Source of the DNA: Chlorobaculum parvum NCIB 8327
GTDB taxonomy: Bacteria; Bacteroidota; Chlorobiia; Chlorobiales; Chlorobiaceae
Direction: 5' to 3'
Length of the DNA stretch: 64,000 bases
Assembly (NCBI RefSeq): GCF_000020505.1
Contig: NC_011027.1
Span: 1,224,001-1,288,000 of the forward strand
Shown here in pieces: positions 1 through 64,000 of this stretch (its first letter is position 1; the number at the start of each line of letters is the position of its first letter). The position numbers and the translations under genes were made by a program. The notes under the pieces were generated by a model. It made no database searches. It had not been told where the DNA came from and saw only the letters and a list, made by a program, of their open reading frames with translations.

Positions 1-1
1 C

Positions 2-343
2 ATACAGCTTGAGCAACGCTTAAAGCACCTAGACTTGCCAACCTACAATGACGAGCCTTACCCTGACGAACAAGAAATATCTTTGCTTGGAGGGTTGTTT
101 CCACATTACACGCTGGGAATTTTTGATCCAAGCACTCGAAAGCTAATTATTAACACGCATCTCCTTGATAATGCCATTTTGGATTTGATTTCCAATGGGA
201 TGTCTGAGCTTGTAATCAATTTGGGAATCTTCATTGATCAGTCGGAATTTGAGTCTAGTGAGAAGCTAAGAAATAGCAAATACAGAAGGTGGGTGTCGCA
301 TTCAGAAGGCGAAAGCTTTACCGATCACAATGTTCATCGCTAG
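2..343 (+). CDS. Hypothetical protein, integron cassette ORF, 5'-truncated by window edge
   Basis: The reading frame is open from the first bases of the window to TAG at 341-343, about 113 residues, so the true start is probably outside. A TTG at 35 is the first possible start inside. The visible part is hydrophilic to mixed and has no membrane segment or motif I recognise. Its C-terminus is rich in Ser, Glu, Arg and His. The stop lies six bases before the first attC-like site, as expected for a cassette gene. Base composition is more AT-rich than the housekeeping genes further right, which fits transfer. Function is unknown. Confidence 0.6.
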   Translation: MQLEQRLKHLDLPTYNDEPYPDEQEISLLGGLFPHYTLGIFDPSTRKLIINTHLLDNAILDLISNGMSELVINLGIFIDQSEFESSEKLRNSKYRRWVSHSEGESFTDHNVHR

Positions 344-348
344 AGAAA

Positions 349-424
349 ACATAACAAGGCAAATTAACTCGGACCACAAAAACCGCTACGCGCTTTTTGC
401 GTCCGGTTATTTGCAGCGTTAGCG
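349..424 (+). other. attC-like recombination site 1
   Basis: This is a 76-bp imperfect palindrome. The outer arm ends in TAAC (352-355) and matches GTTA (418-421). The inner arm GGAC (371-374) pairs with GTCC (401-404). Between them an A-rich run and a T-rich run can pair to form the variable terminal structure. This is the standard R''-L''-L'-R' layout of attC, with GTT at 418-420 as the expected crossover position. The R'' box is not a perfect RYYYAAC match. The next cassette's ATG at 427 follows immediately. Confidence 0.65.
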
Positions 425-447
425 AGATGAGCAACGAGGGAAAGCGC

Positions 448-828
448 ATGAATCTGGAGAAAGGGCATATCGCACCATGTAATCGGCGGGGACCAAGGCG
501 GTTGCTCGTATCGGTGGCTGCCACCTTGGTCGTCGCACTCCTGATTTGCCTTTACTGGATCTATCCGTTCCCTCCTCCGGTTGTCGTCCAGTACAAAGGG
601 CGTGACTACCGCCTAGGTGAGTCGTGGGAGGAATTCCAGTCTCGGTTCCCCGGCAAGATCGAAGACCCAGCTGATCTGCAACGTGTGGCTGGAGGGAGCT
701 TGCGGTTCAAGGCGATTCTCGACAGCCCCTCTCCTGCTATTGCTGTCCTGGACTCGACGTCCACGGTGATCTGTGTGCAAGCTCAGGACGGTAGCTATTG
801 GGCCTACTCACTTGTCGGCGGACCGTAG
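448..828 (+). CDS. Membrane-anchored hypothetical protein in an integron cassette
   Basis: This is a 126-residue protein if it starts at ATG 448, which has a good AGGGA ribosome site about six bases upstream. An in-frame ATG at 427, directly after the attC site, would add seven residues. A basic N-terminus is followed by one hydrophobic segment at about residues 20-38, then a soluble domain, so it is likely anchored with the domain outside the cytoplasm. The soluble part has a motif reading GRDYRLGESWEEFQSRFPGK, about which I recognise nothing further. The gene fills a cassette between two attC-like sites. Its function is unknown, as is typical for chromosomal integron cassettes. Confidence 0.65.
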   Translation: MNLEKGHIAPCNRRGPRRLLVSVAATLVVALLICLYWIYPFPPPVVVQYKGRDYRLGESWEEFQSRFPGKIEDPADLQRVAGGSLRFKAILDSPSPAIAVLDSTSTVICVQAQDGSYWAYSLVGGP

Positions 829-844
829 TAAGAGGTGACTCCCT

Positions 845-905
845 CGCTAACACGCCGGGACAACTGACGCCCCAGCGTCCGCCGCTGACCGGCGGAGCGT
901 TAGCG
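845..905 (+). other. attC-like recombination site 2
   Basis: This is a 61-bp palindromic site. CGCTAAC (845-851) is the exact reverse complement of GTTAGCG (899-905), and the adjacent CGCCGG and CCGGCG arms also pair, with a few unpaired bases on one side as in attC sites. It shares its last ten bases with site 1. It lies 17 bp after the stop of the cassette gene. No further cassette follows. Confidence 0.7.
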
Positions 906-1012
906 GTCATCCTGCCCAAGTAAACCAAAGGGTGTCGAATCCAGGCAGCCTGAGCCCCAGGCTGGAAGAAAAAAATCAAAATCGGAATCAAAAAACAACG
1001 TGACCGTAATCG

Positions 1013-1034
1013 CTCCTTCGGGTAAAGGAGTTTT
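1013..1034 (+). terminator. Possible plus-strand terminator after the cassette array
   Basis: CTCCTT (1013-1018) and AAGGAG (1025-1030) form a short hairpin followed by TTTT. It sits between the last cassette and the 3' end of mutY, where read-through from the array would otherwise run antisense into mutY. The stem is only six base pairs. Confidence 0.4.
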
Positions 1035-1036
1035 CA

Positions 1037-1870
1037 TCATTTACCTCCGCCCCCACCAGACTCCCCTGCAATCCGCAACATCCGCTGCTCGCCATACTCC
1101 TCTATCATCGCCTCCTCGACCAGCATATCGACAATCGTGCCGATGCCGTAAGGGCAATCCGCGTACCGCTCTTCGACCGCCTCGCGGGAAAGTTCGCCGC
1201 TCTTGAGCAGCTCGCGCAGCAACGCGCTGCGGTACCAACGTCGGGAACCTTTGAAGGTTGACTGGCGCGTTAGCGGCGCAATGCCTGTCTTCCGCCCGGT
1301 CAGCTCCATCGCACCGTAATCCATGAGCGCATTGTGCCAGTCGCGGCTTCTCCCCTTCGGAAGCACCTCTTCGGCAACCGCCAGAAGCGCTTTTGGAGTA
1401 ATCGATTCTGGAAGGTTCAGTTCATGAATCAGCACTCGCCGGATGTTGGTATCAACAGCAGCAAGATCGAGATTGTCCGCGAAGACAGGAATCGAGCGGC
1501 TCGTGTAGGCTCCGATGCCGGGCAGCTCGATAAGACGGGCAGGATCCGATGGCACGCAACCGTCAAACTGTTCGACAACCATTGCCGCTGCTCGGTGCAA
1601 GCGCTGACCACGAGAGTTATAGCCGAGACCGCTCCAGGCATCGAGCACCTCCCGAAGCGAAGCGGAAGCGAGCGTCTGTACGTCAGGAAAGCGCTCCAGC
1701 CAGAGCGGAAACCGGCGCGCCACGCGGTCGGCCTGCGTCTGCTGAAGCATCACTTCGCTCACCATGATGGCGTAGCGGTCGGTGGTCATACGCCAGGGAA
1801 AGCTGCGTCTGTTCTGCTGGTAGAACTCGAGAATTTTTGACTGGAAAGACTCGACAAAAGTGACATTCAT
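1037..1870 (-). CDS. mutY: A/G-specific adenine glycosylase MutY, clusterless form
   Basis: A DNA repair glycosylase of the HhH-GPD superfamily, 277 residues, predicted to remove adenine mispaired with 8-oxoguanine. The FPWR motif (residues 24-27), the catalytic Glu39 within SEVMLQQTQ, the helix-hairpin-helix loop LPGIGAY (about 116-122) and the catalytic Asp140 in VDTN are all present. The segment that normally holds the four cysteines of the [4Fe-4S] cluster (after about residue 195) has no cysteine, and the C-terminal NUDIX-like 8-oxoG recognition domain is not evident. It therefore resembles the clusterless MutY group. ATG at 1870 gives the expected N-terminus. It is transcribed away from the ffh operon, with no obvious partner gene. 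Confidence 0.85.
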
Positions 1871-2092
1871 AGCTTCTGCAATGCTGGTTTACCGTTAACG
1901 GAAAAGCAACATAAGCAAGAAGCTGGAAAAGCACCAAACAAGGAAGGAAAAGGGATCGGTCAGGCATAAAAGGCGGGCAAGTAATTCGCAGAATGCTGTC
2001 GGGATGGTTCGCACTTGTCATCAACGCTCATCCATCAAATCAGCCAAATGCAACCACGTCCATTCCATTGAACTTTTGCCGGAACGCAAGAA

Positions 2093-2125
2093 AGCTGCAC
2101 CACCTTTTTTTAAGGCAGTGCAGCT
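2093..2125 (-). terminator. Hairpin downstream of rplS, probable operon terminator
   Basis: AGCTGCAC (2093-2100) pairs with GTGCAGCT (2118-2125). After a two-base internal loop, CCTT and AAGG extend the stem around a T-rich loop. It lies about 30 bp past the rplS stop, at the end of the five-gene operon. The U-tract after it on the minus strand is short (TTTC), so efficiency is uncertain. Confidence 0.5.
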
Positions 2126-2153
2126 CTGCGTGTAATGCTGGAAAGAGTACAGC

Positions 2154-2519
2154 TCAGGCCTGGGCAGAAGCGGTCTTGCGCTCTTTGACCTTGAGTGCAG
2201 CTTTACCGGTACGCTTGCGCAGGTAGAAGAGCTTGGCGCGGCGTGCCTTGCCATTCCTGACGACCGTGATGCTCTCAACGTTTGGCGAGTTGACCGGGAT
2301 GATCCTCTCAACGCCAACGCCGTGAGAAATCTTGCGAACGGTAATGGTTTTGGATGTACCGGCACCCTTGTCGCCGATCACGACGCCTTCGAAAGCCTGA
2401 AGACGCTCTTTTTCACCCTCGATAACCTTGAGCTGAATCCTGACGGTATCGCCGGGACGAACTTCAGGAATATCGTTCCTTTCCTGGGTCGCTTCAACCA
2501 ACTGAATTAACTGATCCAT
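2154..2519 (-). CDS. rplS: 50S ribosomal protein L19
   Basis: A 121-residue large-subunit ribosomal protein that sits at the interface with the 30S subunit. The family signatures are clear: the N-terminal MDQLIQLVE helix, the [12 protein letters not shown] strand, the [10 protein letters not shown] loop and the basic C-terminal part with [18 protein letters not shown]. Length is typical of the family (about 115-125). It is the last gene of the conserved ffh-rpsP-rimM-trmD-rplS order, 21 bp after trmD, and a hairpin follows it. It is presumably co-transcribed with the whole operon. Confidence 0.97.
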
Positions 2520-2540
2520 GATGACACTTTATCTTTATGG

Positions 2541-3233
2541 TTATTCTTCTTCACTCTCTCTGCGTAGCAGCTCCGGCCTGCGCCTGAGCGTTCGTTCACG
2601 CGCATTTTCCTGCCGCCAGCGCTCGATTTTTTCATGATGGCCTGAAAGCAGCACATCGGGCACCTTCATCCCGCGGAACTCCGCTGGGCGAGTATACCAC
2701 GAACAGTCCAGAAGCTCGCCCTGAAACGAATCGGTCAATGCCGACTCACCGTCACCGAGCACTCCGGGAATGAGCCTGACGACGGCGTCCATGACCATGA
2801 GTGCGGGAATCTCTCCTCCGGAAAGCACCACATCACCGACCGAAAGCTCCAGAGTCACCAGCGTTTGGCGAATCCTTTCGTCCATGGCTTTGTAGTGGCC
2901 GCACAGCACGATGAGATTCTCCACTGTAGACAGCCTGTTGGCTCTCTTCTGCTCGAAACGCTCACCGTCAGGGGTCATGAAAATGACTTCGTCATACGCC
3001 CTTTCAGCCTGCAACTTCTCAATACATGCAAACACCGGCTCTGGACGGATCACCATTCCAGCCCCTCCTCCGAACGGCGCATCATCTACCTGCTGGTAGC
3101 GGCCCAATCCGTAATCGTGCAGATTATGCACATGGATTTCCGCAAGACCTTTCCGCCTTGCGATGCCAAGCAACCCTTTTTCAAGGGGCGAGGCAAAAAA
3201 ATCCGGAATGACGGAAATGATATCTATCCTCAT
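2541..3233 (-). CDS. trmD: tRNA (guanine-37-N1)-methyltransferase
   Basis: TrmD uses SAM to methylate G37 next to the anticodon in tRNAs with G36, which prevents +1 frameshifting. The start chosen is ATG 3233 (MRIDIISV), giving 230 residues; an in-frame start nine bases upstream is possible. The trefoil-knot SAM site is visible as [13 protein letters not shown] and [24 protein letters not shown]. The substrate loop [13 protein letters not shown] lies near residues 50-62. The gene sits between rimM and rplS in the standard order. Confidence 0.96.
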
Positions 3234-3306
3234 GGCGTCCACATCTGAGTCATTGCCTTTTCAATCTTGTCAAGAACATATCGCCCCAAAATCTGAGGCT
3301 TCGACG

Positions 3307-3810
3307 CTACAGAAATTCGGAAAATCTCCGCAACGTCACGATCCCTTTATCGAGATCGATTTCCGTTATAAACTCTTCGACTGCGGGCACAAGCACTTTT
3401 TTGCCACCCGTATCGATTTCATAGACATCCTGCGCCGGCATCTGCAAGACATTGCTGATAACCCCCACTCTACCTTCTGCTTCGTCAACCACTTCCAGAC
3501 CGATCAGGTCGTGAAGGTAGGCTCGATCGTCGGGCATGGGCTCGAGCGCGTCTCCGGTCACGTAAAGCCTTGAACCGGCTGCGGCCTCGGCCTCTTCGCG
3601 GGATTCGATGCCTTCGAACATCAACCAGGCAAAACCCTGCTGAAACTTGGCTGACCGCACTTTGCGGACAACGACCTCTTCGGGACTCTTGCCTATATAA
3701 TATTCACGGCGCGTCAGAAAACTTTCGGGAAAATCGGTCACCGGCTGAACCTTGAGTTCGCCTTTCAGCCCTTTGGGCTTCAAAACGATGCCTGTCAGAA
3801 ACAGTTCCAC
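3307..3810 (-). CDS. rimM: 16S rRNA processing protein RimM
   Basis: A ribosome maturation factor that binds S19 and helps to mature the head of the 30S subunit. It has 167 residues, the usual length. The N-terminal RimM beta-barrel ([19 protein letters not shown]...) is followed by a PRC-barrel domain with [11 protein letters not shown] and a conserved C-terminal [13 protein letters not shown]-like segment, here reading [16 protein letters not shown]. The start is a GTG at 3810; no better ATG lies nearby. It follows rpsP by 36 bp on the minus strand, within the ffh-rplS operon. Confidence 0.95.
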
Positions 3811-3846
3811 TCCTATTCAGCCGGTTCAGAATTCCCTGTATCGACC

Positions 3847-4251
3847 TCAGCCTTCGGCGGAACCGGCAGCTTCGGCAGCCTTCTTGGCCTGACGGCGACG
3901 AGTCTTGGCCGTAAGACGCTTCTGGCGACGCTCGGCTTCACGCTGCTGCCACGCTTCCATCTCGGTAGCGATATCAGCCTCGCTGACACCGCGGCGCTTC
4001 AGGTTCATTTCATGAAGCAAACCGGTTGCGCGAATGAGGCTATGGGCCGTAGCGGTCGGCTGGGCACCCACGTTCAGCCAGTAGGCGACGCGATCTTTCT
4101 CGATGGTTACAGCATGCGGCTTGGCGGTCGGGTTGTAGTGACCGATCACTTCGAGAAACTTACCATCTCGCGGTGCACGCCCGTCGGCAGCAACGATCTG
4201 GTAAAATGGCATCTTTTTCCTTCCGGCTCTTTTCAATCTGATCTTAACCAA
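3847..4251 (-). CDS. rpsP: 30S ribosomal protein S16 with C-terminal extension
   Basis: Small-subunit protein S16, 134 residues. The N-terminal [19 protein letters not shown] and the downstream [13 protein letters not shown] are classic. Homology requires the start at TTG 4251, since the only nearby ATG (MPFYQ) would remove the conserved first strand. The C-terminal third, after about residue 90, is an Arg/Lys/Ala-rich tail absent from short S16 proteins of 80-90 residues and common in this wider lineage. It is the second gene of the ffh operon. Confidence 0.95.
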
Positions 4252-4291
4252 AACGTAATGTGTTTAATTTATTGTAAGAGATAGTATTCAT

Positions 4292-5641
4292 TTATCGTTT
4301 CAGAAACTTGTCGAGCGCTAGGTTCTCCGTGGTGATCTTCCTGCCGGACTTGGTCAGGCGGTTGACCGAACGCATCATTTTTTTCATTTCGGTAAACTGC
4401 TTGAGCAGCATGTTGACCTCCTGAACCCGGGTTCCGCTGCCGAGCGCGATGCGCTTGCGGCGGCTGCCGTTGATGATTTCAGGGCTTTTGCGCTCCTCTT
4501 TGGTCATCGAGGAGATCATCGCCTCGATGGGCTTGAAGTTGATATTTTCGAGATCCTGCTTGGGTACCATCTTGTTCAGGCCGGGCACCATTTCAATGAG
4601 CCCCTGAATCGAGCCCATCTTCTTGAGCTGCTGCAACTGATCAAAAAAGTCCTCGAGGTCGAACTCATTTTTCATGAGCTTCGACTGCATCTGCATCGTC
4701 TTTTCGAGGTCGAGGGTCTCCTGGGCCTTCTCGACAAAACTGACGATGTCGCCCATTCCGAGAATCCTCTGGGCCATACGATCGGGATAGAACAGATCGA
4801 GATCATCGACCTTCTCCCCCACGCTCATGAACTTGATCGGCTTTTCAACCACCTGACGGATCGAAAGCGCTGCACCGCCGCGGGAATCACCGTCGAGCTT
4901 GGTGAGCACCACGCCGTCGAAATCGAGACGTTCGTTGAAGGCCTTGGCCGTATTGACCGCCTCTTGACCCATCATCGAATCAACGACAAAGAGCAGCTCG
5001 TCAGGGCTGAGCTTGTTCTTGAGCGCTTCGGCCTCGGCCATCATCGCCTCGTCGATCTGCAAGCGACCGGCGGTATCGACAATCAGCACATCCTTGGCGC
5101 CGTTTTTAGCCGCCTCGAGACCGCCGAGGGCAGCCTTCATGGCATCCTGCTCTTCGACCGAGTAAACCGGAACGTCGATCTGTTCGCCGAGCGTCTTGAG
5201 CTGCTCGATAGCAGCCGGACGATAGACGTCTGCAGCCACAAGCATCGGGTTCTTGCCGTTCTTCTTGAGGCGCTTGGCAAGCTTGGCGCAGAAAGTGGTT
5301 TTACCCGAACCCTGCAAACCGGCCACCATGACGATTGCCGGCATCTTTTTCGGCGGAAGATTCAGCGGCTGGTTCTCGCCACCCATGATCTCGGCCAGCT
5401 CGTCGTTGACGATCTTGACGATCATCTGCGCGGGCGAAACGCTCTTGATGACCTCCTCGCCGAGAGACTTCTCTCTTATATCCTCGACCAGCTTCTTGGC
5501 AACCTTGTAGTTGACATCGGCACTCAACAGAGCGCGCTTGATGTCACGCATGGCGATACCGATGTTGACCTCGTTGATCGTCGCCTGTCCGGCGAGTTTC
5601 TTGAAGGTCAGCTCAAGTTTATCACTGAGATTGTCGAACAT
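4292..5641 (-). CDS. ffh: Signal recognition particle protein Ffh
   Basis: The GTPase of the signal recognition particle; it binds 4.5S RNA and signal peptides and delivers ribosomes to FtsY. It has 449 residues. The N domain spans about 1-90. The G domain has GLQGSGKTT (about 108-116), DTAGR (about 190), and [10 protein letters not shown]. The Met-rich M domain spans about 300-430, with [12 protein letters not shown] and [11 protein letters not shown] as RNA-binding elements. It is the promoter-proximal gene of the ffh-rpsP-rimM-trmD-rplS operon. The AT-rich 138-bp divergent spacer to the heptose kinase contains a TTGACT box (minus strand, 5717-5712) that could be a -35 element. Confidence 0.97.
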
Positions 5642-5779
5642 GATGAATCGGTCACATAAATTCTAAAAATGGATAGCTTTAAATATAAAAAAATTATCAT
5701 AAAATAAAACCAGTCAATGCAATGACCCTCATGGTATTTTTCCTTTATATTTACCTGACTTCAATTTAACCTGTCACCC

Positions 5780-6772
5780 ATGCCCGCCGAAATTATCGAA
5801 CACATTTTTCAGACCTTCAAACACCGGAAAATTGCCGTTATCGGCGATCTGATGATCGATAAGTATATCTTCGGCCATGTTTCGCGCATCTCGCCGGAAT
5901 ATCCGGTGCCGGTGGTCGATGTTTCCCGTGAAGACAGCCGACTCGGCGGAGCGGCCAACGTGGCGATCAACACTCATGTACTCGGTGCCGAAACCCTCCT
6001 GATAGGCGTAACCGGTCAGGATGCGGAGCGCGAGAACCTCCTCAGACTGATGCAGGAGCAGGAGCTCGATACGGGCATGATCGTAGCCGACCCTTCGCGC
6101 CCCACCACCTGCAAAACCCGCATCCTCTCACAGAACCACCATATCACCCGGGTCGATTACGAGCGGCGCCATCCGCTCGATGCGGCAATCGAAGCGCAAC
6201 TGCTCGGCATGTTCCGGGAAGTCGCGCCGTCACTGGACGCAGTGGTACTTGAAGACTATAATAAAGGAGTGCTCACCCCGTCACTGGTCGAAGCGGTCAT
6301 CACAACCTGCAAGGCACTGAATGTGCCGGTACTGGTCGATCCGAAGCTCAAGGGATTTTTCTCCTACAGCGGCTGCACGGTCTTCAAGCCAAATCTCTCA
6401 GAACTCGCCGCATCGCTCGGTATTGCAGTGAGCAACGACGACAGCGAGGTCGAAAATGCCTGCCTTCAGCTTGTAGAAAAACTCGTGGTATCAAGCCTCG
6501 TGGTGACCCGAAGCGAAAAAGGCATGACGGTCTACGACGGCAAATTCACTCACCTTCCGGCCATCTCGCTCGATGTGGCCGATGTATCAGGCGCCGGCGA
6601 TACGGTGATCGCCCTCTTGGCGCTCGGCATGGCCTCGGACCTCGACCTGGTCACCAGCACCCGGATAGCCAATCTTGCAGCCCACACCGTCTGTCAGGAG
6701 GTCGGCGCAGTACCGGTCAGGCCGGAAAAACTCTTCAACGCCTGCATAGCCCATTTGAGGAACTCTTTATAA
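5780..6772 (+). CDS. rfaE1: D-glycero-beta-D-manno-heptose-7-phosphate kinase (RfaE domain I)
   Basis: A PfkB/ribokinase-family kinase of 330 residues, predicted to phosphorylate heptose 7-phosphate at C1 for ADP-heptose and LPS core synthesis. Visible elements are the N-terminal strand [17 protein letters not shown], the family motif around [17 protein letters not shown] (about 54-70) and the anion-hole/catalytic motif VSGAGDT (about 268-274). Only the kinase domain is present; the cytidylyltransferase domain of bifunctional HldE is missing and would be a separate gene. It is divergent from ffh, with no operon partner. Confidence 0.88.
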
Positions 6773-6800
6773 CAACAAGGGTTGGCGGCTCAAGTTCCAC

Positions 6801-7418
6801 TCAGGAAATGTGGATGTGGTTATCGACCACTGATGGCCACGGTGGCGCGTACGAGGAGTCCTGCGCCAGCGATCGCATCTTCTGCAGTGAATAAAAAGGC
6901 ACCTCGAACAGCGCAGCGTTGCTGAGCGCAGGCGGGATATCGGCACCCGGATCGAGATGCATCACGAACGTCACGTGCACCCTGCTCTCGTTGACGGGCA
7001 GTAGTATCCAGGCGCCCCAGGCCTCACGCACCCGATACATATCCGGCTTCACCGGCACAAAATCGTGAGCGCTGTTCATCGTCAACGCAAGCGCCCCCTC
7101 CTCGGAAGCATGCAACTCGGTACGCACAATCATCTCGCGCTTGGGAATCGGCCAGGGCGTGTTGAGCACCTGGCGGACGACGTAATCGAGATCGTCGTTC
7201 TGATGCAACACCTGCATTTCGGAAAGCTGATGCACCCAGCGCCCGTAGCTGTCAAAATCATGAAACAGACTGATCAGCTTCCTGAGTGACACATCGAACT
7301 CGGTCTCACCCTTGAAGCCCAGCACCTCGGAGCCACGGATCTTCGATGAATAGACCTTGATAGCCTTGTGATCGACACGAAATTCCCAGTTGCCCTGCAG
7401 GGCGGTAGCTACATCCAT
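6801..7418 (-). CDS. START-domain (SRPBCC) lipid-binding-like protein
   Basis: A 205-residue protein from ATG 7418. The frame is open back to 7526 but that would overlap the upstream gene. The pattern resembles the START/StAR-related lipid-transfer fold of the SRPBCC superfamily: N-terminal WEFRVDHKAIKVYSSKI, a central WVHQLSEMQVLH, TPWPIPKREMIVRTEL, and VRVHVTFVMHLDPGADIPPALSN-type C-terminal strands. The ligand is unknown; hydrophobic molecules such as lipids or pigments are typical. It lacks a signal peptide, so it is probably cytoplasmic. A paralogue lies 43 bp upstream and the two are likely co-transcribed. Confidence 0.7.
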   Translation of the reverse strand: MDVATALQGNWEFRVDHKAIKVYSSKIRGSEVLGFKGETEFDVSLRKLISLFHDFDSYGRWVHQLSEMQVLHQNDDLDYVVRQVLNTPWPIPKREMIVRTELHASEEGALALTMNSAHDFVPVKPDMYRVREAWGAWILLPVNESRVHVTFVMHLDPGADIPPALSNAALFEVPFYSLQKMRSLAQDSSYAPPWPSVVDNHIHIS

Positions 7419-7461
7419 TGGCTTGAACTTCTGATGATGATACGAGAGAAACCCGAGGGCT

Positions 7462-8121
7462 CTATTCCGAGATAAAATCGGTATAGTTTCTGATAATATC
7501 TTTTGGCGACTCGTTAAACGCTGCATCGACAGGCTCGCGGTACTTTTCGCGCTTCACAAAGTCGCGCAGGTTGTTCAACGTGTGATATGGCGTGTCGATC
7601 ACGGCGATATTTGCCAGCCATGAGGGAATCTCTCCGCCCGGTTCGATATGCAGTCTGAACACCACACGGCACTGCTCGTCCGACAGCGGCAGAATATTCC
7701 ACGCCCCTTCGAGCTTGCGAACCCTGACGTACCGGCTATCCTCAGGGATGAAATCCGGAAGGCATTCAATCTTGATAAAAGCCTCACCGGTTTCGGGATC
7801 TTTGTAGGCAGTCGATCGGCTGATGATTTCCCGGTCCGTCACCGGCCAGGGCGCAGTGACGTGCTGCAGAACCACACGGCCCTCATTGTCGTTGTCAAGT
7901 TCCTGAAGAATACGCATTTCGCTGGTTTTCCAGACCCAGTCAGGTGCCGACTCGATGTCGTAAAGAAGGCTGAGAACGGAGTGCTGCGGAGCGTCAATGG
8001 TCGCAACACCAACAAAGGAAAGAAAGTCGGATGAAGGCACCGGGCAGGTAAAAATCTTCAGCCAGTCGTTGTTGAACCTGAGCGTACAGGTATTGCTATT
8101 GATTTTTTCGAGGAGTGACAT
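7462..8121 (-). CDS. START-domain (SRPBCC) lipid-binding-like protein, paralogue
   Basis: A 219-residue paralogue of the next gene. The shared blocks are [47 protein letters not shown] and [30 protein letters not shown]. These equal the START core seen in the neighbour, so the pair arose by tandem duplication. No signal peptide is evident. ATG 8121 is preceded by an AAAAAATCAATAG-type AT-rich leader without a clear ribosome site. The substrate is unknown. Confidence 0.7.
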
Positions 8122-8231
8122 AGTCGATAATGATGAAGTGGTTGATTTTCAGTGAAACCATTTCACAACAATGAACCGGAAATTTTCAGCGGTTCAAGGC
8201 GCCATGAAAAGCTGGCATAAGCAAAAAGAAC

Positions 8232-8304
8232 ACCATCTCCTGAAAAATTCAGGATGAGCATTGATCTACTTGCCCGAACCGGATCGTCGGTAAAGGGAGA
8301 TGGT
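8232..8304 (-). ncRNA. Structured element between ctpA-like and START genes (terminator or structured RNA)
   Basis: ACCATCTCC (8232-8240) is the exact complement of GGAGATGGT (8296-8304), forming a nine-bp closing stem. Inside or competing with it, TCCTGAA (8238-8244) and TTCAGGA (8248-8254) form a perfect seven-bp hairpin with an AAA loop. On the minus strand the structure ends with TGTTCTTTTTG, so it could terminate the protease transcript. The two mutually exclusive stems also resemble an attenuator ahead of the START genes. I do not recognise the family. Confidence 0.4.
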
Positions 8305-8326
8305 CCAACAAGTGTTTTGGGATGCC

Positions 8327-9964
8327 TCACGAAGGCTTTTTTTCAATAAAATGCCTTGCAACCTTCATGAACGGATCACCTTCACGAATCAACACACGAA
8401 TCTGTTCTTCCGTTCCGAACAACTGCCGTGCAATTCTGGCTTTAAGCGCTAGGGCAATATCGTTGCGATCACGATTGAATTCAACAATAGAAAACGGAAT
8501 TTTCTGGGCAGCACACTCTTTTCTGATCAAAGCCTTCAAATCGGTCGGCCCGTGATACTCTTCAAAATATTTTTCAGCCGAATCACGGTATTGCTGAACA
8601 TGACTCTTCGGATCATCGATCAATTTCAACGCGATATCCTGGATCACCCCTCTGGCATACAGCTCCTGATAGAGGTTACTGTATGATTTGCTGAACACCC
8701 AGTAATCGGGCATGATACCGCCAACTCGGGCAAGCACGGTCTTCAAGCTGTCGCTTGTCGCACTCCCCATCATGCCGTTGGTGCTGTACACCGAAATATC
8801 GCCACCGTCACGGTAGATAAACCCACCATACTTCTTCATGAAACTGTCCGGCAGCTCTCGGGTAAACCGCTCCTTGTAATAGTGCTCACGCCCCTGAAGC
8901 CCCTCGTCGTAACTGCGTTGAATCTGCCGTCCTGATGGAGTGAAGTAACGGGAAACCGTGAGCCTCAGGGCGGAACCGTCGGAAAAGGCAAACTGGCGCT
9001 GAACCAGCCCCTTGCCGAACGTCAGCTCTCCGATAACAACCGCTCTGTGGTTGTCTTGCAAAGCGCCGGCAAGAATTTCAGCCGCCGAAGCACTCCCCCG
9101 ATCAACAAGCAAGGCGAGCGGCCCGGCTTCAAAAAGACCGCCTGATTTGGAGCTGTACTTCATCTGGTCTTCACCGCCATGACGGCTTTTGGTATAAACA
9201 ATAAGCTTACCGTCAGGCAAAAGTTCGTCGGCCACAGCCACAGCCTGATCGAGAAAACCGCCCGGATTACCCCTGACGTCAATAATCAGTCGCTTCATCC
9301 CCTGTGCACGAAGCTTCTCCAGAGCGGCGCGAAACTCTTTTGAGGTAGTCGCTACAAACTGACTGATTCTGATATATCCGGTTTCAGCGTCATCGAGAAA
9401 AGCCGCATCGATGCTTGAAGTCGAAATTTTGTCCCTGGTGACTGTAAAATCAAGGGTACGGCTGGTCAGTGGGCGATAAATCGCGAGGTTGACTTTGGAG
9501 CCTCTTTCGCCTCTTAGACGCTTGAGCACCGCTGTAGGGGTAATGCCGATAACGCGCTTCGAATCAATGGCAATAATCCTGTCGCCAGGCATAATACCGA
9601 CCGCATCGCTGGGACCTCCCGCAAGGGGAGTGACCACGAGTAGAGTGTCCCGGACAACGTCGAACTCAATGCCGATTCCATCGAAATTCCCTTTGAATTC
9701 AGCATTACTGTAGGCCGCCTTTTCAGGCTCGAGGTACATCGTATGAGGATCAAGTGACTGAACCATGCCCTGAATGCCCGCACTTGCAAGACTGTCGCTA
9801 TTGACAGGATCGACATAACTCGAACTGATCAGCCTGTAGGCATCGACCATTTTGGACTGACTGCCCGAAAGCTCCCCCACGTTTTCACGATTCAACCTCG
9901 ATCCGATGAAGATACCAAACACCAGAACGAAAATCATCACCAGTACGCTGATTATACGAGACAT
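8327..9964 (-). CDS. C-terminal processing protease, S41 family (CtpA/Prc-like)
   Basis: A 545-residue periplasmic serine protease with one N-terminal hydrophobic anchor (about residues 3-21). A PDZ domain covers about 90-170 (GIGIEF...GIMPGDRIIAIDSK). The S41 core has RGNPGGFLDQA (about 231), Ser293 within GSASAAEI as nucleophile and Lys318 in FGKGLVQ as general base. The C-terminal 170 residues (after about 370) carry an additional helical region seen in longer members. It is expected to trim or degrade periplasmic proteins. It is transcribed alone on the minus strand; a structured element follows it. Confidence 0.92.
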   Translation of the reverse strand: MSRIISVLVMIFVLVFGIFIGSRLNRENVGELSGSQSKMVDAYRLISSSYVDPVNSDSLASAGIQGMVQSLDPHTMYLEPEKAAYSNAEFKGNFDGIGIEFDVVRDTLLVVTPLAGGPSDAVGIMPGDRIIAIDSKRVIGITPTAVLKRLRGERGSKVNLAIYRPLTSRTLDFTVTRDKISTSSIDAAFLDDAETGYIRISQFVATTSKEFRAALEKLRAQGMKRLIIDVRGNPGGFLDQAVAVADELLPDGKLIVYTKSRHGGEDQMKYSSKSGGLFEAGPLALLVDRGSASAAEILAGALQDNHRAVVIGELTFGKGLVQRQFAFSDGSALRLTVSRYFTPSGRQIQRSYDEGLQGREHYYKERFTRELPDSFMKKYGGFIYRDGGDISVYSTNGMMGSATSDSLKTVLARVGGIMPDYWVFSKSYSNLYQELYARGVIQDIALKLIDDPKSHVQQYRDSAEKYFEEYHGPTDLKALIRKECAAQKIPFSIVEFNRDRNDIALALKARIARQLFGTEEQIRVLIREGDPFMKVARHFIEKKPS

Positions 9965-10597
9965 AAAAAAGGAGCGGATTGAAATCAGTACAATAGGGAA
10001 TTTCTGGGCAAAGGGATGACCAGAAAGAATGGATTCACCTTAAATGATAATGAAATCGCAGCAGAATGCCTGCACTCTGAATGGAAAAACACAGACGCAA
10101 TGACCGCCGCATCAGCGTAAAGCTCGAGCCGACCAATTACGAAAGCAGGCACAATAAGAACACGTAGAAATCACAAAAAACCACATTAGCAAGAGAGTAA
10201 TAAGCAGCAGCCAATACCAGCTAAAAACCAAATAAACCCTCCACAAAACTTCCTCTTATGAGGCAATCAACAGATTAATAAACCATCAATAAGACAGCAA
10301 AAAGACTCTTAAATACTGCCATAAAACTCACTAAATCACGCACCTATTCCGAGTAAATACAAAAAATAATTAAAAATTAAAGACACCAACACTCCATTAA
10401 ATCACAAACAAAAACAAAACAATAAAAAGATAAAAAAAGGCAATTAAATACATAAAATGTTTTTACTATAAATAACAATTAGTTATTAAAATAAAATAAC
10501 TTATGACTTTTCATAGAAAGTTAATTTTAAATCATTAATGAAAATAAAACTTCAAATAAAAAGCAATCAATACAAGCATTTATCATAAAATTAAACA
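9965..10597. other. A-rich non-coding region
   Basis: No gene of credible length is seen in these 633 bases on either strand. The right-hand two thirds are extremely A-rich on the plus strand: 38 A, 12 C, 6 T and 4 G in 10381-10440. This contrasts sharply with the surrounding GC-rich genes. Stop codons are frequent in all frames. It lies between the promoter side of the protease gene and the 3' end of the RidA-like gene, so it probably holds the protease promoter and a long 3' region. No tandem repeat or clear palindrome was found. Confidence 0.6.
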
Positions 10598-11077
10598 CTA
10601 AAAATCCATAGAAATCACCAATAGATCAACCTCAATACTTGCATTTAATGGAAGAGACTTTACGCCTACTGCGCTTCGAACATGTCTCCCCTCTTCTCCG
10701 AAGATTTCACCAATAATTTCGGATGCTCCGTTAGCAACTTTGTGCTGATTCGTAAATCCATCAGCACTTGAAACATAGACGGTTAGCTTTACAATTTGAG
10801 AGATATTGTCCAGTGATCCGGCGACTACACGAACAGCTGCAACGGCATTAAGGGCGGCTACCCTCGCTGCATTTATAGCCTCATGCTCTCGCTCATTAGT
10901 CACGCAACCGCGCCCTCCAGGATTCAACAATTCTCCGTTAACCAGCGGCAGCTGACCAGAAGTATAGATCATTCCCCCTGCCCTGATAGCTGGCTGATAC
11001 AGCCCCGCCGGCATGGGAATTTCTGGCAGAACGATGCCTGCTTTAATGAGACGTTCTTCGTTGGTAAGCATAGTCAT
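10598..11077 (-). CDS. RidA/YjgF family protein
   Basis: A 159-residue member of the YjgF/YER057c/UK114 family. Canonical RidA is a homotrimeric enamine/imine deaminase that removes reactive intermediates of PLP enzymes. Seen here are IRAGGMIYTSGQLPL, NAVAAVRVVAGSLDNISQIVKLTVYV and HVRSAVGVKSLPLNASIEVDLLV. The last block has the usual arginine position. It is longer than canonical RidA (about 130) because of an N-terminal helix and fits the RidA-related subfamilies. ATG 11077 is used. Base composition is lower in GC than the neighbours and merges into the A-rich tract, which hints at acquisition. Confidence 0.85.
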   Translation of the reverse strand: MTMLTNEERLIKAGIVLPEIPMPAGLYQPAIRAGGMIYTSGQLPLVNGELLNPGGRGCVTNEREHEAINAARVAALNAVAAVRVVAGSLDNISQIVKLTVYVSSADGFTNQHKVANGASEIIGEIFGEEGRHVRSAVGVKSLPLNASIEVDLLVISMDF

Positions 11078-11183
11078 GCTCCATTTTTGATTTAAAAAAC
11101 CGCCTATCCGTCACTCATATTGAGCGGCTCCAGGCAATTATGATTACTTTTGAAAAATAGTTATCGTGCCTGAAATTGCTTTC

Positions 11184-11822
11184 ATGGTCAGAAAACAAAC
11201 CCCACTCCCCCGCCTCATGATTGTCAGCAGTGGCGAGGAGCATCGTTCGCTGCAAGGACTTGCGCTTCGCCAAGCCGAAGCTCTCGGCTGTTCAGCACCA
11301 GTGGTGTATCAGTTGCGAGAAAAAGGGCTCGATGCGGGAGAACTTGAAGCCCTCTGCCGACAGATTGTCCCTGCCATTAAGGCAACAGGATCACTTTTCA
11401 CAGTCAACGAACGATTTGACATTGCCCTGACTTCGAAAGCCTCGGGCGTCCACCTTCCCGAAGCCTCATGTCCTCCAGACGCGGTAAGAAAGGCTGCGCC
11501 CTCGCTGATTGTCGGCCAGAGCGTGCATTCGGCAAAAGCGGCACGAGCTGCCACCGCGGCCGGACTTGATTATCTGCTTTTCGGGCCGGTCTTTCAGACG
11601 CCATCCAAGGAACCGTTCGGCGCCCCACAAGGGCTCGAACGACTGCGCGAGGTCTGCCGGGCAACACCCCTGCCGGTCTTCGCGGTGGGAGGCATAACGC
11701 CAGAGCGCTCTCCGTCGTGCATTGAATGCGGAGCTTGGGGAGTTGCCGCCATGAGACCCTTTTTTGATCCAGAAACCATGCCTGAAACGATCAACCTCTT
11801 CCTTTCGTATCTGCCCTCATGA
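11184..11822 (+). CDS. Thiamine phosphate synthase/TenI-like protein
   Basis: A 212-residue TIM-barrel protein of the ThiE/TenI superfamily. ATG 11184 is chosen; a GTG at 11166 is an alternative. The shared pattern includes [49 protein letters not shown] and [11 protein letters not shown] true ThiE lies directly downstream, so this copy is more likely TenI (thiazole tautomerase) or a diverged paralogue than a second synthase. The stop overlaps the next start by four bases (ATGA), so the two are translationally coupled. No TPP riboswitch signature was seen upstream. Confidence 0.75.
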
Positions 11823-12433
11823 CTATTCCACGACGACTGCTTTGCGTCATCACCGACCAGCAATCCAACCCTGTCGAACTGGCCCGCATGGCCCTCGAAG
11901 GAGGCGCGCGCATGGTACAACTTCGAAGGAAATCGGCATCAGGCCGTGACCTTTTTGAATGGGCAGTCAGAATCCAGGCGCTCTGCCGCGAATACGAAGC
12001 GTTGTTTATCGTTAACGACCGCGTAGACATTGCTCTTGCGGCACATGCCGACGGCGTGCATCTCGGCCAGCAGGACATACCTGTTGCTTCGGCAAGAGCG
12101 CTGCTTGGCCCTGAAACGCTCATCGGCGTGTCGGTATCAACCCCCTCCGAAGCCGCAAAAGCCGCAGAAGAAGGGGCCGATTACCTCGGCGTGGGGCACA
12201 TCTTCCCCACCAGCTCCAAGGAGAAACCGATGCCACCTATCGGTACGAGCGCGATCCGACCGATCATCGAGGCTTCTGGGCTGCCGGTCATCGCAATAGG
12301 CGGCATCGAACTGCAGAACGTAGCTGAGGTCATCAAGGCCGGAGCATCAGGCGTTGCGGTCATCTCGGCAGTCTCAGGTAGTGCCGACCCGGTTGCAGCG
12401 ACCCGCGAACTGGTCAAACGCATCCGTCAATGA
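11819..12433 (+). CDS. thiE: Thiamine-phosphate synthase
   Basis: ThiE joins HMP-pyrophosphate with thiazole phosphate to make thiamine phosphate. It has 204 residues. The barrel signatures are complete: [14 protein letters not shown] (about 28-41, phosphate/HMP-PP contact), [53 protein letters not shown] and [10 protein letters not shown]. It is the middle gene of a tenI-thiE-thiD operon with ATGA overlaps on both sides. Confidence 0.93.
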
Positions 12434-13260
12434 ACGCGACACGCGACTACACAACAGTACTGACCATCGCCGGTTCGGACGGCAGTGGCGGTGCAGGTAT
12501 CCAGGCAGACCTGAAAACCATCGCCGCGCATAGCTGCTACGGCCTGAGCGTCATCACCGCCGTGACTGCGCAAAGCACGATGGGGGTAGCTGACGTTCAC
12601 CCGATTCCATCCTCATTTATCGCCAAGCAGTTCGAGACAATTGTATCGGATATCCGCATCGATGCGATCAAGATCGGCATGCTGGGCCCTGCTGGGAACG
12701 CTGAGACGATTGCAGGGCTGATTGCAGGACTCGACGGCGTGCCGATCGTGCTCGACACCGTGCTGCGCTCTTCGAGCGGTGCCGCGCTGTTTTCGGCGAA
12801 CGATACGGCGGCAATGAAACGTCTATTTCCGCTGGTAAGCCTCATCACCCCGAACCTGCCCGAAGCAACCATGCTGACAGGCCGTAACGCCCCGCCATCA
12901 GGCGGCAAAGAGGAGATCGAACAGATCGCGCTGGAGTTACAAATGCAGGGAGCACCGTCGGTGCTGGTCAAAGGCGGGCACTGGGAGGGCAAGGTTTGTC
13001 ACGACTGCCTGCTGCACGAAGAGAGGTTTTACTGGTTTTCGAATCCGAAAATCAACACCGTCAACACGCACGGCACCGGCTGCACGCTCTCATCAGCCAT
13101 CGCAGCGGGGTTTGCAATGAAATTGGGGATGTCCGAAGCCGTAGCCAGAGGAATCGATTATACCCGCAAAGCATTGCAGGCCGGCGCAGGCTGGAGACTT
13201 GGTCACGGACACGGCCCGCTCTACCACTTTCCCGACAAGACTGAAAGTCGGGCTGACTGA
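12430..13260 (+). CDS. thiD: Hydroxymethylpyrimidine/phosphomethylpyrimidine kinase
   Basis: ThiD phosphorylates HMP and HMP-P to give HMP-pyrophosphate, the substrate of ThiE. It has 276 residues. Ribokinase-fold features are [21 protein letters not shown] (about 10-30), an [13 protein letters not shown] block and the C-terminal [22 protein letters not shown] with the catalytic Gly-Thr-Gly-Cys loop. The start overlaps the thiE stop by four bases. It completes the pyrimidine side of thiamine synthesis with its two neighbours. Confidence 0.94.
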
Positions 13261-13315
13261 CCGGAAAGAGTCACGGTTATCGTCACTCAAAGCCAACCAA
13301 CAAACTGCGTTCAGC

Positions 13316-14020
13316 TCATAACCACTCTATCCATTGCGCTACCCCCTCTTTGGTGCCATACCAGCGGGTATGCGGAGCTGGCACGTGTTCGCAGTCGGGA
13401 ATGGTCACGTTTTCAGCTCCCTGCAGAAAGCAGCTTTTTGCAGGTACCACGCCATCTCCGGGGAGATTTCCCTCATCGGTGACTCCGCGGTAAAAGAGGT
13501 AACAGAGTTTTTCGGTGAAACCACTATCGAGCGCACCTTGATAGCGATCACTAACGACAGATACCACAGGGTATCTGCTGAAAAAATCGGGATCGAGATG
13601 CTTGAAAATGAAGTCGGTCTTGATTTTCGCAAAATGCTCGTGGGTATGAAAAGGAGTGCCGAGGGTCACAAGCTTGCCGACCATACCATTCACCTGATAG
13701 ACATCGCCCTGAAAGGAGTGTTGGAGGAGGTAGATCATGGCCACCGTTCCACCGCCGCTGTGGGCGACGATGGTGACCGGCTCGCCAGGAAACTTCGCGG
13801 CCATCTGCCGCACCGTGCGGTCCAGAGCCGCCATGACGCTGTTGGTCGAGCGCTCGGGCGAAGGAGGCATGCCGATCCAGTCCAGCAGACTGACTGGCGC
13901 GATAGCGATCTTCTCTTTCGGGATCCATTCAGACAACGCATCCCTCATCACCTCGTAAAGAGAGTCCCAGAACAGCACACCGGGAACGATCACCACGGGA
14001 TTCTGACTGATCTCTGCCAT
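13316..14020 (-). CDS. Alpha/beta-hydrolase, lipase-like
   Basis: A 234-residue protein from ATG 14020, which has a GGAGG site 8-12 bases upstream; a GTG at 14044 is an alternative. The N-terminal [14 protein letters not shown] gives the oxyanion region, and [10 protein letters not shown] (about 85-94) is the nucleophile elbow with Ser88. A Gly-Asp-Gly before VPAKSCFL and His in [12 protein letters not shown] are candidates for the acid and base. The pattern [12 protein letters not shown] resembles lipase/PGAP1-like esterases. No signal peptide is evident. It follows pepA by 32 bp and is likely co-transcribed. The substrate is unknown. Confidence 0.8.
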
Positions 14021-14052
14021 ATCGCGTAACACCTCCTCCGCCACGTTTCAGC

Positions 14053-15564
14053 TCAGGACCAGCTTTGCAGCAAATCCACCAGAAGTCGCACACCGAAACC
14101 GGTTGCTCCGGATACCTTCGATCCTCCCTTGGTCGGGAAAGCCGGGCCGGCGATATCGACGTGAGCCCAGTGCTTATGGCCATCGATGAACTTTTCGAGG
14201 AACTTGGCTGCCGTAATCGAGCCTGCGCCGCGTCCGCCCGTGTTGTGCACGTCGGCCACATCGGATTTGATCAGCTCAGCGTACTCGTCCCAGAGCGGCA
14301 GCTGCCAGACCTTTTCACCGGAAGCCTGACCCGATTTGAACAAACGGTCTGCCAGAGCTTCATCGTTGCTGAACAACCCGGCGACCGGATAACCGAGCGC
14401 CACAATGCAGGCTCCGGTGAGGGTGGCCAGGTCGATCATCACGTCAGGATTGTACTCCTGCTTGGCGTAAGTGAGCGCATCGGCCAAAATCAGACGGCCT
14501 TCGGCGTCAGTGTTGCCCACCTCGACCGTAATGCCTGACATGGTGGTAATGACGTCACCGGGCATTTGCGCCGAACCGCTCGGCATGTTGTCCGTGGAGG
14601 GCACGAAGCCGATCACGCGAACCGGCAAGGCAAGCCGGGCAGCTGCCTCGACAGCCTCGATGACGCAGGCTGCACCAGCCATATCGGACTTCATCTCCTC
14701 CATGCCCTGGGCAGGCTTCAGGGAAATGCCGCCGGAATCGAAGGTCACGCCCTTACCAACCAGTGCGATGGTCTTTTTGGCCTTGCCTTCGGGCTTGTAG
14801 TCCATGATGGTGAACGTCGGAGGCTGCTCGCTTCCCTTGTTGACGGCAAGCAATCCGCCCATCTTCAGCTCGGTGATCTTCTTCTTGTCGAACACCGTTA
14901 CCTCGAATCCGCCGCGTTTGCCGGCCTCACGGGCGGCATCAGCCAGATCTTCGGCGGAGAGATGGTTGCCCGGAAGGTTGACCAGATCTCTTGCCGCGTT
15001 CTGGCACGAACCGACGATCATACCTGCGTTCGCGCCGTTTTCAATAGCGCCGAGCTGAGTGCCGCACCCGGCAAACACCAGCTCCGAAATGCCTTTCGGC
15101 TTGCTCTCATCCTTCTTCTTGTCGAGTTTACCGCTCTTGAGGCGATCGAAACGGTAAGCGCCGTATTGTGCTGCCCCGGCCAGAACAGCCGCCAACTCAT
15201 CGCTCTTGCATTTCAACTGTTTTGCCCACTGAGCAGCTCCGGAACAATCAAGCGCCAGAATGCCGATCTTCAGATCAACCGCCTTTCGTGCGGCTGCTTC
15301 AGCAGCCTTGCGAAACTCTTCCAGTTTGAGGCCATCACCGATCCCCGCCAGCAAAAGCCTCAAAGGGCTCTTCCCGGAAGCTGCCCGGTAAGCCATCACA
15401 AGTTCGCCTGCGGAAGCCTTGAAATCCTTCAAAGCGCCTTCATCAGCGCCAAGACTTCTGAGGAGCTTTCCAGCCTCTTTTTTCAGGTCTTTCGTGGAGA
15501 TGAACAGGACGAGGGCATCAGCCTTGATCGAGCCCCCCTCTTTTGCAGTAACGGTAAGTCGCAT
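14053..15564 (-). CDS. pepA: Cytosol (leucyl) aminopeptidase, M17
   Basis: A dimetal exopeptidase that releases N-terminal amino acids; family members form hexamers. It has 503 residues, the usual length. The divergent N-terminal domain is followed by the catalytic domain with [19 protein letters not shown] (about 269-287), [12 protein letters not shown] and the signature [14 protein letters not shown] (about 352-365), which carry the metal-binding Asp and Glu residues. It starts at ATG 15564 and is followed by the lipase-like gene. Confidence 0.95.
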
Positions 15565-15597
15565 ACTTGAGCTTAAATCTTTAAAGTGATGATGAAA

Positions 15598-16659
15598 TTA
15601 AACGTTGAGATTTTCCCGGGTGAACTTACGCACATCTTCCAGAACCACCCGCTGAGCTTTCTCGGCGGACATTTTCAGCAGGCATCCGGCCGCATTCATA
15701 TGGCCTCCGCCACCGTAATGACCGGCCAGGCGATTGACGTGGATTTTGCCTCTCGACCTGAAGCTCACCTTGGCGCGGCCATCCTGCATTTCGACCATCA
15801 GCACAGCAACCCTCACGGTCGGCACACTCAGAAGATAGCGGATAATCAGATCGGTATCGAACAGCTTGCTGCCGGTTTCTTCGAGCATCTCCTGGCTGAT
15901 AAAAAGCCATGAAATCAGACCGTCGTCAAGAATACGGATATTGGTAAGAGAAAGACCAAGCAGCTTGAGTGATTCGGGAGTCAATGAGTTGTAAATAAAG
16001 TCATAAACCATTTCCGGATCAGCGCCCTTCTCAACCAGTTTTCCGGCAAGACGATAGGTATACGGGGTCGTTTTGGGAAACCTGAACGAGCCCGTATCGG
16101 TCATGATGGCCGCATAGAGCGCGGAGGCCGCATCGCTGGTGCAGAGCTTTTTCCCGGTTTTCAGCTCAATAGCCGCAATGAGATCGCCCACCAGTTCGCC
16201 GGTCGAAGAGGCGTAGGTTTCGCAAATCGTCAGATCGGCGAAATCCTCGGGATCGAGATGGTGATCGATGCACAACAACCTGAGCTTGCCCATTTCCCGC
16301 GCGAATTCCACATGTGGCCAGAGGTTACCGATCCGGTCGTGCAGGTTGGCATCGAGCACCACAAGGAGATCGGCCAGGAAAATTTCCTGAATATCCTCCT
16401 CGTTGCGGTCGCGGAAAACCTTGATATCGTAAAAGTCTGTGAGAAAAACATAGTTCGGCGGCACGATGGTAGGATTGATGATCACCACCTCCTTGCCGAG
16501 AGCCCGGAGAACGATGGCAAGCGCGACCTGACTGCCAAGTCCGTCACCATCGGAATTTTCGTGGGTGGAAAGAAGAATGTGGCTCGCTGCCAGCATTTCA
16601 TCGACGACCGGTTGCCACTCCTCAGGAGTCAATGTCCGGCCATATTCAGGTGTAATCAT
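15598..16659 (-). CDS. nrnA: DHH-family phosphoesterase, NrnA-like oligoribonuclease/pAp phosphatase
   Basis: A 353-residue DHH/DHHA1 protein. NrnA degrades very short RNAs and pAp. Visible metal-binding motifs are HENSDGDGLGS (Asp37, Asp39), VLDAN (Asp103) and IDHH (132-134). The C-terminal DHHA1 domain has GGGGHMNAAGC for substrate binding. It lies just upstream of pepA on the minus strand, but a separate unit is possible. It could instead be a relative acting on cyclic-dinucleotide breakdown products; motif order is shared with those. Confidence 0.85.
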   Translation of the reverse strand: MITPEYGRTLTPEEWQPVVDEMLAASHILLSTHENSDGDGLGSQVALAIVLRALGKEVVIINPTIVPPNYVFLTDFYDIKVFRDRNEEDIQEIFLADLLVVLDANLHDRIGNLWPHVEFAREMGKLRLLCIDHHLDPEDFADLTICETYASSTGELVGDLIAAIELKTGKKLCTSDAASALYAAIMTDTGSFRFPKTTPYTYRLAGKLVEKGADPEMVYDFIYNSLTPESLKLLGLSLTNIRILDDGLISWLFISQEMLEETGSKLFDTDLIIRYLLSVPTVRVAVLMVEMQDGRAKVSFRSRGKIHVNRLAGHYGGGGHMNAAGCLLKMSAEKAQRVVLEDVRKFTRENLNV

Positions 16660-16815
16660 CAGATCGGGAAATAGGTGGCAAAAAACTCAACATTACTGCA
16701 CAACAATGAAGAAAAGCGATTCCCTCACCTGATACAATCCAGCCATATCAAAACAGCTAAAACCGGAACACCGATCCGGAAAACATAGCGAAAAAGCAAC
16801 CGAAAGCCCTACTGT

Positions 16816-17157
16816 TCAGGCCATCTGCAAACCCGGCGTGCTACCGCAGAACATCTCCATGTTCCGGAAATGCTGCTCAAAAGCTTCACGGCCCTTGTCG
16901 GTTACACGAAAATTGGTCAACGGCTTCCGGCTCTCAAAGGTCTTGTGGCACTCAACATAGCCAGCCGACTCGAGTTTTCTAAGGTGGATGCTCAGATTGC
17001 CATCCGTAGCCCTGATACTGTCACGGATTTCAACGAATGATGCTTCAGGTACGCTCATCAGGTAAGCCAGGGCCGCAAACCGGATGCGGGCGTAAATGAC
17101 CTTGTCGAGCAACTGATGATTGTAATCTTTTTTATCTTTCGTTGGTTCCACTGACAT
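16816..17157 (-). CDS. Winged-helix transcriptional regulator (MarR/ArsR-like)
   Basis: A 113-residue DNA-binding protein. The helix-turn-helix core is visible as ASFVEIRDSIRATDGNLSIHLRKLESAGYVECHKTF (about 39-74), followed by the wing, TNFRVTDKGREAFEQH. This matches the short single-domain winged-helix regulators. No ligand domain is present apart from the flanking helices. The gene is divergent from rlmN across about 100 bp, so it may control itself or rlmN. The signal it responds to is unknown. Confidence 0.8.
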   Translation of the reverse strand: MSVEPTKDKKDYNHQLLDKVIYARIRFAALAYLMSVPEASFVEIRDSIRATDGNLSIHLRKLESAGYVECHKTFESRKPLTNFRVTDKGREAFEQHFRNMEMFCGSTPGLQMA

Positions 17158-17260
17158 ACTATTTTCTCGGTTACTTATTACGACTATTACAAATCCGATA
17201 ACAAGTATACAAAATAAAGTACTTTTTTTATCGGCTCATCAAAAGAGAAGCAAAAGTTTT

Positions 17261-18385
17261 ATGCCGGAACCGTCTTTTTCTGGTGCATCCAAACCCTTTG
17301 ACGACGCTCTGCCGAACATCAGGGAACTGAACCGGCAGGAGCTTGAGCACCTCATGCAGCGCCTCGGTCAACCGGCCTACCGCGCCCGACAGCTGCACCA
17401 GTGGCTTTACAGCCATCAGGCTCTCAGTTTCGAAGACATGACCTCGTTCGGCAAGAAGTTGCGCGAACAACTGGCGGGCTCCTGGGCCATCCGCCCAGCT
17501 ACGCTTGATGCTACTGAAACCGAACCAGCCCAGTGCGCTGCACCCGGCGCTATTCCGACCTCCAAATTTCTCGTAAAGCTGGATGACGGTGTGCTGATCG
17601 AAAGCGTCCTGATCCCTTCGGAAGAGCGCATGACCGCCTGCATCTCCTCGCAGGTCGGCTGTGCGCTGCGCTGCACCTTCTGCGCCACCGGGCAGATGGG
17701 CTTCAAACGTGACCTCGTGGCCCCGGAAATCACCGATCAGGTGTTCCTGCTCCAGCAGGAAGCCCACCGGCTGTATGGCCGGGGGATCACCAACACTGTA
17801 TTCATGGGCATGGGCGAGCCGCTGCTGAACCTCGACAACGTGTTCGAATCGATCTCCACGCTCACCGAGCAGGAGTACCGTTTCAGCATTTCCGAGCGGA
17901 AAATCACCATCTCCACCGTAGGCCTCGTGCCGGAAATCGGCAGGATTGCCACATCAGGGCTCAAGACCAAGCTTGCAATCTCGCTACACAGCGCAGACCA
18001 GGCCACGCGGGAGCGAATGATGCCGGTGGCAGCCGATTACCCGCTGGACGAACTCTCCAGGGCAATCTCGGCCTACAACACCAAAACCGGCCAGCCGGTC
18101 ACGCTCGTTTACATGCTGCTCGAGGGAATCAACGACGCCCCTGAAGACGCGCGAAAACTGGCCCGTTTTGCAAAGCGGGGCTTGTGCAAAATTAATTTGA
18201 TTGATTATAATGCAATCGTTAATTTAAAGTTCAGGCCAGGTTACGGCAGCGCAAAATCCATGTTTATCGAGCGTTTGCTGGATGCCGGTCTGCACGTCAC
18301 CGTCAGAAAAAGTCAGGGTGCTACCATCAACGCCGCTTGCGGCCAGTTAGCCACCAGGTCGGGTAACGACGGGGCGAAGCCGTAG
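17261..18385 (+). CDS. rlmN: 23S rRNA (adenine-2503-C2)-methyltransferase / tRNA A37 methylase
   Basis: A radical-SAM enzyme that methylates C2 of A2503 in 23S rRNA and A37 in some tRNAs. It has 374 residues. The [4Fe-4S]-SAM motif CALRCTFC is at Cys134, Cys138 and Cys141. SAM-binding elements include FMGMGEPLLNLDNV and ISTVGLVPEI. The C-terminal catalytic cysteine is in the INAACGQL block (about 363). The N-terminal RNA-binding domain has YRARQLHQWLY. It starts at ATG 17261 and is divergent from the regulator gene. Confidence 0.94.
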   Translation: MPEPSFSGASKPFDDALPNIRELNRQELEHLMQRLGQPAYRARQLHQWLYSHQALSFEDMTSFGKKLREQLAGSWAIRPATLDATETEPAQCAAPGAIPTSKFLVKLDDGVLIESVLIPSEERMTACISSQVGCALRCTFCATGQMGFKRDLVAPEITDQVFLLQQEAHRLYGRGITNTVFMGMGEPLLNLDNVFESISTLTEQEYRFSISERKITISTVGLVPEIGRIATSGLKTKLAISLHSADQATRERMMPVAADYPLDELSRAISAYNTKTGQPVTLVYMLLEGINDAPEDARKLARFAKRGLCKINLIDYNAIVNLKFRPGYGSAKSMFIERLLDAGLHVTVRKSQGATINAACGQLATRSGNDGAKP

Positions 18386-18500
18386 GACGCCGCAAAGACA
18401 TGTCATGCTTGCAACTCTCCGGAGAAACAGCTTCAACCGGAACGCATGAGACCTTCTTAACCGTGTCCCGCAGTAATTTTTAACACCGGCACTTCTCATC

Positions 18501-19995
<1,495 letters not shown>

Positions 19996-20014
19996 TCGCC
20001 AAACAGAGCATCAG

Positions 20015-20047
20015 GAAAAAAGCCAGTTGTTATGACTGGCTTTTTTT
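20015..20047 (+). terminator. Terminator after adk
   Basis: AGCCAGT (20021-20027) and ACTGGCT (20035-20041) form a hairpin flanked by an A-run on the left and seven T on the right, so it can act in both directions. It follows the adk stop by 20 bp. Confidence 0.85.
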
Positions 20048-20113
20048 GTTTATATGACAACGATCGAACTCTCTTTTTGCTGATGAAACATCCGCTCTTG
20101 AACAACCTCCTCG

Positions 20114-22546
20114 ATGCGCGCACAGGTTTACGTTGAAAGAATCTATCGGGACGAACCGTTCCTGTTGTCGGTGCCAGAGGCGCTGGAAGAGCGTCTGCAG
20201 ACCGGTTGTCAGGTGCTGGTGAAGCTCGGGGGACACAGGGCTTCGGCGTACATCGGCTACGTTGCGTCTCTGGATGAACAGCCAGGCGAGAATGCGGTAG
20301 ACGGCGAGGTGCTGGACGTGCTCAACGACGGCAGGCCGGTACTGACACCACAGATGATGCGGTTGGCGCTCTGGATGTCGGATCACTATGTCGCCCGGCC
20401 CGTCGACTGCATCACCACCGCCCTTCCCGCGCCGCTGCGGAACACGGTCGACGAGGTGATCGAGCTGTGCGATTTCCGTCTGGAAAGCCCGGAGTCCCGA
20501 ATTAAAAGCACCGATTTGCGCCGGAAAATTCTGCAGATGCTGAGCCGCGACAAGCGCCTGACCGTTCGGCAGCTCCGCAAACGCCTCGGCAGAAAGGGGC
20601 TCTACTCCACACTTGGCGAGCTCGAAAGAGGCGGGCTGATTAAAATCACCAAGCGCTTTGCTGAAACAAAGCCGAGAACCGTCACGGCATGGCGGCTGAG
20701 CCCCACGCTCCCCGAAGAGCCAGAAAAACTGATCGCCCGCTCGCCGCGAAAGCGCGAGGCGTTCGAGCTGCTCTTCGCTGAACCCGACAAGCCGCTCCGG
20801 GCCGAGGAAAGCGGCATTTCGAGAGCGGTACTGAACGGACTGGTCGAGCTGGGGCTGGCCGAAAAAGTCGAAATCGCCGCGCCACTCAAGGAGGGGCTTC
20901 GCTTCGACGAAGTGCAGAAGGAGATCACCGCGCTCAGCCGGCACCAGCAGCAGGCGCTCGACGCGCTGACCGGGTCGCTCGAAGAGGAGCGGTTCCGGAC
21001 GTTTCTGTTGCACGGCGTGACCGGCAGCGGCAAGACGCTGGTCTATATCGAGCTGCTGCGCCGGGTGCTCGACAGCGGCAAAACAGCTATCGTACTCGTC
21101 CCCGAAATCGCCCTCACCCCACAAACCGCGGCCCGCTTCCGCCACTATTTCGGTGATGAAATCCAGATCATACACAGCGCCATGAGCGATCAGGAAAAGT
21201 ACGAGGCGTGGCAACGGCTCAGTACGGGCAAGGCGCGCATCGCGCTCGGCGCGCGCTCGACCCTGTTTGCACCACTGGAGAATGTCGGAGCGATTATCGT
21301 GGACGAGGAACACGACGGAGCATACAAGCAGGATCGCACACCACGCTACCACGCTCGCGACACGGCGGTGATGCGCGCCATGTTCGAAAACGCCATCTGC
21401 GTGCTCGGCTCGGCCACACCATCGTTCGAGTCGTACCACAATGCCGTCGAAAGCAAATACGCCCTGCTCGAACTGCCCGAACGCATCGACCAGGCACAAA
21501 TGCCCAAAATCGAGCTGGTCTGGATGCCCGGCAGTCAGCGCGTCACGCCGTCGATCTCCGGAGCGCTGTACGACGCAATCCGCGAACGCCTCAAGCGCGA
21601 CGAGCAGGTCATCCTCTTGCAAAACCGCCGCGGCTTTGCGGGCAGCCTGCTCTGCCTCGAATGCGGCCACACCCCGCAATGCAGCCACTGCAACATCCCG
21701 CTGGTCTACCATTCGACCGACCGGACGCTCCGCTGCCACTACTGCGGCCACATCGAGCCGTTCCGCGAAACCTGCCCCTCGTGCAAATCCGGCAATCTGT
21801 TCTACAAAAGCAGCGGCACAGAGCGCATCGAGGAGGAGCTGGGTGAACTGTTTCCGGATGAGAAGATTTTGCGGATGGACATCGACACCACCTCTACCAA
21901 AGACGCCCACGCCACGATTCTGACCGCCTTCCGCAACAAAACCGCTCGGATTCTCCTCGGCACCCAGATGGTGGCCAAGGGGCTGGACTTTCCGGACGTC
22001 ACGCTGGTTGGCGTGCTGATGGCCGACATAGGCCTGAACCTGCCGGACTTCCGCGCCTCGGAGCGCATCTACTCGCTGCTGACGCAGGTGTCGGGACGAG
22101 CAGGACGAGCATCGAGACCTGGCGAAGTGCTGCTTCAACTCTACAACCGCGACAACGAGCTGTTCAGCCACGTACTGAAAAGCGACTACCGGCATTTCTT
22201 CGAAGCCGAGATGCTCACCCGCAAAGAGCTTGGCTATCCGCCTTTTTCGAGACTCATCAAGTTCGAGTGCTCCTCACCCTCCGAACAGGCCGCCGAACGC
22301 GGCGCAATGGCGCTCCGGGAAAAAATCGAACCGGTCGTAACCGAAAAGATCGGCACGATTCTCGGCCCCGCGCCGGCAGGTATGATGAAAATGAAAGGGC
22401 GGTTCCGCTTTCAGCTCATCCTGAAACTCTTCGGCGTCCGTTTGCCAAGCTCGCTCCTCAGACAGGTACAGTACGACGCACTCGGCCTTTTCCGAGGTGA
22501 CAACCTGGTCATCACCGTCGATGTCGATCCCCAGCATCTTCTGTAA
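20114..22546 (+). CDS. priA: Primosomal protein N' (PriA helicase)
   Basis: A 3'-to-5' superfamily-2 helicase that restarts collapsed replication forks. It has 810 residues. The N-terminal 3'-DNA-binding domain covers about 1-110 and a winged helix about 110-200. The helicase core has GVTGSGKTLVY (Walker A, about 303-313) and DEEHDG (motif II). Two zinc modules, CLECGHTPQCSHCN and CHYCGHIEPFRETCPSC, supply eight cysteines, as in the family. The C-terminal helicase motifs TQMVAKGLDFPDV and QVSGRAGRASRPG are intact. It is a single gene with its own terminator-bounded unit. Confidence 0.95.
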   Translation: MRAQVYVERIYRDEPFLLSVPEALEERLQTGCQVLVKLGGHRASAYIGYVASLDEQPGENAVDGEVLDVLNDGRPVLTPQMMRLALWMSDHYVARPVDCITTALPAPLRNTVDEVIELCDFRLESPESRIKSTDLRRKILQMLSRDKRLTVRQLRKRLGRKGLYSTLGELERGGLIKITKRFAETKPRTVTAWRLSPTLPEEPEKLIARSPRKREAFELLFAEPDKPLRAEESGISRAVLNGLVELGLAEKVEIAAPLKEGLRFDEVQKEITALSRHQQQALDALTGSLEEERFRTFLLHGVTGSGKTLVYIELLRRVLDSGKTAIVLVPEIALTPQTAARFRHYFGDEIQIIHSAMSDQEKYEAWQRLSTGKARIALGARSTLFAPLENVGAIIVDEEHDGAYKQDRTPRYHARDTAVMRAMFENAICVLGSATPSFESYHNAVESKYALLELPERIDQAQMPKIELVWMPGSQRVTPSISGALYDAIRERLKRDEQVILLQNRRGFAGSLLCLECGHTPQCSHCNIPLVYHSTDRTLRCHYCGHIEPFRETCPSCKSGNLFYKSSGTERIEEELGELFPDEKILRMDIDTTSTKDAHATILTAFRNKTARILLGTQMVAKGLDFPDVTLVGVLMADIGLNLPDFRASERIYSLLTQVSGRAGRASRPGEVLLQLYNRDNELFSHVLKSDYRHFFEAEMLTRKELGYPPFSRLIKFECSSPSEQAAERGAMALREKIEPVVTEKIGTILGPAPAGMMKMKGRFRFQLILKLFGVRLPSSLLRQVQYDALGLFRGDNLVITVDVDPQHLL

Positions 22547-22612
22547 AACGCTTTTTTTGTCGTAAATTTCTGCGAAACCGGTTACAACGCAGAAATAATC
22601 AACCCGAAATCC

Positions 22613-23155
22613 ATGACAGAGTTTCAGTGGAACACCAGTTACCTTAAGTCGCATTGGCTCAAAGCCTCGGGCGTGATTCTCGTGCTGCTTTTGCGCTATC
22701 TTTACACCCTGCTCTTTCTGTACGGATTCGTCCACAAGATCATGCACGGCTGGATGTGGGGCGACATCCTGACCCAACACTTCACCGAGCGGCTGGGCGA
22801 GCTACGGATGGCTGCGGAAACCGCTACCGCCGGTTCTTTTGAGGCTTCTGTCGCCGCATTCCAGGCTTCCTATCTGGCGCATTTTGCCATTCCGATGGTC
22901 ATGCCCATCGCCTGGATCGTTACCATCGGCGAACTGATTATCGGCGTTGCGCTGCTGCTCGGCGTCACAACCCGCATCAACGCGGCATTCGGGCTCTTCA
23001 TGTTGCTCAACTTCGCTGCTGGTGGTTACTATAACGAAACCATTCCGCCGCTCGTTATCATGTCCGTACTGTTCATGGTTCTGCCCACCGGGCAGTGGTT
23101 GGGACTTGACCGATCGCTTCACCGGAAACATCCGAATTCAATGCTCTTCAAATGA
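22613..23155 (+). CDS. DoxX-family membrane protein
   Basis: A 180-residue membrane protein with four hydrophobic segments (about residues 18-40, 80-105, 108-128 and 135-155). The pattern FLYGFVHKIMHGW, MPIAWIVTIGELIIGVALLLGVTTRINAAFGLFMLLNFA fits the DoxX/DoxD family. Family members range from thiosulfate:quinone oxidoreductase subunits to proteins of unknown function, so the role here is not assigned. It overlaps the following TPR gene start by four bases. Confidence 0.8.
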   Translation: MTEFQWNTSYLKSHWLKASGVILVLLLRYLYTLLFLYGFVHKIMHGWMWGDILTQHFTERLGELRMAAETATAGSFEASVAAFQASYLAHFAIPMVMPIAWIVTIGELIIGVALLLGVTTRINAAFGLFMLLNFAAGGYYNETIPPLVIMSVLFMVLPTGQWLGLDRSLHRKHPNSMLFK

Positions 23156-23988
23156 TTCACGCCCCGAGACAACTGCAACAGGAACGATACGCTACGCCCT
23201 CGATACGCTTCACGCTGCTGCTCCTGCTCGTCATGCTGATGACACCATGCGGAATCGGTTATGCGCTCACCGAAGAAGAGACCGCGATACTTGATGCAGC
23301 CGACAGCGCATACCTGTCGTTGAAGTACGAAAAAGCCGACTCGCTCTACAGCAGCCTTCTGCCCATCGCGCCAAACTCTGCGGCTCTGTACTGGAAACTC
23401 GCCCGCCTGAACATCAGCATGGCCGAGGCCATCGACCCGGATGAAAAGGAGCGACGCATGCCATTTTACACGAAAGCGGTCAACTACGGCCGGAGAGCGG
23501 TGCAAATCGACAGCACCAACGCCAGTGCCCACACCTAGCTGGCCGCCGCCCTGGCCGTAAAATCCGACAAGCTCGGATCGAAAGAGAAGCTGGCGCGAGC
23601 CGCAGAAATCAAACACGAGCTTGACAAAGCACTCGCGCTGAACCCGAACGACGACGTCGCCTGGTCGATGCTCGGCTCATACAACTTTCAGGTCTCCAAT
23701 ATCGGCTGGTTCAGCCGCTTCATGGGTGGGACGTTTGTAGGAAAAATGCCAGAAGGAAGCCGGGAGAAAGCCGAGCAGGATTTCAAAAAAGCGATCAGCC
23801 TCAACCCGAGAGTCATCAGGCACTACCACGAGCTCGCGCTTCTTTATCTTGAGGAAAATCGGGACAAAGAGGCGCTCGACATTCTCCTTGCCGCTGAAAA
23901 CAAACCGGTGCTTATGAAAAGCGACATCAGGCGACTCGACGAAATCAGGGAGCTGATCCGGAAGCTGAAGAAAAAACTGGATGATTGA
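23152..23988 (+). pseudogene. TPR-repeat protein gene interrupted by one in-frame amber codon
   Basis: The frame runs from ATG 23152 to TGA 23986-23988 with a single TAG at 23536-23538 (codon 129 of 279). Both sides read as one TPR protein: an N-terminal signal-like hydrophobic stretch (about 17-40), then helix pairs such as AALYWKLARLNISMAEA, and after the stop ALNPNDDVAWSMLGSYNF and LNPRVIRHYHELALLYL. The codon before the stop encodes Thr, and the next Leu-Ala-Ala-Ala continues a TPR helix. A TGG-to-TAG change is the simplest cause. It may be a fresh nonsense mutation, a sequencing error, or read-through. The start overlaps the DoxX stop. Confidence 0.8.
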
Positions 23989-23991
23989 TGT

Positions 23992-24019
23992 AAAAAGGCG
24001 GTTCATGAACCGCCTTTTT
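23992..24019. terminator. Bidirectional terminator between TPR gene and aroQ
   Basis: A perfect 28-bp palindrome: an A5 run, then GGCGGTTC, then its mirror and T5. It lies between two convergent genes and can terminate both. Confidence 0.9.
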
Positions 24020-24052
24020 ACATTAGCCTGGATTTCAGACCCTGAAATCCTC

Positions 24053-24499
24053 TCACTCCTTCTCAACCCGTTTCAGCAGATCCTGCACCCCAAGGTGATA
24101 ACTGTCGGCGCCAAACCCTCCGATCACTCCGACACAAACCTCTGAGATGACCGAGGTTCGGCGGAACCCTTCACGCTTGTGCACATTGGAGAGATGCACT
24201 TCAACCACAGGCATGATCACGGCGCTGATTGCATCACGCAGGGCAATCGAATAGTGCGTCAGTGCACCAGCGTTGAGCACCACGCCGGAGCAACCGCCCC
24301 GGTCTTCAAGCTCGAAGAGCTTTTCCAGCAACGCACCTTCGTACTCGGACTGAAAAAACTCGAAGGTCACCTCTGGAAACGCATCAGCAAGGCCACGGTT
24401 GATGTCATCAAGCGTCAGGCTACCGTAGATCTCCGGCTCGCGTTTGCCGAGTCGCGAAAGATTCGGGCCGTTCATCACCAGAATGGAGACGGGTTTCAT
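24053..24499 (-). CDS. aroQ: 3-dehydroquinate dehydratase, type II
   Basis: The third step of the shikimate pathway, converting 3-dehydroquinate to 3-dehydroshikimate. It has 148 residues, the usual length, and family members form dodecamers. The active-site elements are VMNGPNLSRLGKREPEIYG (about 8-26, with the catalytic Tyr25 and Arg20), FFQSEYEGALLEKL, LNAGALTHYSIALRDA and VEVHLSNVHKREGFR. It lies 18 bp after hslU and is probably the last gene of the unit. Confidence 0.95.
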   Translation of the reverse strand: MKPVSILVMNGPNLSRLGKREPEIYGSLTLDDINRGLADAFPEVTFEFFQSEYEGALLEKLFELEDRGGCSGVVLNAGALTHYSIALRDAISAVIMPVVEVHLSNVHKREGFRRTSVISEVCVGVIGGFGADSYHLGVQDLLKRVEKE

Positions 24500-24517
24500 G
24501 GCTGCTCCGTGTTTCGA

Positions 24518-26011
24518 TTAGAGGATGTACTGGCTGAGATCTCTGTCAGCAGCGATCTTGCCAAGCTTCTCGCGAACCTTTTCGGCATCGATAACCACAT
24601 GTTTGTCAATGCTGCCGTCCTTGACCATTTCGGGAATACCGAACATCAGCTCTTCGAGCAGATTGGTCAGAATGGTGTGCAGACGGCGAGCGCCGATATT
24701 TTCGACGGTCTCGTTCACCTTGGCGGCCGTCCTGGCGATTTCGCGGATCGCATCTTCGGTAAATTCGAGGTCGATCTCCTCGGTCAGAAGCATGGCGCGA
24801 TACTGCTTGATCAGTGCGTTGCGCGGCTGGGTCAGAATCAGGAAGAAGTCCTCCTCGGTGAGGCTTTTCAGTTCGACCCTGATCGGGAAACGGCCCTGCA
24901 GTTCGGGAATGAGGTCGGACGGACGGGCCACGTGGAACGCCCCCGAAGCGATGAAAAGCACGTGATCGGTCTTGACGATGCCGTGCTTGGTGGAAACCGC
25001 CGAACCTTCGACAATCGGCAGCAGATCGCGCTGGACACCTTCACGGCTTACATCGGGGCCTTTGCCGCCCGCACCGGTGGTCGGCGCGGCGATTTTGTCG
25101 ATTTCGTCGATGAACACGATGCCTGACTCTTCGGCTTTGCGGAGCGCCTCTTTGACAACCACGTCCATATCGATGAGCTTCTGCACCTCCTCCTGTTCGA
25201 GCAGCTTGCGCGCTTCGGCAATGGTCAGGCGGCGTTTTTTCTTCTTCTTCGGCATACCGCTCATCAAATCCTGCATGATGCCGCCGAGATCTTCCATCTG
25301 GCCGAGCGGCCCGAAAATCTGCATCATGCCGCCCTGCCCATCGCTGCTGATCTCGATTTCGATCTGCCGGTCTTCCATCCGCCCGCTGCGGAGCCGTTCG
25401 AGCATCTTTTCGCGGCTCTTCCGGTTGATTTCGCGTTCGAGGTTTCGCTCGTCACCGGTCACCTCATCACCCGAAACAACCAGCCCCTCCTCATCGCCTT
25501 CGCTCTCCTGCTCCTCAATACCACTGACAGGAGGCAACAGAATATCGAGCAAACGCTCTTCGACCAGCAAGGCCGCCTTTTCGCGCACCTCTTCCGATTT
25601 TTCGCTGCGCACCATCGCTACCGCCTGCTCGGCCAGGTCACGGATCATCGATTCGACATCCCGGCCGACATAGCCGACCTCGGTGAACTTCGAAGCCTCC
25701 ACCTTCACGAACGGCGCTTTGGCGAGCTTGGCCAGCCGCCGGGCGATTTCCGTTTTACCGACGCCGGTTGGGCCGATCATGATGATGTTGTTCGGCATGA
25801 TTTCGTCGCGAAGCTCTTCGCTGACGTTCTGGCGGCGCAGCCGGTTGCGCAGGGCGATGGCCACAGATTTCTTGGCATCCTTCTGGCCGATGATGTATTT
25901 GTCGAGCTGTTCAACGATCTGGCTCGGCGTGAGCTGCTCGTCGCCGATCAACTTTACCGAAGGGTTCTGAAGATCGCTGGATGATGACATTTCCTGAGAA
26001 TCCTTATTCAT
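24518..26011 (-). CDS. hslU: ATP-dependent protease ATPase subunit HslU
   Basis: An AAA+ unfoldase that feeds proteins into HslV. It has 497 residues. Walker A is GPTGVGKTE (80-88) and Walker B is VFIDEIDK (about 289-296); the C-terminal QYIL motif, which docks into HslV, is present as SQYIL. The intermediate I domain (about 125-270) is longer than in the roughly 440-residue enterobacterial protein because of an acidic insert. The start may be ATG 26011 or seven codons later. It lies 52 bp downstream of hslV. Confidence 0.96.
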
Positions 26012-26063
26012 TGAGTTCGTTCAAAAGTTCATAAAGTGAACCCTTGCTGCCGTAAAGCCGACA

Positions 26064-26609
26064 TCAGAGGGTTTCAATAGCAATGTGGTCGTTGGTATAG
26101 ATGCAGATTTCGGCGGCCGTTTGCAGGCTTTCGCGAACGATCTCTTCGGCGGAAAGCGTAGTGTGCTTCATGAGCGCCCGTGCCGCAGCCAGCGCGTACA
26201 TGCTGCCACTCCCGATGGCCACGATGCCGTCCTCCGGCTCGATCACGTCGCCGGTACCGGAGATGATGAGCGCCTTGTCGGAGCTGACGACGGCCAGCAT
26301 CGCTTCGAGGCGGCGAAGGTATTTGTCGGTGCGCCAGTCTTTTGCAAGCTCCACGGCAGCGCGGTCAAGCCGTCCGCTGTAGGCTTCGAGCTTCGCCTCG
26401 AACCGTTCGAGCAGGGTGAGCGCGTCGGCGGTAGCTCCGGCAAATCCGGTCACGAACTTGCCCTGGTAGAGGCTACGAATTTTGCGGGTTGAGTGTTTCA
26501 TCACGGTGTTACCGAGCGTCATCTGGCCGTCGCTGCCGAGCGCGGCCTTGCCATCCCTGAGCACACCGAGGACTGTAGTCGATCGTATCTGCGGTTTTTG
26601 CTGACCCAT
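26064..26609 (-). CDS. hslV: ATP-dependent protease peptidase subunit HslV
   Basis: A proteasome-like Thr peptidase forming a double hexamer. It has 181 residues. The mature enzyme should start at the Thr-Thr of [11 protein letters not shown] (residues 11-12), so a ten-residue propeptide is predicted. Other landmarks are [39 protein letters not shown] and [27 protein letters not shown]. It lies between rpoN and hslU. Confidence 0.96.
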
Positions 26610-26630
26610 AGAGCTATCGTAATAATGAGT

Positions 26631-28088
26631 TTAACCTATTCTTTTTCTTAATCTTGCAACTGGAATTTGCATTTGTTCACGGTATTTTGCAACCGTTCTG
26701 CGGGCGATCTTCACCCCTTTTTCGCCAAGCAGTTCGGCCAACCGGTCGTCGCTGAGCGGCTTTGCCGGATTCTCCGCTTCGATAATCTCACGAAGTTGCG
26801 CCTTGATGATTCTCGACGACAACTCTTCGCCCTCGTCGGTCGAAAGCGCGCCGCTGAAGAAGTATTTCAACTCGAACACACCATAGCGGGTCTGGACGTA
26901 CTTGCCGTTGACCGCGCGGCTGATGGTTGAAATATCGTAACCGCTCTCTTCAGCCACGGTCTTCATCACCAGCGGCTGGAGATAGCGCGGGCCGTCGATG
27001 AAAAAACGGGCCTGGGCGATCAGCAAGGTCTCCATTACCTTCAGCAGAGTCTGCCGCCTGATCTGCAGCGCCGTGGCGAAGTCGTTCGCGCGCTGGAGCT
27101 TTTTGCGCATGAACTGCCGGTCTGCGGTAGGCACCATCCGCTTTGCAAGCACCTCGCGATACTCGTCCGAGACCCGGACCGACAAGCTACTCCGATCGTT
27201 CAGCACGGCGGTCAACGCGCCGTTTTCATAGGTCACGATGAAATCCGGAGAGATATAGTGCCCTCCTTCATCGACAAACACACCGGCAGGATGCGGATCG
27301 AGCGACGTAATCACTCCGATAGCCTCTTCGAGCTGCTGCTTGCCGATATCGAGCTTTTTCAGCAGGCGGTCGAAGCGCTTGTTCATGAAATCGTCGAACG
27401 ACTTTTCGAGGATCGTGCGAGCAAGCTTCACCGCTGCCGGATCGTGGTCGTGATCGAAGACCGAGAGCTGCACCAAGAGTCGCTCGCGGAGATCGGCAAC
27501 CGCCACGCCGGGCGGATCGAGATACCAGATGCGCTTCTGGATCGCCCGGATTTCAGCTTCGTCGGTTTCGATATCCGCCTCCCGGAGCCCGTCGATGATC
27601 ACCTCCGGCTCCTCGGTGAAGTAGCCGTCGCCGTCGAGATTGCCGAGAATTTCGGCAGCAATGAGCACCTCGCGCTGACCTATCCCCTCCTGAAACGACA
27701 ATTCGCGTAATAACTGCTCGTGGAACGTATCGTGCTGCACAGCCTGGAAAAAGCGATCCTCGCCACCCGATGACGAGCCGGACGATCGGGCAGAGATGCC
27801 CGGAGCCTTGTCGCTGCTGCGCTCTTTGAGAGCAGCACGGTCGAAGCGCCCTTCCGAATCGAACATCTCCTGAGAATCGTCAACCCCGGCCGCCGGAGCG
27901 GTTCCGTCCCGAGAATCAGGCTGGCTACGCTCCTCGACCAGTTCGAGCATCGGATTTTCTTGCAGTTCTTCGTAAATCCGCTGTTCAAGCTGGTTGAGCG
28001 GAAGCTGGAGCAACTGACTGGTCAGCACCTGCTGGGCGGTCAGTTGGAGGCTCTGGGTCTGCCTCTGCTGTAGCCTGATCTCGGCCAT
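26631..28088 (-). CDS. rpoN: RNA polymerase sigma-54 factor
   Basis: An alternative sigma factor for promoters with GG at -24 and GC at -12, needing an AAA+ activator. It has 485 residues. The Gln/Leu-rich region I (LQQRQTQSLQLTAQQVLTS) is followed by an acidic region II, the core-binding domain, and the C-terminal RpoN box ARRTVAKYRE (about 463-472). It lies 21 bp upstream of hslV and nine bp after the DUF3109 gene. A near-consensus sigma-54 site occurs at 50221-50236 in this window. Confidence 0.95.
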   Translation of the reverse strand: MAEIRLQQRQTQSLQLTAQQVLTSQLLQLPLNQLEQRIYEELQENPMLELVEERSQPDSRDGTAPAAGVDDSQEMFDSEGRFDRAALKERSSDKAPGISARSSGSSSGGEDRFFQAVQHDTFHEQLLRELSFQEGIGQREVLIAAEILGNLDGDGYFTEEPEVIIDGLREADIETDEAEIRAIQKRIWYLDPPGVAVADLRERLLVQLSVFDHDHDPAAVKLARTILEKSFDDFMNKRFDRLLKKLDIGKQQLEEAIGVITSLDPHPAGVFVDEGGHYISPDFIVTYENGALTAVLNDRSSLSVRVSDEYREVLAKRMVPTADRQFMRKKLQRANDFATALQIRRQTLLKVMETLLIAQARFFIDGPRYLQPLVMKTVAEESGYDISTISRAVNGKYVQTRYGVFELKYFFSGALSTDEGEELSSRIIKAQLREIIEAENPAKPLSDDRLAELLGEKGVKIARRTVAKYREQMQIPVARLRKRIG

Positions 28089-28096
28089 GAATTACT

Positions 28097-28663
28097 TCAG
28101 GAGGATAAATCGACAAATTCCTTCAGGCTGTTGTACCACTCGCGCCCGTAGCGTTCGATGAGGGGCGCGGCGACATAATCGATGAGCCTGACCTGCTGTT
28201 CCGCGCCCTGACGACGGGCCTCGCGGCACATGGCATGCTGTTCATAAACAAGATAATCCAATCCGAACTTTTTCCGCACCCTGATCGGGAACAGTCGGCA
28301 TGACAGGGGCTTGGTGGCCGACAGCTCCCCCCGTTTCCACGCCGCTTCGACAGCGCAGAGCGCGATACCGTTCTCGTGGATGACGAAGACGCATTCACGC
28401 TCGTCGATAGTGCGGGTGTAGAGGTTGCCCTGATAGATTTCCGTGCAGCCATGGCGACGGATGTACTTGAGCGCACGTTCCGGCAGCACAGGACGGAGCG
28501 GCTCGACGACGCTTTCGAGATAGTGCGCCTCGGCTTCGTCGATCGGAGCACCAAGCTCGCCTTCGACACAGCACTCTCCCTTGCACAGCTCGAGAGGGCA
28601 ACTGAACTTTGCGTCAAGCACGGCGCGATCGACAAGCACTTCACCGATGGAAACAACGGACAT
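28097..28663 (-). CDS. DUF3109 family cysteine-rich protein
   Basis: A 188-residue protein of the DUF3109 type. ATG 28663 (MSVVSIGEVL) gives the family's usual length; an in-frame ATG at 28789 would add a 42-residue segment with no conserved pattern. Cysteine clusters CPLELCKGECC (about 20-30), HGCTEIY, ALCAVEAAWK and LSCRLFP suggest a bound metal or Fe-S cluster; this resembles the YkgJ-type CxxxCxxxCC family. Function is unknown. It is the first gene of a probable DUF3109-rpoN-hslVU-aroQ unit. Confidence 0.82.
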   Translation of the reverse strand: MSVVSIGEVLVDRAVLDAKFSCPLELCKGECCVEGELGAPIDEAEAHYLESVVEPLRPVLPERALKYIRRHGCTEIYQGNLYTRTIDERECVFVIHENGIALCAVEAAWKRGELSATKPLSCRLFPIRVRKKFGLDYLVYEQHAMCREARRQGAEQQVRLIDYVAAPLIERYGREWYNSLKEFVDLSS

Positions 28664-29016
28664 CTTCAGTAATGGAATACCGGAACCGGCGGCGTGGCTC
28701 GACAAAACCGGCCTGGATGGGTGGGAAAAACGGAATGGAAAATCTGCGTACGAATTTGAAGGCTCTTCACTGTCTTGTGCTTTGAACATTCATCATGCCC
28801 CCCTCGTCCCTGATTCTCGCAAAGAAAAGCCAATAGAGTCGTTTCGAGAGGTATCGGCGGAATGACAATATCATCGTATCTTCAACGGAACATTGCGCGC
28901 AGAAGTTGCATTCAAAACAGCAAGACCTCTGCATCAACGCACTCTATGTAATCAATAGAGTTGAAAGTTGCAAAGCTGCGGGCTTTGCGAAAAAAATCGA
29001 CAGAAAGCACCGTTTC

Positions 29017-30387
29017 ATGGCTAAATCGACCGTTCGTTATATCTGCTCGGCCTGCGGAGCAGTTTCGCTGAAATACCAGGGGCGCTGCTTCGAGTGCCAG
29101 AGCTGGGGCACGCTGGTTGAAACCCACGCCGAAGAACCGGACGCCAAAACCCGCAAGAAGCGCCCAGCCGGCTCCATACCTGAAGTGCAGAACCTCGATG
29201 ACACCCCTCCGGAGGGATTCCACCGCTTGATGACCGGCATCGGCGAGCTCGACCGCGTACTCGGCGGCGGGCTGATGGAGGCTTCGGCGATCCTCGTCGG
29301 CGGTGAACCGGGCATCGGCAAATCGACGCTGATGATCCAACTCGTTCCGCGACTGGCGGGCAAAAAAGTGCTGTACGTCGCGGGCGAGGAGTCGCCGAAC
29401 CAGATTCGCGAACGCGCCAGGAGGCTCTCAATCAAGGCTCCGAACCTGCGGCTCGTCTCCGAAGTGGCGCTCGAACGCATCCTCGACGCCATCGCGAACG
29501 AGCAGCCGGAAATGGTGATCGTCGATTCAATCCAGACCGTCTATTCGAGCGACTACCAGAGTTCGGCAGGCACCATCACGCAGATTCGCGAATGCGCCGC
29601 CTCGCTCATCCGCGCGGCCAAGGAGCAGAACTTCATCCTGCTCATCATCGGCCACATCACCAAGGAGGGGTCACTGGCCGGGCCGAAGGCGCTGGAGCAC
29701 ATGGTCGATACGGTCATCCAGTTCGAGGGCGAAAACTACCAGCGCTACCGCATCGTCCGCTCGGTCAAAAACCGCTTCGGCCCGACCAACGAAATCGGCG
29801 TCTTCAAGATGGAGGAAGACGGCCTGACAGAGGTCTCGAACCCGTCAGAGTTCTTCATTTCAGATCGACGCACGGACGTACCCGGCACGGCAGTGCTAGC
29901 CGGAATCGAGGGGTCACGCGCGCTGATGGTGGAGGTGCAGGCGCTGGTGTCGCGAACCGGCTACTCGATGCCGCAGCGCATCAGCACCGGATTCGACCTC
30001 AAGCGCATCGCCATCATCCTCGCCGTGCTCGAAAAGCGCTTGCAGTTCCAGACCGCCGGGCAGGATGTGTTCGTCAAGATCGCGGGCGGCCTGAAACTGG
30101 TCGAACCGGCTGCAGACCTGGCCATTGCCGCTGCCGTCGCCTCCGGATTGCAGGACAAGCCGTGCAACCCGACCGCCTGCTGCTGCGGCGAGATCGGCCT
30201 ATCAGGCGAGCTGCGCGCCATCAGCGACGGTGAGCGCCGCATCCGCGAGGCGGTGCATCTCGGCTTCAAATCGATCGTGCTGCCGGAGTCGAACACACGC
30301 GAGCTGAAAGCGTCGATCAAAAAGCTGCCGATCAGAATCCACGGCTGCCGAACGCTGCACGAAGCGCTCGAAGCGATGGGGGTTTGA
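29017..30387 (+). CDS. radA: DNA repair protein RadA
   Basis: A RecA-related DNA-dependent ATPase for branch migration and recombination intermediates. ATG 29017 (MAKSTVRYIC) gives 456 residues, the family size; an in-frame start 37 codons earlier adds a non-conserved leader. It has an N-terminal zinc finger (CSAC...CFEC), Walker A GEPGIGKSTL, the RadA-specific KNRFG motif and a C-terminal Lon-like domain. It is divergent from the DUF3109 gene, with a 353-bp spacer. Confidence 0.95.
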   Translation: MAKSTVRYICSACGAVSLKYQGRCFECQSWGTLVETHAEEPDAKTRKKRPAGSIPEVQNLDDTPPEGFHRLMTGIGELDRVLGGGLMEASAILVGGEPGIGKSTLMIQLVPRLAGKKVLYVAGEESPNQIRERARRLSIKAPNLRLVSEVALERILDAIANEQPEMVIVDSIQTVYSSDYQSSAGTITQIRECAASLIRAAKEQNFILLIIGHITKEGSLAGPKALEHMVDTVIQFEGENYQRYRIVRSVKNRFGPTNEIGVFKMEEDGLTEVSNPSEFFISDRRTDVPGTAVLAGIEGSRALMVEVQALVSRTGYSMPQRISTGFDLKRIAIILAVLEKRLQFQTAGQDVFVKIAGGLKLVEPAADLAIAAAVASGLQDKPCNPTACCCGEIGLSGELRAISDGERRIREAVHLGFKSIVLPESNTRELKASIKKLPIRIHGCRTLHEALEAMGV

Positions 30388-30554
30388 AGAGGAAAAATGG
30401 GAACGGCTTGGGCGAGATGAATAGCGATGCCAGGCAGGGTTGGGCAGGCACAAGACGCCCCTACAGGTTTTCTGCCATTTTACCTGAAATGTCTTACATT
30501 GGAAGAGCAGAGAAGCGCAAGAATTGAAACGTTACGCAAAGAAAGGAGATCACC

Positions 30555-30896
30555 ATGTTCAGTATATTGATTCACTGGCTCATCAGCGCTACGGCGGTGT
30601 ACGTGACTGCCAACATGCTGCCGGGCATTACCATCAAAAGCTTCGGTGCGGCGCTCATCGTAGCGCTGGTGCTTGGCCTCGTCAACGCACTCCTCAAGCC
30701 GGTGCTGGTCTTCTTTTCGATTCCGCTCCTGCTCCTCACGCTCGGGCTCTTCATGCTGGTCATCAACGCGCTCATGCTGCAACTCGCCGCTGTGCTGGTA
30801 GACAGCTTCGGCGTACAGAGTTTCTGGTGGGCCGTGCTCGGCTCAGTCTGCATCAGCGTGGTCTCATGGCTCATGAACGCCGTACTGAACATCTGA
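30555..30896 (+). CDS. YvlD-like membrane protein (phage holin 4 superfamily)
   Basis: A 113-residue very hydrophobic protein with four membrane segments (about 3-20, 30-52, 55-78 and 88-110). The patterns NALLKPVLVFFSIPLLLLTLG and LMLQLAAVLVD are typical of the YvlD/PF04020 family, which is widespread and of unknown function despite the holin name. An AAAGGAGATCACC ribosome site precedes ATG 30555. It is 25 bp upstream of bchC and may share its transcript. Confidence 0.8.
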   Translation: MFSILIHWLISATAVYVTANMLPGITIKSFGAALIVALVLGLVNALLKPVLVFFSIPLLLLTLGLFMLVINALMLQLAAVLVDSFGVQSFWWAVLGSVCISVVSWLMNAVLNI

Positions 30897-30921
30897 AACT
30901 CAAGACAATCGACAGACGACC

Positions 30922-31878
30922 ATGCAGGGAGAAGCACAGGCCCTCGTCCTCCTCAAAGCCAACAAGCTCAAGCTCCAGTCCGTGAAGTATGTGGCCGACG
31001 GGCCACGTGACGTTCTCGTCAGGACCATCGCCAGCACCATCACGCCGGGCCTTGACCGACTGCTTCTGACCAACAAGCCGGTTTCGCACAAGGTGCTCGC
31101 CTATCCGGTGATGCCGGGCAGCGAAACCATCGGCCAGGTGATGCACACCGGCCCAGAGGTAACCGGGGTCAAAGAGGGCGATTTCGTCTATGCCTTCAAG
31201 GGCGACCGCTGGGTCGGCATTGACCCGTATTACGGCTGCCACGCTGAAGTGATTCCCACCTCCGAAGAGAACGTGCTGCCGCTCGGCCGAGAGCCGATTC
31301 ACCGCGACCTGCTAACCGGTCTGGTGGCCTATGTGCTCACTGCGATGGAAAAGATCGATTTCGACCCGTCGATGCGCGTGCTCATCCTCGGCCTCGGCTC
31401 GGTAGGCCTGATGGTTTCGGAGTACCTCTATCATCGAGGCGTCAGGCAGGTCGATGCGCTTGAGGTGTTCCCCCTTCGCGGCCAGCTTTCCCATGCCGAA
31501 AACATCGCCATCGACATCGCCGATTTCACTTCGGACTTCAACGACAGTTACGATCTGGTGATCGAAACCACCGGTCGCATTCTGATGATCGAAAAGTCGA
31601 TGCGCCTGATGAAACCGCGGGCCAAAACGCTGCTCATGGGCAGCTACGAAGTGCTCGGCTACGATTACCGGCTGATTCAGCACAAGGAACCGGTGATCAT
31701 CTGCTCCAGCGTTACCGAGCGCCGGCACCTCGATGACGCCCAGGCCTTGCTCGATCAGGAGGTGCTCGATACCGAAAAGTTCTTCACCAACGTCTTTCCG
31801 GTCGAGCAGTTCGAACTTGCCTACCGGGTCGCCCTCGACAGCAAGGAGGCGATCAAGACAGTGCTGAGCTGGATTTAG
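30922..31878 (+). CDS. bchC: Bacteriochlorophyllide a dehydrogenase BchC
   Basis: An NAD-dependent MDR-family dehydrogenase of 318 residues that oxidises the C3-hydroxyethyl group in the last steps of bacteriochlorophyll a synthesis. The GroES-like N-terminal part contains VMPGSETIGQVMHTGPEVTGVKEGDFVY. The Rossmann fold has ILGLGSVGLMVSEYL (about 154-168). The C-terminal segment HLDDAQALLDQEVLDTEKFFTNVFPVEQFELAY is as in BchC proteins. It is the best lineage marker here for a phototroph. The ABC transporter gene follows by 11 bp. Confidence 0.92.
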   Translation: MQGEAQALVLLKANKLKLQSVKYVADGPRDVLVRTIASTITPGLDRLLLTNKPVSHKVLAYPVMPGSETIGQVMHTGPEVTGVKEGDFVYAFKGDRWVGIDPYYGCHAEVIPTSEENVLPLGREPIHRDLLTGLVAYVLTAMEKIDFDPSMRVLILGLGSVGLMVSEYLYHRGVRQVDALEVFPLRGQLSHAENIAIDIADFTSDFNDSYDLVIETTGRILMIEKSMRLMKPRAKTLLMGSYEVLGYDYRLIQHKEPVIICSSVTERRHLDDAQALLDQEVLDTEKFFTNVFPVEQFELAYRVALDSKEAIKTVLSWI

Positions 31879-31889
31879 GCGGAGGCTGC

Positions 31890-33428
31890 ATGGCGACGGC
31901 AGTAAAGCTCTCCGGCATCACCAAACAGTTCGGCAACCTCAAGGCCAACGACGGCGTCAGCCTGTCGATCGAAGCGGGCACGATCCACGCGCTGGTCGGC
32001 GAAAACGGCGCAGGCAAAAGCACCCTGTCAAACATCATCTACGGGCTGCTTCATCCCGACTCCGGCACCATTGAAATCGACGGCAAAAAGCGCAGCTTCA
32101 GCTCAACGCGAGAGGCTATCGACACAGGCATCGGCATGGTTCACCAGCACTTCATGCTCGTACCGACGCTGACCGCTGCCGAAAACATCATGCTCGGCAA
32201 GGAAGGCAGCCGTTTTATGCTGCCGTCAAAACGACTCGGCGACGAAATCGAAAAGCTAGGTAAACAGCACGGACTCGACATCGAGCCCAACGCGCTGGTA
32301 TCGTCACTCTCGGTCGGCCAGCAGCAACGGGTGGAGATTCTCAAGCTGCTCTACCGGAAGTCGAACATCCTGATTCTCGACGAACCGACCGCAGTGCTCT
32401 CCCCTCCCGAAACCGAGCGGCTCTTCGCCACGCTCCGCTCGCTGGTGGCCGAAGGGAAAACGATTTTGCTCATCACCCACAAGCTCGACGAAGTACTCGC
32501 TATCTCCGACGCAGTGAGCGTCATGCGCAAGGGCAAGCTGGTCGGCACCGTGCAGACCGCAGAGACGAGCAAGGAGGAGCTGGCGCGGATGATGGTGGGC
32601 CGCGATGTGCTGCTGCGCACCGACAATCCGGAACAGACGCCGGAAGCGACGGTGCTCTCCATCGACAAGCTGCGATACGTTTCGCCGCAAGGGATCGAAA
32701 AGCTGCGGGGACTCAGCCTTACGGTACACGCAGGTGAAATCTACGGCATCGCAGGCGTGGAGGGCAACGGCCAGAGCGAACTGCTCTCGCTCTTGTGGGG
32801 CACGTTCGACCGCGACGGCAGAACCGAAGGCGCGATCCGGATCGGAGGTCAATCTGCGCTCGGCCTGAGCCCGACAGAGATTGCCGGACTCGGCGTGTCG
32901 ATGATTCCCGAAGACCGCCTCAAATCGGCCGTCGTGGCCGAATACGGCATCGCGGAAAATCTGATTCTGGGACGGCATCGGGAACCAGCATTTCATCGCG
33001 GCATCGGTTTCGATAGCGAAACCCTCCGCAAGAACGCCGCTACGATGATCGAACGTTACGACATCCGGAGCAGCGCGCCCGGCGCGAATCCGCCCGTTGC
33101 GTCACTCTCGGGCGGCAACCAGCAGAAGGTGGTGGTGGCACGTGAAATGGAGCGCCCCGGGCTCAAGCTGCTCGTGCTCGCCCAGCCCACGCGCGGCGTC
33201 GATATCGGCGCAATCGAGCAGATTCACAAACGGATCATCGATGCCCGCCAGAAAGGCCTCGCCATTCTGCTCATCTCCTCCGAACTCGAAGAGCTGATCG
33301 CGCTCTCGACCCGCATCGGCTGCCTCTATAAAGGCGTGATCCGGCACGAGTTCACCGAAGCTGAGGTGCGCCAGGGACGTGAGCACGAGTCGGGCTTCGA
33401 GAAAGAGATCGGCCTGCACATCACCTGA
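31890..33428 (+). CDS. ABC transporter ATP-binding protein, nucleoside/BMP type (double NBD)
   Basis: A 512-residue protein with two fused ATPase domains, as in the YufO/NupB and sugar MglA groups. The first has GENGAGKSTLSNII (Walker A), SVGQQQRVEILKLL (signature) and LILDEPTAVL. The second has a degenerate Walker A (GVEGNGQSELLSLL) and a LSGGNQQKVVVAREM signature, as is normal for this class. It pairs with the permease gene downstream (14 bp gap). No second permease or binding-protein gene is adjacent. The substrate (nucleosides or related) is by family only. Confidence 0.88.
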   Translation: MATAVKLSGITKQFGNLKANDGVSLSIEAGTIHALVGENGAGKSTLSNIIYGLLHPDSGTIEIDGKKRSFSSTREAIDTGIGMVHQHFMLVPTLTAAENIMLGKEGSRFMLPSKRLGDEIEKLGKQHGLDIEPNALVSSLSVGQQQRVEILKLLYRKSNILILDEPTAVLSPPETERLFATLRSLVAEGKTILLITHKLDEVLAISDAVSVMRKGKLVGTVQTAETSKEELARMMVGRDVLLRTDNPEQTPEATVLSIDKLRYVSPQGIEKLRGLSLTVHAGEIYGIAGVEGNGQSELLSLLWGTFDRDGRTEGAIRIGGQSALGLSPTEIAGLGVSMIPEDRLKSAVVAEYGIAENLILGRHREPAFHRGIGFDSETLRKNAATMIERYDIRSSAPGANPPVASLSGGNQQKVVVAREMERPGLKLLVLAQPTRGVDIGAIEQIHKRIIDARQKGLAILLISSELEELIALSTRIGCLYKGVIRHEFTEAEVRQGREHESGFEKEIGLHIT

Positions 33429-33442
33429 AACCACGCCCGCAC

Positions 33443-34477
33443 ATGTCGCCGAAACGCATCGAACCGTTCATCCCGCTTTTGTCGCTTCTGTTCGCCCTCG
33501 TGGCGGGCAGCCTCATCATCGTGGCCTCGGGAAGCGATCCGCTCGCCGTCTGGCAAAAGATGCTGCGTTCGACCGTCTCCTCCGGCTACGGCAGCGGGCA
33601 GGTGCTGTTCCGGGCGACGACGCTCATTTTCACCGGCCTCGCCGTGGCGCTGCCCTTCAAGGTGCGCCTCTTCAACATCGGTGGCGAAGGCCAGCTTTTG
33701 ATGGGCGCCTTCGCCGCCGCGCTCTGCGGTATCGCGCTCCCGGCAGGCACGCCTGCCCTCGTCGCCATACCGGTGTTAATGCTCGCGGCAATGGCCGCTG
33801 GCGGAGCGTGGGGGCTGCTGGCTGGCTGGCTGAAAGTGAGCTACGGCGTCAACGAGGTGATCTCGACCATCATGCTCAATTTCATCGCGCTTGGCTTGGT
33901 CGGCTACCTGCTCACCAACTATTTCGCCGTGCCGTCAACCGTACACACTCCGGAGATCATCTCCGGCGGTATCCTGCCCGGCTTCGACCAGCTTTTCGGC
34001 CTTAACTGGCACTCCCCGGCGAACCTTTCACTTTTCATCGCGTTCAGCGTGACCGCAGGTGCGGCGATTCTGCTCTACCGCTCGCGCTACGGCTACGCGA
34101 TGATCGCCTCCGGCCTCAACCCCGACGCCGCCCGCCACGCGGGAATCGCGACGGATCGGCATATCCTCGGAGCCATGGCGCTCGGCGGAGCGATGGCCGG
34201 ACTCGGCGCAGCGAACCTCGTGCTCGGCTACAAGCACTGGTACGAAGCAGGGCTGACCTCTGGAGTCGGATTCATCGGTATCGCCGTTGCGCTGCTGGCC
34301 GGATCGAATCCGGTGTGGATCATCGTCTCGGCGCTCCTCTTCGCCTGGCTCGATTACGGAGGTCTGGCCGTCAACACGATGGTGCCCAAAGACATCTTCA
34401 TGATGGTGCAAGCCATCGCAATCCTCTCGATTATCAGCTTCCCCGCTCTTTTCAAAACAGGGCTGAAAAGAGGTTGA
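33443..34477 (+). CDS. ABC transporter permease, nucleoside/BMP type
   Basis: A 344-residue inner-membrane protein with about ten hydrophobic segments. The branched-chain/ribose permease family pattern is clear: VRLFNIGGEGQLLMGAFAAAL (about 72-92), KVSYGVNEVISTIMLNFIALG and IATDRHILGAMALGGAMAGLGAANL. These match YufP-like permeases. Such systems normally use two different permeases; only one is here, so the partner is elsewhere or this one homodimerises. Confidence 0.87.
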   Translation: MSPKRIEPFIPLLSLLFALVAGSLIIVASGSDPLAVWQKMLRSTVSSGYGSGQVLFRATTLIFTGLAVALPFKVRLFNIGGEGQLLMGAFAAALCGIALPAGTPALVAIPVLMLAAMAAGGAWGLLAGWLKVSYGVNEVISTIMLNFIALGLVGYLLTNYFAVPSTVHTPEIISGGILPGFDQLFGLNWHSPANLSLFIAFSVTAGAAILLYRSRYGYAMIASGLNPDAARHAGIATDRHILGAMALGGAMAGLGAANLVLGYKHWYEAGLTSGVGFIGIAVALLAGSNPVWIIVSALLFAWLDYGGLAVNTMVPKDIFMMVQAIAILSIISFPALFKTGLKRG

Positions 34478-34530
34478 AAAGCAAGGTTTTAGAATAGGAC
34501 TGAACAGCGCTTAAACCTTACCCTCCACTC

Positions 34531-34566
34531 GTCACTTTTTCAGTTACACCTTGGTGAAAAAGTGAC
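34531..34566. terminator. Perfect hairpin after the ABC permease
   Basis: GTCACTTTTTCA (34531-34542) and TGAAAAAGTGAC (34555-34566) are exact inverted copies around a 12-base loop. T5/A5 lie inside the stem rather than after it, so it may be a weak terminator, an mRNA end or a binding site. Confidence 0.5.
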
Positions 34567-34695
34567 GATTCACCTTACACTCATCGCCTTAATTGGTTAT
34601 CTTTCCTGCCGACAGGAGGCCCATTTTTTACGGAGCGTTCTGCACAGAAATACTCTCATTTATCGAATTTCTTTCTCGAAGAAGACCTGAATACC

Positions 34696-35028
34696 ATGGC
34701 AAAAAAAGCAACCACTTCTGAAACCCCGGAAACTCCGGCCAAGAAGAAAACCACCAAAAAAGCTGCCACGACTGCTGAAGCCAAACCGAAAGCCGCAAAA
34801 AAATCGGACAGCGCAAAAACCACAAAAGCCGGAACCACAAAAAAAACAGCCGCAGGGGCAACCAAACCGGCTAAAACGACCAGAACCCGTAAACCCGCAG
34901 CAGCTGCACCGGAAATGACCGAAGAGCAGATCCGCGTCGCTGCCTACTACCGCTGGGTGGAACGCGGCATGACCCACGGCGGTCACGAAGATGACTGGAC
35001 TGAGGCTGAGAAACAGATTAAGGGATAA
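34696..35028 (+). CDS. Histone H1-like lysine/alanine-rich protein with DUF2934 motif
   Basis: A 110-residue protein. Residues 1-75 consist almost wholly of Lys, Ala, Thr and Pro (for example KKKTTKKAATTAEAKPKAAKK), the composition of histone H1 tails and bacterial H1-like DNA-binding proteins. Residues about 76-108 are a compact acidic-to-neutral module EMTEEQIRVAAYYRWVERG...DDWTEAEKQI, which matches DUF2934. DNA binding is inferred from composition. Its own terminator follows at 35053. The role is unknown. Confidence 0.75.
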   Translation: MAKKATTSETPETPAKKKTTKKAATTAEAKPKAAKKSDSAKTTKAGTTKKTAAGATKPAKTTRTRKPAAAAPEMTEEQIRVAAYYRWVERGMTHGGHEDDWTEAEKQIKG

Positions 35029-35052
35029 CCGCGTTCTTGAATTCTGACAATG

Positions 35053-35081
35053 AAAAAAGCCATTCATCGAATGGCTTTTTT
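35053..35081 (+). terminator. Terminator after the DUF2934 protein gene
   Basis: A perfect 13-bp stem (A6 GCCATTC, 35053-35065, and its complement 35069-35081) with an ATC loop, ending in T6. It can work in both directions. Confidence 0.9.
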
Positions 35082-35153
35082 ATATTCAGGTTTTCCCAGT
35101 ACACGGCGGGAAGCGTTCTAACCCTTCCTGGCCAATATTTAACGTCATCATCC

Positions 35154-35321
35154 ATGAAGTTCTTCAGCTCCATTGCCGAAAGCATCCGCCTCCTTTTCGC
35201 CGGTCTCTGGCTTGTGTTCAGAATCATCCTTGAATACTTCGGCATCATCAGCGACGGCAACGACCGCACAACCGGCATCAAAGACATGCGCGAAGAGTAC
35301 AAAAATACCAACTACCGGTGA
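35154..35321 (+). CDS. Small hydrophobic protein
   Basis: A 55-residue ORF from ATG 35154. It has an amphipathic or hydrophobic N-terminal half (FFSSIAESIRLLFAGLWLVFRIILEYFG) and a short charged tail. It could be a membrane-associated peptide. The ribosome site is weak. It lies after the previous gene's terminator and before the methyltransferase 3' end. I have no family assignment. Confidence 0.5.
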   Translation: MKFFSSIAESIRLLFAGLWLVFRIILEYFGIISDGNDRTTGIKDMREEYKNTNYR

Positions 35322-35435
35322 AGTTCATCCGCAAAGGTTCAGAGACAGAGAGGTTTTCAACCTCTTTTGCCCCGACCATCATCCGTCACTGTGTTTGAAT
35401 GCGCCAGGCATAAGCTGAAAACGCATGTTCAGCAA

Positions 35436-36113
35436 CTATCCACTCTTCCATCCCCCATACACCACGAACCGCGCTCGTGAATACCGGCAACGCACCTCGC
35501 GGAATCCCGCCTCTTCGAGCCATCGCAACTGATCGGCAAGCGTAGTATTCCTGTCGGCGCGCATTCGTGCCTTCGCAGCTTCAATCGCTTCGGCAGTCGC
35601 GCCATTGGCTGCGACATCGGCGAGCCACTGGCGTTCGTAGTCCGCCTCTTCTTCCGGCGTTGTGCCGAGCGCCTGGTCGGCGTTGATGAACATGCCATCG
35701 GGGCGCAAAGCACGGAATATCTTGCCAAAAAGCTCGCGCTTGCTTTCATCTTCGAGATGGTGAATCGACAGAGCGGACATCACCAGATCGAACGCAGATT
35801 CGTCGATGAGTGCGAGATGCTCCTGCACGGCAAAGCTGACCTGTGAATTTCCGGCGAACCGTTGACGCGCCACGCCGAGCATCGCTTCCGAAATGTCCGT
35901 AAGATGCAACAAGGCATTCGGATGCGCCTCTGCTACCATCGCAGCAAAAAGACCTGTGCCCGAGCCGAGATCGAGCACGCGGAGCAGCGCATCGGACGGA
36001 AACGGAATCATCCACATAGCTGCGCCGTAAAACTGGTCAAAGCAGGGCACGAGTTTGGGGCGGTCACGGTCGTATCCTGTCGCGCAACGGTCAAACAAGG
36101 CGGCAATGTTCAT
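35436..36113 (-). CDS. Class I SAM-dependent methyltransferase
   Basis: A 225-residue protein from ATG 36113 (MNIAALFDRC). The frame is open to a GTG at 36161, but that segment comes from the 45-bp repeat shared with the antiporter gene. SAM motifs are VLDLGSGTGLFAAMVAEAHP (about 46-65), DISEAMLGVARQR, FDLVMSALSIHHL and LRPDGMFINADQAL. The N-terminal RCATGYDRDRPKLVPCFDQFY is typical of small-molecule methyltransferases. The substrate is unknown. It was probably next to the antiporter before a 1.2-kb insertion. Confidence 0.85.
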   Translation of the reverse strand: MNIAALFDRCATGYDRDRPKLVPCFDQFYGAAMWMIPFPSDALLRVLDLGSGTGLFAAMVAEAHPNALLHLTDISEAMLGVARQRFAGNSQVSFAVQEHLALIDESAFDLVMSALSIHHLEDESKRELFGKIFRALRPDGMFINADQALGTTPEEEADYERQWLADVAANGATAEAIEAAKARMRADRNTTLADQLRWLEEAGFREVRCRYSRARFVVYGGWKSG

Positions 36114-36157
36114 GCTGTTTTGAGGCTTGATGAATTCCCGAAAATGAACGGTATCCG

Positions 36158-36202
36158 TCACCGGCTGAAAAAGAAAAGCGTCATCACATACACGGAGTAC
36201 AT
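36158..36202. repeat. 45-bp perfect direct repeat, left copy
   Basis: Identical over 45 bases to 37393-37437. The right copy is the 3' end of the antiporter gene, with 14 codons plus stop; this copy lies at the 5' side of the methyltransferase gene, 1,235 bp away. It bounds the AT-rich islet with the lipoprotein gene and looks like a duplicated target or attachment core. Confidence 0.95.
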
Positions 36203-36316
36203 TATAACGTCACCAAATCCGTATTTCATTGCTAAGCTTATTTGTACAGCGCCACATATATCTAAAAAACACACGGCACAATCGCGAGATAAAAAGCCTG
36301 TTTTCTGCAAATGCAA

Positions 36317-36356
36317 AATAGGCTGCCCTGAAATCTTGCCTCCAAGACAGCCTATT
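36317..36356 (-). terminator. Hairpin after the lipoprotein gene
   Basis: AATAGGCTG (36317-36325) pairs with CAGCCTATT (36348-36356). On the minus strand TTTT follows. It lies about 28 bp past the lipoprotein stop at 36384. Confidence 0.65.
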
Positions 36357-36383
36357 CTATTAAGAATTTACAGAACCTGAGTC

Positions 36384-37034
36384 TCAGTTCCTCTGTCTTT
36401 TATAGGGAAAATCTTTTGAAATTCCCTTCATCAAAGATTTCGCAAGCCTCTCAGGAGAACTACCTACACTACCGGATGCTTCGTGATCATATTTCCAGAG
36501 TAAATCATTTGATTTCTCACCATAGAGATTCAAGGAAACATCAACTTTATTGGTTGATCCCCAATAACCAACCAAAATACCTAATACTGCTGCCCCAGTT
36601 CCCGACATTGGCTTTGTACGCTTGATCGTACCGGATATCACCGCATCAACACCGAGTTTTCTTGCAAGGTCTGATTTTGTATAATTCATTATATTTTCAT
36701 AGGTAATACCACCTTTACGCAAAAGGAAGTTCGTGTATTCGACATCCTGAAAATCAACTGTATACCTACCTTTTGACTGCTGTTTGAGGAACTGAGCGTA
36801 AATCTGCTGCTGGAATAAATACCCTTCATCCTTTTCGGCTTTTCTTGCCATTTCAACAGTAAAATCCTTCGATTGATTTTTTGAATCAATGTTTACAGTA
36901 AATGGGAGAATAGCTACTTTCCGATGAGATTTCGTAACATCAGAAAATTCAGGTTTTGTGTAAATGGTTGGTGATGCGCAACCAACAAATACAAAAATAG
37001 CTAGGAATGAGAAGATGCGAAGATATTTAAACAT
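36384..37034 (-). CDS. Lipoprotein of unknown function in the islet
   Basis: A 216-residue protein with a lipoprotein signal: a hydrophobic leader FSFLAIFVFVGC with the lipidated Cys at about residue 19. The mature part has KVAILPFTVNIDSKN, reminiscent of lipoproteins of the LpoB/CsgG-like kind, and GVDAVISGTIKRTKP. Its base composition is AT-rich and unlike the flanking genes, fitting recent acquisition. ATG 37034 is used. A hairpin follows. Function unknown. Confidence 0.75.
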   Translation of the reverse strand: MFKYLRIFSFLAIFVFVGCASPTIYTKPEFSDVTKSHRKVAILPFTVNIDSKNQSKDFTVEMARKAEKDEGYLFQQQIYAQFLKQQSKGRYTVDFQDVEYTNFLLRKGGITYENIMNYTKSDLARKLGVDAVISGTIKRTKPMSGTGAAVLGILVGYWGSTNKVDVSLNLYGEKSNDLLWKYDHEASGSVGSSPERLAKSLMKGISKDFPYKRQRN

Positions 37035-37392
37035 ATTGTCGCTTTTGAGGTTGATTAAGAAAAACTAATTAATATAAAAGTGTAATAAAGCAAAGCAGAT
37101 CAAGTATGATAAATTTATTAAAAATAGTTAGCACTATTTGACACGCTCTATCATCTAAAACAATGTGAAATACTGTACTCAAAACTCATAAACGCTTACC
37201 AGATTTTGCTGTTCGAAAGTATAGGAGTAGAGGCTAGTTAAACCGCCTTTAAAGTATCTCATTTATACACAAAAAACAACCTCTTAATACTACAAAACAG
37301 CAATTGTACATCATCGAACAGACTAGATATAACAATAGACATTCTCGGATATTCCGGATCAAATCAGAACCAAATGAGCAGCTTCCTGCCCT
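37035..37392. other. AT-rich upstream region of the islet lipoprotein gene
   Basis: No credible gene in 358 bases; many stops in all frames. It must contain the promoter for the lipoprotein gene (minus strand). No terminal inverted repeat pairs with the left end of the islet at 36203. Confidence 0.5.
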
Positions 37393-37437
37393 TCACCGGC
37401 TGAAAAAGAAAAGCGTCATCACATACACGGAGTACAT
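37393..37437. repeat. 45-bp perfect direct repeat, right copy
   Basis: It is the last 14 codons plus stop of the antiporter gene (reading MYSVYVMTLFFFSR on the minus strand). It is identical to 36158-36202. Confidence 0.95.
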
Positions 37438-38323
37438 CAGCACCAGAAGCACCCCCTGCCTGCGGCGCACCAGCCTGGTATTGCGCTGCGGAAGGGCGAT
37501 CAGGAGCGACAGGACACCGAAAAAAAGCGCGGGAGCGACTTCCGGGAGCGGAACTTTAATCGGTTTGATGATAGCCGCAATGGGAACAATAAAAAAGGCT
37601 GTTGAAGATGTTGCTGCCAAGAACCGTTCCGACGCCGATTTCATCGTGCCCTTTTATTTTTGCCAGTACGGTCGAGGCGAGTTCAGGCACGGATGTTCCG
37701 AACGCTACAAGCGTCGCGCCGATGATGAAGTCGTCGATCGCAAAATCCCTGGCGATGCCGGCCGTGGAAACGACAATCAGCCGCCCGGCAACGACAAGCA
37801 GAATCAGCCCCCCGACCCCCTGAAGCAAGGGCACGAGCCTGTCGACTGTCCTTACCCTACCACCAGCTGGAGCCCTTTCTTTAAGGGCCTGTTTCAGCGT
37901 TGTTGCCATCCACGCGCCGAAAAAGACGAGCATGAACAGACCTTCGAGCCGATCGATGATGTTGTCAATGAGAAAAATTGCGATCAGCAAGGGCACCAGA
38001 ATAGCCACCGGTGCATCGCGTTTCAAGACCTCTTTGCTGACCGGAATCCCGGAGATGAGCAGCGTAAAACCCAGGACAAGCGAGATGTTGACGATGTTGC
38101 TGCCGAGTGCGTCACCGAGAGAGAGCTGGGACTTCCCGGCCAGCCCAGAGTTGATTGCAACAGAAAGCTCCGGACTGGATGTCGCAAATGCCGCAATGGT
38201 GACCGCAATAACTGATGGTGCAATACGCAGGACGGAGGCGATACCGACCGTACCCCGGACAAACAGCTCTCCGCCGAATCCAGCGCACGCGATACCGGTC
38301 AGTAGAAGAACATAATCATTCAT
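37393..38323 (-). pseudogene. CaCA-family Na+/Ca2+ antiporter gene with a one-base frameshift
   Basis: ATG 38323 (AGAGGT ribosome site) begins a CaCA exchanger. The two alpha-repeats are ATSSPELSVAINSGLAGKSQ...GDALGSNIVN and GTSVPELASTVLAKI...GTVLGSNIFN. Directly after the second, a run of six T (minus strand; A6 at 37591-37596) shifts the frame. Deleting one base joins NSLF to IVPIAAIIKPIKVPLPEV and gives 309 residues with about ten membrane spans. The cause may be mutation, a sequencing error in the homopolymer, phase variation or frameshifting. The 3' end is shared with the islet repeat. Confidence 0.85.
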
Positions 38324-38409
38324 CAGGGGCACCTCTGAAAATGTCATGAGCAACGCAGGTGAAAGCAGAAAAAGCGCCACTCAGCCATAACAAGGCGTGG
38401 GCGATAAGG

Positions 38410-39141
38410 TCATTCTGCCTCAGCGACAGTCATGTCGACCGACTGGCCGTACTGAACCATCTCGTTAGCCGAAGGCTTCTGACCGATAACCGTATCAGGC
38501 ACCAGAAGCATCGAGCGCTCATAGCTGACCTTGCCGAGCGACAAGCCGCTTCGAATCAGCACGCCACGCGCCTGATCGACCGACATGCCGAGCACATCGG
38601 GCACGATCACGCGCCTCGTGCCGGTCGGCTCCTGTTCGAGCTTACCAACAATAAACGACACTTCGCTGCCAGATTTGAGCACCACATCGGGTGGCACCGA
38701 CTGGCTGAGCACACGACCGTCCTGGTCGGGCTCGGATATAGCCTGGGTCTGCACATCGGAAATAACCATGCCGATCCGCTCAAGCGCCTGTCGAGCCTCA
38801 TGCTCGGTACGGCCACTCAGATCCGGCATCGGGTAGTTCGGTTTATCTTTGCGGTTCAGAACCAGATAGACGTTGCGACCTGGCTTGACCACCGATGAAG
38901 GTGCTGGCACCTGATCGATCACCTGATCCGGCGACACATTGGGCAGGTAGCGCACATTGTAACTCTTCATCGCCTTCAGCCCGACTTTTTCCAAGGCTTT
39001 GGAAGCCTGCGCATAGGTCATGTTCCGCACATCAGGAACAACGGTCTGTTGCCCGATCTCGGTATAGTAAGGCAGCAGAAGCTTGTCGATGGCGACAATC
39101 GCTGCGAAAAACAGCAGAATGACTATCAGAACTTTCTTCAT
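38410..39141 (-). CDS. Membrane-anchored PASTA-domain protein
   Basis: A 243-residue protein. One N-terminal membrane segment (about 4-22) is followed by three PASTA domains: VVPDVRNMTYAQASKALEKVGL (about 34-55), MPDLSGRTEHEARQALERIGM (about 104-124) and VPDVLGMSVDQARGVLIRSGL (about 179-199), each with a conserved proline-rich end. PASTA modules bind peptidoglycan fragments in Ser/Thr kinases and PBPs. No kinase or transpeptidase domain is present, so this may be a stand-alone cell-wall sensor or scaffold. Confidence 0.9.
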   Translation of the reverse strand: MKKVLIVILLFFAAIVAIDKLLLPYYTEIGQQTVVPDVRNMTYAQASKALEKVGLKAMKSYNVRYLPNVSPDQVIDQVPAPSSVVKPGRNVYLVLNRKDKPNYPMPDLSGRTEHEARQALERIGMVISDVQTQAISEPDQDGRVLSQSVPPDVVLKSGSEVSFIVGKLEQEPTGTRRVIVPDVLGMSVDQARGVLIRSGLSLGKVSYERSMLLVPDTVIGQKPSANEMVQYGQSVDMTVAEAE

Positions 39142-39195
39142 CTGTAGGGGCTGGTGTGTTGATACCTGACGAACGTCTCAAACATTAAAAGCTTC

Positions 39196-40170
39196 TTAAT
39201 GCTGGCGCTTCATGACAAAATCGACGAGCAGTTCAAGAGAACGCCGCGCGGGGCTTTCAGGAAAATTGGCAATCGATTCGAGCGCCTTGTCGGCAAAGCC
39301 TTCGGCGACAGTCGCTGCGTACTCAAGCCCCCCTTTCCGGGTGACGAAATCGATCACTTCGCCGCTTCGGACCGAGCGCTTCTTTGAACTTTTCAGAATC
39401 GATTTGATCTTGTTCTGCTCCGCCTTGTCAGACTGGCGCAGCGCATAGATCAGCGGAAGGGTGATCTTGCGATCTTTGATGTCGATGCCGAGCTGCTTGC
39501 CGGTTTTTTTGGAGTCACCGGTGTAGTCGAGCAGGTCATCCCTGATCTGGAACGCCAACCCGAGAAACTCGCCATAGTGCTTGAGCCTGGCGATCTCCTC
39601 TTCGGAATCGGTGGCGCTTGCCGCGCCGATGGCGCAGGATGTGGCGATCAGCGAACCGGTCTTGTCAGCAATGACACTCAGGTAATCCTCTTCGGTGATG
39701 TCGAGACTGCGGGTCTTCTGAATCTGGAGAATTTCACCTTCACTCATGCGCCGGACAGCCTCCGACACTAGATGAAGCGAACGGTAATCGCTGTTTTCAA
39801 GCGAGTAAAGCAACCCTTTGGAGAGCAGGTAGTCACCGATCAAAACGGAAATCTTGTTTTTCCAGAGCGCGTTGATCGATGGAATCCCGCGCCGCATCTC
39901 GGCGCCGTCCACCACGTCATCGTGAATCAGCGTGGCCGAATGGAGCAGTTCGACCATGATAGCCCCGCGGTAGGTCACGTCGCCGACTCCCCCGCACACC
40001 TTAGCGCCCAGAATCACCAGCGTCGGCCTGATCTGTTTGCCCTGCTGCCGAAGAACGTAGCGGGTAACCTTGTCAACCAGAGTGTTGCTGGAGTGCAGAA
40101 CGGTTTTGTACCGCTCCTGGAACAATTTCAGCTCTTCGGCAACCGAAGAGGTAACCTCATTGATATTCAC
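39196..40170 (-). CDS. Polyprenyl (trans-isoprenyl) diphosphate synthase
   Basis: A 324-residue prenyltransferase that extends isoprenoid chains from IPP. The first Asp-rich motif is LIHDDVVDGAEMRRG (about 76-90) and the second FQIRDDLLDYTGD (about 207-219). Small residues four to five positions before the first motif suggest a long-chain product, for example for menaquinone, but chain length cannot be assigned. It is divergent from tatC. Confidence 0.9.
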   Translation of the reverse strand: MNINEVTSSVAEELKLFQERYKTVLHSSNTLVDKVTRYVLRQQGKQIRPTLVILGAKVCGGVGDVTYRGAIMVELLHSATLIHDDVVDGAEMRRGIPSINALWKNKISVLIGDYLLSKGLLYSLENSDYRSLHLVSEAVRRMSEGEILQIQKTRSLDITEEDYLSVIADKTGSLIATSCAIGAASATDSEEEIARLKHYGEFLGLAFQIRDDLLDYTGDSKKTGKQLGIDIKDRKITLPLIYALRQSDKAEQNKIKSILKSSKKRSVRSGEVIDFVTRKGGLEYAATVAEGFADKALESIANFPESPARRSLELLVDFVMKRQH

Positions 40171-40472
40171 AGACGTTCCTGACTATGTGTGTGCGCTCGA
40201 ATGCCCGGCGGAATTGCGCTTGGGTTGAAACCGGGTGAAGTTATCGATATTTCCATGATTGAACAAATCGCCAAGCGCAGCAAGCCGTTCCCGCCACTCC
40301 CGGCTTGGAAGGGCAACCTAAAAAACCATTTGCGCACAAAGGCTATCTTTCTTACTATAAAACGGATTACGGGCTGTTCCTGCAGGCATTCAAAGCATGC
40401 GGCCCAACATCCCTCCCGATTTTTTCCTGAACAGTGGCTACCATTCACGGCAATCCGCCTCCGTAATTCGAG
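40171..40472. other. Spacer between polyprenyl synthase and tatC
   Basis: A 302-bp divergent spacer. An open frame at 40189-40476 overlaps the tatC start by four bases but encodes a basic, low-complexity sequence with no recognisable fold and no ribosome site, so it was not called. Promoters for both genes should lie here. No hairpin was noted. Confidence 0.4.
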
Positions 40473-41462
40473 ATGAGTAACGACAGCGAACCAACCATAC
40501 CGCCAACGGACGGCACAGGAGCCGAGAACAACAACGGAGATGAACTGCTTCCCGTCAAGGCCGAAGAGCTTGTACAGGAAAACAGTGACGCGCCTGAAGA
40601 GTCGTCGGAAATTGAGACGTTCGAAGCGGCCGAAGCGGCGGTAGGCGCGCTGACCGCAAAAAGCGAACAGACCCCGGCGACCGCAGAGGAAGCTGATGCC
40701 GACCAGGAACAGGAAGCGGAAGGGATGGGATTCATCGATCATCTCGAAGAGCTTCGCTGGAGGCTCATCAGGGCGGGAATCGCTTTCCTCGTGGCGGCCA
40801 TTGCCAGCGCATTCTTTTCCGACTATCTGGTCAATGACGTGCTCATTGGCCCGCTCAAGAAAAGTGGTCCCGACATTCACCTGCAGAACCTGGTGCCGTA
40901 TGGCCAGCTCTCACTCTATTTTCAGGTTATCTTTTTCTCGGCCTTCGTTCTTGCCTTTCCCTTTCTTGTCTGGCAGATATGGAAATTTGTGGAGCCCGGC
41001 CTGCACGACACGGAAAAAGCGGCCAGCCGTTTCATTATCCTGTTCATCTCGGTCTGCTTCTTTTCCGGCATCGCCTTCGGTTACTTTGTCTTCCTGCCCA
41101 TTTCGCTGAAGTTCTTTGCCGGATTCGGTTCTGAACTCATCACCAACAACATCGCCATTCAGGACTATATCAGCTTCTTCATGGGCACCTTGCTGACGAC
41201 GGGGCTGGTGTTCGAGCTGCCTTTCCTCTCGTACGTGCTGTCCAAAATCGGCCTGCTCACGCCGGCCTTCATGCGCTTCTACCGACGTCACGCCGTGGTG
41301 ACCATGCTGGTGGTGGCGGCCATCGTCACCCCTTCGACCGACATGGTGACCCAGACGGTTATCGCCGTGCCTATGATTTTGCTGTATGAAATCAGCATCT
41401 ACATTTCGGCCGCAGTGCAGAAAAAGCGCAACAAGCAGCAGATGCAGGAGAGTCAGGTATGA
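40473..41462 (+). CDS. tatC: Sec-independent translocase protein TatC
   Basis: A core subunit of the twin-arginine translocase. It has 329 residues. The TatC core begins at about residue 86, with the conserved HLEELRWRLIR, and has six membrane spans; FVEPGLHDTEK and the P-x-D pattern near SKIGLLTPAFMRFYRRH are present. The first 85 residues are an acidic, Glu-rich hydrophilic extension not found in the short family members. It ends in an ATGA overlap with the esterase gene. Confidence 0.92.
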   Translation: MSNDSEPTIPPTDGTGAENNNGDELLPVKAEELVQENSDAPEESSEIETFEAAEAAVGALTAKSEQTPATAEEADADQEQEAEGMGFIDHLEELRWRLIRAGIAFLVAAIASAFFSDYLVNDVLIGPLKKSGPDIHLQNLVPYGQLSLYFQVIFFSAFVLAFPFLVWQIWKFVEPGLHDTEKAASRFIILFISVCFFSGIAFGYFVFLPISLKFFAGFGSELITNNIAIQDYISFFMGTLLTTGLVFELPFLSYVLSKIGLLTPAFMRFYRRHAVVTMLVVAAIVTPSTDMVTQTVIAVPMILLYEISIYISAAVQKKRNKQQMQESQV

Positions 41463-42484
41463 ACCGGTCTGAGGCACGCCGACCGAACCTGGTATTCGAG
41501 CCTGTAAAGAGCGAGGTACTGAAAAACAACCCCCTTGGCGATCCGGCGCTGCGTTACGTACCGGTCTATCTCCCGCCATCCTACGATGGCACGAAAAGCT
41601 TTCCGGTGATCTACCTGCTGGCAGGATTTGCCTCGACCGGCATGAGCTTCCTGAACTATGGATTCGGTCGGCAAACCGTGCCGGAGATGATTGACAGGCT
41701 GATTCGTGAGGGTTCGATGCCGGAAACGATCGTGGTTATGCCGGACTGCATGACCCGGTACGGAGGCTCCCAATATGTCGACTCAGCGGCGACCGGCGCA
41801 TATGAAACCTACCTGACCGGGGAACTGATCGACGTGATCGACCGCAAATTCAGCACCCTTCCGGAAGCCCGTCACCGCGCAATTGTCGGTAAATCATCTG
41901 GCGGGTTCGGCGCGCTGAGGCTCGGCATGAGGCATCCTGATCGCTTTTCAGCCCTAGCCTGCCACAGCGGAGATATGGATTTCGAGCTTTGCTACCGCCC
42001 GAACTTCCCGAACGCTGCACGCATTCTCGAACGCTATGATGGAAGTATTGAGGCTTTTTTCCAGCGCTGGGAGTCACTCGACAAAAAACCAAAGGGAGAG
42101 TTTACGCTGCTCGACATCATGGCAATGGCTGCCTGCTACGATCCCGACCCATCGAAGCCTGCGCCGTCAAACATGCACCTGCCATTCGAGCCACACACCT
42201 GCCAGCTTATTCCGGAACGCTGGGAGCGTTGGAAAAGCTTCGATCCACTCACGATGCTTGAAGAGCCTCGCTATCAGGATGCGCTCGGATCGCTCCGGTT
42301 GCTCTACCTGGACTGCGGATCGCTCGACGAGTACAACCTCCAGTTCGGGCACCGGAGCTTTACCACGAGAGCAAACGAACTGGGTATTGCGCACCGATAC
42401 GAAGAATTTCCTGACACTCACACCGACACATCCTATCGTTACCGGGCTTCGCTGCCACTGCTGGCAGAAGCGATTTCAGAGTGA
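41459..42484 (+). CDS. Esterase-family alpha/beta hydrolase (esterase D type)
   Basis: A 341-residue serine hydrolase of the PF00756 esterase family. The nucleophile elbow is GKSSGGFGAL, with Ser146. VYLPPSYDGTKSFPVIYLLAGF is the usual N-terminal pattern. Candidate acid and base are the Asp in LYLDCGS and the His in EFPDTHTD. It overlaps tatC by four bases and ends nine bases inside the convergent coaE gene. The substrate is unknown. Confidence 0.85.
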   Translation: MNRSEARRPNLVFEPVKSEVLKNNPLGDPALRYVPVYLPPSYDGTKSFPVIYLLAGFASTGMSFLNYGFGRQTVPEMIDRLIREGSMPETIVVMPDCMTRYGGSQYVDSAATGAYETYLTGELIDVIDRKFSTLPEARHRAIVGKSSGGFGALRLGMRHPDRFSALACHSGDMDFELCYRPNFPNAARILERYDGSIEAFFQRWESLDKKPKGEFTLLDIMAMAACYDPDPSKPAPSNMHLPFEPHTCQLIPERWERWKSFDPLTMLEEPRYQDALGSLRLLYLDCGSLDEYNLQFGHRSFTTRANELGIAHRYEEFPDTHTDTSYRYRASLPLLAEAISE

Positions 42485-43108
42485 CGCGACCAGACTTTCG
42501 AGGCTTTGATACACCTGCTCGACCTGCGCGCGCAGTTCGTCGAGAGTGCCGTCGTTGAAGATCACGTAGTGAGCCCTCTTGATGAGCTGCTCCTGCGGCC
42601 ACTGCGCTTTCATGCGCCGCTTGATCTCTTCACGAGTGCCCATGCCTCGCTCCACGGCGCGCTCCAGACGCAAGCCGTCGTTTGCCGCCACCACGATGAT
42701 ACGATCAAGCTCGTGATACATTCCGGACTCGAACAGAATTGCCGCCTCCTTGCACAAAATCCTTTTCCCCTCTTTTGCACAGCGTAAAATTTCGCGCTGG
42801 AAGGCCTCCCCGACTTTGGGATGAATCAGGCGATTGAGAGCCTCAAGCTTCCGGCTGTCGGAAAAGACAACCGAGGCGATGAGCTTGCGATCGATCGAAA
42901 GTACGCCCAAATCGTCGCAGTGATAAACTTCGCTGCCGAACAACGCCTTGATTCCGGCAATGACTTCGGGATCCTGAAGCTGAAGCTCTTTGGCGACGCG
43001 GTCGGCCTCGAACAGCTCGCAGCCCATCCCGACAAGCATGGCGCAAACCGTGCTTTTGCCGCTGCCGATGCCGCCGGTAACTCCGACAAGCAATGGTAAA
43101 CGCTCCAT
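42476..43108 (-). CDS. coaE: Dephospho-CoA kinase
   Basis: It phosphorylates the 3'-OH of dephospho-CoA, the last step of CoA synthesis. It has 210 residues. The P-loop GVTGGIGSGKSTV (9-21) and the following LVGMGCELFEADRVAKEL, with the catalytic Asp, are clear; RLIHPKVGEAFQRE and RGMGTREEIKRRM complete the LID region. It overlaps the convergent esterase gene by nine bases and lies upstream of no partner; the lipoprotein gene precedes it by six bases. Confidence 0.94.
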   Translation of the reverse strand: MERLPLLVGVTGGIGSGKSTVCAMLVGMGCELFEADRVAKELQLQDPEVIAGIKALFGSEVYHCDDLGVLSIDRKLIASVVFSDSRKLEALNRLIHPKVGEAFQREILRCAKEGKRILCKEAAILFESGMYHELDRIIVVAANDGLRLERAVERGMGTREEIKRRMKAQWPQEQLIKRAHYVIFNDGTLDELRAQVEQVYQSLESLVASL

Positions 43109-43114
43109 GCTCTG

Positions 43115-43432
43115 CTACTGTTTGTGGTGAAGATCTTTCTGTACCCGTTCGAGCACTTTGCGCCAAAGTCGGGGGTTCTGTGCATAAGCCTGCAGCTTGG
43201 CATCGAAGGTCTTCTGATCAAGACCGTGCCGCGCGAACAGCGTATCGAGTTCGGCCGGAGTGAGATCGGTATACGGCGCAGCCTTGCCTTTTGGGGTCAC
43301 GCCTGAACGGGCAAGATAATCACCGTAAAAATCGGCGAAACGAAGATCGTTGGCATCGAGCGCTTTCTCTTGCTGCAAACCACAGCCGCTGAGCACGACC
43401 GTGAACGCAACAAAAATCGGCAACGACCGCAT
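43115..43432 (-). CDS. Small lipoprotein of unknown function
   Basis: A 105-residue protein from ATG 43432 (MRSLPIF). The lipobox VVLSGC gives an acylated Cys at about residue 17. The mature part has FADFYGDYLARSGV and TPAELDTLFARHGLDQKTFDAKL, a pattern of small helical lipoproteins. It sits six bases upstream of coaE and is likely co-transcribed. Function unknown. Confidence 0.75.
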   Translation of the reverse strand: MRSLPIFVAFTVVLSGCGLQQEKALDANDLRFADFYGDYLARSGVTPKGKAAPYTDLTPAELDTLFARHGLDQKTFDAKLQAYAQNPRLWRKVLERVQKDLHHKQ

Positions 43433-43583
43433 GGCAGCAATCAACCTTCGCGCTGTTAGAAAAAAAAGTCTGGTGCAACTGGACTGATTTATTTTCCGCC
43501 CCCTGAAACTAAAAAGGTCAGAAGGCCGGTTAATGGGTTACTTCTTAACGTAGTCTGCTCAACCATAAAAATCAAATACTCCT

Positions 43584-44186
43584 ATGGCATATCAGCAACC
43601 TGCACTCCCGTACGCCGACAATGCTCTTGAACCGCATATTTCGGCCAACACCATTGGTTTTCACTATGGCAAGCACCATGCAGCCTACGTCAAAAATTAT
43701 AATGGCCTTGTCGAAGGTACGCCGTTTGACTCAATGAGTCTTGAAGAGGTTATCCTCAAAACGGCTGATGACGCTTCAAAGGTAGGCGTTTTCAACAATG
43801 GCGCACAGGCTTGGAACCACAGCTTTTACTGGAACTGCCTCAGCCCGAATGGCGGCGGCGAGCCGACCGGCGACGTAGCTGCAAAAATCGTCGAAGATTT
43901 CGGCAGCGTGGAGAAATTCAAGGAAGAGCTGAAAACCGCCGCTGCAACCCAGTTCGGCAGCGGATGGGCTTGGCTGGTACTCGACAATGGCACGCTCAAG
44001 GTGGTTAAAACCGGTAACGCTCAGAACCCCATGACCAGCGGCCAGACTCCCCTGCTCTGCATCGACGTCTGGGAACACGCTTACTACCTCGATTACCAGA
44101 ACCGCCGTCCCGATCATGTAGCTGCGGTCATCGACAACCTCCTCAACTGGGAGTTCGTCAACGAAAACTACAAGGCTGCAAAATAA
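43584..44186 (+). CDS. sodB: Superoxide dismutase, Fe (or cambialistic) type
   Basis: It dismutates superoxide in the cytoplasm. It has 200 residues. Metal ligands are His27 (IGFHYGKHH), His80 (AQAWNHSFYW), Asp162 and His166 (IDVWEHAYYLDY). The Gln in AATQFGSGWAWL and the sequence AQAWNHSFYW favour the iron type. It is preceded by an AT-rich promoter region and followed by a strong terminator, so it is a single-gene unit. It makes sense in an anaerobe that meets oxygen. Confidence 0.96.
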   Translation: MAYQQPALPYADNALEPHISANTIGFHYGKHHAAYVKNYNGLVEGTPFDSMSLEEVILKTADDASKVGVFNNGAQAWNHSFYWNCLSPNGGGEPTGDVAAKIVEDFGSVEKFKEELKTAAATQFGSGWAWLVLDNGTLKVVKTGNAQNPMTSGQTPLLCIDVWEHAYYLDYQNRRPDHVAAVIDNLLNWEFVNENYKAAK

Positions 44187-44208
44187 GCCTTGACCGTCAA
44201 TTCAGATC

Positions 44209-44238
44209 ACAAAAGGCCTCCGAAAAGGGGCCTTTTGT
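44209..44238 (+). terminator. Terminator after sodB
   Basis: A perfect ten-bp stem, ACAAAAGGCC (44209-44218) and GGCCTTTTGT (44229-44238), about 20 bp after the sodB stop. It can also serve the convergent lipoprotein gene. Confidence 0.85.
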
Positions 44239-44274
44239 CGTTTGGGTCGCGTTGAATACGGTTACCATCGGCCA

Positions 44275-45135
44275 TCACAACCAGGGCAACTGCTCGACTT
44301 CATCCAGATTGACCGTACGGGCTTTAGAAGGTTTCTTGAACCGGATGGAAAAGTGCTCCGGATTGATCACCCGTTCATCATACACCACTTTCAGGCTTCT
44401 CGATCCATCAGGGGGAGCATCGGGAAACAGCGTCATATCGATCTCTCTGGGCACCATCAGCTCTGACGAACCCTGCTGCTTCATCTGATAATCGGCAAAC
44501 CGGAACTCGGCAGTCTTGCGGCCGTAAAGATCGAAATAGGTAATCCCATTCAGCTCTTTCGACATCGCATCGACAAACAGCTCCTTGGCGCCACTGCTTG
44601 AGCGAACCTTGTAGCATACCAGATCCCCTACCATTCTGACCGATTCGATCGCACTGACCGGCTCGGTCATATCAGGAACACCAAACAGCGTTTCGGTCAG
44701 CTTGCCGAAACTGCTTCTAAGACCGATAATCTTGCCGAGATTCTCTCCGCTGTTGCGGCCAACCAGCATTCTGTTGTTCAGCATATCGTTGACGAACAGC
44801 GAATCGGGACGGATCCAGAGGTCGGCAACAGGCCAGCCGAGAATGCCGGCACTCACGATGAGGCGGGCATCCTGCGATTTGCGAAGCTGAACATTACAGT
44901 ACGCCTTGGCCTTGCGCTTCGGCGTCGTAAGATAAAGATCGGCATAGCCGTCAAGCGCCTCAACCTTGCTGGTGTGGGATGCAACCTGGCGGTAGAGCCT
45001 TTCAAGTTCAGGCGTCAGCGTCACCGACTCACCCGGCGCCGATGGCAACCGGGAAACGGTGCGCATCTGGGAGCAACCAGCCGCAATCAGCAGAACCATA
45101 AAAAACATCGCTCGAATAACTCTCTTCATCACCAT
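44275..45135 (-). CDS. DUF4292-family lipoprotein
   Basis: A 286-residue protein. The lipoprotein signal MFFMVLLIAAGC puts the acylated Cys at about residue 21. The mature part has VEALDGYADLYL, AKAYCNVQLRKSQDARLIVSAGILG and WPVADLWIRPDS, matching DUF4292, a LolA/LolB-like fold of the Bacteroidetes/Chlorobi group. An outer-membrane lipoprotein-handling role is plausible by fold but not shown. ATG 45135 may begin a few codons later. Confidence 0.75.
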   Translation of the reverse strand: MVMKRVIRAMFFMVLLIAAGCSQMRTVSRLPSAPGESVTLTPELERLYRQVASHTSKVEALDGYADLYLTTPKRKAKAYCNVQLRKSQDARLIVSAGILGWPVADLWIRPDSLFVNDMLNNRMLVGRNSGENLGKIIGLRSSFGKLTETLFGVPDMTEPVSAIESVRMVGDLVCYKVRSSSGAKELFVDAMSKELNGITYFDLYGRKTAEFRFADYQMKQQGSSELMVPREIDMTLFPDAPPDGSRSLKVVYDERVINPEHFSIRFKKPSKARTVNLDEVEQLPWL

Positions 45136-45276
45136 CTCCCTTGCCTTTTCATCTCATTCTGACAGACCACCCGGCTTGCCGGGAATGTCAGTTCCCGCAT
45201 GAGGTGGATTGTTATGAAATGTTATTTTAATCAAATCCTGTCTCTATCAAAACACGTCTTCCGGAGTTTTCGATCC

Positions 45277-46461
45277 ATGCACGCACTTTACCTCAAACCG
45301 AAAGAGCATCGGCGGCTGCTTGGCGGCCACCTGTGGGTTTTCAGCAACGAACTCAAAGAGGTGCCGCGTGACATCGCTGCTGGAGAAACCGTCCAGCTCT
45401 TCACTAACGACGGGCGGCTACTCGGCACCGGCTTTTTCAATCCGCACTCGCTGATCGCTTTCCGCCTGCTGACCAGAGACGAAACCCAGCCTGATCGGGA
45501 ATTTTTCCGCAATAAAATCCGAGAAGCGCTCAAACTGCGCGAAAAAATCTATCCGGAAAGCGAAACCAACGCCTGGCGGCTGGTGCACGGGGAGTCGGAC
45601 GGCTTGCCGGGCCTGGTGATTGACCGGTTTGACAAAGCTTTCGTCCTGCAATCCTTTTCGGCTGGTATGGAAAACCACCTGCCGATCATCACCGAAGTAC
45701 TGCGAGAGCTGTTCGACCCAAAAGCGATTGTGCTGCGCAACGAATCGCCACTCAGGGAACTCGAAGGCTTGCCGCTCTACAAAGAGATGCTTTTGGGTGA
45801 TGAAAACGATGCCTGGCAGGTCATCAATGACGATGGCATCAGCTACCGGGTCAACATTCTCGAAGGACAGAAGACGGGCTTTTTCCTCGACCAGCGCGAA
45901 AACCGCCGCCACATCCGGAAATACGCCGCGGATGCCGACGTACTCGACGTCTATACCAACGACGGAGGCTTTGCGCTCAATGCCATGCACGCCGGAGCGC
46001 GATCAACGACGATGGTCGATATATCGCAGGATGCACTTCAACGCGCCGAGCAGAACGCCCGCATGAATGGCCTGGAGAAGTTCTCGATCGTGGCGGATGA
46101 CGCATTTGCAACGCTTGGCCGACTCAGGCAGGAAAACCGCTCGTACGATCTGGTGATTCTCGACCCGCCAAGCTTCACGAAGAGCCGCAAAACCGTTCCG
46201 ACCGCCCTGAAAGCGTATACCAAGCTTAACCGCCTTGGTCTTCAGCTCGTCAAAAATGAAGGATTTCTGGCCACAGCCTCATGCTCACACCACGTTTCCG
46301 AAGAGGATTTTCTGGCCGCTGTCCAGCTCGGGGCACTACACGCAGGCAAGCACCTCAGACTCATCTCCCGCAATGCGCAGCCGCCGGATCACCCGATACT
46401 GCTCTCCATGCCCGAAACCAGCTACCTCAAGTTCGCCTGCTTTTACGTAACGAACCTGTAA
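45277..46461 (+). CDS. Class I rRNA large-subunit methyltransferase, RlmI-like
   Basis: A PUA plus Rossmann methyltransferase. ATG 45277 (MHALYLKP) gives 394 residues, as in RlmI (m5C1962 of 23S rRNA); 26 upstream codons are open but not conserved. The PUA domain covers about 1-70 with [13 protein letters not shown]. Catalytic-domain motifs are [34 protein letters not shown] and [14 protein letters not shown]. The C-terminal [11 protein letters not shown] contains the expected Cys-Ser-His. Confidence 0.85.
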
Positions 46462-46674
46462 TCCCGAAAAGTTGAGCTGACTGTTCATGCTCGTCACCCG
46501 ATATAGATCAGGTGACGAGAGGCTCAGGCTCCGGAGAAAACGCAGCACTTTACGACATAACCCGCACTTCTTGCCACAATACTACGGCATCACGTTCTAC
46601 AAATATGAAGAAATCGCAAAATTTTCGACAATTCTGTTTTGCGAATAATCTTTTCCCACCTATATTAAAGGCGA
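46462..46674. other. Spacer with a hairpin after the RlmI-like gene
   Basis: No gene in this stretch. CTCGTCACC (46490-46498) and GGTGACGAG (46511-46519) form a perfect nine-bp hairpin 30 bp after the RlmI-like stop. No T-run follows, so its role is unclear. The right half is AT-rich and leads into the small-RNA candidate. Confidence 0.45.
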
Positions 46675-46758
46675 GTAAACTATATAATTGACGCCCGTTG
46701 ATTAACATAGTTTACATGTGCAGCATGATGTATAGGGGTACGTCATGCTGCTTTTTTT
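46675..46758 (+). ncRNA. Candidate small RNA: two hairpins ending in a T-tract
   Basis: GTAAACTAT (46675-46683) pairs with ATAGTTTAC (46707-46715); then GCAGCATGA (46720-46728) pairs with TCATGCTGC (46743-46751), extended by two inner pairs, followed directly by seven T. The second is a textbook intrinsic terminator. Neither flanking gene needs it: the RlmI-like gene ends 214 bp earlier and the next gene is convergent. A short RNA with two stem-loops is likely. The Chlorobi-1 motif has this layout, but a match was not tested. Confidence 0.5.
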
Positions 46759-46785
46759 GTGCCTGCCGCTACAAAGCCCCTTAAA

Positions 46786-47364
46786 TTACGCGAGGTACGA
46801 CCGAACCATCTCGTACACCTCCTGCCAGGACTCGGCTCTGGGCGCATCCACGTGCCGATTGGTGCTGTTGCCGAAACAGATGGTATACAGCCCTTTTTCA
46901 CGAAGGCTCATGACATTTTCAGGCGTATCCTCCACATAGATATCCGCTCCTACTTGTGATTTCTCCTTCATGAAGCAGAGGTCCCAATAAGGAATTCCGT
47001 GGCTGTCGAGCCAGTTGACCGTCTGCTGAACGGCAGTGGCATGGAAGTAGTGAATGAACAACCGGTGCGTGATAATGCGGATGCGATACCCCTCGTCGGA
47101 GAGCATGCGGAGGTATTTGCGGGCGCCTGGAATCATCTCCATGCTGCTGAACAGCTCTCGCTGCGTCACGGCAAAACGGTGCAGACTGTCATAATCGCTC
47201 TTGTTCCGGATCCCCCATTCCGACAAGCCGTATGAAACTTCGGCAGGCAGCTCGCCAATTGGCCGCTCGAACCACTCGGCGGCAATCTGGCGCATGCGCC
47301 CGTAAAAATCGGCGCACACACCATCAAGATCGACACCGATGACAATATTTCGTTGCTCCGGCAT
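46786..47364 (-). CDS. HAD-family 5'(3')-deoxyribonucleotidase-like protein
   Basis: A 192-residue HAD phosphatase. Motif I is DLDGVCADF (about 12-20), with both catalytic aspartates in DLDGV. Motif II is RIITHRL and motif III/IV is [12 protein letters not shown]. The cap and the order fit the NT5C-type deoxyribonucleotidase group (PF06941). It may dephosphorylate deoxynucleotides. The terminator of the small-RNA candidate lies just beyond its 3' end. Confidence 0.8.
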
Positions 47365-47474
47365 AAGTTGACGTAATTCTGGTTATCGAAACATTTCTGC
47401 AGAGAAAACTGCTAGAACTTCAGATACAGAAAAGGCAACAGAGAAATGATGCAGGATGCTTACTCCCGCCATCA

Positions 47475-47494
47475 GAGCGGTTCGTAAACCGCCC
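47475..47494 (-). terminator. Hairpin after the CnoX-like gene
   Basis: GCGGTT (47477-47482) and AACCGC (47487-47492) with CTGA/TCAG outer pairs, 14 bp past the stop of the thioredoxin-domain gene. It lacks a U-tract on the minus strand, so it may only mark the 3' end. Confidence 0.35.
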
Positions 47495-47507
47495 TGATCA
47501 ATCAAAC

Positions 47508-48314
47508 TCAGAATGCGCGGTCGAAGGTTCGGCGATACTTCATCGTGATATCGTGCTCCTCGCCAAGCAGGCGGAAAATAGCGATGCAGGCTTTGCGCGA
47601 ACCGTCATCGTCGTAGTAACGATCCTCCCTCAGCACGCCGATAAAACGGTCGAGAGCGCTGTCAAGCTCTCCCGCTCTCAGGCTTTCGATGGCCGAACCG
47701 TAAGCATCTTTCGAGTCACCATCCGGAAGTTCTCCGGGCGGTCGTACCAGAAGTGTTCCAAGAGTTCGCGCAGCTTCGCTGAGATCGGCATACTCCGGCT
47801 CTCCCTCAAGCGGCTCAGCAAGACGCAGCGCTTCGTCGGGACGCGAGAACAGAATCAGGCGAATCAGCATCGCCGCAGCCTTGCTGTTGTCGGGCTCATT
47901 GGCAAGCACCTCTTCGAGCAAGGTAACGGCGCCTGCCTCATTGCCATCAGCCATTTCTGCGGAAGCGCGCTGCACCTGTTCGGCCCACTGGCTTGGCAGC
48001 GCCTTTTTGAGCCACTGCTCGATCTGATATTCGGGAAGCGCACCGGTAAACTCGTCGATCACCTCGCCGTGTGAAAAAAGCTTCACATTGGGAATGCCTC
48101 TCACACCATATCGGGACGCAATGTCGGGCAACTCCTCGGTATTGACCTTGACAAGCTTCCATTTATCTACATGGCGCTCGGCAAGGCTTTCAAGCACCGG
48201 AGCAAGGCTTTGGCAAGGCCCGCACCAAGGAGCCCAGAAATCGACCAGCACCGGAATAAAATTACTTTGTTCAATGACATCGTTCTGAAAATCAAAAGGG
48301 GCACGGCTTTGCAT
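47508..48314 (-). CDS. Thioredoxin-domain protein with TPR-like tail (YbbN/CnoX-like)
   Basis: A 268-residue protein. The N-terminal thioredoxin fold (about 1-105) has the active site WAPWCGPC (Cys31, Cys34) and the cis-Pro region YGVRGIPNVKLF. The rest (about 110-265) is helical with TPR-like pairs, such as EMADGNEAGAVTLLEEVLANEPDNSKAAAMLIRLIL. This is the layout of YbbN/CnoX, a chaperedoxin working with GroEL. The Cys pair is complete, so redox activity is possible. Confidence 0.85.
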   Translation of the reverse strand: MQSRAPFDFQNDVIEQSNFIPVLVDFWAPWCGPCQSLAPVLESLAERHVDKWKLVKVNTEELPDIASRYGVRGIPNVKLFSHGEVIDEFTGALPEYQIEQWLKKALPSQWAEQVQRASAEMADGNEAGAVTLLEEVLANEPDNSKAAAMLIRLILFSRPDEALRLAEPLEGEPEYADLSEAARTLGTLLVRPPGELPDGDSKDAYGSAIESLRAGELDSALDRFIGVLREDRYYDDDGSRKACIAIFRLLGEEHDITMKYRRTFDRAF

Positions 48315-48527
48315 TGGTCAGTAGTTTATCGTTGAGCGTTCAGAAAAGACGTAAAAATGGCAAATAAAATAGAGAGTCACCTGTAGAAATAAAAATAACG
48401 GCTCCCTGAGCTTACGGGAAACCGATGAGACAAAAAAACCGCAAGCGTTTACAGGCTTAACTTTACTTTTGGCATTGCCCGGATTTTATCTTTAATTACG
48501 CCCGCATATATAACCACCCCTTCATCA

Positions 48528-49229
48528 ATGGTTATCAAAACATCAACGGGCATGCAAAAAAAACTTTTCAGCAAAACACTTCTTTCGGCGATACTGGCCA
48601 TCAGCCTGATCGCTCCTGCTTCAGCAAAAGCAAAAAACGTTGCCATCGGCCTCAGAGGCGGAAGTGCCGGCATAGGAGGCGAGGTAACAGTCGGCCTGCT
48701 CTCCAGACTTAATTTCCGAAGCGGCCTGAACTTCTTCAGCTACGATGGCTCCGGCATAGAGAGCGAAACAGAGTACGACTACACGGTCAAACTCAGGTCG
48801 GTCCCGCTGTTACTCGACTATTATCCATTTGACAACGGGTTCAAGGTTACCTCCGGCATCTTCATCAATAACAGCAAAGTGACCGGCGTCGCTCAGCCCG
48901 AAGGGTTAATGCTTGACATCGGCGGGATAAAATACGAGATTCTGAGCATCGGTGATGTAAACGGTAAGATCGATTTCAGGAAAGCATCCCCGTATCTGGG
49001 AATTGGCTGGGGAAACGCTCTCAGCAAGGGCAGCCCTGTGAAAGTCACCGTTGATATCGGAGTTTTGTTCCAGGGCAAACCGAATGTCACGCTTGAGCCA
49101 ACGAAAGATACGTCGCTCATTCCCGGATTCGATGACAGCCTTGAAAAAGAGACCGCCGATCTTAAAAAGGACCTGGAATACCTCCAGTACTACCCGGTTG
49201 TTTCCGTCGGCGTGGCTTACAGCTTCTGA
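48528..49229 (+). CDS. Outer-membrane beta-barrel protein
   Basis: A 233-residue protein with an N-terminal signal peptide ending near ASAKA. The start may be ATG 48528 or ATG 48552 (MQKKLFSKT). The mature part alternates polar and hydrophobic residues in strand-like stretches and ends in YPVVSVGVAYSF, with the terminal Phe typical of barrels. A GLRGGSAGIGGEVTVGLLSRLNFRSG pattern fits the OmpA/W-like porin group. It has its own promoter region. Substrate is unknown. Confidence 0.75.
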   Translation: MVIKTSTGMQKKLFSKTLLSAILAISLIAPASAKAKNVAIGLRGGSAGIGGEVTVGLLSRLNFRSGLNFFSYDGSGIESETEYDYTVKLRSVPLLLDYYPFDNGFKVTSGIFINNSKVTGVAQPEGLMLDIGGIKYEILSIGDVNGKIDFRKASPYLGIGWGNALSKGSPVKVTVDIGVLFQGKPNVTLEPTKDTSLIPGFDDSLEKETADLKKDLEYLQYYPVVSVGVAYSF

Positions 49230-49264
49230 TCACACACCTCTTCAGCAGGGCTGACCATGCACGT

Positions 49265-49444
49265 TCAGCCCTGCTGCCTGATCTCCTTCACAGCTTTTCT
49301 GACATACTCTGAAGCATCGTCGAGATGCTGCATCGCCTGACGGATTTCATAATCGTCATCCGCATCGGCCCTTGCCCGTTCAAGGCGTTTGCGAACATCC
49401 TCGAGAGCATCGGCGGCAAGCTGAAGTGTGGATTCAACTGACAT
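49265..49444 (-). CDS. Small helical protein of unknown function
   Basis: A 59-residue protein from ATG 49444, which has a strong AAGGAGATGAG ribosome site. An in-frame start 17 codons upstream exists but lacks one. The sequence is one or two charged amphipathic helices: LEDVRKRLERARADADDDYEIRQAMQHLDDASEYVRKAV. No cysteine or membrane segment. No family assigned. Confidence 0.65.
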   Translation of the reverse strand: MSVESTLQLAADALEDVRKRLERARADADDDYEIRQAMQHLDDASEYVRKAVKEIRQQG

Positions 49445-49595
49445 CTCATCTCCTTTTTTATTGAGCAGTTTCAAAACAAAATCCTTTCTTGTCAATGTAC
49501 CGAATGGTAACGTCCGCTCCTGAAGAATAAACTCCAGAGCCGGCGCGGCGGTTATACATCCAAAGTCTTTCTCCTGAACACTACGTTACTGAACG

Positions 49596-50063
49596 ATGAA
49601 AAAAATTGCATTGCTCCTGTTGCTGATTTTCGCCCTCTCGGCTCCCGCAGGCGCTGAACAGAATCCTGACTCCGCAGGCATCATCGAGGTTTGCATCGAC
49701 AATATCCGCAGTTCCGACGGCACGGTCGGCGTCGCGCTGTTCAACACCAAAAAGGGATTCCCCGATAAAAGCGAAAGGGCCATCAAGGGCAAAAGCGTTC
49801 CAGCCGGAAAGCAGTGCATCGTGCTTTTCAAGAACGTTCCTTACGGCACCTACGCGGTCAGTGTACTGCACGATGAGAATGGCAACGGCAAAATGGACAA
49901 GGCGTTCCTCGGCATTCCGAAAGAGGGGTTTGGCACATCAAACAATCCGAAGCTGAAAATGGGCCCACCTTCGTTTTCGGACTCCCAGTTTGACCTTGCC
50001 CAGCAGAAAATAACCCTGAACATCAACATGAAGTACCTCCGCAACCCCGAAGAGAAAAAGTGA
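49596..50063 (+). CDS. DUF2141-family exported protein
   Basis: A 155-residue protein with a clear signal peptide (ALLLLLIFALSAPAGA, cleavage near residue 20). The mature part has DGTVGVALFNTKKGFPDKSE and VPYGTYAVSVLHDENGNGKMDKAFLGIPKEGFG, the DUF2141 pattern. It is probably periplasmic or extracellular. The repeat DENGNGKMD resembles a calcium-binding loop, but the family is not known to bind calcium. Function unknown. Confidence 0.82.
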   Translation: MKKIALLLLLIFALSAPAGAEQNPDSAGIIEVCIDNIRSSDGTVGVALFNTKKGFPDKSERAIKGKSVPAGKQCIVLFKNVPYGTYAVSVLHDENGNGKMDKAFLGIPKEGFGTSNNPKLKMGPPSFSDSQFDLAQQKITLNINMKYLRNPEEKK

Positions 50064-50090
50064 GGAGCTCGGCACCGGCCAAAAACATCG

Positions 50091-50128
50091 AAAATGTAGA
50101 TTTTTCAAGCACACCTACAGAAATGTAG
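50091..50128 (+). promoter_or_regulatory. Candidate activator-binding sites upstream of the sigma-54 promoter
   Basis: The octamer AAATGTAG occurs twice (50092-50099 and 50121-50128), the second within the dyad CTACAGAAATGTAG (50115-50128). These lie about 95-130 bp upstream of the sigma-54 promoter, where enhancer-binding activators usually bind. The link is inferred from position. Confidence 0.3.
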
Positions 50129-50220
50129 CCTTATCCATGAATTAAGATTATTGGAGGCGAACAGTAGAAAAATCGCCAAACGCCTACGCTTCAATAGTTT
50201 AGAACAAAAGCATTCTTCGC

Positions 50221-50236
50221 TGGCACAGTAATTGCA
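50221..50236 (+). promoter_or_regulatory. Sigma-54 (RpoN) promoter
   Basis: TGGCAC (50221-50226), five bases, then TTGCA (50232-50236). This equals the sigma-54 consensus TGGCACR-N4-TTGCW, with GG and GC ten bases apart as required. It lies 50 bp before the ATG of the repeat-protein gene, with a predicted start at about 50247. Confidence 0.75.
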
Positions 50237-50286
50237 TATAACAATACAAGAAAGGCACATTTCCACGGCACAAAAAAGGACTAATT

Positions 50287-51216
50287 ATGACCTCTTTCAA
50301 CACCAAATATGGCGAGCTCAAAGGCGTCGAATTCAGAACACTCTATTCGAATGGCAAAACCGACGGCTGCCTTGTCCAGGAGGAGAATGTGCTCAGCACA
50401 CCCTACGGAGAGCTGATTCCGCAGTACGAGGCAGAAGACATGGGGCGCCGCCAGCTTAAACCTTTTTATTTCTATAAGAACGGCGCCATCAAATCGGTAG
50501 CGCTACAGACCCAAACCCTTCTTCGCACGCCGGTCGGAGGCATTCCTGCCGAGCTGGTCACCTTTTACGAATCGGGCAGTGTCAAGCGGGTTTTCCCGCT
50601 CGATGGCAAGCTCAGTGGCTTCTGGACGGCCAAAAACGAGTTTGAACTGGCTGAAGAGATGACCGTCGAATCGCCGATCGGCAGCCTTCGCGCCAAGTTC
50701 ATCGCCATCCAGTTTTACGAAAGCGGCGCTCTAAAGAGCCTGACCCTGTGGCCGGGCGAGTTCCTGACGCTGATGACGCCGGCAGGTCAGATCAGGGTTC
50801 GCACGGGTATTGCATTCTACGAGGACGGCGCGATCCGCTCGCTCGAACCGGCAGGCGTGGTACAGGTCGAAACGCCCATTGGCACCATGACCGCTTATGA
50901 CAACGATCCGCAGGGTGTGCATGGCGACCTCAATTCGCTCCAGTTCAGCCCGGAAGGCACCGTTATGGCACTCAAAACCATCGCAGAAGAGATCACCGTA
51001 ACCGATCAGCTTGGCAACGCACACCGCTTCGCCCCCAGCCTGAAGGACAACACCTGCGGCGTCGAGCGCAAAATCGTGGTACCGATGAAAGTAAGGTTCA
51101 GCGAGGGAAGAATAGTGTTCGAAGACCGACAGGAGTCGTTCAATCTCCAGCAGTGCAAAATCGAAGTTAGGCCTTACGACCGCAAAGGCGACCCAGCATA
51201 CTCCTGCGCGGGCTAA
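50287..51216 (+). CDS. YwqK-like repeat protein under sigma-54 control
   Basis: A 309-residue soluble protein with an AAGGA ribosome site. It contains about five copies of a 45-55-residue unit built around TPxG and FYExGxIKS: FYFYKNGAIKSVAL, VTFYESGSVKRVFPL, IQFYESGALKSLTLWPG, IAFYEDGAIRSLEPAG, with TPVGGI, SPIGSL, TPAGQI and TPIGTM between them. This resembles the MORN-like repeats of the YwqK antitoxin family. No signal peptide. Function unknown. The stop overlaps the convergent oxidoreductase gene by four bases. Confidence 0.75.
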   Translation: MTSFNTKYGELKGVEFRTLYSNGKTDGCLVQEENVLSTPYGELIPQYEAEDMGRRQLKPFYFYKNGAIKSVALQTQTLLRTPVGGIPAELVTFYESGSVKRVFPLDGKLSGFWTAKNEFELAEEMTVESPIGSLRAKFIAIQFYESGALKSLTLWPGEFLTLMTPAGQIRVRTGIAFYEDGAIRSLEPAGVVQVETPIGTMTAYDNDPQGVHGDLNSLQFSPEGTVMALKTIAEEITVTDQLGNAHRFAPSLKDNTCGVERKIVVPMKVRFSEGRIVFEDRQESFNLQQCKIEVRPYDRKGDPAYSCAG

Positions 51217-52574
51217 GCGGGTTCGGTTCCGAACAATGCCTGGGTGGCTTCCAGACCGGCCACCCAGCCTGTTGAAAATGCTGCTTGCAGGTTGAAACCA
51301 CCCACCTCGCCCGCGTAGTCGAGCAGCTCACCGCAGCAGTAGAGGCGAGAGTTAAGCTTCGAGCGCATCGTTTTGGGATCGATTTCGCCAAGCGCAACCC
51401 CTCCAGCTGAGACTTCGGCCTGTTCAAGCGGCACCTTGCGCACCGTACCGAGCGGCAAACGCTTCAGCAATGAGACGATACGCTGGCGCTGCTGCTTTCC
51501 GAGCACGCTCATCGTCACCGTCTCATCGATTTTCGCCAAGCGCATAATTTCGTTGGCAAAAGCATTTGGAATGGTCTGCACCTCCCCATTCTCGTTCTCC
51601 GACTCACCAAGCTTTTCAGGAGCGACCGGCATCCGTTGGAGCACGGTACGCAAAAGACGGCTACCATGGCGAGAAGCCTGGTCGAGCAAAAACGAGGAGA
51701 GCGCCTGTTCGTTGTGACCGGGAAAGAGATCGATTGCAATCCTGACCTGAGCACCTGACGCCATCATGGAAGCCACGGAGCGCGACAGCGAGAGGCACGC
51801 CGGGCCGGAAACGCCCCGATGGCTGACAAGCACATCGCCGCGGCGCACATCACTCGCGCCGTCCGACTCGGCAACAAGCGCCACGTTACGCAGCGAAATC
51901 CCTACCAGCTCACGTCGCGGCGGTGCGTTGAACCAGAGCGGTGCGAGCGCGGGCAGCACACGAACGACGGTCTGCCCGGCGGAAGCCGCCAGCCTGACCC
52001 CGTCACCGGTGGTGCCCGACGAGCCCCATGAGGAGCCGCCAGCCGCCAGAATCACCGTATCGCCTTCGAAGCACCGATCTCCAGCGCAGACAATGCAGCC
52101 GCGGTCGTCACAGTCGAGACGATCGATTCGTGCGCCGGTTACGATCTCCGCCGCGCTGTCGCGAAGCATTCGCTGCATGAGCTCCAGCACCTCGGCGGCG
52201 CGACCCGATTCAGGAAAAACCCGACCGTTCTCACGCGCCATCGTTTTGAGACCATACCTGCCGAACAGCTCAAGAAGATCGGCATTGGAAAAACGGTGCA
52301 CCGCGTGACGCAGGAAACGCTGCTCCTTTTTGTCGAAGAAACCGGTTTCGAGCAGATGCCGAACATCGCCAGCATGGGTAAGGTTGCAGTGTCCCCCCCC
52401 CGAAATAGCGATTTTGTTGCCCGGCTTCGGATTGCGCTCAAACAGAATGATGCGAAACTGCTTGTCAGCGATACCAAGCGCTCTTGCCTGTTTCCGCGCC
52501 GAAATCGCCGCAAGCATCCCCGAAGCCCCCGCCCCGACGATGAGCAGCACACGCTCAATTCCGTTCTTCTGCAC
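51213..52574 (-). CDS. HI0933/BaiN-like FAD-dependent oxidoreductase
   Basis: A 453-residue flavoprotein. The N-terminal FAD-binding fold has VGAGASGMLAAISARKQA (about 12-29) and KIAISGGGHCNLTH. The middle has VILAAGGSSWGSSGTTGDG and the C-terminal GELLDYAGEVGGFNLQAAFSTG, which are the HI0933 family signatures. The reaction is unknown for this subfamily; some members act on bile acids or are annotated as YhiN. It is a single gene, convergent with the repeat-protein gene. Confidence 0.88.
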   Translation of the reverse strand: MQKNGIERVLLIVGAGASGMLAAISARKQARALGIADKQFRIILFERNPKPGNKIAISGGGHCNLTHAGDVRHLLETGFFDKKEQRFLRHAVHRFSNADLLELFGRYGLKTMARENGRVFPESGRAAEVLELMQRMLRDSAAEIVTGARIDRLDCDDRGCIVCAGDRCFEGDTVILAAGGSSWGSSGTTGDGVRLAASAGQTVVRVLPALAPLWFNAPPRRELVGISLRNVALVAESDGASDVRRGDVLVSHRGVSGPACLSLSRSVASMMASGAQVRIAIDLFPGHNEQALSSFLLDQASRHGSRLLRTVLQRMPVAPEKLGESENENGEVQTIPNAFANEIMRLAKIDETVTMSVLGKQQRQRIVSLLKRLPLGTVRKVPLEQAEVSAGGVALGEIDPKTMRSKLNSRLYCCGELLDYAGEVGGFNLQAAFSTGWVAGLEATQALFGTEPA

Positions 52575-52664
52575 TACTAACTCGATTTTTTAAAGAATCC
52601 AACAGATCCGTCGGATGAAAAGCTGTTATCAAAAAGGGCCGCCGCAAGGGACTGTGCCCCTACA

Positions 52665-53834
52665 CTACTCGCTGCTGGTTGTCACCCTCATGCCGTCCTG
52701 CAACTCGTTCGGCGGATGCATCACCACGCGCTCGCCATCGCGGAGACCGTCGAGTACTTCGGCGTCATCGATGCCGCGCTGGCCGATGCTCACCTTGCGA
52801 GTTTTAGCCCGTCTGCCGTCGATGACGAACACTTCCCACTGCTGGCCGCTCCTGAAAAGCGCACTGACCGGCACCCTGAGCACCCGTTCGGCACTCCAGG
52901 TGACGATGCTGGCCTGAACGCGGAAATTGTCGCCGAGAAGCGGTTCCGGCTGGTCGAGCGTGGCAATGATGTTCACCCGCTTTTCCTCGATTCCGAGCGC
53001 GGAGGTCTTGGTGAACGCTGCCGGTTCGATGCGCGTCACGGAGGCCTTGAGCGTCCCCTTGCCGCCCCAGTCGTCGATAGCAACCGGATCACCGGGCTTC
53101 ACACTGACGGCGTCCGAAGAGAGCACATCAATGACAACCTCAAGCTGCTCCGGATTACCGATCTCGACCAGCGGCGTACCGGCCGTCACGAATCGCTCGC
53201 TCTTGTCGGGAATGCGCAACACCCGGCCCGTCACCGGGGAACGTACCTCGACCGCCTTCGTGGCGATTTTCCGGTCGATGCGCGCCTCGGCGGCGACAGC
53301 CTGCAAGCGCGCTGCACGCACCGCCTCTTGCGCTGCACGCGCCTCTTTTTCAAGTACCGAGGCATCCTCCCGAGCAAGCTCGTGGCTCTCCTTCGACACC
53401 GCGCCCTCCTGATAGAGGCGGTCGTAACGCTCCGCTTTCAGACGTGCCTGGGCAAGCTGCACCGAAATCTGCCGCTGCCGCGCCTGGGCTTCGGCCACGG
53501 AAGCTGATGCCGAACCGGCCATTGCCGCCGCTTCGCGGTATTCCCGCGTATTCTGATCAGGCGGCAAAATCGAGGCCACCGTCATGCCGGACCGGACACT
53601 GTCGCCCTCCACCAGCCCGATCCGCAGCAGCTTGCCGGTCACCGGTGCGGCGATGGCAAAGCGGTCGATCACCCTGGTGTATCCCTCGTCTTCAAGCGTC
53701 ACGTCGAGCGGCCCGTAGCTCACCTTTCCGGCATCGACCGGCAACGGTGCTGGCCGAAGCACCAGCGCGAGCAGGGCGATGACTACGACCGATGAAATGG
53801 CGACAATGCGCTGGGTTCTGCTCAATGGTTTCAT
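52665..53834 (-). CDS. Periplasmic adaptor (MacA/HlyD-like membrane-fusion protein)
   Basis: A 389-residue adaptor of an ABC export pump. One N-terminal membrane segment (about 11-27) is followed by a barrel-sandwich lipoyl half, a coiled-coil hairpin (about 95-165, rich in Ala, Glu and Gln) and the second lipoyl half (EVRSPVTGRVLRIPDKS). C-terminal barrel and membrane-proximal domains follow. It is one base downstream of the permease gene, so it is co-translated with it. Confidence 0.88.
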   Translation of the reverse strand: MKPLSRTQRIVAISSVVVIALLALVLRPAPLPVDAGKVSYGPLDVTLEDEGYTRVIDRFAIAAPVTGKLLRIGLVEGDSVRSGMTVASILPPDQNTREYREAAAMAGSASASVAEAQARQRQISVQLAQARLKAERYDRLYQEGAVSKESHELAREDASVLEKEARAAQEAVRAARLQAVAAEARIDRKIATKAVEVRSPVTGRVLRIPDKSERFVTAGTPLVEIGNPEQLEVVIDVLSSDAVSVKPGDPVAIDDWGGKGTLKASVTRIEPAAFTKTSALGIEEKRVNIIATLDQPEPLLGDNFRVQASIVTWSAERVLRVPVSALFRSGQQWEVFVIDGRRAKTRKVSIGQRGIDDAEVLDGLRDGERVVMHPPNELQDGMRVTTSSE

Positions 53835-53835
53835 C

Positions 53836-56205
53836 TCACTCCCTTGTTTTCAAAACGGCGATCAGGTCGAGCGTATGGATTCTGCGACCCACAATCAGAC
53901 CCGTAACGATAGCAACCGTAACCATAACGGCAAAGGCAAAAAGAAAGTTGACCGGCGTAAAAACAAGCGGCATCCGGTACAGTTCCGAACTCAACGCTTT
54001 CGCCAGCAGAACCGAAAGCACGACGCCAATCGCAAAGCCGAGCGGAATGGCCGCGATGCAGAAAACTGCCTGCTCGCCGAGGAGGATCACGGCGATCTCC
54101 CGCTTGGTCATGCCGAGCACGCGAAGGCTCGACAGCTCACGCACCCGCTCCGACAAGGTGATGCGCGCACCGTTGTAGATCATCGCGAACGCCAGCACGC
54201 AGGCGAACGCTGTCAGGATGAAGGTCGAGGTGTTCATGCTTTTGGCGATCATCTCGTCGAAGCTCTTTTTCATGGCCTGAAGCATCATGACACCGGCAAT
54301 CCCCGGCGTCTGCTTGAAGCGCTCGTACAACGCGATGCGCTTCGAACCGTCGAGCTTCAGCAATGCTGCGCTCAGCGCGCCGCCATCTCCGGCGAGGCGA
54401 TTCAGCTCATCGATGCGAAGATACGCTGAAAGACCGAGAAGTTCGTCGATGGTTCCTGCCACCGGCACCTCCACCGAACGGCGCTCCCCCTGCAAAAACT
54501 CGACCTGTAGCACATCACCCGCCTTGACGTCGAGCAGGTCGGCCAGCGTGGTCGTCAAAAGCAAACCACGGGCGGGGAGATTCTGCAGCCGGTCATTGCT
54601 GTCGGTCAGGCGCTGCAAACCGTCGGTTTTCTGCAAGCCTTTCAGCGTTTGCCGCCGCGAATGGGAACCGAACCGCAGCCGAACCGGCTCCTCGCGATAA
54701 TATTCCGCATCGAGCACCCCCTTCATCGACGCGAAGCTGAACGCGGTCGAAGGCGGCATGGCCTCGTTGAAAATCACGGTCACATCCTCCCGATGACGCG
54801 AGCCGAACTCCACCTCGCTCATGCGCTTGACCGAGTCGAAGGTGTAGCGGCTCACCACCAGAATGGCGATGGAGAGCGCGATCATGGTCACAGACAGAAG
54901 CGATTTGAACGGATGGCGCTCGATATTGCGCACGATGATTCGCACCGGCGTCGAAAACCGGCGGGCGATTTGCGGATTGTCGAGAATGCCCGGCTTGTAG
55001 ATCGCTGGCGACTCGGGACGCATTGCCTCGGCTGGAGGGAGATTCACGGCCTTGCGAGCCGCATCGAGCGCTCCGCCAACCGCCGCACCGAAGCTCAGCA
55101 GCACCGCGGCCAAGGCGTTCTCCATCCGGAAATCATAGATCAGCCTGGGAAAATTATAGACGTCGCCGTACAGTTGCAGCAACTGCGTACCCAGCCACGC
55201 ACCGCCTCCCGTACCGAGCATCACGCCCGCAACCGTCGGCACAAGCGCAAACCCGAGCACGTGCAGGCCGATATCCTCGTTGCTGTACCCCATCGCCTTG
55301 AGCACGGCGATCTGCTCTCGCTGCGTGCTCACCAGCCGCCGCAGGACGATGTTCAGAAGGAAGATCGCGACCGCCAGAAAAATGGTCGGCAAAACGGTAA
55401 TTTCGATGCCGAGAATGCGGATTTCATCGGAGATAAAGCGGTCGGAAAGCTGCTGGTCACGCCCGTAAGCCCCGAGCGAACCGTAGCGGGCGAAGATCCT
55501 GTCGAGCTGACGGATCACCTCTTTTTCCGAAGCTCCGTGCGCCAGAGTCAACGCCATATCGTTGAACGCGCCGCTCATGTCAAGCGCCGACTCAAGCGCC
55601 TTGCGGTTCATCCAGAACACCCCGAATCGGCGGTTATCCGGGAAAAACGCGCCCGGCTGCACCTCGTAAATATACTCCGGCGACAACCCGACGCCCACGA
55701 TCTGCAACCGCTTCCAGCGCCCGTTGATCACCACGCCAATGTGGTCGCCCGGCTGAAGGCGGTTCGCCTTCATGAACGGTTTGCTCACCACCACCTCCTC
55801 CGGGCGGGACGGATCGGGCATGCGCCCCGATGAAATGTACACGCCGTTCAGCGACGGCTCGCCCCGGTCGGGAAGCGACACCAGGTGCGCGGTCGCCGGT
55901 TCATCGAGCCCCGGAACATCCACGGTCACATCGGTCTGGATGCGCGTGCTCACCGTCGCCACGCCCGGAATGCGGCTCACCTTGCCGCGCAAAAACTCCG
56001 GCGCACGCTTGCACTGCATGAACAGATCGGCAAACCGGTAGCGGCTGTAATAATCGGAGCGCGACACCTCCAGCGAGTACTTCACATTGGTCATCGACAC
56101 AAACACCGCAATCCCGCACAGCACCACTGCCGTCACCGCCAGCATCTGCCCCTTCATGTGCAGAAGATCGCGCAGAAGTTTCCGGTTGAGCTCTTTCATG
56201 GACAA
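53836..56205 (-). CDS. ABC transporter permease with two FtsX/MacB_PCD halves
   Basis: A 789-residue permease. An N-terminal membrane helix (about 16-38) is followed by a large periplasmic domain (about 40-270), a FtsX-type transmembrane block (about 275-395), a second periplasmic domain and a final three-helix FtsX block (about 670-785). This is the fused-dimer type found with HlyD adaptors. Its ATPase partner (57678-58403) should be adjacent but is separated by an insertion of about 1.4 kb. ATG 56205 is used. Confidence 0.88.
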   Translation of the reverse strand: MSMKELNRKLLRDLLHMKGQMLAVTAVVLCGIAVFVSMTNVKYSLEVSRSDYYSRYRFADLFMQCKRAPEFLRGKVSRIPGVATVSTRIQTDVTVDVPGLDEPATAHLVSLPDRGEPSLNGVYISSGRMPDPSRPEEVVVSKPFMKANRLQPGDHIGVVINGRWKRLQIVGVGLSPEYIYEVQPGAFFPDNRRFGVFWMNRKALESALDMSGAFNDMALTLAHGASEKEVIRQLDRIFARYGSLGAYGRDQQLSDRFISDEIRILGIEITVLPTIFLAVAIFLLNIVLRRLVSTQREQIAVLKAMGYSNEDIGLHVLGFALVPTVAGVMLGTGGGAWLGTQLLQLYGDVYNFPRLIYDFRMENALAAVLLSFGAAVGGALDAARKAVNLPPAEAMRPESPAIYKPGILDNPQIARRFSTPVRIIVRNIERHPFKSLLSVTMIALSIAILVVSRYTFDSVKRMSEVEFGSRHREDVTVIFNEAMPPSTAFSFASMKGVLDAEYYREEPVRLRFGSHSRRQTLKGLQKTDGLQRLTDSNDRLQNLPARGLLLTTTLADLLDVKAGDVLQVEFLQGERRSVEVPVAGTIDELLGLSAYLRIDELNRLAGDGGALSAALLKLDGSKRIALYERFKQTPGIAGVMMLQAMKKSFDEMIAKSMNTSTFILTAFACVLAFAMIYNGARITLSERVRELSSLRVLGMTKREIAVILLGEQAVFCIAAIPLGFAIGVVLSVLLAKALSSELYRMPLVFTPVNFLFAFAVMVTVAIVTGLIVGRRIHTLDLIAVLKTRE

Positions 56206-56564
56206 TTGCGTGTGGAGATTCTCGTATCAGCGTACATCTACAAGGTATCAACACCGAACCACAAAAAACCGTTTTACCGGCTGTTACGTATCAGCATAGT
56301 GTTGTCGCCATAACAGTCCAGCATCACCGTCATTGCGAGGAGCAAAGCGACGCGGCAATCCATGCCGCAATCAGCGAAGGCAAAAATGGATCGCCACGCC
56401 CCGACAGGTCGGGACTCGCGATGACGACTCTTCGTCATTTTTATCTTGATATTGATGACAGACCCGACGGCTGGAATTGGAAAATCTTTACATTCAGGAT
56501 TGAAAGGATGATTGAACAGGCAGGCAAATAATCAAATCGAACTGATTACAAACAGGAGAAACTC
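56206..56564. other. Left part of the insertion, with the palindromic repeat
   Basis: No gene in 359 bases. It holds the palindromic repeat at 56329-56425 and a short leader before the small cysteine-rich gene at 56565. The segment joins the permease start to inserted material, so an original promoter or operon junction here has been lost. Confidence 0.5.
56329..56425. repeat. Imperfect palindromic dispersed repeat
   Basis: A 97-bp element whose ends GTCATTGCGAG and CTCGCGATGAC pair; inner arms GGCAATCCAT and ATGGATCGCC pair as well. This kind of intergenic palindrome (CATTGCGAGGAGC...) recurs in many bacterial genomes. It is non-coding and marks the left edge of the inserted region. Confidence 0.65.
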
Positions 56565-56753
56565 ATGGCTGATGCACCCTGCAAAAACTGCAAACTGCGC
56601 GCCAAATACGACCAGAATCCAAGCTCACTCGTCGGCCGATTCTGGCGCTGGCACATCAACTTCTGCCCCGGCTGGAAAGCCTACTTCACCTCGCTCCCGC
56701 AGGAAGAGAAAAAGAGGCTGGCTGCACAGTATGATTTCAGGAAATATCAGTAA
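56565..56753 (+). CDS. Small Cys-rich protein (CKNCKLRAKYD type)
   Basis: A 62-residue protein with an AGGAG ribosome site. CKNC (residues 6-9) near the N-terminus and CPGWKAYFTSLPQEEKKRLAAQYDF at the C-terminal side are the main features; Cys pairs suggest a metal-binding site. Aromatic residues FWRWHINF sit in the middle. It is on the plus strand within the region that splits the exporter operon. I believe it is a conserved hypothetical of this group, but I cannot verify this. Confidence 0.65.
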   Translation: MADAPCKNCKLRAKYDQNPSSLVGRFWRWHINFCPGWKAYFTSLPQEEKKRLAAQYDFRKYQ

Positions 56754-56785
56754 GGCAGGATTGAAGAGATAGGCAAAAAAGCCCA

Positions 56786-56953
56786 TTAGCGCGAAGGCAA
56801 CTTCTTCGGCTTGCAAAGATTCTTCTTCTTTTTCGACACCCTCGCACATTTCTGGCAAATGTACCTAGGCTTTGAAACTGCTTCTACGATAGCAGGCATA
56901 TTTTCCTCGATCTCCTTCTTGTCGAGCTTGCAGAGTTTATCGTCTGGTTTCAT
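56786..56953 (-). CDS. Small Cys-rich protein, rubredoxin-like pattern
   Basis: A 55-residue ORF, ATG 56953 to TAA 56786-56788, with MKPDDKLCKLDKKEIEENMP, YICQKCARVSKKKK and NLCKPKKLP. The four cysteines, including a CxxC, suggest a small zinc or iron knuckle. I verified the reading frame base by base. There is no strong ribosome site. It lies 32 bp after the convergent plus-strand small gene, inside the insertion. Confidence 0.6.
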   Translation of the reverse strand: MKPDDKLCKLDKKEIEENMPAIVEAVSKPRYICQKCARVSKKKKNLCKPKKLPSR

Positions 56954-57033
56954 GTTGGCTAATACTCAGTTAACAGGAGGCTTTGGAGTAGTGCCAAAGG
57001 TGACGCGGAAACGCCATTCCGTTCAATGCCTGA

Positions 57034-57573
57034 CTAGCTATTTGTCCCTTTCAGCGCTGACATAATAAAATCTTTTAATGAAAGACCACTGTTATCGAAA
57101 TCAGTCAAATAAACGACCTTTCCCCCTTGGCGGTATGCATCTTGGAGCGGCCCCGCTTTCTTATCCAGTGTTAGAACAACCGATTGCAACGAGCGTGCTG
57201 CCAACGATATATCTGCCTCATTCTTGAATAATCTCGTTTTTCTTTTCTTATTTGCGCCTAACCTTGATTGTTGGGAATCAATGAATTTCATTTCTTCTTC
57301 GCTTGCCCAATAGCCAACACCCCAGCCGCCAACTCGTTGATCTGATGAGCTATGTTGCTCATCATAAAAACCAAAGTACGGACGAACATCAATATTACAC
57401 GTTGCAATAGTCTGCTCAATATATCGACGCTTATGATCTGGTGTAGGTGGAATTTCAAACTCAGCCTCACGAGTCAGGTGCAATGCGAATTCACTCGTGG
57501 CAAGCTCTTTCATAAGGTCAATCTGACGATCAAACAGAAAGTCCCATACGTTATGGTCGATATAAATATCCAT
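57034..57573 (-). CDS. PIN-like domain protein
   Basis: A 179-residue protein from ATG 57573 (MDIYIDHNVWDFLFD). The N-terminal Asp in YIDHNV, the Glu in REAEFEIP and the C-terminal NEADISLAARSLQSVVLTLDKKAGPL give the acidic residues and order of a PIN nuclease fold. An in-frame extension back to 57678 overlaps the ABC ATPase stop by one base (TGATG), so an alternative longer form exists. AT-rich composition relative to its neighbours. No antitoxin gene is obvious. A nuclease role is inferred. Confidence 0.65.
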   Translation of the reverse strand: MDIYIDHNVWDFLFDRQIDLMKELATSEFALHLTREAEFEIPPTPDHKRRYIEQTIATCNIDVRPYFGFYDEQHSSSDQRVGGWGVGYWASEEEMKFIDSQQSRLGANKKRKTRLFKNEADISLAARSLQSVVLTLDKKAGPLQDAYRQGGKVVYLTDFDNSGLSLKDFIMSALKGTNS

Positions 57574-57677
57574 TAGCACAATACTAACCCTTTGCGAAAA
57601 TTGATTATATGGTTTACCTATAACACGCCTGATTCTTGAGTTATGCCCTGATAATATACCTGAAAGAATCCCCTTCA

Positions 57678-58403
57678 TCACCACGACAACTCCGAAGGCG
57701 AAATCTTCTCTTCATTCCGCCGATCCTCAATCACCTCCCCACTTCGCAACGTAATAACCCGGTCTGCCATGCCCGCGATGGAAACATTGTGCGTGATGAC
57801 GAGCGTGGTGGTGCCGAGTTCGCGGTTGACTTTTTCAATCACTTCCAGCACGAGCTTGCCAGTAGTGTAGTCGAGCGCGCCGGTGGGTTCGTCGCAGAGC
57901 AGCAGTTCCGGGCGTTTGGCGACCGCGCGGGCGATGGCGACGCGCTGCTGCTCGCCACCGGAAAGCTGGGATGGGAAATGGTTAATGCGGTCGCCAAGGC
58001 CGACGAGGCGCAACGCTTCGTCTGGCGGCATGGGATTTTCGACGAGCTCGGTCACGAGCTGCACGTTTTCGAGCGCCGAGAGGCTTGAGATGAGGTTGTA
58101 AAACTGGAAGACGAAGCCGATGGAGCGGCGGCGGTAGGCGGTCAAGCCCTCCTCGCCCGAAGCGTTGATGTCCTTGCCCCGGAAGGTGACTTTGCCGGTA
58201 TCGGGCACGTCGAGGCCGCCGACAATGTTGAGCAGCGTCGATTTCCCGCTGCCCGACGCGCCGAGCAGCACCACGAGCTGGCCTGCCCCGAAATCGAGCG
58301 AAATGTCGTGCAGAGCCTTGACGGTCACCTCACCCATCAGGTAACTTTTCGACACCCCATCGACGGTAAGAACGGATTGATGCGCTTGATCGATCATCGG
58401 CAC
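57678..58403 (-). CDS. ABC transporter ATP-binding protein (MacB/LolD-like)
   Basis: A 241-residue ATPase. Walker A is [17 protein letters not shown] (about 43-59), the signature [14 protein letters not shown] (about 147-160) and Walker [13 protein letters not shown]. The pattern matches LolD/MacB-type exporters and fits the FtsX permease and HlyD adaptor to the left. The three form one pump, but a 1.4-kb insertion now separates this gene from the permease gene. Confidence 0.9.
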
Positions 58404-58546
58404 AAACCTTCAGACATGGTTAAAAAAAACCTCTCCGAATCGAACCACTCCGCCGGAGAAAACATTCCTGAATGCTCCGGCATCCGCTCGATGGATTCAG
58501 CCGCGAGATTTGTATTTTCAGCTTTTCCATCGACAGCCGGAATCGC

Positions 58547-59017
58547 ATGACACCACTTCTCTTTTTTATAGCGACCATCATCTTCGCCGCCGGGGCGGCT
58601 GCGGGCGCGGTTGCCGTCAACGTTCTCCGCAAAAAGCAGGACGGAATCTGCCGCGGCAGCGTGCGCATCGGTCCATCGACGGTCGCCGGACGCGGCGCAT
58701 TTGCGCTCAAAGCGATCAACGAAGGCGACATCATCGAGCGCTGCCCGGCGCTTGAAGTGAACGAAAAAGACATCGGCGGCGAACTCTACAACTACGTCTT
58801 TTACGGCAGCGACGAAACCCGCAGACTCGTGGCCATGGGCTACGGCATGATGTTCAACCACTCCTCGACCCCCAACGTCGCCTACTACCGCGAAGACACC
58901 CCAACCGGCACCGAGCTGGTGCTCTACGCCCTGCGCAACATCAGCGAAGGCGAAGAGATGTACTACAACTACGGCGACGAATGGTGGAGTTCAAGAGGCG
59001 AAAAGGCAGATTTTTGA
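58547..59017 (+). CDS. Membrane-anchored SET-domain protein
   Basis: A 156-residue protein from ATG 58547 (MTPLLFFIATIIF). An N-terminal membrane segment (about 3-25) is followed by a compact SET domain: VAGRGAFALKAINEGDIIERCP, MGYGMMFNHSSTPNVAYY (the NHS motif) and NISEGEEMYYNYGDEWW (the catalytic Tyr block). SET proteins methylate lysines; substrates here are unknown. The stop codon lies inside the first unit of a tandem repeat. It is divergent from the ABC ATPase. Confidence 0.85.
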   Translation: MTPLLFFIATIIFAAGAAAGAVAVNVLRKKQDGICRGSVRIGPSTVAGRGAFALKAINEGDIIERCPALEVNEKDIGGELYNYVFYGSDETRRLVAMGYGMMFNHSSTPNVAYYREDTPTGTELVLYALRNISEGEEMYYNYGDEWWSSRGEKADF

Positions 59018-59074
59018 CAGTTGACAGTTGACAGTTGACAGTTGACAGTTGACAGTTGACAGTTGACAGTTGAC
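59014..59074. repeat. Heptanucleotide tandem repeat (TTGACAG)
   Basis: Eight full copies of TTGACAG (59014-59069) and a partial ninth. The first copy contains the stop codon of the SET-domain gene. An inverted copy of the same sequence (TATCAACTGTCAA) lies at about 59160-59172, so the region can form a long hairpin. Slippage could change the number of copies without altering the SET protein. Confidence 0.9.
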
Positions 59075-59190
59075 TATGGGAAATTGAATTTTTGAGCGCA
59101 ACGAATCAAGGAAGGCCACAAAAACACCTTTCGGGGTTCGGACTTTGCTCTTCCCAAACTATCAACTGTCAACTATCCATTATCAACTAA

Positions 59191-60381
59191 TCAAACCCTC
59201 GCTGCGAGAATCCGCCGCATCGCAGCTGCATCAAGCGGAGCTGCGTTACTCTTGCTTCGCGTTGTGGCGATGATCTCCTCGAAATCTTCCTCGCTCATCC
59301 CGAACTCGCCGAGACGCGGAAACGCGAACTGCTCCTGCCACGCTTCGAGCTTTGCGACAAGTTGCTCGCACGCTTCGGCTTCGCTCGAAAATGATTTGCC
59401 GGTGAGAATTCTGGCCGCGTTGGCAAATTTGGACAGGCCGACTGAAGGCTCCCCTTTTGCCTGAAGCTGGCGAATGTTCTCGCGGGTGGCTTCGGCGAGC
59501 AGCGTGGCGCAGAGCGTGCCGTGAGGGATGTCGAACAGGCCGCCGACCGACGAGGCGAAGCCGTGCACGATGCCTAGACCCGCGTTGGCCAGCGCGATGC
59601 CCGACATCAGCGCTGCGTAGGCCATGTCGGCGCGCACAGCAACCGAAGCCGCGCCGTCGCCGCTGGCAGCCTCGAACGAGCGGGCGAAGTGCTCCAGGCC
59701 ACTGCAACAGAGCGCGTCGGTGTAGGCGCTGGCGAAAGGCGAGAGGTAGGCTTCGAGCAACTGGGTGAAGGCGTCCATGCCGGTCGAAACCGTCACCTCG
59801 CGCGGCAGGCTCACCATCAGCTCCGGATCGATAATCGCCACATCGGGCACGAATGCCGGATGGCGCAGCGAGCGCTTGAAGCCACCCGGCCCGACGCGGC
59901 TGATGACCGAGTTGTTCGTCACTTCGCTGCCGGTGCCCGAGGTGGTCGGCACAGCGATAAACGGCACTTTGCGTCCGTCGTGCAGCAATACGCCCGGACG
60001 TCCTTCGATGAAACGCTCGACCGAATGGTGCTGGAGCAGCATGCCCGAAATCGCCTTGCCCGCATCGAGCACACTGCCACCGCCGATTGCCGCAACCGCA
60101 TCGAACGGGCGCTTGCGCCCAAGCTCCACGGCATGGTCGATCAGTTCAGGCGACGGCTCGCCCGCGACCTCCAGAAGTTCGACCTCGATCCCAGAGCGAT
60201 GAAACTCTTCCAGCAACCCCGAAGCCGCTTCGGAGCGCCGAAGCGTGCTCCGGCCAGTCACCAGCAACAGAGTGCGGCCGTATGCCGAAACGGATGAAGG
60301 CAGGCAAGAAAGCTTGCCCGCGCCGAAATGGATGCGCGGCAACGGCAGAATGGAAAAATCGAGGTTTTGCTCACTCGACAT
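59191..60381 (-). CDS. Iron-containing alcohol dehydrogenase
   Basis: A 396-residue group III dehydrogenase. The NAD-binding GGGSVLDAGKAIS (about 99-111) and the metal-site pattern, Asp in TGMDAFTQ, His in IVHGFASSVGG and His in DIPHGTLCA, are intact; PTTSGTGSEVT is also as in the family. The physiological alcohol or aldehyde is unknown. Its ATG overlaps the DUF134 stop by 11 bases, so they are co-translated. Confidence 0.9.
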   Translation of the reverse strand: MSSEQNLDFSILPLPRIHFGAGKLSCLPSSVSAYGRTLLLVTGRSTLRRSEAASGLLEEFHRSGIEVELLEVAGEPSPELIDHAVELGRKRPFDAVAAIGGGSVLDAGKAISGMLLQHHSVERFIEGRPGVLLHDGRKVPFIAVPTTSGTGSEVTNNSVISRVGPGGFKRSLRHPAFVPDVAIIDPELMVSLPREVTVSTGMDAFTQLLEAYLSPFASAYTDALCCSGLEHFARSFEAASGDGAASVAVRADMAYAALMSGIALANAGLGIVHGFASSVGGLFDIPHGTLCATLLAEATRENIRQLQAKGEPSVGLSKFANAARILTGKSFSSEAEACEQLVAKLEAWQEQFAFPRLGEFGMSEEDFEEIIATTRSKSNAAPLDAAAMRRILAARV

Positions 60382-60832
60382 TGCTGTACCTCCCCTGACG
60401 AATCAACAGTTTACCGCACTGCGGGCAACGCGCCGTCCGGCACGGAATGCCCTGCACCCAAGGCTGGCGGTGGCCGCAGTGCAGACAGACGCAAGCCGCC
60501 TCCCCCTCCGCCGCTTCGTTCGGACAAGGCTGGTCGATGTTACCACCCTCGATGCAGATAGTCTTGCCGCCCACCAAGGCGTCGGCAACCTTTTTCCGGG
60601 CGGATTTGATGATGCGCCCAAAGGTCTGGCGGGAGACCTTCATCTTTTCAGCCGCATCGGCGTGGTACAGCCCATCAAGGTCCGCAAGCCGCAGGGACTC
60701 GACCTCATCGAGCGTCAGCACCACATTCTGCTGGCGCTCCGGGCGCACCCCTTCGGGGAGAAAGCAGGTCACTTTGGGAACATCTTCGACAGAACGGCAG
60801 CTGACCGGTCTGCCCGCGCGCTGGTTTTTCAT
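60371..60832 (-). CDS. DUF134-family HTH protein
   Basis: A 153-residue protein. DUF134 landmarks are LTLDEVESLRLADLDGLYHADAAEKMKVSRQTFGRII (about 38-74), a helix-turn-helix. The C-terminal part carries a second Cys cluster (CVCLHCGHRQPW...CRTARCPQCGKLL), a probable zinc module. It may regulate the alcohol dehydrogenase gene that it overlaps; this is inferred from position. Confidence 0.85.
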   Translation of the reverse strand: MKNQRAGRPVSCRSVEDVPKVTCFLPEGVRPERQQNVVLTLDEVESLRLADLDGLYHADAAEKMKVSRQTFGRIIKSARKKVADALVGGKTICIEGGNIDQPCPNEAAEGEAACVCLHCGHRQPWVQGIPCRTARCPQCGKLLIRQGRYSNVE

Positions 60833-60963
60833 AGATCAGCCGGTATCGTTTAAAGCAGGAAGGCCGTCGCAGTGACGACACACCGGGACAGCCTTTCAAG
60901 TGTAATAAGCGGTTCGAGAATATTCAGCTGGGTTTCAGCCCCGCGGACATTCAGACCTCTTAC

Positions 60964-61016
60964 ATTTCATGTTGCCCCGGCTTTCAAGCCGGGTAGCACC
61001 ACCTTGGTATGAAATA
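60964..61016. other. Nested hairpin after the OsmC gene
   Basis: CCCGGCTT (60976-60983) and AAGCCGGG (60986-60993) form a perfect eight-bp hairpin with a two-base loop; it is nested inside ATTTCAT (60964-60970) and ATGAAAT (61010-61016). It lies just past the OsmC-like stop and could end its transcript, though no U-tract follows. Confidence 0.45.
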
Positions 61017-61020
61017 TCCT

Positions 61021-61428
61021 TCAGCCCTCGACCACTTCGGTTTTCACCTCGAAAGCCGGGGGTTCCATGATGTGCTTCTTGACCGCGCAGAGGTTGGCTG
61101 CGTTGATAACCGCATCCTTGTACTTTTCCGGGAAGGTCGGCGGAACCTCGATGGTCAGGGTAATCTTGCCGATACCGCGCCCACCCGCTTTAGGCTCGTG
61201 ACTCTGCACGATTTTTATGCCGTCGGTCGGAATCTCGCGGCTCTGGCAAAACGAATAGACGTAGATGCCTGCGCAGGTGCCGATTGAAGCGAGAAACAGG
61301 GCAAAAGGCTCGGGGGCAGAACCCTCGCCACCGCCGTGAACGGACTGGTCGGTCTTGATGGTAAATCCTCTGAATTCGGCGTTAACCTTTTTACCGCCGC
61401 CGAACGTCACGATCAAATCACTGGCCAT
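61021..61428 (-). CDS. OsmC-family protein
   Basis: A 135-residue protein from ATG 61428 (MASDLIVTF); an in-frame start 20 codons earlier is not conserved. OsmC/Ohr fold elements are FALFLASIGTCAGIYVYSFCQ (about 42-62), with the first reactive Cys, and INAANLCAVKKHIM for the second. It is likely a peroxide or thiol-handling protein of the broader OsmC group rather than Ohr. A hairpin follows. Confidence 0.85.
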   Translation of the reverse strand: MASDLIVTFGGGKKVNAEFRGFTIKTDQSVHGGGEGSAPEPFALFLASIGTCAGIYVYSFCQSREIPTDGIKIVQSHEPKAGGRGIGKITLTIEVPPTFPEKYKDAVINAANLCAVKKHIMEPPAFEVKTEVVEG

Positions 61429-61532
61429 AGATGGAAATGTCTTTAGCTTGAAGTTAAAATTCCGTGTCCAAGTATAACGATATAGCAATTGATTAGCAAC
61501 GTGCTGAAAAAATCACCGAGTGCAAACGGGCA

Positions 61533-62297
61533 CTACGCTATCGCCGAAAAAAGACCTTTGAGCCACAGCGCCGCCACGAACCACACGGCAATCTCCACCA
61601 GCTCGCTGCACGCACCGAGCACGTCGCCCGTGATGCCGCCGATCTTGCGGTGACTCAACCAGCCGACGAAGAACAGGGCGACAACCGAGCCAAAGAGCAG
61701 GATCGACGATGGGACGACCTGCCAGTCGAGCAGCACGAAAAGCAACACGACGCCGGAGACCGAGGCGACGAGCAGGTGCGGCCAGCCCGCATCCTCGACA
61801 AACGCCGTAGCCGTACCGCCCTCACTGCGGGCGTAAGGCATCCTCGCGGCAAGCAGCACCTGCGCCGTGCGCGACAGGACGACTCCGGCGGCGATCATGC
61901 CGTACGCTCCGGCGCGGGCCAGTTCAAGCAGACAAATCCACTTGAAGAGCATTACTCCGATGAGCGCCAGCGAGCCGAACGAACCGACGTTGGGGTCTTT
62001 CATGATTCGCAACGCCGCCTCGCGGTTTCGCCCACCAAAAAAGCCGTCGGCGAGATCAGCCAGCCCGTCGGCATGCAGCCCGCGAGTGAGGATGAACCCG
62101 CCCAGCAGCGCGAGCACGGCGGCCAGCTCCGGCCATCCGGCGCCCATTCCGGCGCGGGCAAACAGCACGACGATGCCGCCGATGACGAGCCCAACCACCG
62201 GAAACCAGTAGAGCGACGAACTGAACCGCTCGGCGTCACGCCCCGGCACCGGCAGCACGGTCAGCGTCCGGAGCGCCGTCACGAGTCCGCTCAGCAT
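61533..62297 (-). CDS. cobS: Adenosylcobinamide-GDP ribazoletransferase (cobalamin synthase)
   Basis: It joins adenosylcobinamide-GDP and alpha-ribazole in B12 assembly, in the membrane. ATG 62297 (MLSGLVTALRTLTVLPVPG) gives 254 residues; a TTG at 62318 would overlap the upstream gene by 20 bases. The conserved TRGLHADGLADLADGFFGGRNREAALRIMKDPNVGSFG (about 71-107) is the family signature, and six or seven hydrophobic segments are present. It lies one base after the hydrolase stop, in a cobT-hydrolase-cobS operon. Confidence 0.93.
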   Translation of the reverse strand: MLSGLVTALRTLTVLPVPGRDAERFSSSLYWFPVVGLVIGGIVVLFARAGMGAGWPELAAVLALLGGFILTRGLHADGLADLADGFFGGRNREAALRIMKDPNVGSFGSLALIGVMLFKWICLLELARAGAYGMIAAGVVLSRTAQVLLAARMPYARSEGGTATAFVEDAGWPHLLVASVSGVVLLFVLLDWQVVPSSILLFGSVVALFFVGWLSHRKIGGITGDVLGACSELVEIAVWFVAALWLKGLFSAIA

Positions 62298-62298
62298 C

Positions 62299-63186
62299 TC
62301 AGGCGAGCTTTTCGACAAATTGCTTCACCCCGGCAGCGAACGCGGCAGGCTGCTCCTCCTGCGGAAGATGAGCGCAATCGGGGATGACAAGCAACTCCGC
62401 ACCCGGCAGCTCCTTGGCCAACCGGAAGCTCTCCTCGGTTTTGACTGTCAGGTCGTGCTCACCGGTCACCACGAGCGACGGCGTCGCGACCGAAGGCACG
62501 CGCTTGTCGAAATGGAGTCGGTGCGTTTCGAGAAACAGCTCCCAGAAACCACGCGACCAGTCGCCAACCATAAAGTCATTTCTGAAAGCGGCAAGCGTCT
62601 CGTCCGAAAGGCGCGACTTGACGTGCCAGAATCCCCTGGTGTTTTTGTCATACAACTTCGCGATGAGCAGTTTCATCAGGCGTGAAAAGACCGGCCGCAT
62701 CGCCTTCATGAAGGGCTTTACGAACGACGGCACCTCGCTGTTGGCGTAGCCGCTGTAGATCATCGCGCCGACGAGCACAAGGCCCTGCACGCGCTTCGGA
62801 TGGCGCATGGCGGTGAGCAGCGCCAGCGTGCCGCCAGTGGAGTTGCCCACCAGCACCGCGCGGTCGAAACCGAGCTTGTCCATCAACGCCACGACGAGAT
62901 CGCTCTGCGCCTCCGGACTGTAACGCACCTCGTTGTTGCGCTTCGGCAGCGAGCGCGAGGTCAACCCGAATGCAGGGCGATCGAAAATCAGCACCGTCGC
63001 CCCTTCAGAGAGCGGCTTTGTCACGTCGTACCACGAGCGCATGCTCAGAAAGCTGCCGTGCAGCAGCACGACGTAAGGCGGCTTGCCACTGCCGTAGAGC
63101 TTGTAGTGCACCCTGAAACCGTTGCAGTCAATAAACTTGCTTTCACTGTCGGCGCGCTGCCGCTGTATGTCGAGAAAAGAGTCCAT
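62299..63186 (-). CDS. Alpha/beta hydrolase within the cobalamin operon
   Basis: A 295-residue hydrolase. VVLLHGSFLSMRSW gives the oxyanion loop. GNSTGGT places the nucleophile at Ser116, GEHDL the acid (about 249) and CAHLPQEEQP the base (about 275). This fold is common in MhpC/BchO-like proteins. It lies between cobT and cobS with minimal gaps, so it is co-transcribed with B12 genes, but no known B12 step uses such a hydrolase; substrate unknown. Confidence 0.85.
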   Translation of the reverse strand: MDSFLDIQRQRADSESKFIDCNGFRVHYKLYGSGKPPYVVLLHGSFLSMRSWYDVTKPLSEGATVLIFDRPAFGLTSRSLPKRNNEVRYSPEAQSDLVVALMDKLGFDRAVLVGNSTGGTLALLTAMRHPKRVQGLVLVGAMIYSGYANSEVPSFVKPFMKAMRPVFSRLMKLLIAKLYDKNTRGFWHVKSRLSDETLAAFRNDFMVGDWSRGFWELFLETHRLHFDKRVPSVATPSLVVTGEHDLTVKTEESFRLAKELPGAELLVIPDCAHLPQEEQPAAFAAGVKQFVEKLA

Positions 63187-63191
63187 GTTAC

Positions 63192-64000
63192 TCAGTCGTT
63201 TTTGCCGGAAACTCCTGCCGAACTGAAGGTAGCCATTTCGTTGTAGATTTTCAGCGACGCCTCGATCACCTGCATCGCCATCGCCGCACCGGTGCCCTCG
63301 CCGAGCCGCAAATCGAGATCGAGGATCGGCCTTGCACCGAGCTTCTGCATCACCGCGCGGTGGCCCTGCTCATTGGAGAGGTGGCTGAAAAAGAGGTAGT
63401 CGCTCACCTTGCATGAGAGCTTGATGGCGCACACCGCCGCCGAGCTTGAGATGAAACCATCGACGACCACTGGCATCCCGACCGACGCCGCCCCGAGAAT
63501 CAAACCGCAGATGCCCGCAATCTCGAAACCGCCCAGCGCCGCCAGCACTTCGAGCGGCGTGGCGAGATTGGCGCGATTGACCTCGATCGCCTTTTCGATC
63601 ACCGCAATTTTGTGATGGAGCCGCTCGTCGTCGATGCCCGTGCCGCGCCCGGTGATTGCATTCACCGACATGTCGAGCAGCACCGAGTAGAGCGCCGTCG
63701 CGGGCGTCGTGTTGGCAATGCCCATCTCGCCGGTGGCAAGCAACTCGTAACCCTGCTCGCGCGCCTCAATGGCCAGCTCCGCACCCGCCATGATCGCCTG
63801 CAAGGTTTCATCGATACTCATCGCCGGGCCTTCGGCCATGTTCGCCGAACCGTGCTTCACCTTGCATCGGCGCAGCATCGGATGCTCCGCGAAATCGTGG
63901 TTCACCCCCATATCGACAACTTCAAGATCGGCCCCGGCATGGCGCGACAAGACGTTGATAGCCGCCCCGCCGCCCAGCATGTTGTACACCATCTGCGGCG
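63192..64000 (-). CDS. cobT: Nicotinate-nucleotide-dimethylbenzimidazole phosphoribosyltransferase, C-terminal part
   Basis: It makes alpha-ribazole 5'-phosphate for the lower ligand of B12. The start is outside the window; about 269 residues are visible and the frame is open to base 64000. Family signatures are [58 protein letters not shown] and [14 protein letters not shown], which carries the catalytic Glu. It is followed by the hydrolase and cobS. Confidence 0.94.

Follow-up and report, generated by a model that had tools for sequence, protein, structure and literature searches.

An AT-rich lipoprotein islet between two copies of an antiporter gene end in Chlorobaculum parvum, apparently captured without an integrase

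The genome of Chlorobaculum parvum NCIB 8327 (G000) is a single contig of 2,289,249 bp. The window considered here is the whole stretch of 64,000 nucleotides that was analyzed, and it contains a Na+/Ca2+-exchanger-type antiporter gene, a methyltransferase gene and, between them, a short AT-rich islet with a gene for a lipoprotein. The features of this locus are as follows, in window positions.

35436..36113, minus strand: gene for a SAM-dependent methyltransferase (Methyltransf_25), the ancestral downstream neighbour of the antiporter gene; likely start ATG 36113
36158..36202, minus strand: copy 2 of a 45-bp repeat, followed by the native junction of antiporter and methyltransferase, which is that of the relative G012 (GTGACGGA...)
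36203..37392, no strand: AT-rich islet with a G+C of 0.36; not found in the 85 other Chlorobiaceae genomes searched, where the only matches fall in the lipoprotein gene
36315..36358, minus strand: strong terminator-like hairpin of 19 bp, T-rich on its 3' side, following the lipoprotein gene
36384..37034, minus strand: lipoprotein gene, 216 aa, lipobox FVGC
37393..37437, minus strand: copy 1 of the 45-bp repeat, comprising the final 14 codons of the antiporter frame and the stop codon, and continuing into islet DNA (AGGGCAGG...)
37556..38380, minus strand: antiporter ORF of the Na+/Ca2+-exchanger family (PF01699), frameshifted near 37593-37598; the remaining C-terminal frame reaches 37393

The G+C content of the islet is 0.363, compared with 0.554 for the 64-kb window, and only 0.4% of 1,187-bp stretches were found to be as AT-rich when 1.25 Mb of the C. 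parvum genome was surveyed. The islet contains one ORF, that of the lipoprotein, in agreement with the initial annotation of this DNA, which had described an islet with no visible integrase. The hairpin behind the lipoprotein gene is probably the gene's own terminator; no attC core was recognized there on inspection by eye, the hairpin being terminator-like, and an Rfam search of the islet returned one match only, at chance level. On the minus strand, the junction between islet and core creates a promoter-like TATAAT ahead of the methyltransferase gene (36201-36229). This motif (36201) was not retained as a promoter, its frequency being within chance expectation.

The two copies of the repeat, at 36158-36202 and 37393-37437, are perfect, direct 45-bp copies of TCACCGGCTGAAAAAGAAAAGCGTCATCACATACACGGAGTACAT, spaced 1,235 bp start to start, and extension by 3 bp gives an identity of 47/48. 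In the whole 64-kb window, this pair is the sole perfect direct repeat of at least 16 bp with copies 60 bp to 20 kb apart, and is far beyond chance. The initial description of a perfect 45-bp direct repeat bracketing an AT-rich lipoprotein islet was therefore confirmed for both copies and for their spacing, and the refuting condition that the repeat might be an assembly artefact was not borne out. Read on the minus strand, the repeat corresponds to the last 14 codons of the antiporter frame and its TGA (M Y S V Y V M T L F F F S R stop). That it is the end of the antiporter, as had been claimed, holds for this frame but not for the gene as assembled. Compared with G012 and other relatives, the antiporter as sequenced shows a frameshift at a T run near 37593-37598. 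Its ORF therefore ends at 37556, lacking the last ~55 residues, and the duplicated tail is read in a different frame from the remainder of the gene. This frameshift may be real or may be a sequencing error.

Related genomes provided an empty site. In G012, the closest relative searched, the antiporter is 91% identical, and contig C110 overlaps at its end with the beginning of contig C29 by ~300 bp, which gives the order antiporter, GGTGACGG, methyltransferase, with a single tail. The same order, also with a single tail, was found on one contig in G002. The proposed comparison with relatives thus yielded two genomes in which antiporter and methyltransferase are adjacent, and the adverse outcome envisaged with it, that all relatives carry the islet and the repeat, was not observed. 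Within the window, the methyltransferase-side copy of the repeat continues into the native junction GGTGACGGA, the same as in G012, and therefore marks the original site. Among 86 Chlorobiaceae genomes, the islet was found nowhere beyond C. parvum; three other matches all lie within the lipoprotein gene, and in no relative does the lipoprotein gene stand beside the antiporter. Judged by these sequence comparisons, the islet is a real, recent insertion of foreign DNA with a duplicated gene 3' end.

Between sister species, the cargo of the antiporter site was also found to differ, as read from their assemblies. In G014, three AT-rich lipoprotein-type genes and no methyltransferase gene follow the antiporter tail (L204, contig C92, reverse complement 1365-2750), and G010 carries a two-gene insert with a methyltransferase remnant at the same site (L205, contig C59, reverse complement 1251-1999), the insert resembling a HEPN/MNT-type nucleotidyltransferase toxin-antitoxin pair. 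Genomes combining the antiporter with other cargo therefore exist. Methyltransferase remnants lie behind the antiporter in G015 and G009, both genes are decayed in G003, and the methyltransferase gene is absent from the antiporter site in G016. A similarity noticed by eye between the first bases of the islet and the antiporter flanks of methyltransferase-lacking sister species (GGGC.GGGAA) was not convincing: it was the best of seven comparisons, and 4% of controls (sequences behind other TGA stops) scored as well.

The lipoprotein is 53% identical to a protein of a Chlorobiaceae MAG (G027; L076 and L081). Two intact copies and one remnant of the gene were found among the Chlorobiaceae, and more distant homologues were detected in further families of the same phylum. 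In G022, only a C-terminal scrap of the lipoprotein is present, beside what reads as an IS3-type transposase. In G027, ~150 bp behind the lipoprotein homologue, a frameshifted C-terminal fossil reads like an integron-type integrase (L076 6060-6215). The lipoprotein passes no family cut-off in Pfam or NCBIfam, has no match in plasmid collections, phage collections or viral contigs, or in a sequence search of solved structures, and gave nothing credible in PADLOC and PHROGs. Its AlphaFold model, of low confidence (pLDDT 64), was found to be similar to GNA1162, PelC, LpoB and CT253, which are mostly envelope lipoproteins. On this low-confidence model, the protein may be an outer-membrane-type lipoprotein resembling those of the envelope, and its role is presumably that of ordinary envelope cargo.

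Comparable brackets were sought in 1.248 Mb of the C. parvum genome (600001-1848000, 55% of the total) as repeats of 25-250 nt with at least 80% identity, 0.3-5 kb apart. The scan returned 11 direct pairs versus 0 inverted pairs under the same settings. When repeats inside genes are set aside, AT-rich DNA lies within three of the brackets, although stretches with a G+C of at most 0.415 make up only ~2% of the scanned sequence. One is the antiporter islet, with a bracket identity of 100%; the other two are as follows, in genome positions.

940934-941725, with brackets 940794-941865 (L130 16794-17865): AT-rich islet with a BrnT/CopG-type toxin-antitoxin pair, both Pfam matches being under the curated cut-off; bracketed by a 140-bp (84%) duplicate of the 3' end of a leucine-rich-repeat (LRR) gene
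1369189-1370741, with brackets 1369106-1370824 (L090 1106-2824): AT-rich islet with an outer-membrane beta-barrel (OMP) gene; bracketed by an 83-bp (90%) duplicate of the 5' part of an EEP-family gene

Both of these islets correspond to a single-copy site in G012. The LRR islet is also present in G010, and in G014 the islet and the LRR gene are on different contigs. For the EEP islet, G003 has an empty site as well, and G002 has the OMP gene downstream of the EEP gene. Since the OMP gene lies on either side of the EEP gene among relatives, the EEP islet is less clear, and from its gene order could be a decayed tandem duplication and not an insertion. The same process was considered for the antiporter locus, where a larger duplicated segment would have lost everything except the 45-bp antiporter tail, and no foreign DNA would have entered. 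The 11:0 ratio of direct to inverted repeats in the scan would agree with this, as would the EEP/OMP islet. The two tail copies, however, are 100% identical while nothing more of a presumed second antiporter survives, the lipoprotein gene is found beside the antiporter in no relative, and the G+C content of 0.36 together with the distant homologues points to a foreign source. Duplication followed by decay is accordingly a highly unlikely origin of the lipoprotein islet.

Integrative elements and prophages can use gene 3' ends as attB, and the C. parvum islet is like them in having a duplicated tail that restores the gene end. The initial annotation had leaned towards such an element. The islet would then be a non-autonomous integrative element that entered at a 45-bp core at the antiporter 3' end by means of a tyrosine or serine integrase, either acting in trans from a helper phage or plasmid or since lost. 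The core is perfect and coincides exactly with the gene 3' end, the direct repeats flank the insert as attL and attR would, the tail is restored and the empty site in relatives is precise; in addition, the G027 relative of the lipoprotein adjoins the putative frameshifted integron-type integrase fossil. The islet differs from known elements of this kind in that no integrase, attP-bearing form or second use of the core was found. No integrase is encoded in the islet, and the tyrosine recombinases found by sequence in the C. parvum genome are only XerC and XerD. A search for the core elsewhere, which had been proposed as a check, was negative: no third copy was detected in the C. parvum genome (up to 3 mismatches over 30 bp) or in 2.9 million viral contigs (exact 30-mer search), and the surroundings of the antiporter in ten relatives (4.5-20 kb) contain neither a second core-like sequence nor an XerC/D-like ORF near the antiporter tail. 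The core was likewise not found in use by an integrase-bearing element in the viral contigs or the ten relatives. Moreover, the two other islets are bracketed by sequences unrelated to the core, one of them a gene 5' region, which argues against integration at an attachment core. These results thus uphold an insertion that duplicated the 3' end of a gene, but do not support the action of a recombinase at an attachment core, whether supplied in cis or in trans, and site-specific integration appears quite unlikely.

At the LRR islet, the outer copy of the bracket carries the native terminator hairpin, of the type GGGGAAGAG...CTCTTCCCC, which is that of G012, G014, G002, G003 and G016, and the gene-side copy carries one of the type GGGATAACGG...CCGTTATCCC, otherwise seen in G010, the holder of the same islet. 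This arrangement is predicted by one-ended homologous capture, in which the gene-side copy brings the downstream sequence of the donor and the resident tail is pushed outward. An alternative that requires neither donor homology nor an islet-specific enzyme is a staggered double-strand break with ~45-nt overhangs, or a template switch by the polymerase, in which a foreign fragment is captured and filling-in duplicates 45 bp. Such break repair or template switching would yield a clean target duplication exactly as present in the sequence. It leaves the different terminators on the two LRR copies unexplained, however, and no Ku was found in the C. parvum genome; we regard it as unlikely.

On balance, the favoured and moderately likely origin of the lipoprotein islet is a capture of foreign DNA, either by single crossover or facilitated by homology, in which the anchor was duplicated. 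From the insertion with its tail duplication we infer one-ended recombination, on the grounds that no tyrosine recombinase other than XerC and XerD was found, that the brackets of the other islets are unrelated and that the terminators at one islet fit. In this route, the incoming DNA would have carried an antiporter gene 3' end and, behind it, an AT-rich stretch containing the lipoprotein gene. Only at its antiporter end would this DNA have recombined homologously with the resident tail, and the other end would have been joined illegitimately; otherwise, the fragment would have been circularized and have entered by one crossover. The resident tail would have been kept as a second copy before the methyltransferase gene, giving the order antiporter-tail, islet, tail-methyltransferase. 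Because either route keeps the resident tail as a duplicate, the 45-bp repeat would be a scar and not a recombinase site. The foreign DNA may have been acquired by natural transformation, for which Chlorobaculum tepidum is competent (PMC3842273).

The arrangement found agrees with such a capture, in that the insert lies beside the anchor gene and the end of this gene is duplicated on both sides. As to donor DNA carrying an anchor end together with cargo, sister species carry other cargo at the antiporter, and the LRR copies show two terminator types; a donor with the C. parvum islet next to the antiporter was not found. Since the two 45-bp copies are identical, donor and resident copies are indistinguishable. 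At 45 bp, the repeat only slightly exceeds the RecA threshold of ~30 bp given for E. coli (PMC2884548).

Several known systems are comparable. In E. coli, re-circularized linear DNA entering by a single crossover produced lacZ duplications in 56/60 clones, the duplications being 109-950 bp in the 14 that were sequenced (PMC3240628). Homology-facilitated illegitimate recombination has been invoked for small variable segments in bacteria, 10-18% of which are flanked by direct repeats (PMC2884548), and also for immunity-gene arrays in Vibrio (PMC5361080). As in homology-facilitated and single-crossover capture (PMC3240628; PMC2884548), integrase-free foreign DNA lies beside a homologous anchor gene in C. 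parvum, and, as in the single-crossover form (PMC3240628), the insert is flanked on both sides by a duplicated part of that gene. The C. parvum islet differs in being a natural, fixed insertion with a duplication of 45 bp, compared with 109-950 bp, and in that no donor was found. It shares with the small variable segments, or microdiversity loci (PMC2884548), short, integrase-free variable DNA with direct repeats between conserved genes. The repeats there are mostly shorter than 30 bp and have been read mainly as deletion sites, whereas the C. parvum repeat is a perfect one of 45 bp and the mark of a gain. In the immunity-gene arrays behind T6SS effectors of Vibrio cholerae (PMC5361080), a one-ended homologous capture is likewise proposed to shift resident sequence behind the cargo; unlike these, the C. 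parvum islet has no toxin-immunity module, and only a 14-codon tail is left. Rather than a new mobile element, the islet looks like the product of an event of a known kind, a capture that is ordinary, if rather rare, and involves no integrase. It provides a recent natural example, with its empty site, of a single foreign gene entering a chromosome without mobile-element machinery.

A broader reading is that single-gene envelope or toxin-antitoxin islets come and go repeatedly in green sulfur bacteria with no integrase involved, each capture duplicating 45-140 bp of a neighbouring gene and later recombination between the duplicated pieces cleanly restoring the empty site. With three cases in 55% of one genome, such recurrent, reversible gain through anchor-duplicated islets is suggested but not established, and we consider the generalization possible, if doubtful. 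If the pattern held across the Chlorobiaceae, a group naturally transformable in the laboratory, the brackets of 100%, 90% and 84% identity would form a graded series for studying integrase-free gain and clean loss.

Two minor observations concern the scanned genome. The repeat pairs at 718156 and 1700937 were rejected as islets, neither being AT-rich and the latter lying inside a TPR-like repeat gene. In addition, a dispersed palindromic repeat of ~30 bp, GTAGGGGCGAACCTGTGTGTTCGCCC, occurs at 941610-941639 and, for example, at 480519, 486221, 764528, 808297, 1209553 and 1720380, and is common to many Chlorobaculum genomes and G038.

What the first reader, a model, noticed from the sequence alone, without database searches (positions are those of the whole stretch)
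50221..51216. Near-consensus sigma-54 promoter drives a YwqK-like repeat protein
TGGCAC-N5-TTGCA sits 50 bp before the ATG. The gene encodes a repeat protein of unknown role, and a candidate activator dyad lies about 95 bp upstream. Sigma-54 targets in green sulfur bacteria beyond nitrogen fixation are poorly known; this may define a new one. rpoN is in the same window.
Basis: partly seen in the sequence, partly recalled or inferred. Interest (0 to 1): 0.65.

Follow-up and report, generated by a model that had tools for sequence, protein, structure and literature searches.

The report
Unnamed nitrogen-fixation gene, NifA-type promoter
In green sulfur bacteria an unnamed repeat-protein gene has the same kind of two-part control switch as the nitrogenase gene nifH, and some of its distant relatives sit among nitrogenase genes in other bacteria, so it is probably an unrecognised helper of nitrogen fixation.

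Summary
The promoter is real. TGGCAC-N5-TTGCA lies 50 bp before the ATG. As a bare motif it is at chance level (6 exact in the genome, 5 for the reversed control), but only two of the six lie outside ORFs: before nifH and before this gene. In 72 of 72 assessable named green sulfur loci the gene has GG/TTG at -24/-12, and upstream two tandem dyads CTAC-N6-GTAG, 28-30 bp apart. The same tandem dyad lies upstream of nifH in 30 of 30 green sulfur loci examined. The textbook NifA site TGT-N10-ACA is mostly absent from both. So this is not a target 'beyond nitrogen fixation': very probably it is a stand-alone NifA/sigma-54 target. The protein is a beta-repeat protein without a named family (weak MORN_2 similarity in some relatives). 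Among 80 genomes of one Bacillota-type phylum, nifH is in 8 of 8 gene carriers against 11 of 72 others. Some distant relatives adjoin nifH, nifV-like or anfO genes, and most end in a cysteine-rich tail. Shown: conservation, co-occurrence, neighbourhoods. Inferred: NifA binding, induction during N2 fixation, accessory role (cofactor/metal handling or nitrogenase scaffold).

The parts
50086..50099 (.). distal activator dyad CATCGAAAATGTAG (6 of 8 positions of CTAC-N6-GTAG)
   Evidence: a tandem partner at 28-30 bp was scored in 50 orthologues, 46 of them with a pair score of 13 or more of 16
50115..50128 (.). proximal activator dyad CTACAGAAATGTAG (8 of 8), inferred NifA site
   Evidence: same dyad at nifH
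50221..50236 (+). sigma-54 promoter: -24 TGGCAC, -12 TTGCA
50247..50247 (+). expected transcription start, about 12 bp after the -12 box (inferred)
   Evidence: inference from sigma-54 geometry; not mapped
50275..50280 (+). likely ribosome-binding site AAAGGA
   Evidence: read from the sequence
50287..51216 (+). 309-aa beta-repeat protein, inferred nitrogen-fixation accessory protein
26631..28088 (-). rpoN (sigma-54), 485 aa
   Evidence: PF00309, PF04963, PF04552 over cut-off

Best explanation
The gene is a single-gene member of the NifA/sigma-54 nitrogen-fixation regulon of green sulfur bacteria. When fixed nitrogen is scarce, NifA binds the two tandem CTAC-N6-GTAG dyads, loops to RNA polymerase-sigma-54 held at the -24/-12 box, and opens the promoter, as at nifH. 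The product is a beta-repeat protein that serves as an accessory factor of nitrogenase, most likely a scaffold in cofactor/metal handling or nitrogenase maturation. Shown here: the promoter and dyads, their conservation, sharing with nifH, presence of nifA and rpoN, co-occurrence with nifH, and nif/anf neighbourhoods of some relatives elsewhere. Inferred: that NifA is the binder, induction under N2 fixation, and the accessory role. The confidence given is for the regulatory part; for the accessory role I would say about 0.65.
For: GG at -24 and TTG at -12 in 50 of 50 first-set orthologues and 72 of 72 assessable named loci; 58-101 bp before the start in the first set. Tandem dyads: pair score 13 or more of 16 in 46 of 50 against 1 of 1000 shuffles, and in 68 of the 72. 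nifH: tandem dyads at 28 bp (score 13 or more in 30 of 30) and a -24/-12 box. Own genome: 9 exact dyads, 3 of them at these two promoters; at the other six I saw no sigma-54 box with TTG. Of the 30 loci that a dyad search in 18 relatives brought in, 10 show a dyad with a sigma-54 box behind it, each at the distance typical of this gene or of nifH. The 539-aa activator near nifH just passes the NifA cut-off (530.8 against 528.85 bits). Gene, nifH and nifA occur in the same families and in 4 of 9 genera each. Other phylum: nifH in 8 of 8 gene carriers, 11 of 72 others (Fisher p 2.6e-6, 1.1e-5 without the carrier known beforehand). Neighbours: AnfO beside the gene in L242, L269, L270; nifV-like genes in L240 and L242; nifH about 440 bp away in G099.
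Against: No expression or binding data. The dyad is linked to NifA by sharing with nifH and by nifA's place, not by a binding test; two other activators with full sigma-54 domains exist in the genome. Within the order, co-occurrence rests on one clade contrast. In Chlorobia the gene was not found near nif: nifH in 0 of 75 loci within the held flanks, 42 of them with full 8-kb flanks. Only 8 of 398 genomes of the other phylum have the gene, one by a partial match (G445), and 11 nifH carriers among 72 lack it, so it is not needed for nitrogen fixation in general. In L264, L265, L268 and L271 I saw no nif neighbours by eye. Sporolactobacillus shows no nifH over the cut-off. None of ten non-GSB relatives shows the dyad within 350 bp. 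The proximal dyad sits at about -162 at nifH but about -86 at this gene, and the distal dyad of the window is degenerate (6 of 8).
Confidence: 0.78

Rival explanations
1. The promoter is sigma-54 dependent but driven by another enhancer-binding protein (the 701-aa GAF protein or the sensorless 370-aa protein), and the gene answers a different signal, such as redox or metal state, that also touches nifH.
For: Three activators with a full sigma-54 interaction domain exist in the genome; the dyad is not the canonical NifA site (TGT-N10-ACA in 3 of 50 upstream regions of the gene, and in 2 of 30 of nifH).
Against: nifA stands about 3.4 kb before nifH and has the same family and genus distribution as the gene; the 701-aa activator faces its own sigma-54-like site before a TolC-type gene, without the dyad.
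Confidence: 0.12
2. The gene is nif-co-regulated, but its product acts in general nitrogen-starvation physiology (envelope, storage, ammonium handling), not on nitrogenase. This shares the regulatory part of the best explanation.
For: Stand-alone locus in Chlorobia; one relative lies near a P-II and an ammonium transporter gene (L266).
Against: Adjacency to anfO, nifV-like genes and nifH in other phyla; nifH in all 8 carriers.
Confidence: 0.25
3. The motif is a chance match and the gene has an ordinary promoter.
For: The motif count is at chance level by itself.
Against: Invariant GGC and TTG in 44 of 44 dereplicated upstream regions, with flanking columns mostly under 0.5 bit. No sigma-70-type site was found in 50000-50320, but shuffles give only 0.4, so this says little.
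Confidence: 0.01

Closest known systems
NifA/sigma-54-dependent nif promoters (nifH of the same genome; the NifA-RpoN regulon of Mesorhizobium loti, PMC3538637, passages seen)
   Same: -24/-12 box, dyad activator sites upstream, nifA and rpoN present
   Different: the dyad is CTAC-N6-GTAG in tandem, not the textbook TGT-N10-ACA (recalled; the passage in PMC3538637 prints TGT-N10-AGA)
AnfO (PF09582), nitrogenase accessory protein
   Same: lies beside members of this family in three loci (L242, L269, L270); accessory gene of nif/anf clusters
   Different: separate family by Pfam; not looked for in Chlorobia
MORN_2 / YwqK-type repeat proteins (PF07661)
   Same: tandem Y-x-x-G beta units; weak profile matches in 5 of 14 members
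   Different: window protein itself not matched; no toxin-antitoxin setting seen; goes with nitrogen fixation
NifQ (proposed molybdenum-binding motif Cx4Cx2Cx5C per a passage in PMC4085339)
   Same: one relative (L242) ends in exactly this spacing of cysteines; other relatives have other cysteine-rich ends
   Different: the sequences were not compared; green sulfur members keep a single cysteine at the end

Membership tests
sigma-54 promoter | GG at -24 and TTG at -12 with fixed spacing, conserved in relatives | tested here: met
   50 of 50 and 72 of 72 assessable
sigma-54 promoter | enhancer sites upstream | tested here: met
   tandem dyads
sigma-54 promoter | dependence on RpoN, mapped 5' end | not testable with these tools
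   needs mutant and RNA
NifA regulon | activator site shared with nifH of the same organism | tested here: met
   30 of 30 nifH loci
NifA regulon | nifA present in the genome | tested here: met
   TIGR01817 530.8 bits, cut-off 528.85; relatives of it in 81 of 98 order genomes at E 1e-120 or better
NifA regulon | canonical TGT-N10-ACA site (recalled) | tested here: not met
   3 of 50 regions of the gene, 2 of 30 nifH regions; so nifH itself mostly fails too
NifA regulon | NifA binding and induction without fixed nitrogen | not testable with these tools
   needs experiment
YwqK / MORN_2 protein | PF07661 match | tested here: inconclusive
   5 of 14 members, best E 2e-4; window protein not matched at E up to 1
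YwqK antitoxin | adjacent toxin gene (recalled) | tested here: not met
   window neighbours are a DUF2141 gene and an HI0933-like flavoprotein
NifQ | Cx4Cx2Cx5C | tested here: not met
   window protein has Cys at 28, 257, 290, 307 only
solved fold | clear structural relative | tested here: inconclusive
   Foldseek: none at E 0.001 or below; VIA rows of Z about 6 (9e5c, CPAP G-box, LptD, OspA) lie in the range the tool calls common

The most novel reading that the evidence does not exclude
The family is an unnamed nitrogenase accessory protein: a beta-repeat scaffold whose C-terminal cysteine tail (cysteine-rich in most non-GSB members, one of them with the NifQ-like Cx4Cx2Cx5C spacing, reduced to one invariant cysteine in green sulfur bacteria) hands a metal or iron-sulfur unit to nitrogenase cofactor assembly; and green sulfur NifA reads a DNA code of its own, tandem CTAC-N6-GTAG.
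Probability: 0.25. Interest if true: 0.8.

Novelty: new variant of a known kind. Interest (0 to 1): 0.62.

Why it matters
It gives a specific, testable link between an unnamed protein family and nitrogen fixation, in a group for which my searches of an open-access library (listings only, capped) showed no paper on the nif activator site. It also proposes a NifA site different from the textbook one, which would explain why standard scans miss green sulfur nif targets. If the protein is needed for nitrogenase, it adds a part to a pathway that people try to rebuild in other organisms.

Tried and rejected
Further targets: exact dyads in the own genome (9) and CCTAC-N6-GTAG in 18 relatives (97 rows). 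From these I read 30 loci that brought in (L282-L311) and 20 further stretches (read; 19, one from the own genome); not every row was read. In one search the only dyads with a sigma-54 box 50-260 bp behind them are at the distances of this gene or of nifH. In one search the sites with 9 or more of 11 letters (L317, L325, L327, L330) lie over 500 bp from a dyad and inside ORFs; one such site (L156) lacks TTG. A tandem pattern with 3 mismatches in 9 genomes gave 15 places, 7 of them this gene's promoter, and its counts are not above the reversed control, so counts alone show nothing. Plasmids: no match. PHROGs: nothing significant. PDB by sequence: five WD40-type chains at E 1.5e-5 to 1.3e-4, no stretch passing alone; I take these as repeat bias. 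Folds: no clear relative. Sigma-54 boxes before ten non-GSB relatives: none convincing, one 10-of-11 match at -306 in L239 left open. Paper searches on AnfO, NifA and Chlorobi, rpoN and Chlorobium, C. tepidum nitrogenase, MORN repeat and nif showed nothing on this gene in the listings; of papers I saw listings, starts of abstracts and the passages.

Rows dropped and limits: column statistics used 44 of 50 regions after dereplication. Of 75 named green sulfur loci 3 were not assessable: L188 and L208 have too little upstream sequence, and in L235 the contig starts inside the gene (one search counts L235 in its n of 73, as the one failure; I leave it out). The first set covers 50 of 84 gene-positive genomes, nifH 30 of 80; the two sets of the gene overlap in species. 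The -24/-12 site was taken as the best match in the last 120 bp and the dyad pair as the best pair, which favours conserved letters; the shuffles make the same choice for the dyads. One orientation slip (TGT-N10-ACA at nifH) was redone; only one search is used. The 80 genomes are 8 gene-positive and 72 gene-negative, of 398; relatedness is not corrected.

Full report
Observation. The -24/-12 site TGGCACAGTAATTGCA is at 50221-50236, 50 bp before the ATG of a 309-aa ORF. The bare motif is not rare enough to mean anything: 6 exact sites in the whole genome, 5 for the reversed control. Four of the six are inside ORFs; the other two stand before nifH and before this gene. rpoN is in the window.

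Conservation. Orthologues are in 84 of 98 genomes of the order. In 50 fetched upstream regions the best -24/-12 match lies 58-101 bp before the start, with GG and TTG in 50 of 50; in 44 dereplicated regions GGC and TTG are invariant while flanking columns mostly carry under 0.5 bit. In an overlapping set of 75 named green sulfur loci, 72 of 72 assessable ones agree. Upstream lie two dyads CTAC-N6-GTAG, 29 bp apart in 45 of 50 (28 in two, 30 in three), the proximal one centred 72.5-99.5 bp before the -24 box; pair scores of 13 or more of 16 in 46 of 50, against 1 of 1000 shuffles. In the window the distal copy is degenerate (6 of 8) and the proximal one perfect.

Link to nifH. In the own genome the only other exact dyads standing before a sigma-54 box are the two at nifH, 28 bp apart. 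All 30 nifH loci examined, of 80 nifH-positive genomes, have a tandem pair at 28 bp and a -24/-12 box. In 30 loci from a dyad search in 18 relatives, dyads with a sigma-54 box behind them occur in 10, at 83.5-85.5 and 114.5 bp (this gene) or 160.5-190.5 bp (nifH). TGT-N10-ACA occurs in 2 of 30 nifH regions and in 3 of 50 regions of this gene. A GAF-AAA-Fis activator, next to nifV and about 3.4 kb before nifH, passes the curated NifA cut-off narrowly. Another sigma-54-like site, before a TolC-type gene facing a different activator, has no dyad.

Distribution. Gene, nifH and nifA are each found in 4 of 9 genera, in families f1 and f2 only. From the listings, of 98 genomes 78 have gene and nifH, 12 neither, 6 only the gene and 2 only nifH; all eight mismatches are in assemblies at most 85% complete. 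In two genomes counted as nifH-positive (G007, G036) only the 69%-identical second type passed. This is one clade contrast, so weak by itself. Outside the order a genome scan found five carriers: Desulfocucumis, an Oscillospiraceae MAG, a Spirochaetales MAG, a Coriobacteriales MAG and Sporolactobacillus; nifH is over the cut-off in 4 of 5 (Sporolactobacillus is the miss, its locus starting at a contig end with nifV-like pieces). In 398 genomes of the phylum of the Oscillospiraceae carrier, that carrier included, 8 have the gene, one of them (G445) by a partial match. nifH is over the cut-off in 8 of 8 of these and in 11 of 72 gene-negative genomes; p is 2.6e-6, or 1.1e-5 without the carrier known beforehand and 4.8e-5 without G445 as well (relatedness not corrected).

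Neighbourhood. Sporolactobacillus (L242): nifV-like pieces (below the curated cut-off, as pieces), AnfO, the gene, pyruvate:ferredoxin oxidoreductase. G276: the gene and AnfO, divergent from nifH, which ORFs read by eye as P-II and nitrogenase genes follow. G448: the gene beside AnfO, downstream of a nitrogenase set with the alternative delta subunit. G457: the gene near P-II and ammonium transporter genes. G099: nifH about 440 bp away, divergent. L240: a nifV-like fragment directly before it. L237: an ArsC-like gene behind it. L264, L265, L268 and L271 show no nif neighbour by eye. In Chlorobia the gene stands alone: nifH in 0 of 75 loci within the held flanks (42 with full flanks), an HI0933-like gene found in 67 of 75, convergent just downstream in the rows printed. 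So in Chlorobia the link is regulation, elsewhere it is, in part, position.

Protein. No Pfam or NCBIfam family of its own; MORN_2 matches 5 of 14 members weakly and DUF7406 nine, below its cut-off in the window protein. The AlphaFold2 model is almost all beta (pLDDT 84.6; the last nine residues are under 50) without a clear solved relative. Cys257 and Cys307 are invariant in 22 green sulfur members; Cys307 is aligned in all 14 of the wider set. Of ten non-GSB tails printed, eight have two or more cysteines near the end, L239 one and L270 none; an eleventh, L238, also has several. L242 has Cx4Cx2Cx5C, the spacing proposed for molybdenum binding in NifQ according to a passage of PMC4085339.

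Conclusion. Regulation by NifA is inferred with high confidence, the accessory role with moderate confidence, and the metal-handling idea is speculative. On rechecking, facts were mended (nifV-like instead of nifV, the pattern counts, limits of flanks and listings, AnfO not looked for in Chlorobia); none required a change of odds.

Noticed in passing
L097 2311 (minus strand; G000:C1:63000-72000): Near-consensus sigma-54 site TGGCACGATAATTGA before a TolC-type gene (named by eye), divergent from a 701-aa GAF enhancer-binding protein; no CTAC-N6-GTAG dyad beside it. Looks like an independent sigma-54 target.
   Followed up: partly
L098 4451-5563: A sensorless sigma-54 activator lies between genes that look like a SPOR-domain gene and lnt, about 2 kb from a gene that looks like fmoA (all three named by eye).
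   Followed up: no
G003, G005, G007, G010, G020, G036, G039, G045, G059, G060, G075, G086: A second nifH type (68-69% identity), in several of these genomes with a second NifA-like activator (51-55% identity): possible alternative nitrogenases.
   Followed up: no
own genome, dyad counts: CTAC-N6-GTAG is scarcer than the reversed pattern (9 against 39 in the own genome; likewise in the 18 relatives); the cause was not tested.
   Followed up: no
L239, 306 bp before the relative's start: A 10-of-11 sigma-54-like match upstream of the Spirochaetales relative.
   Followed up: no
window 49596-50063: A DUF2141 protein gene ends 223 bp before the ORF; among 49 of 75 green sulfur loci where a relative was found, it is within 350 bp in 10.
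   Followed up: partly
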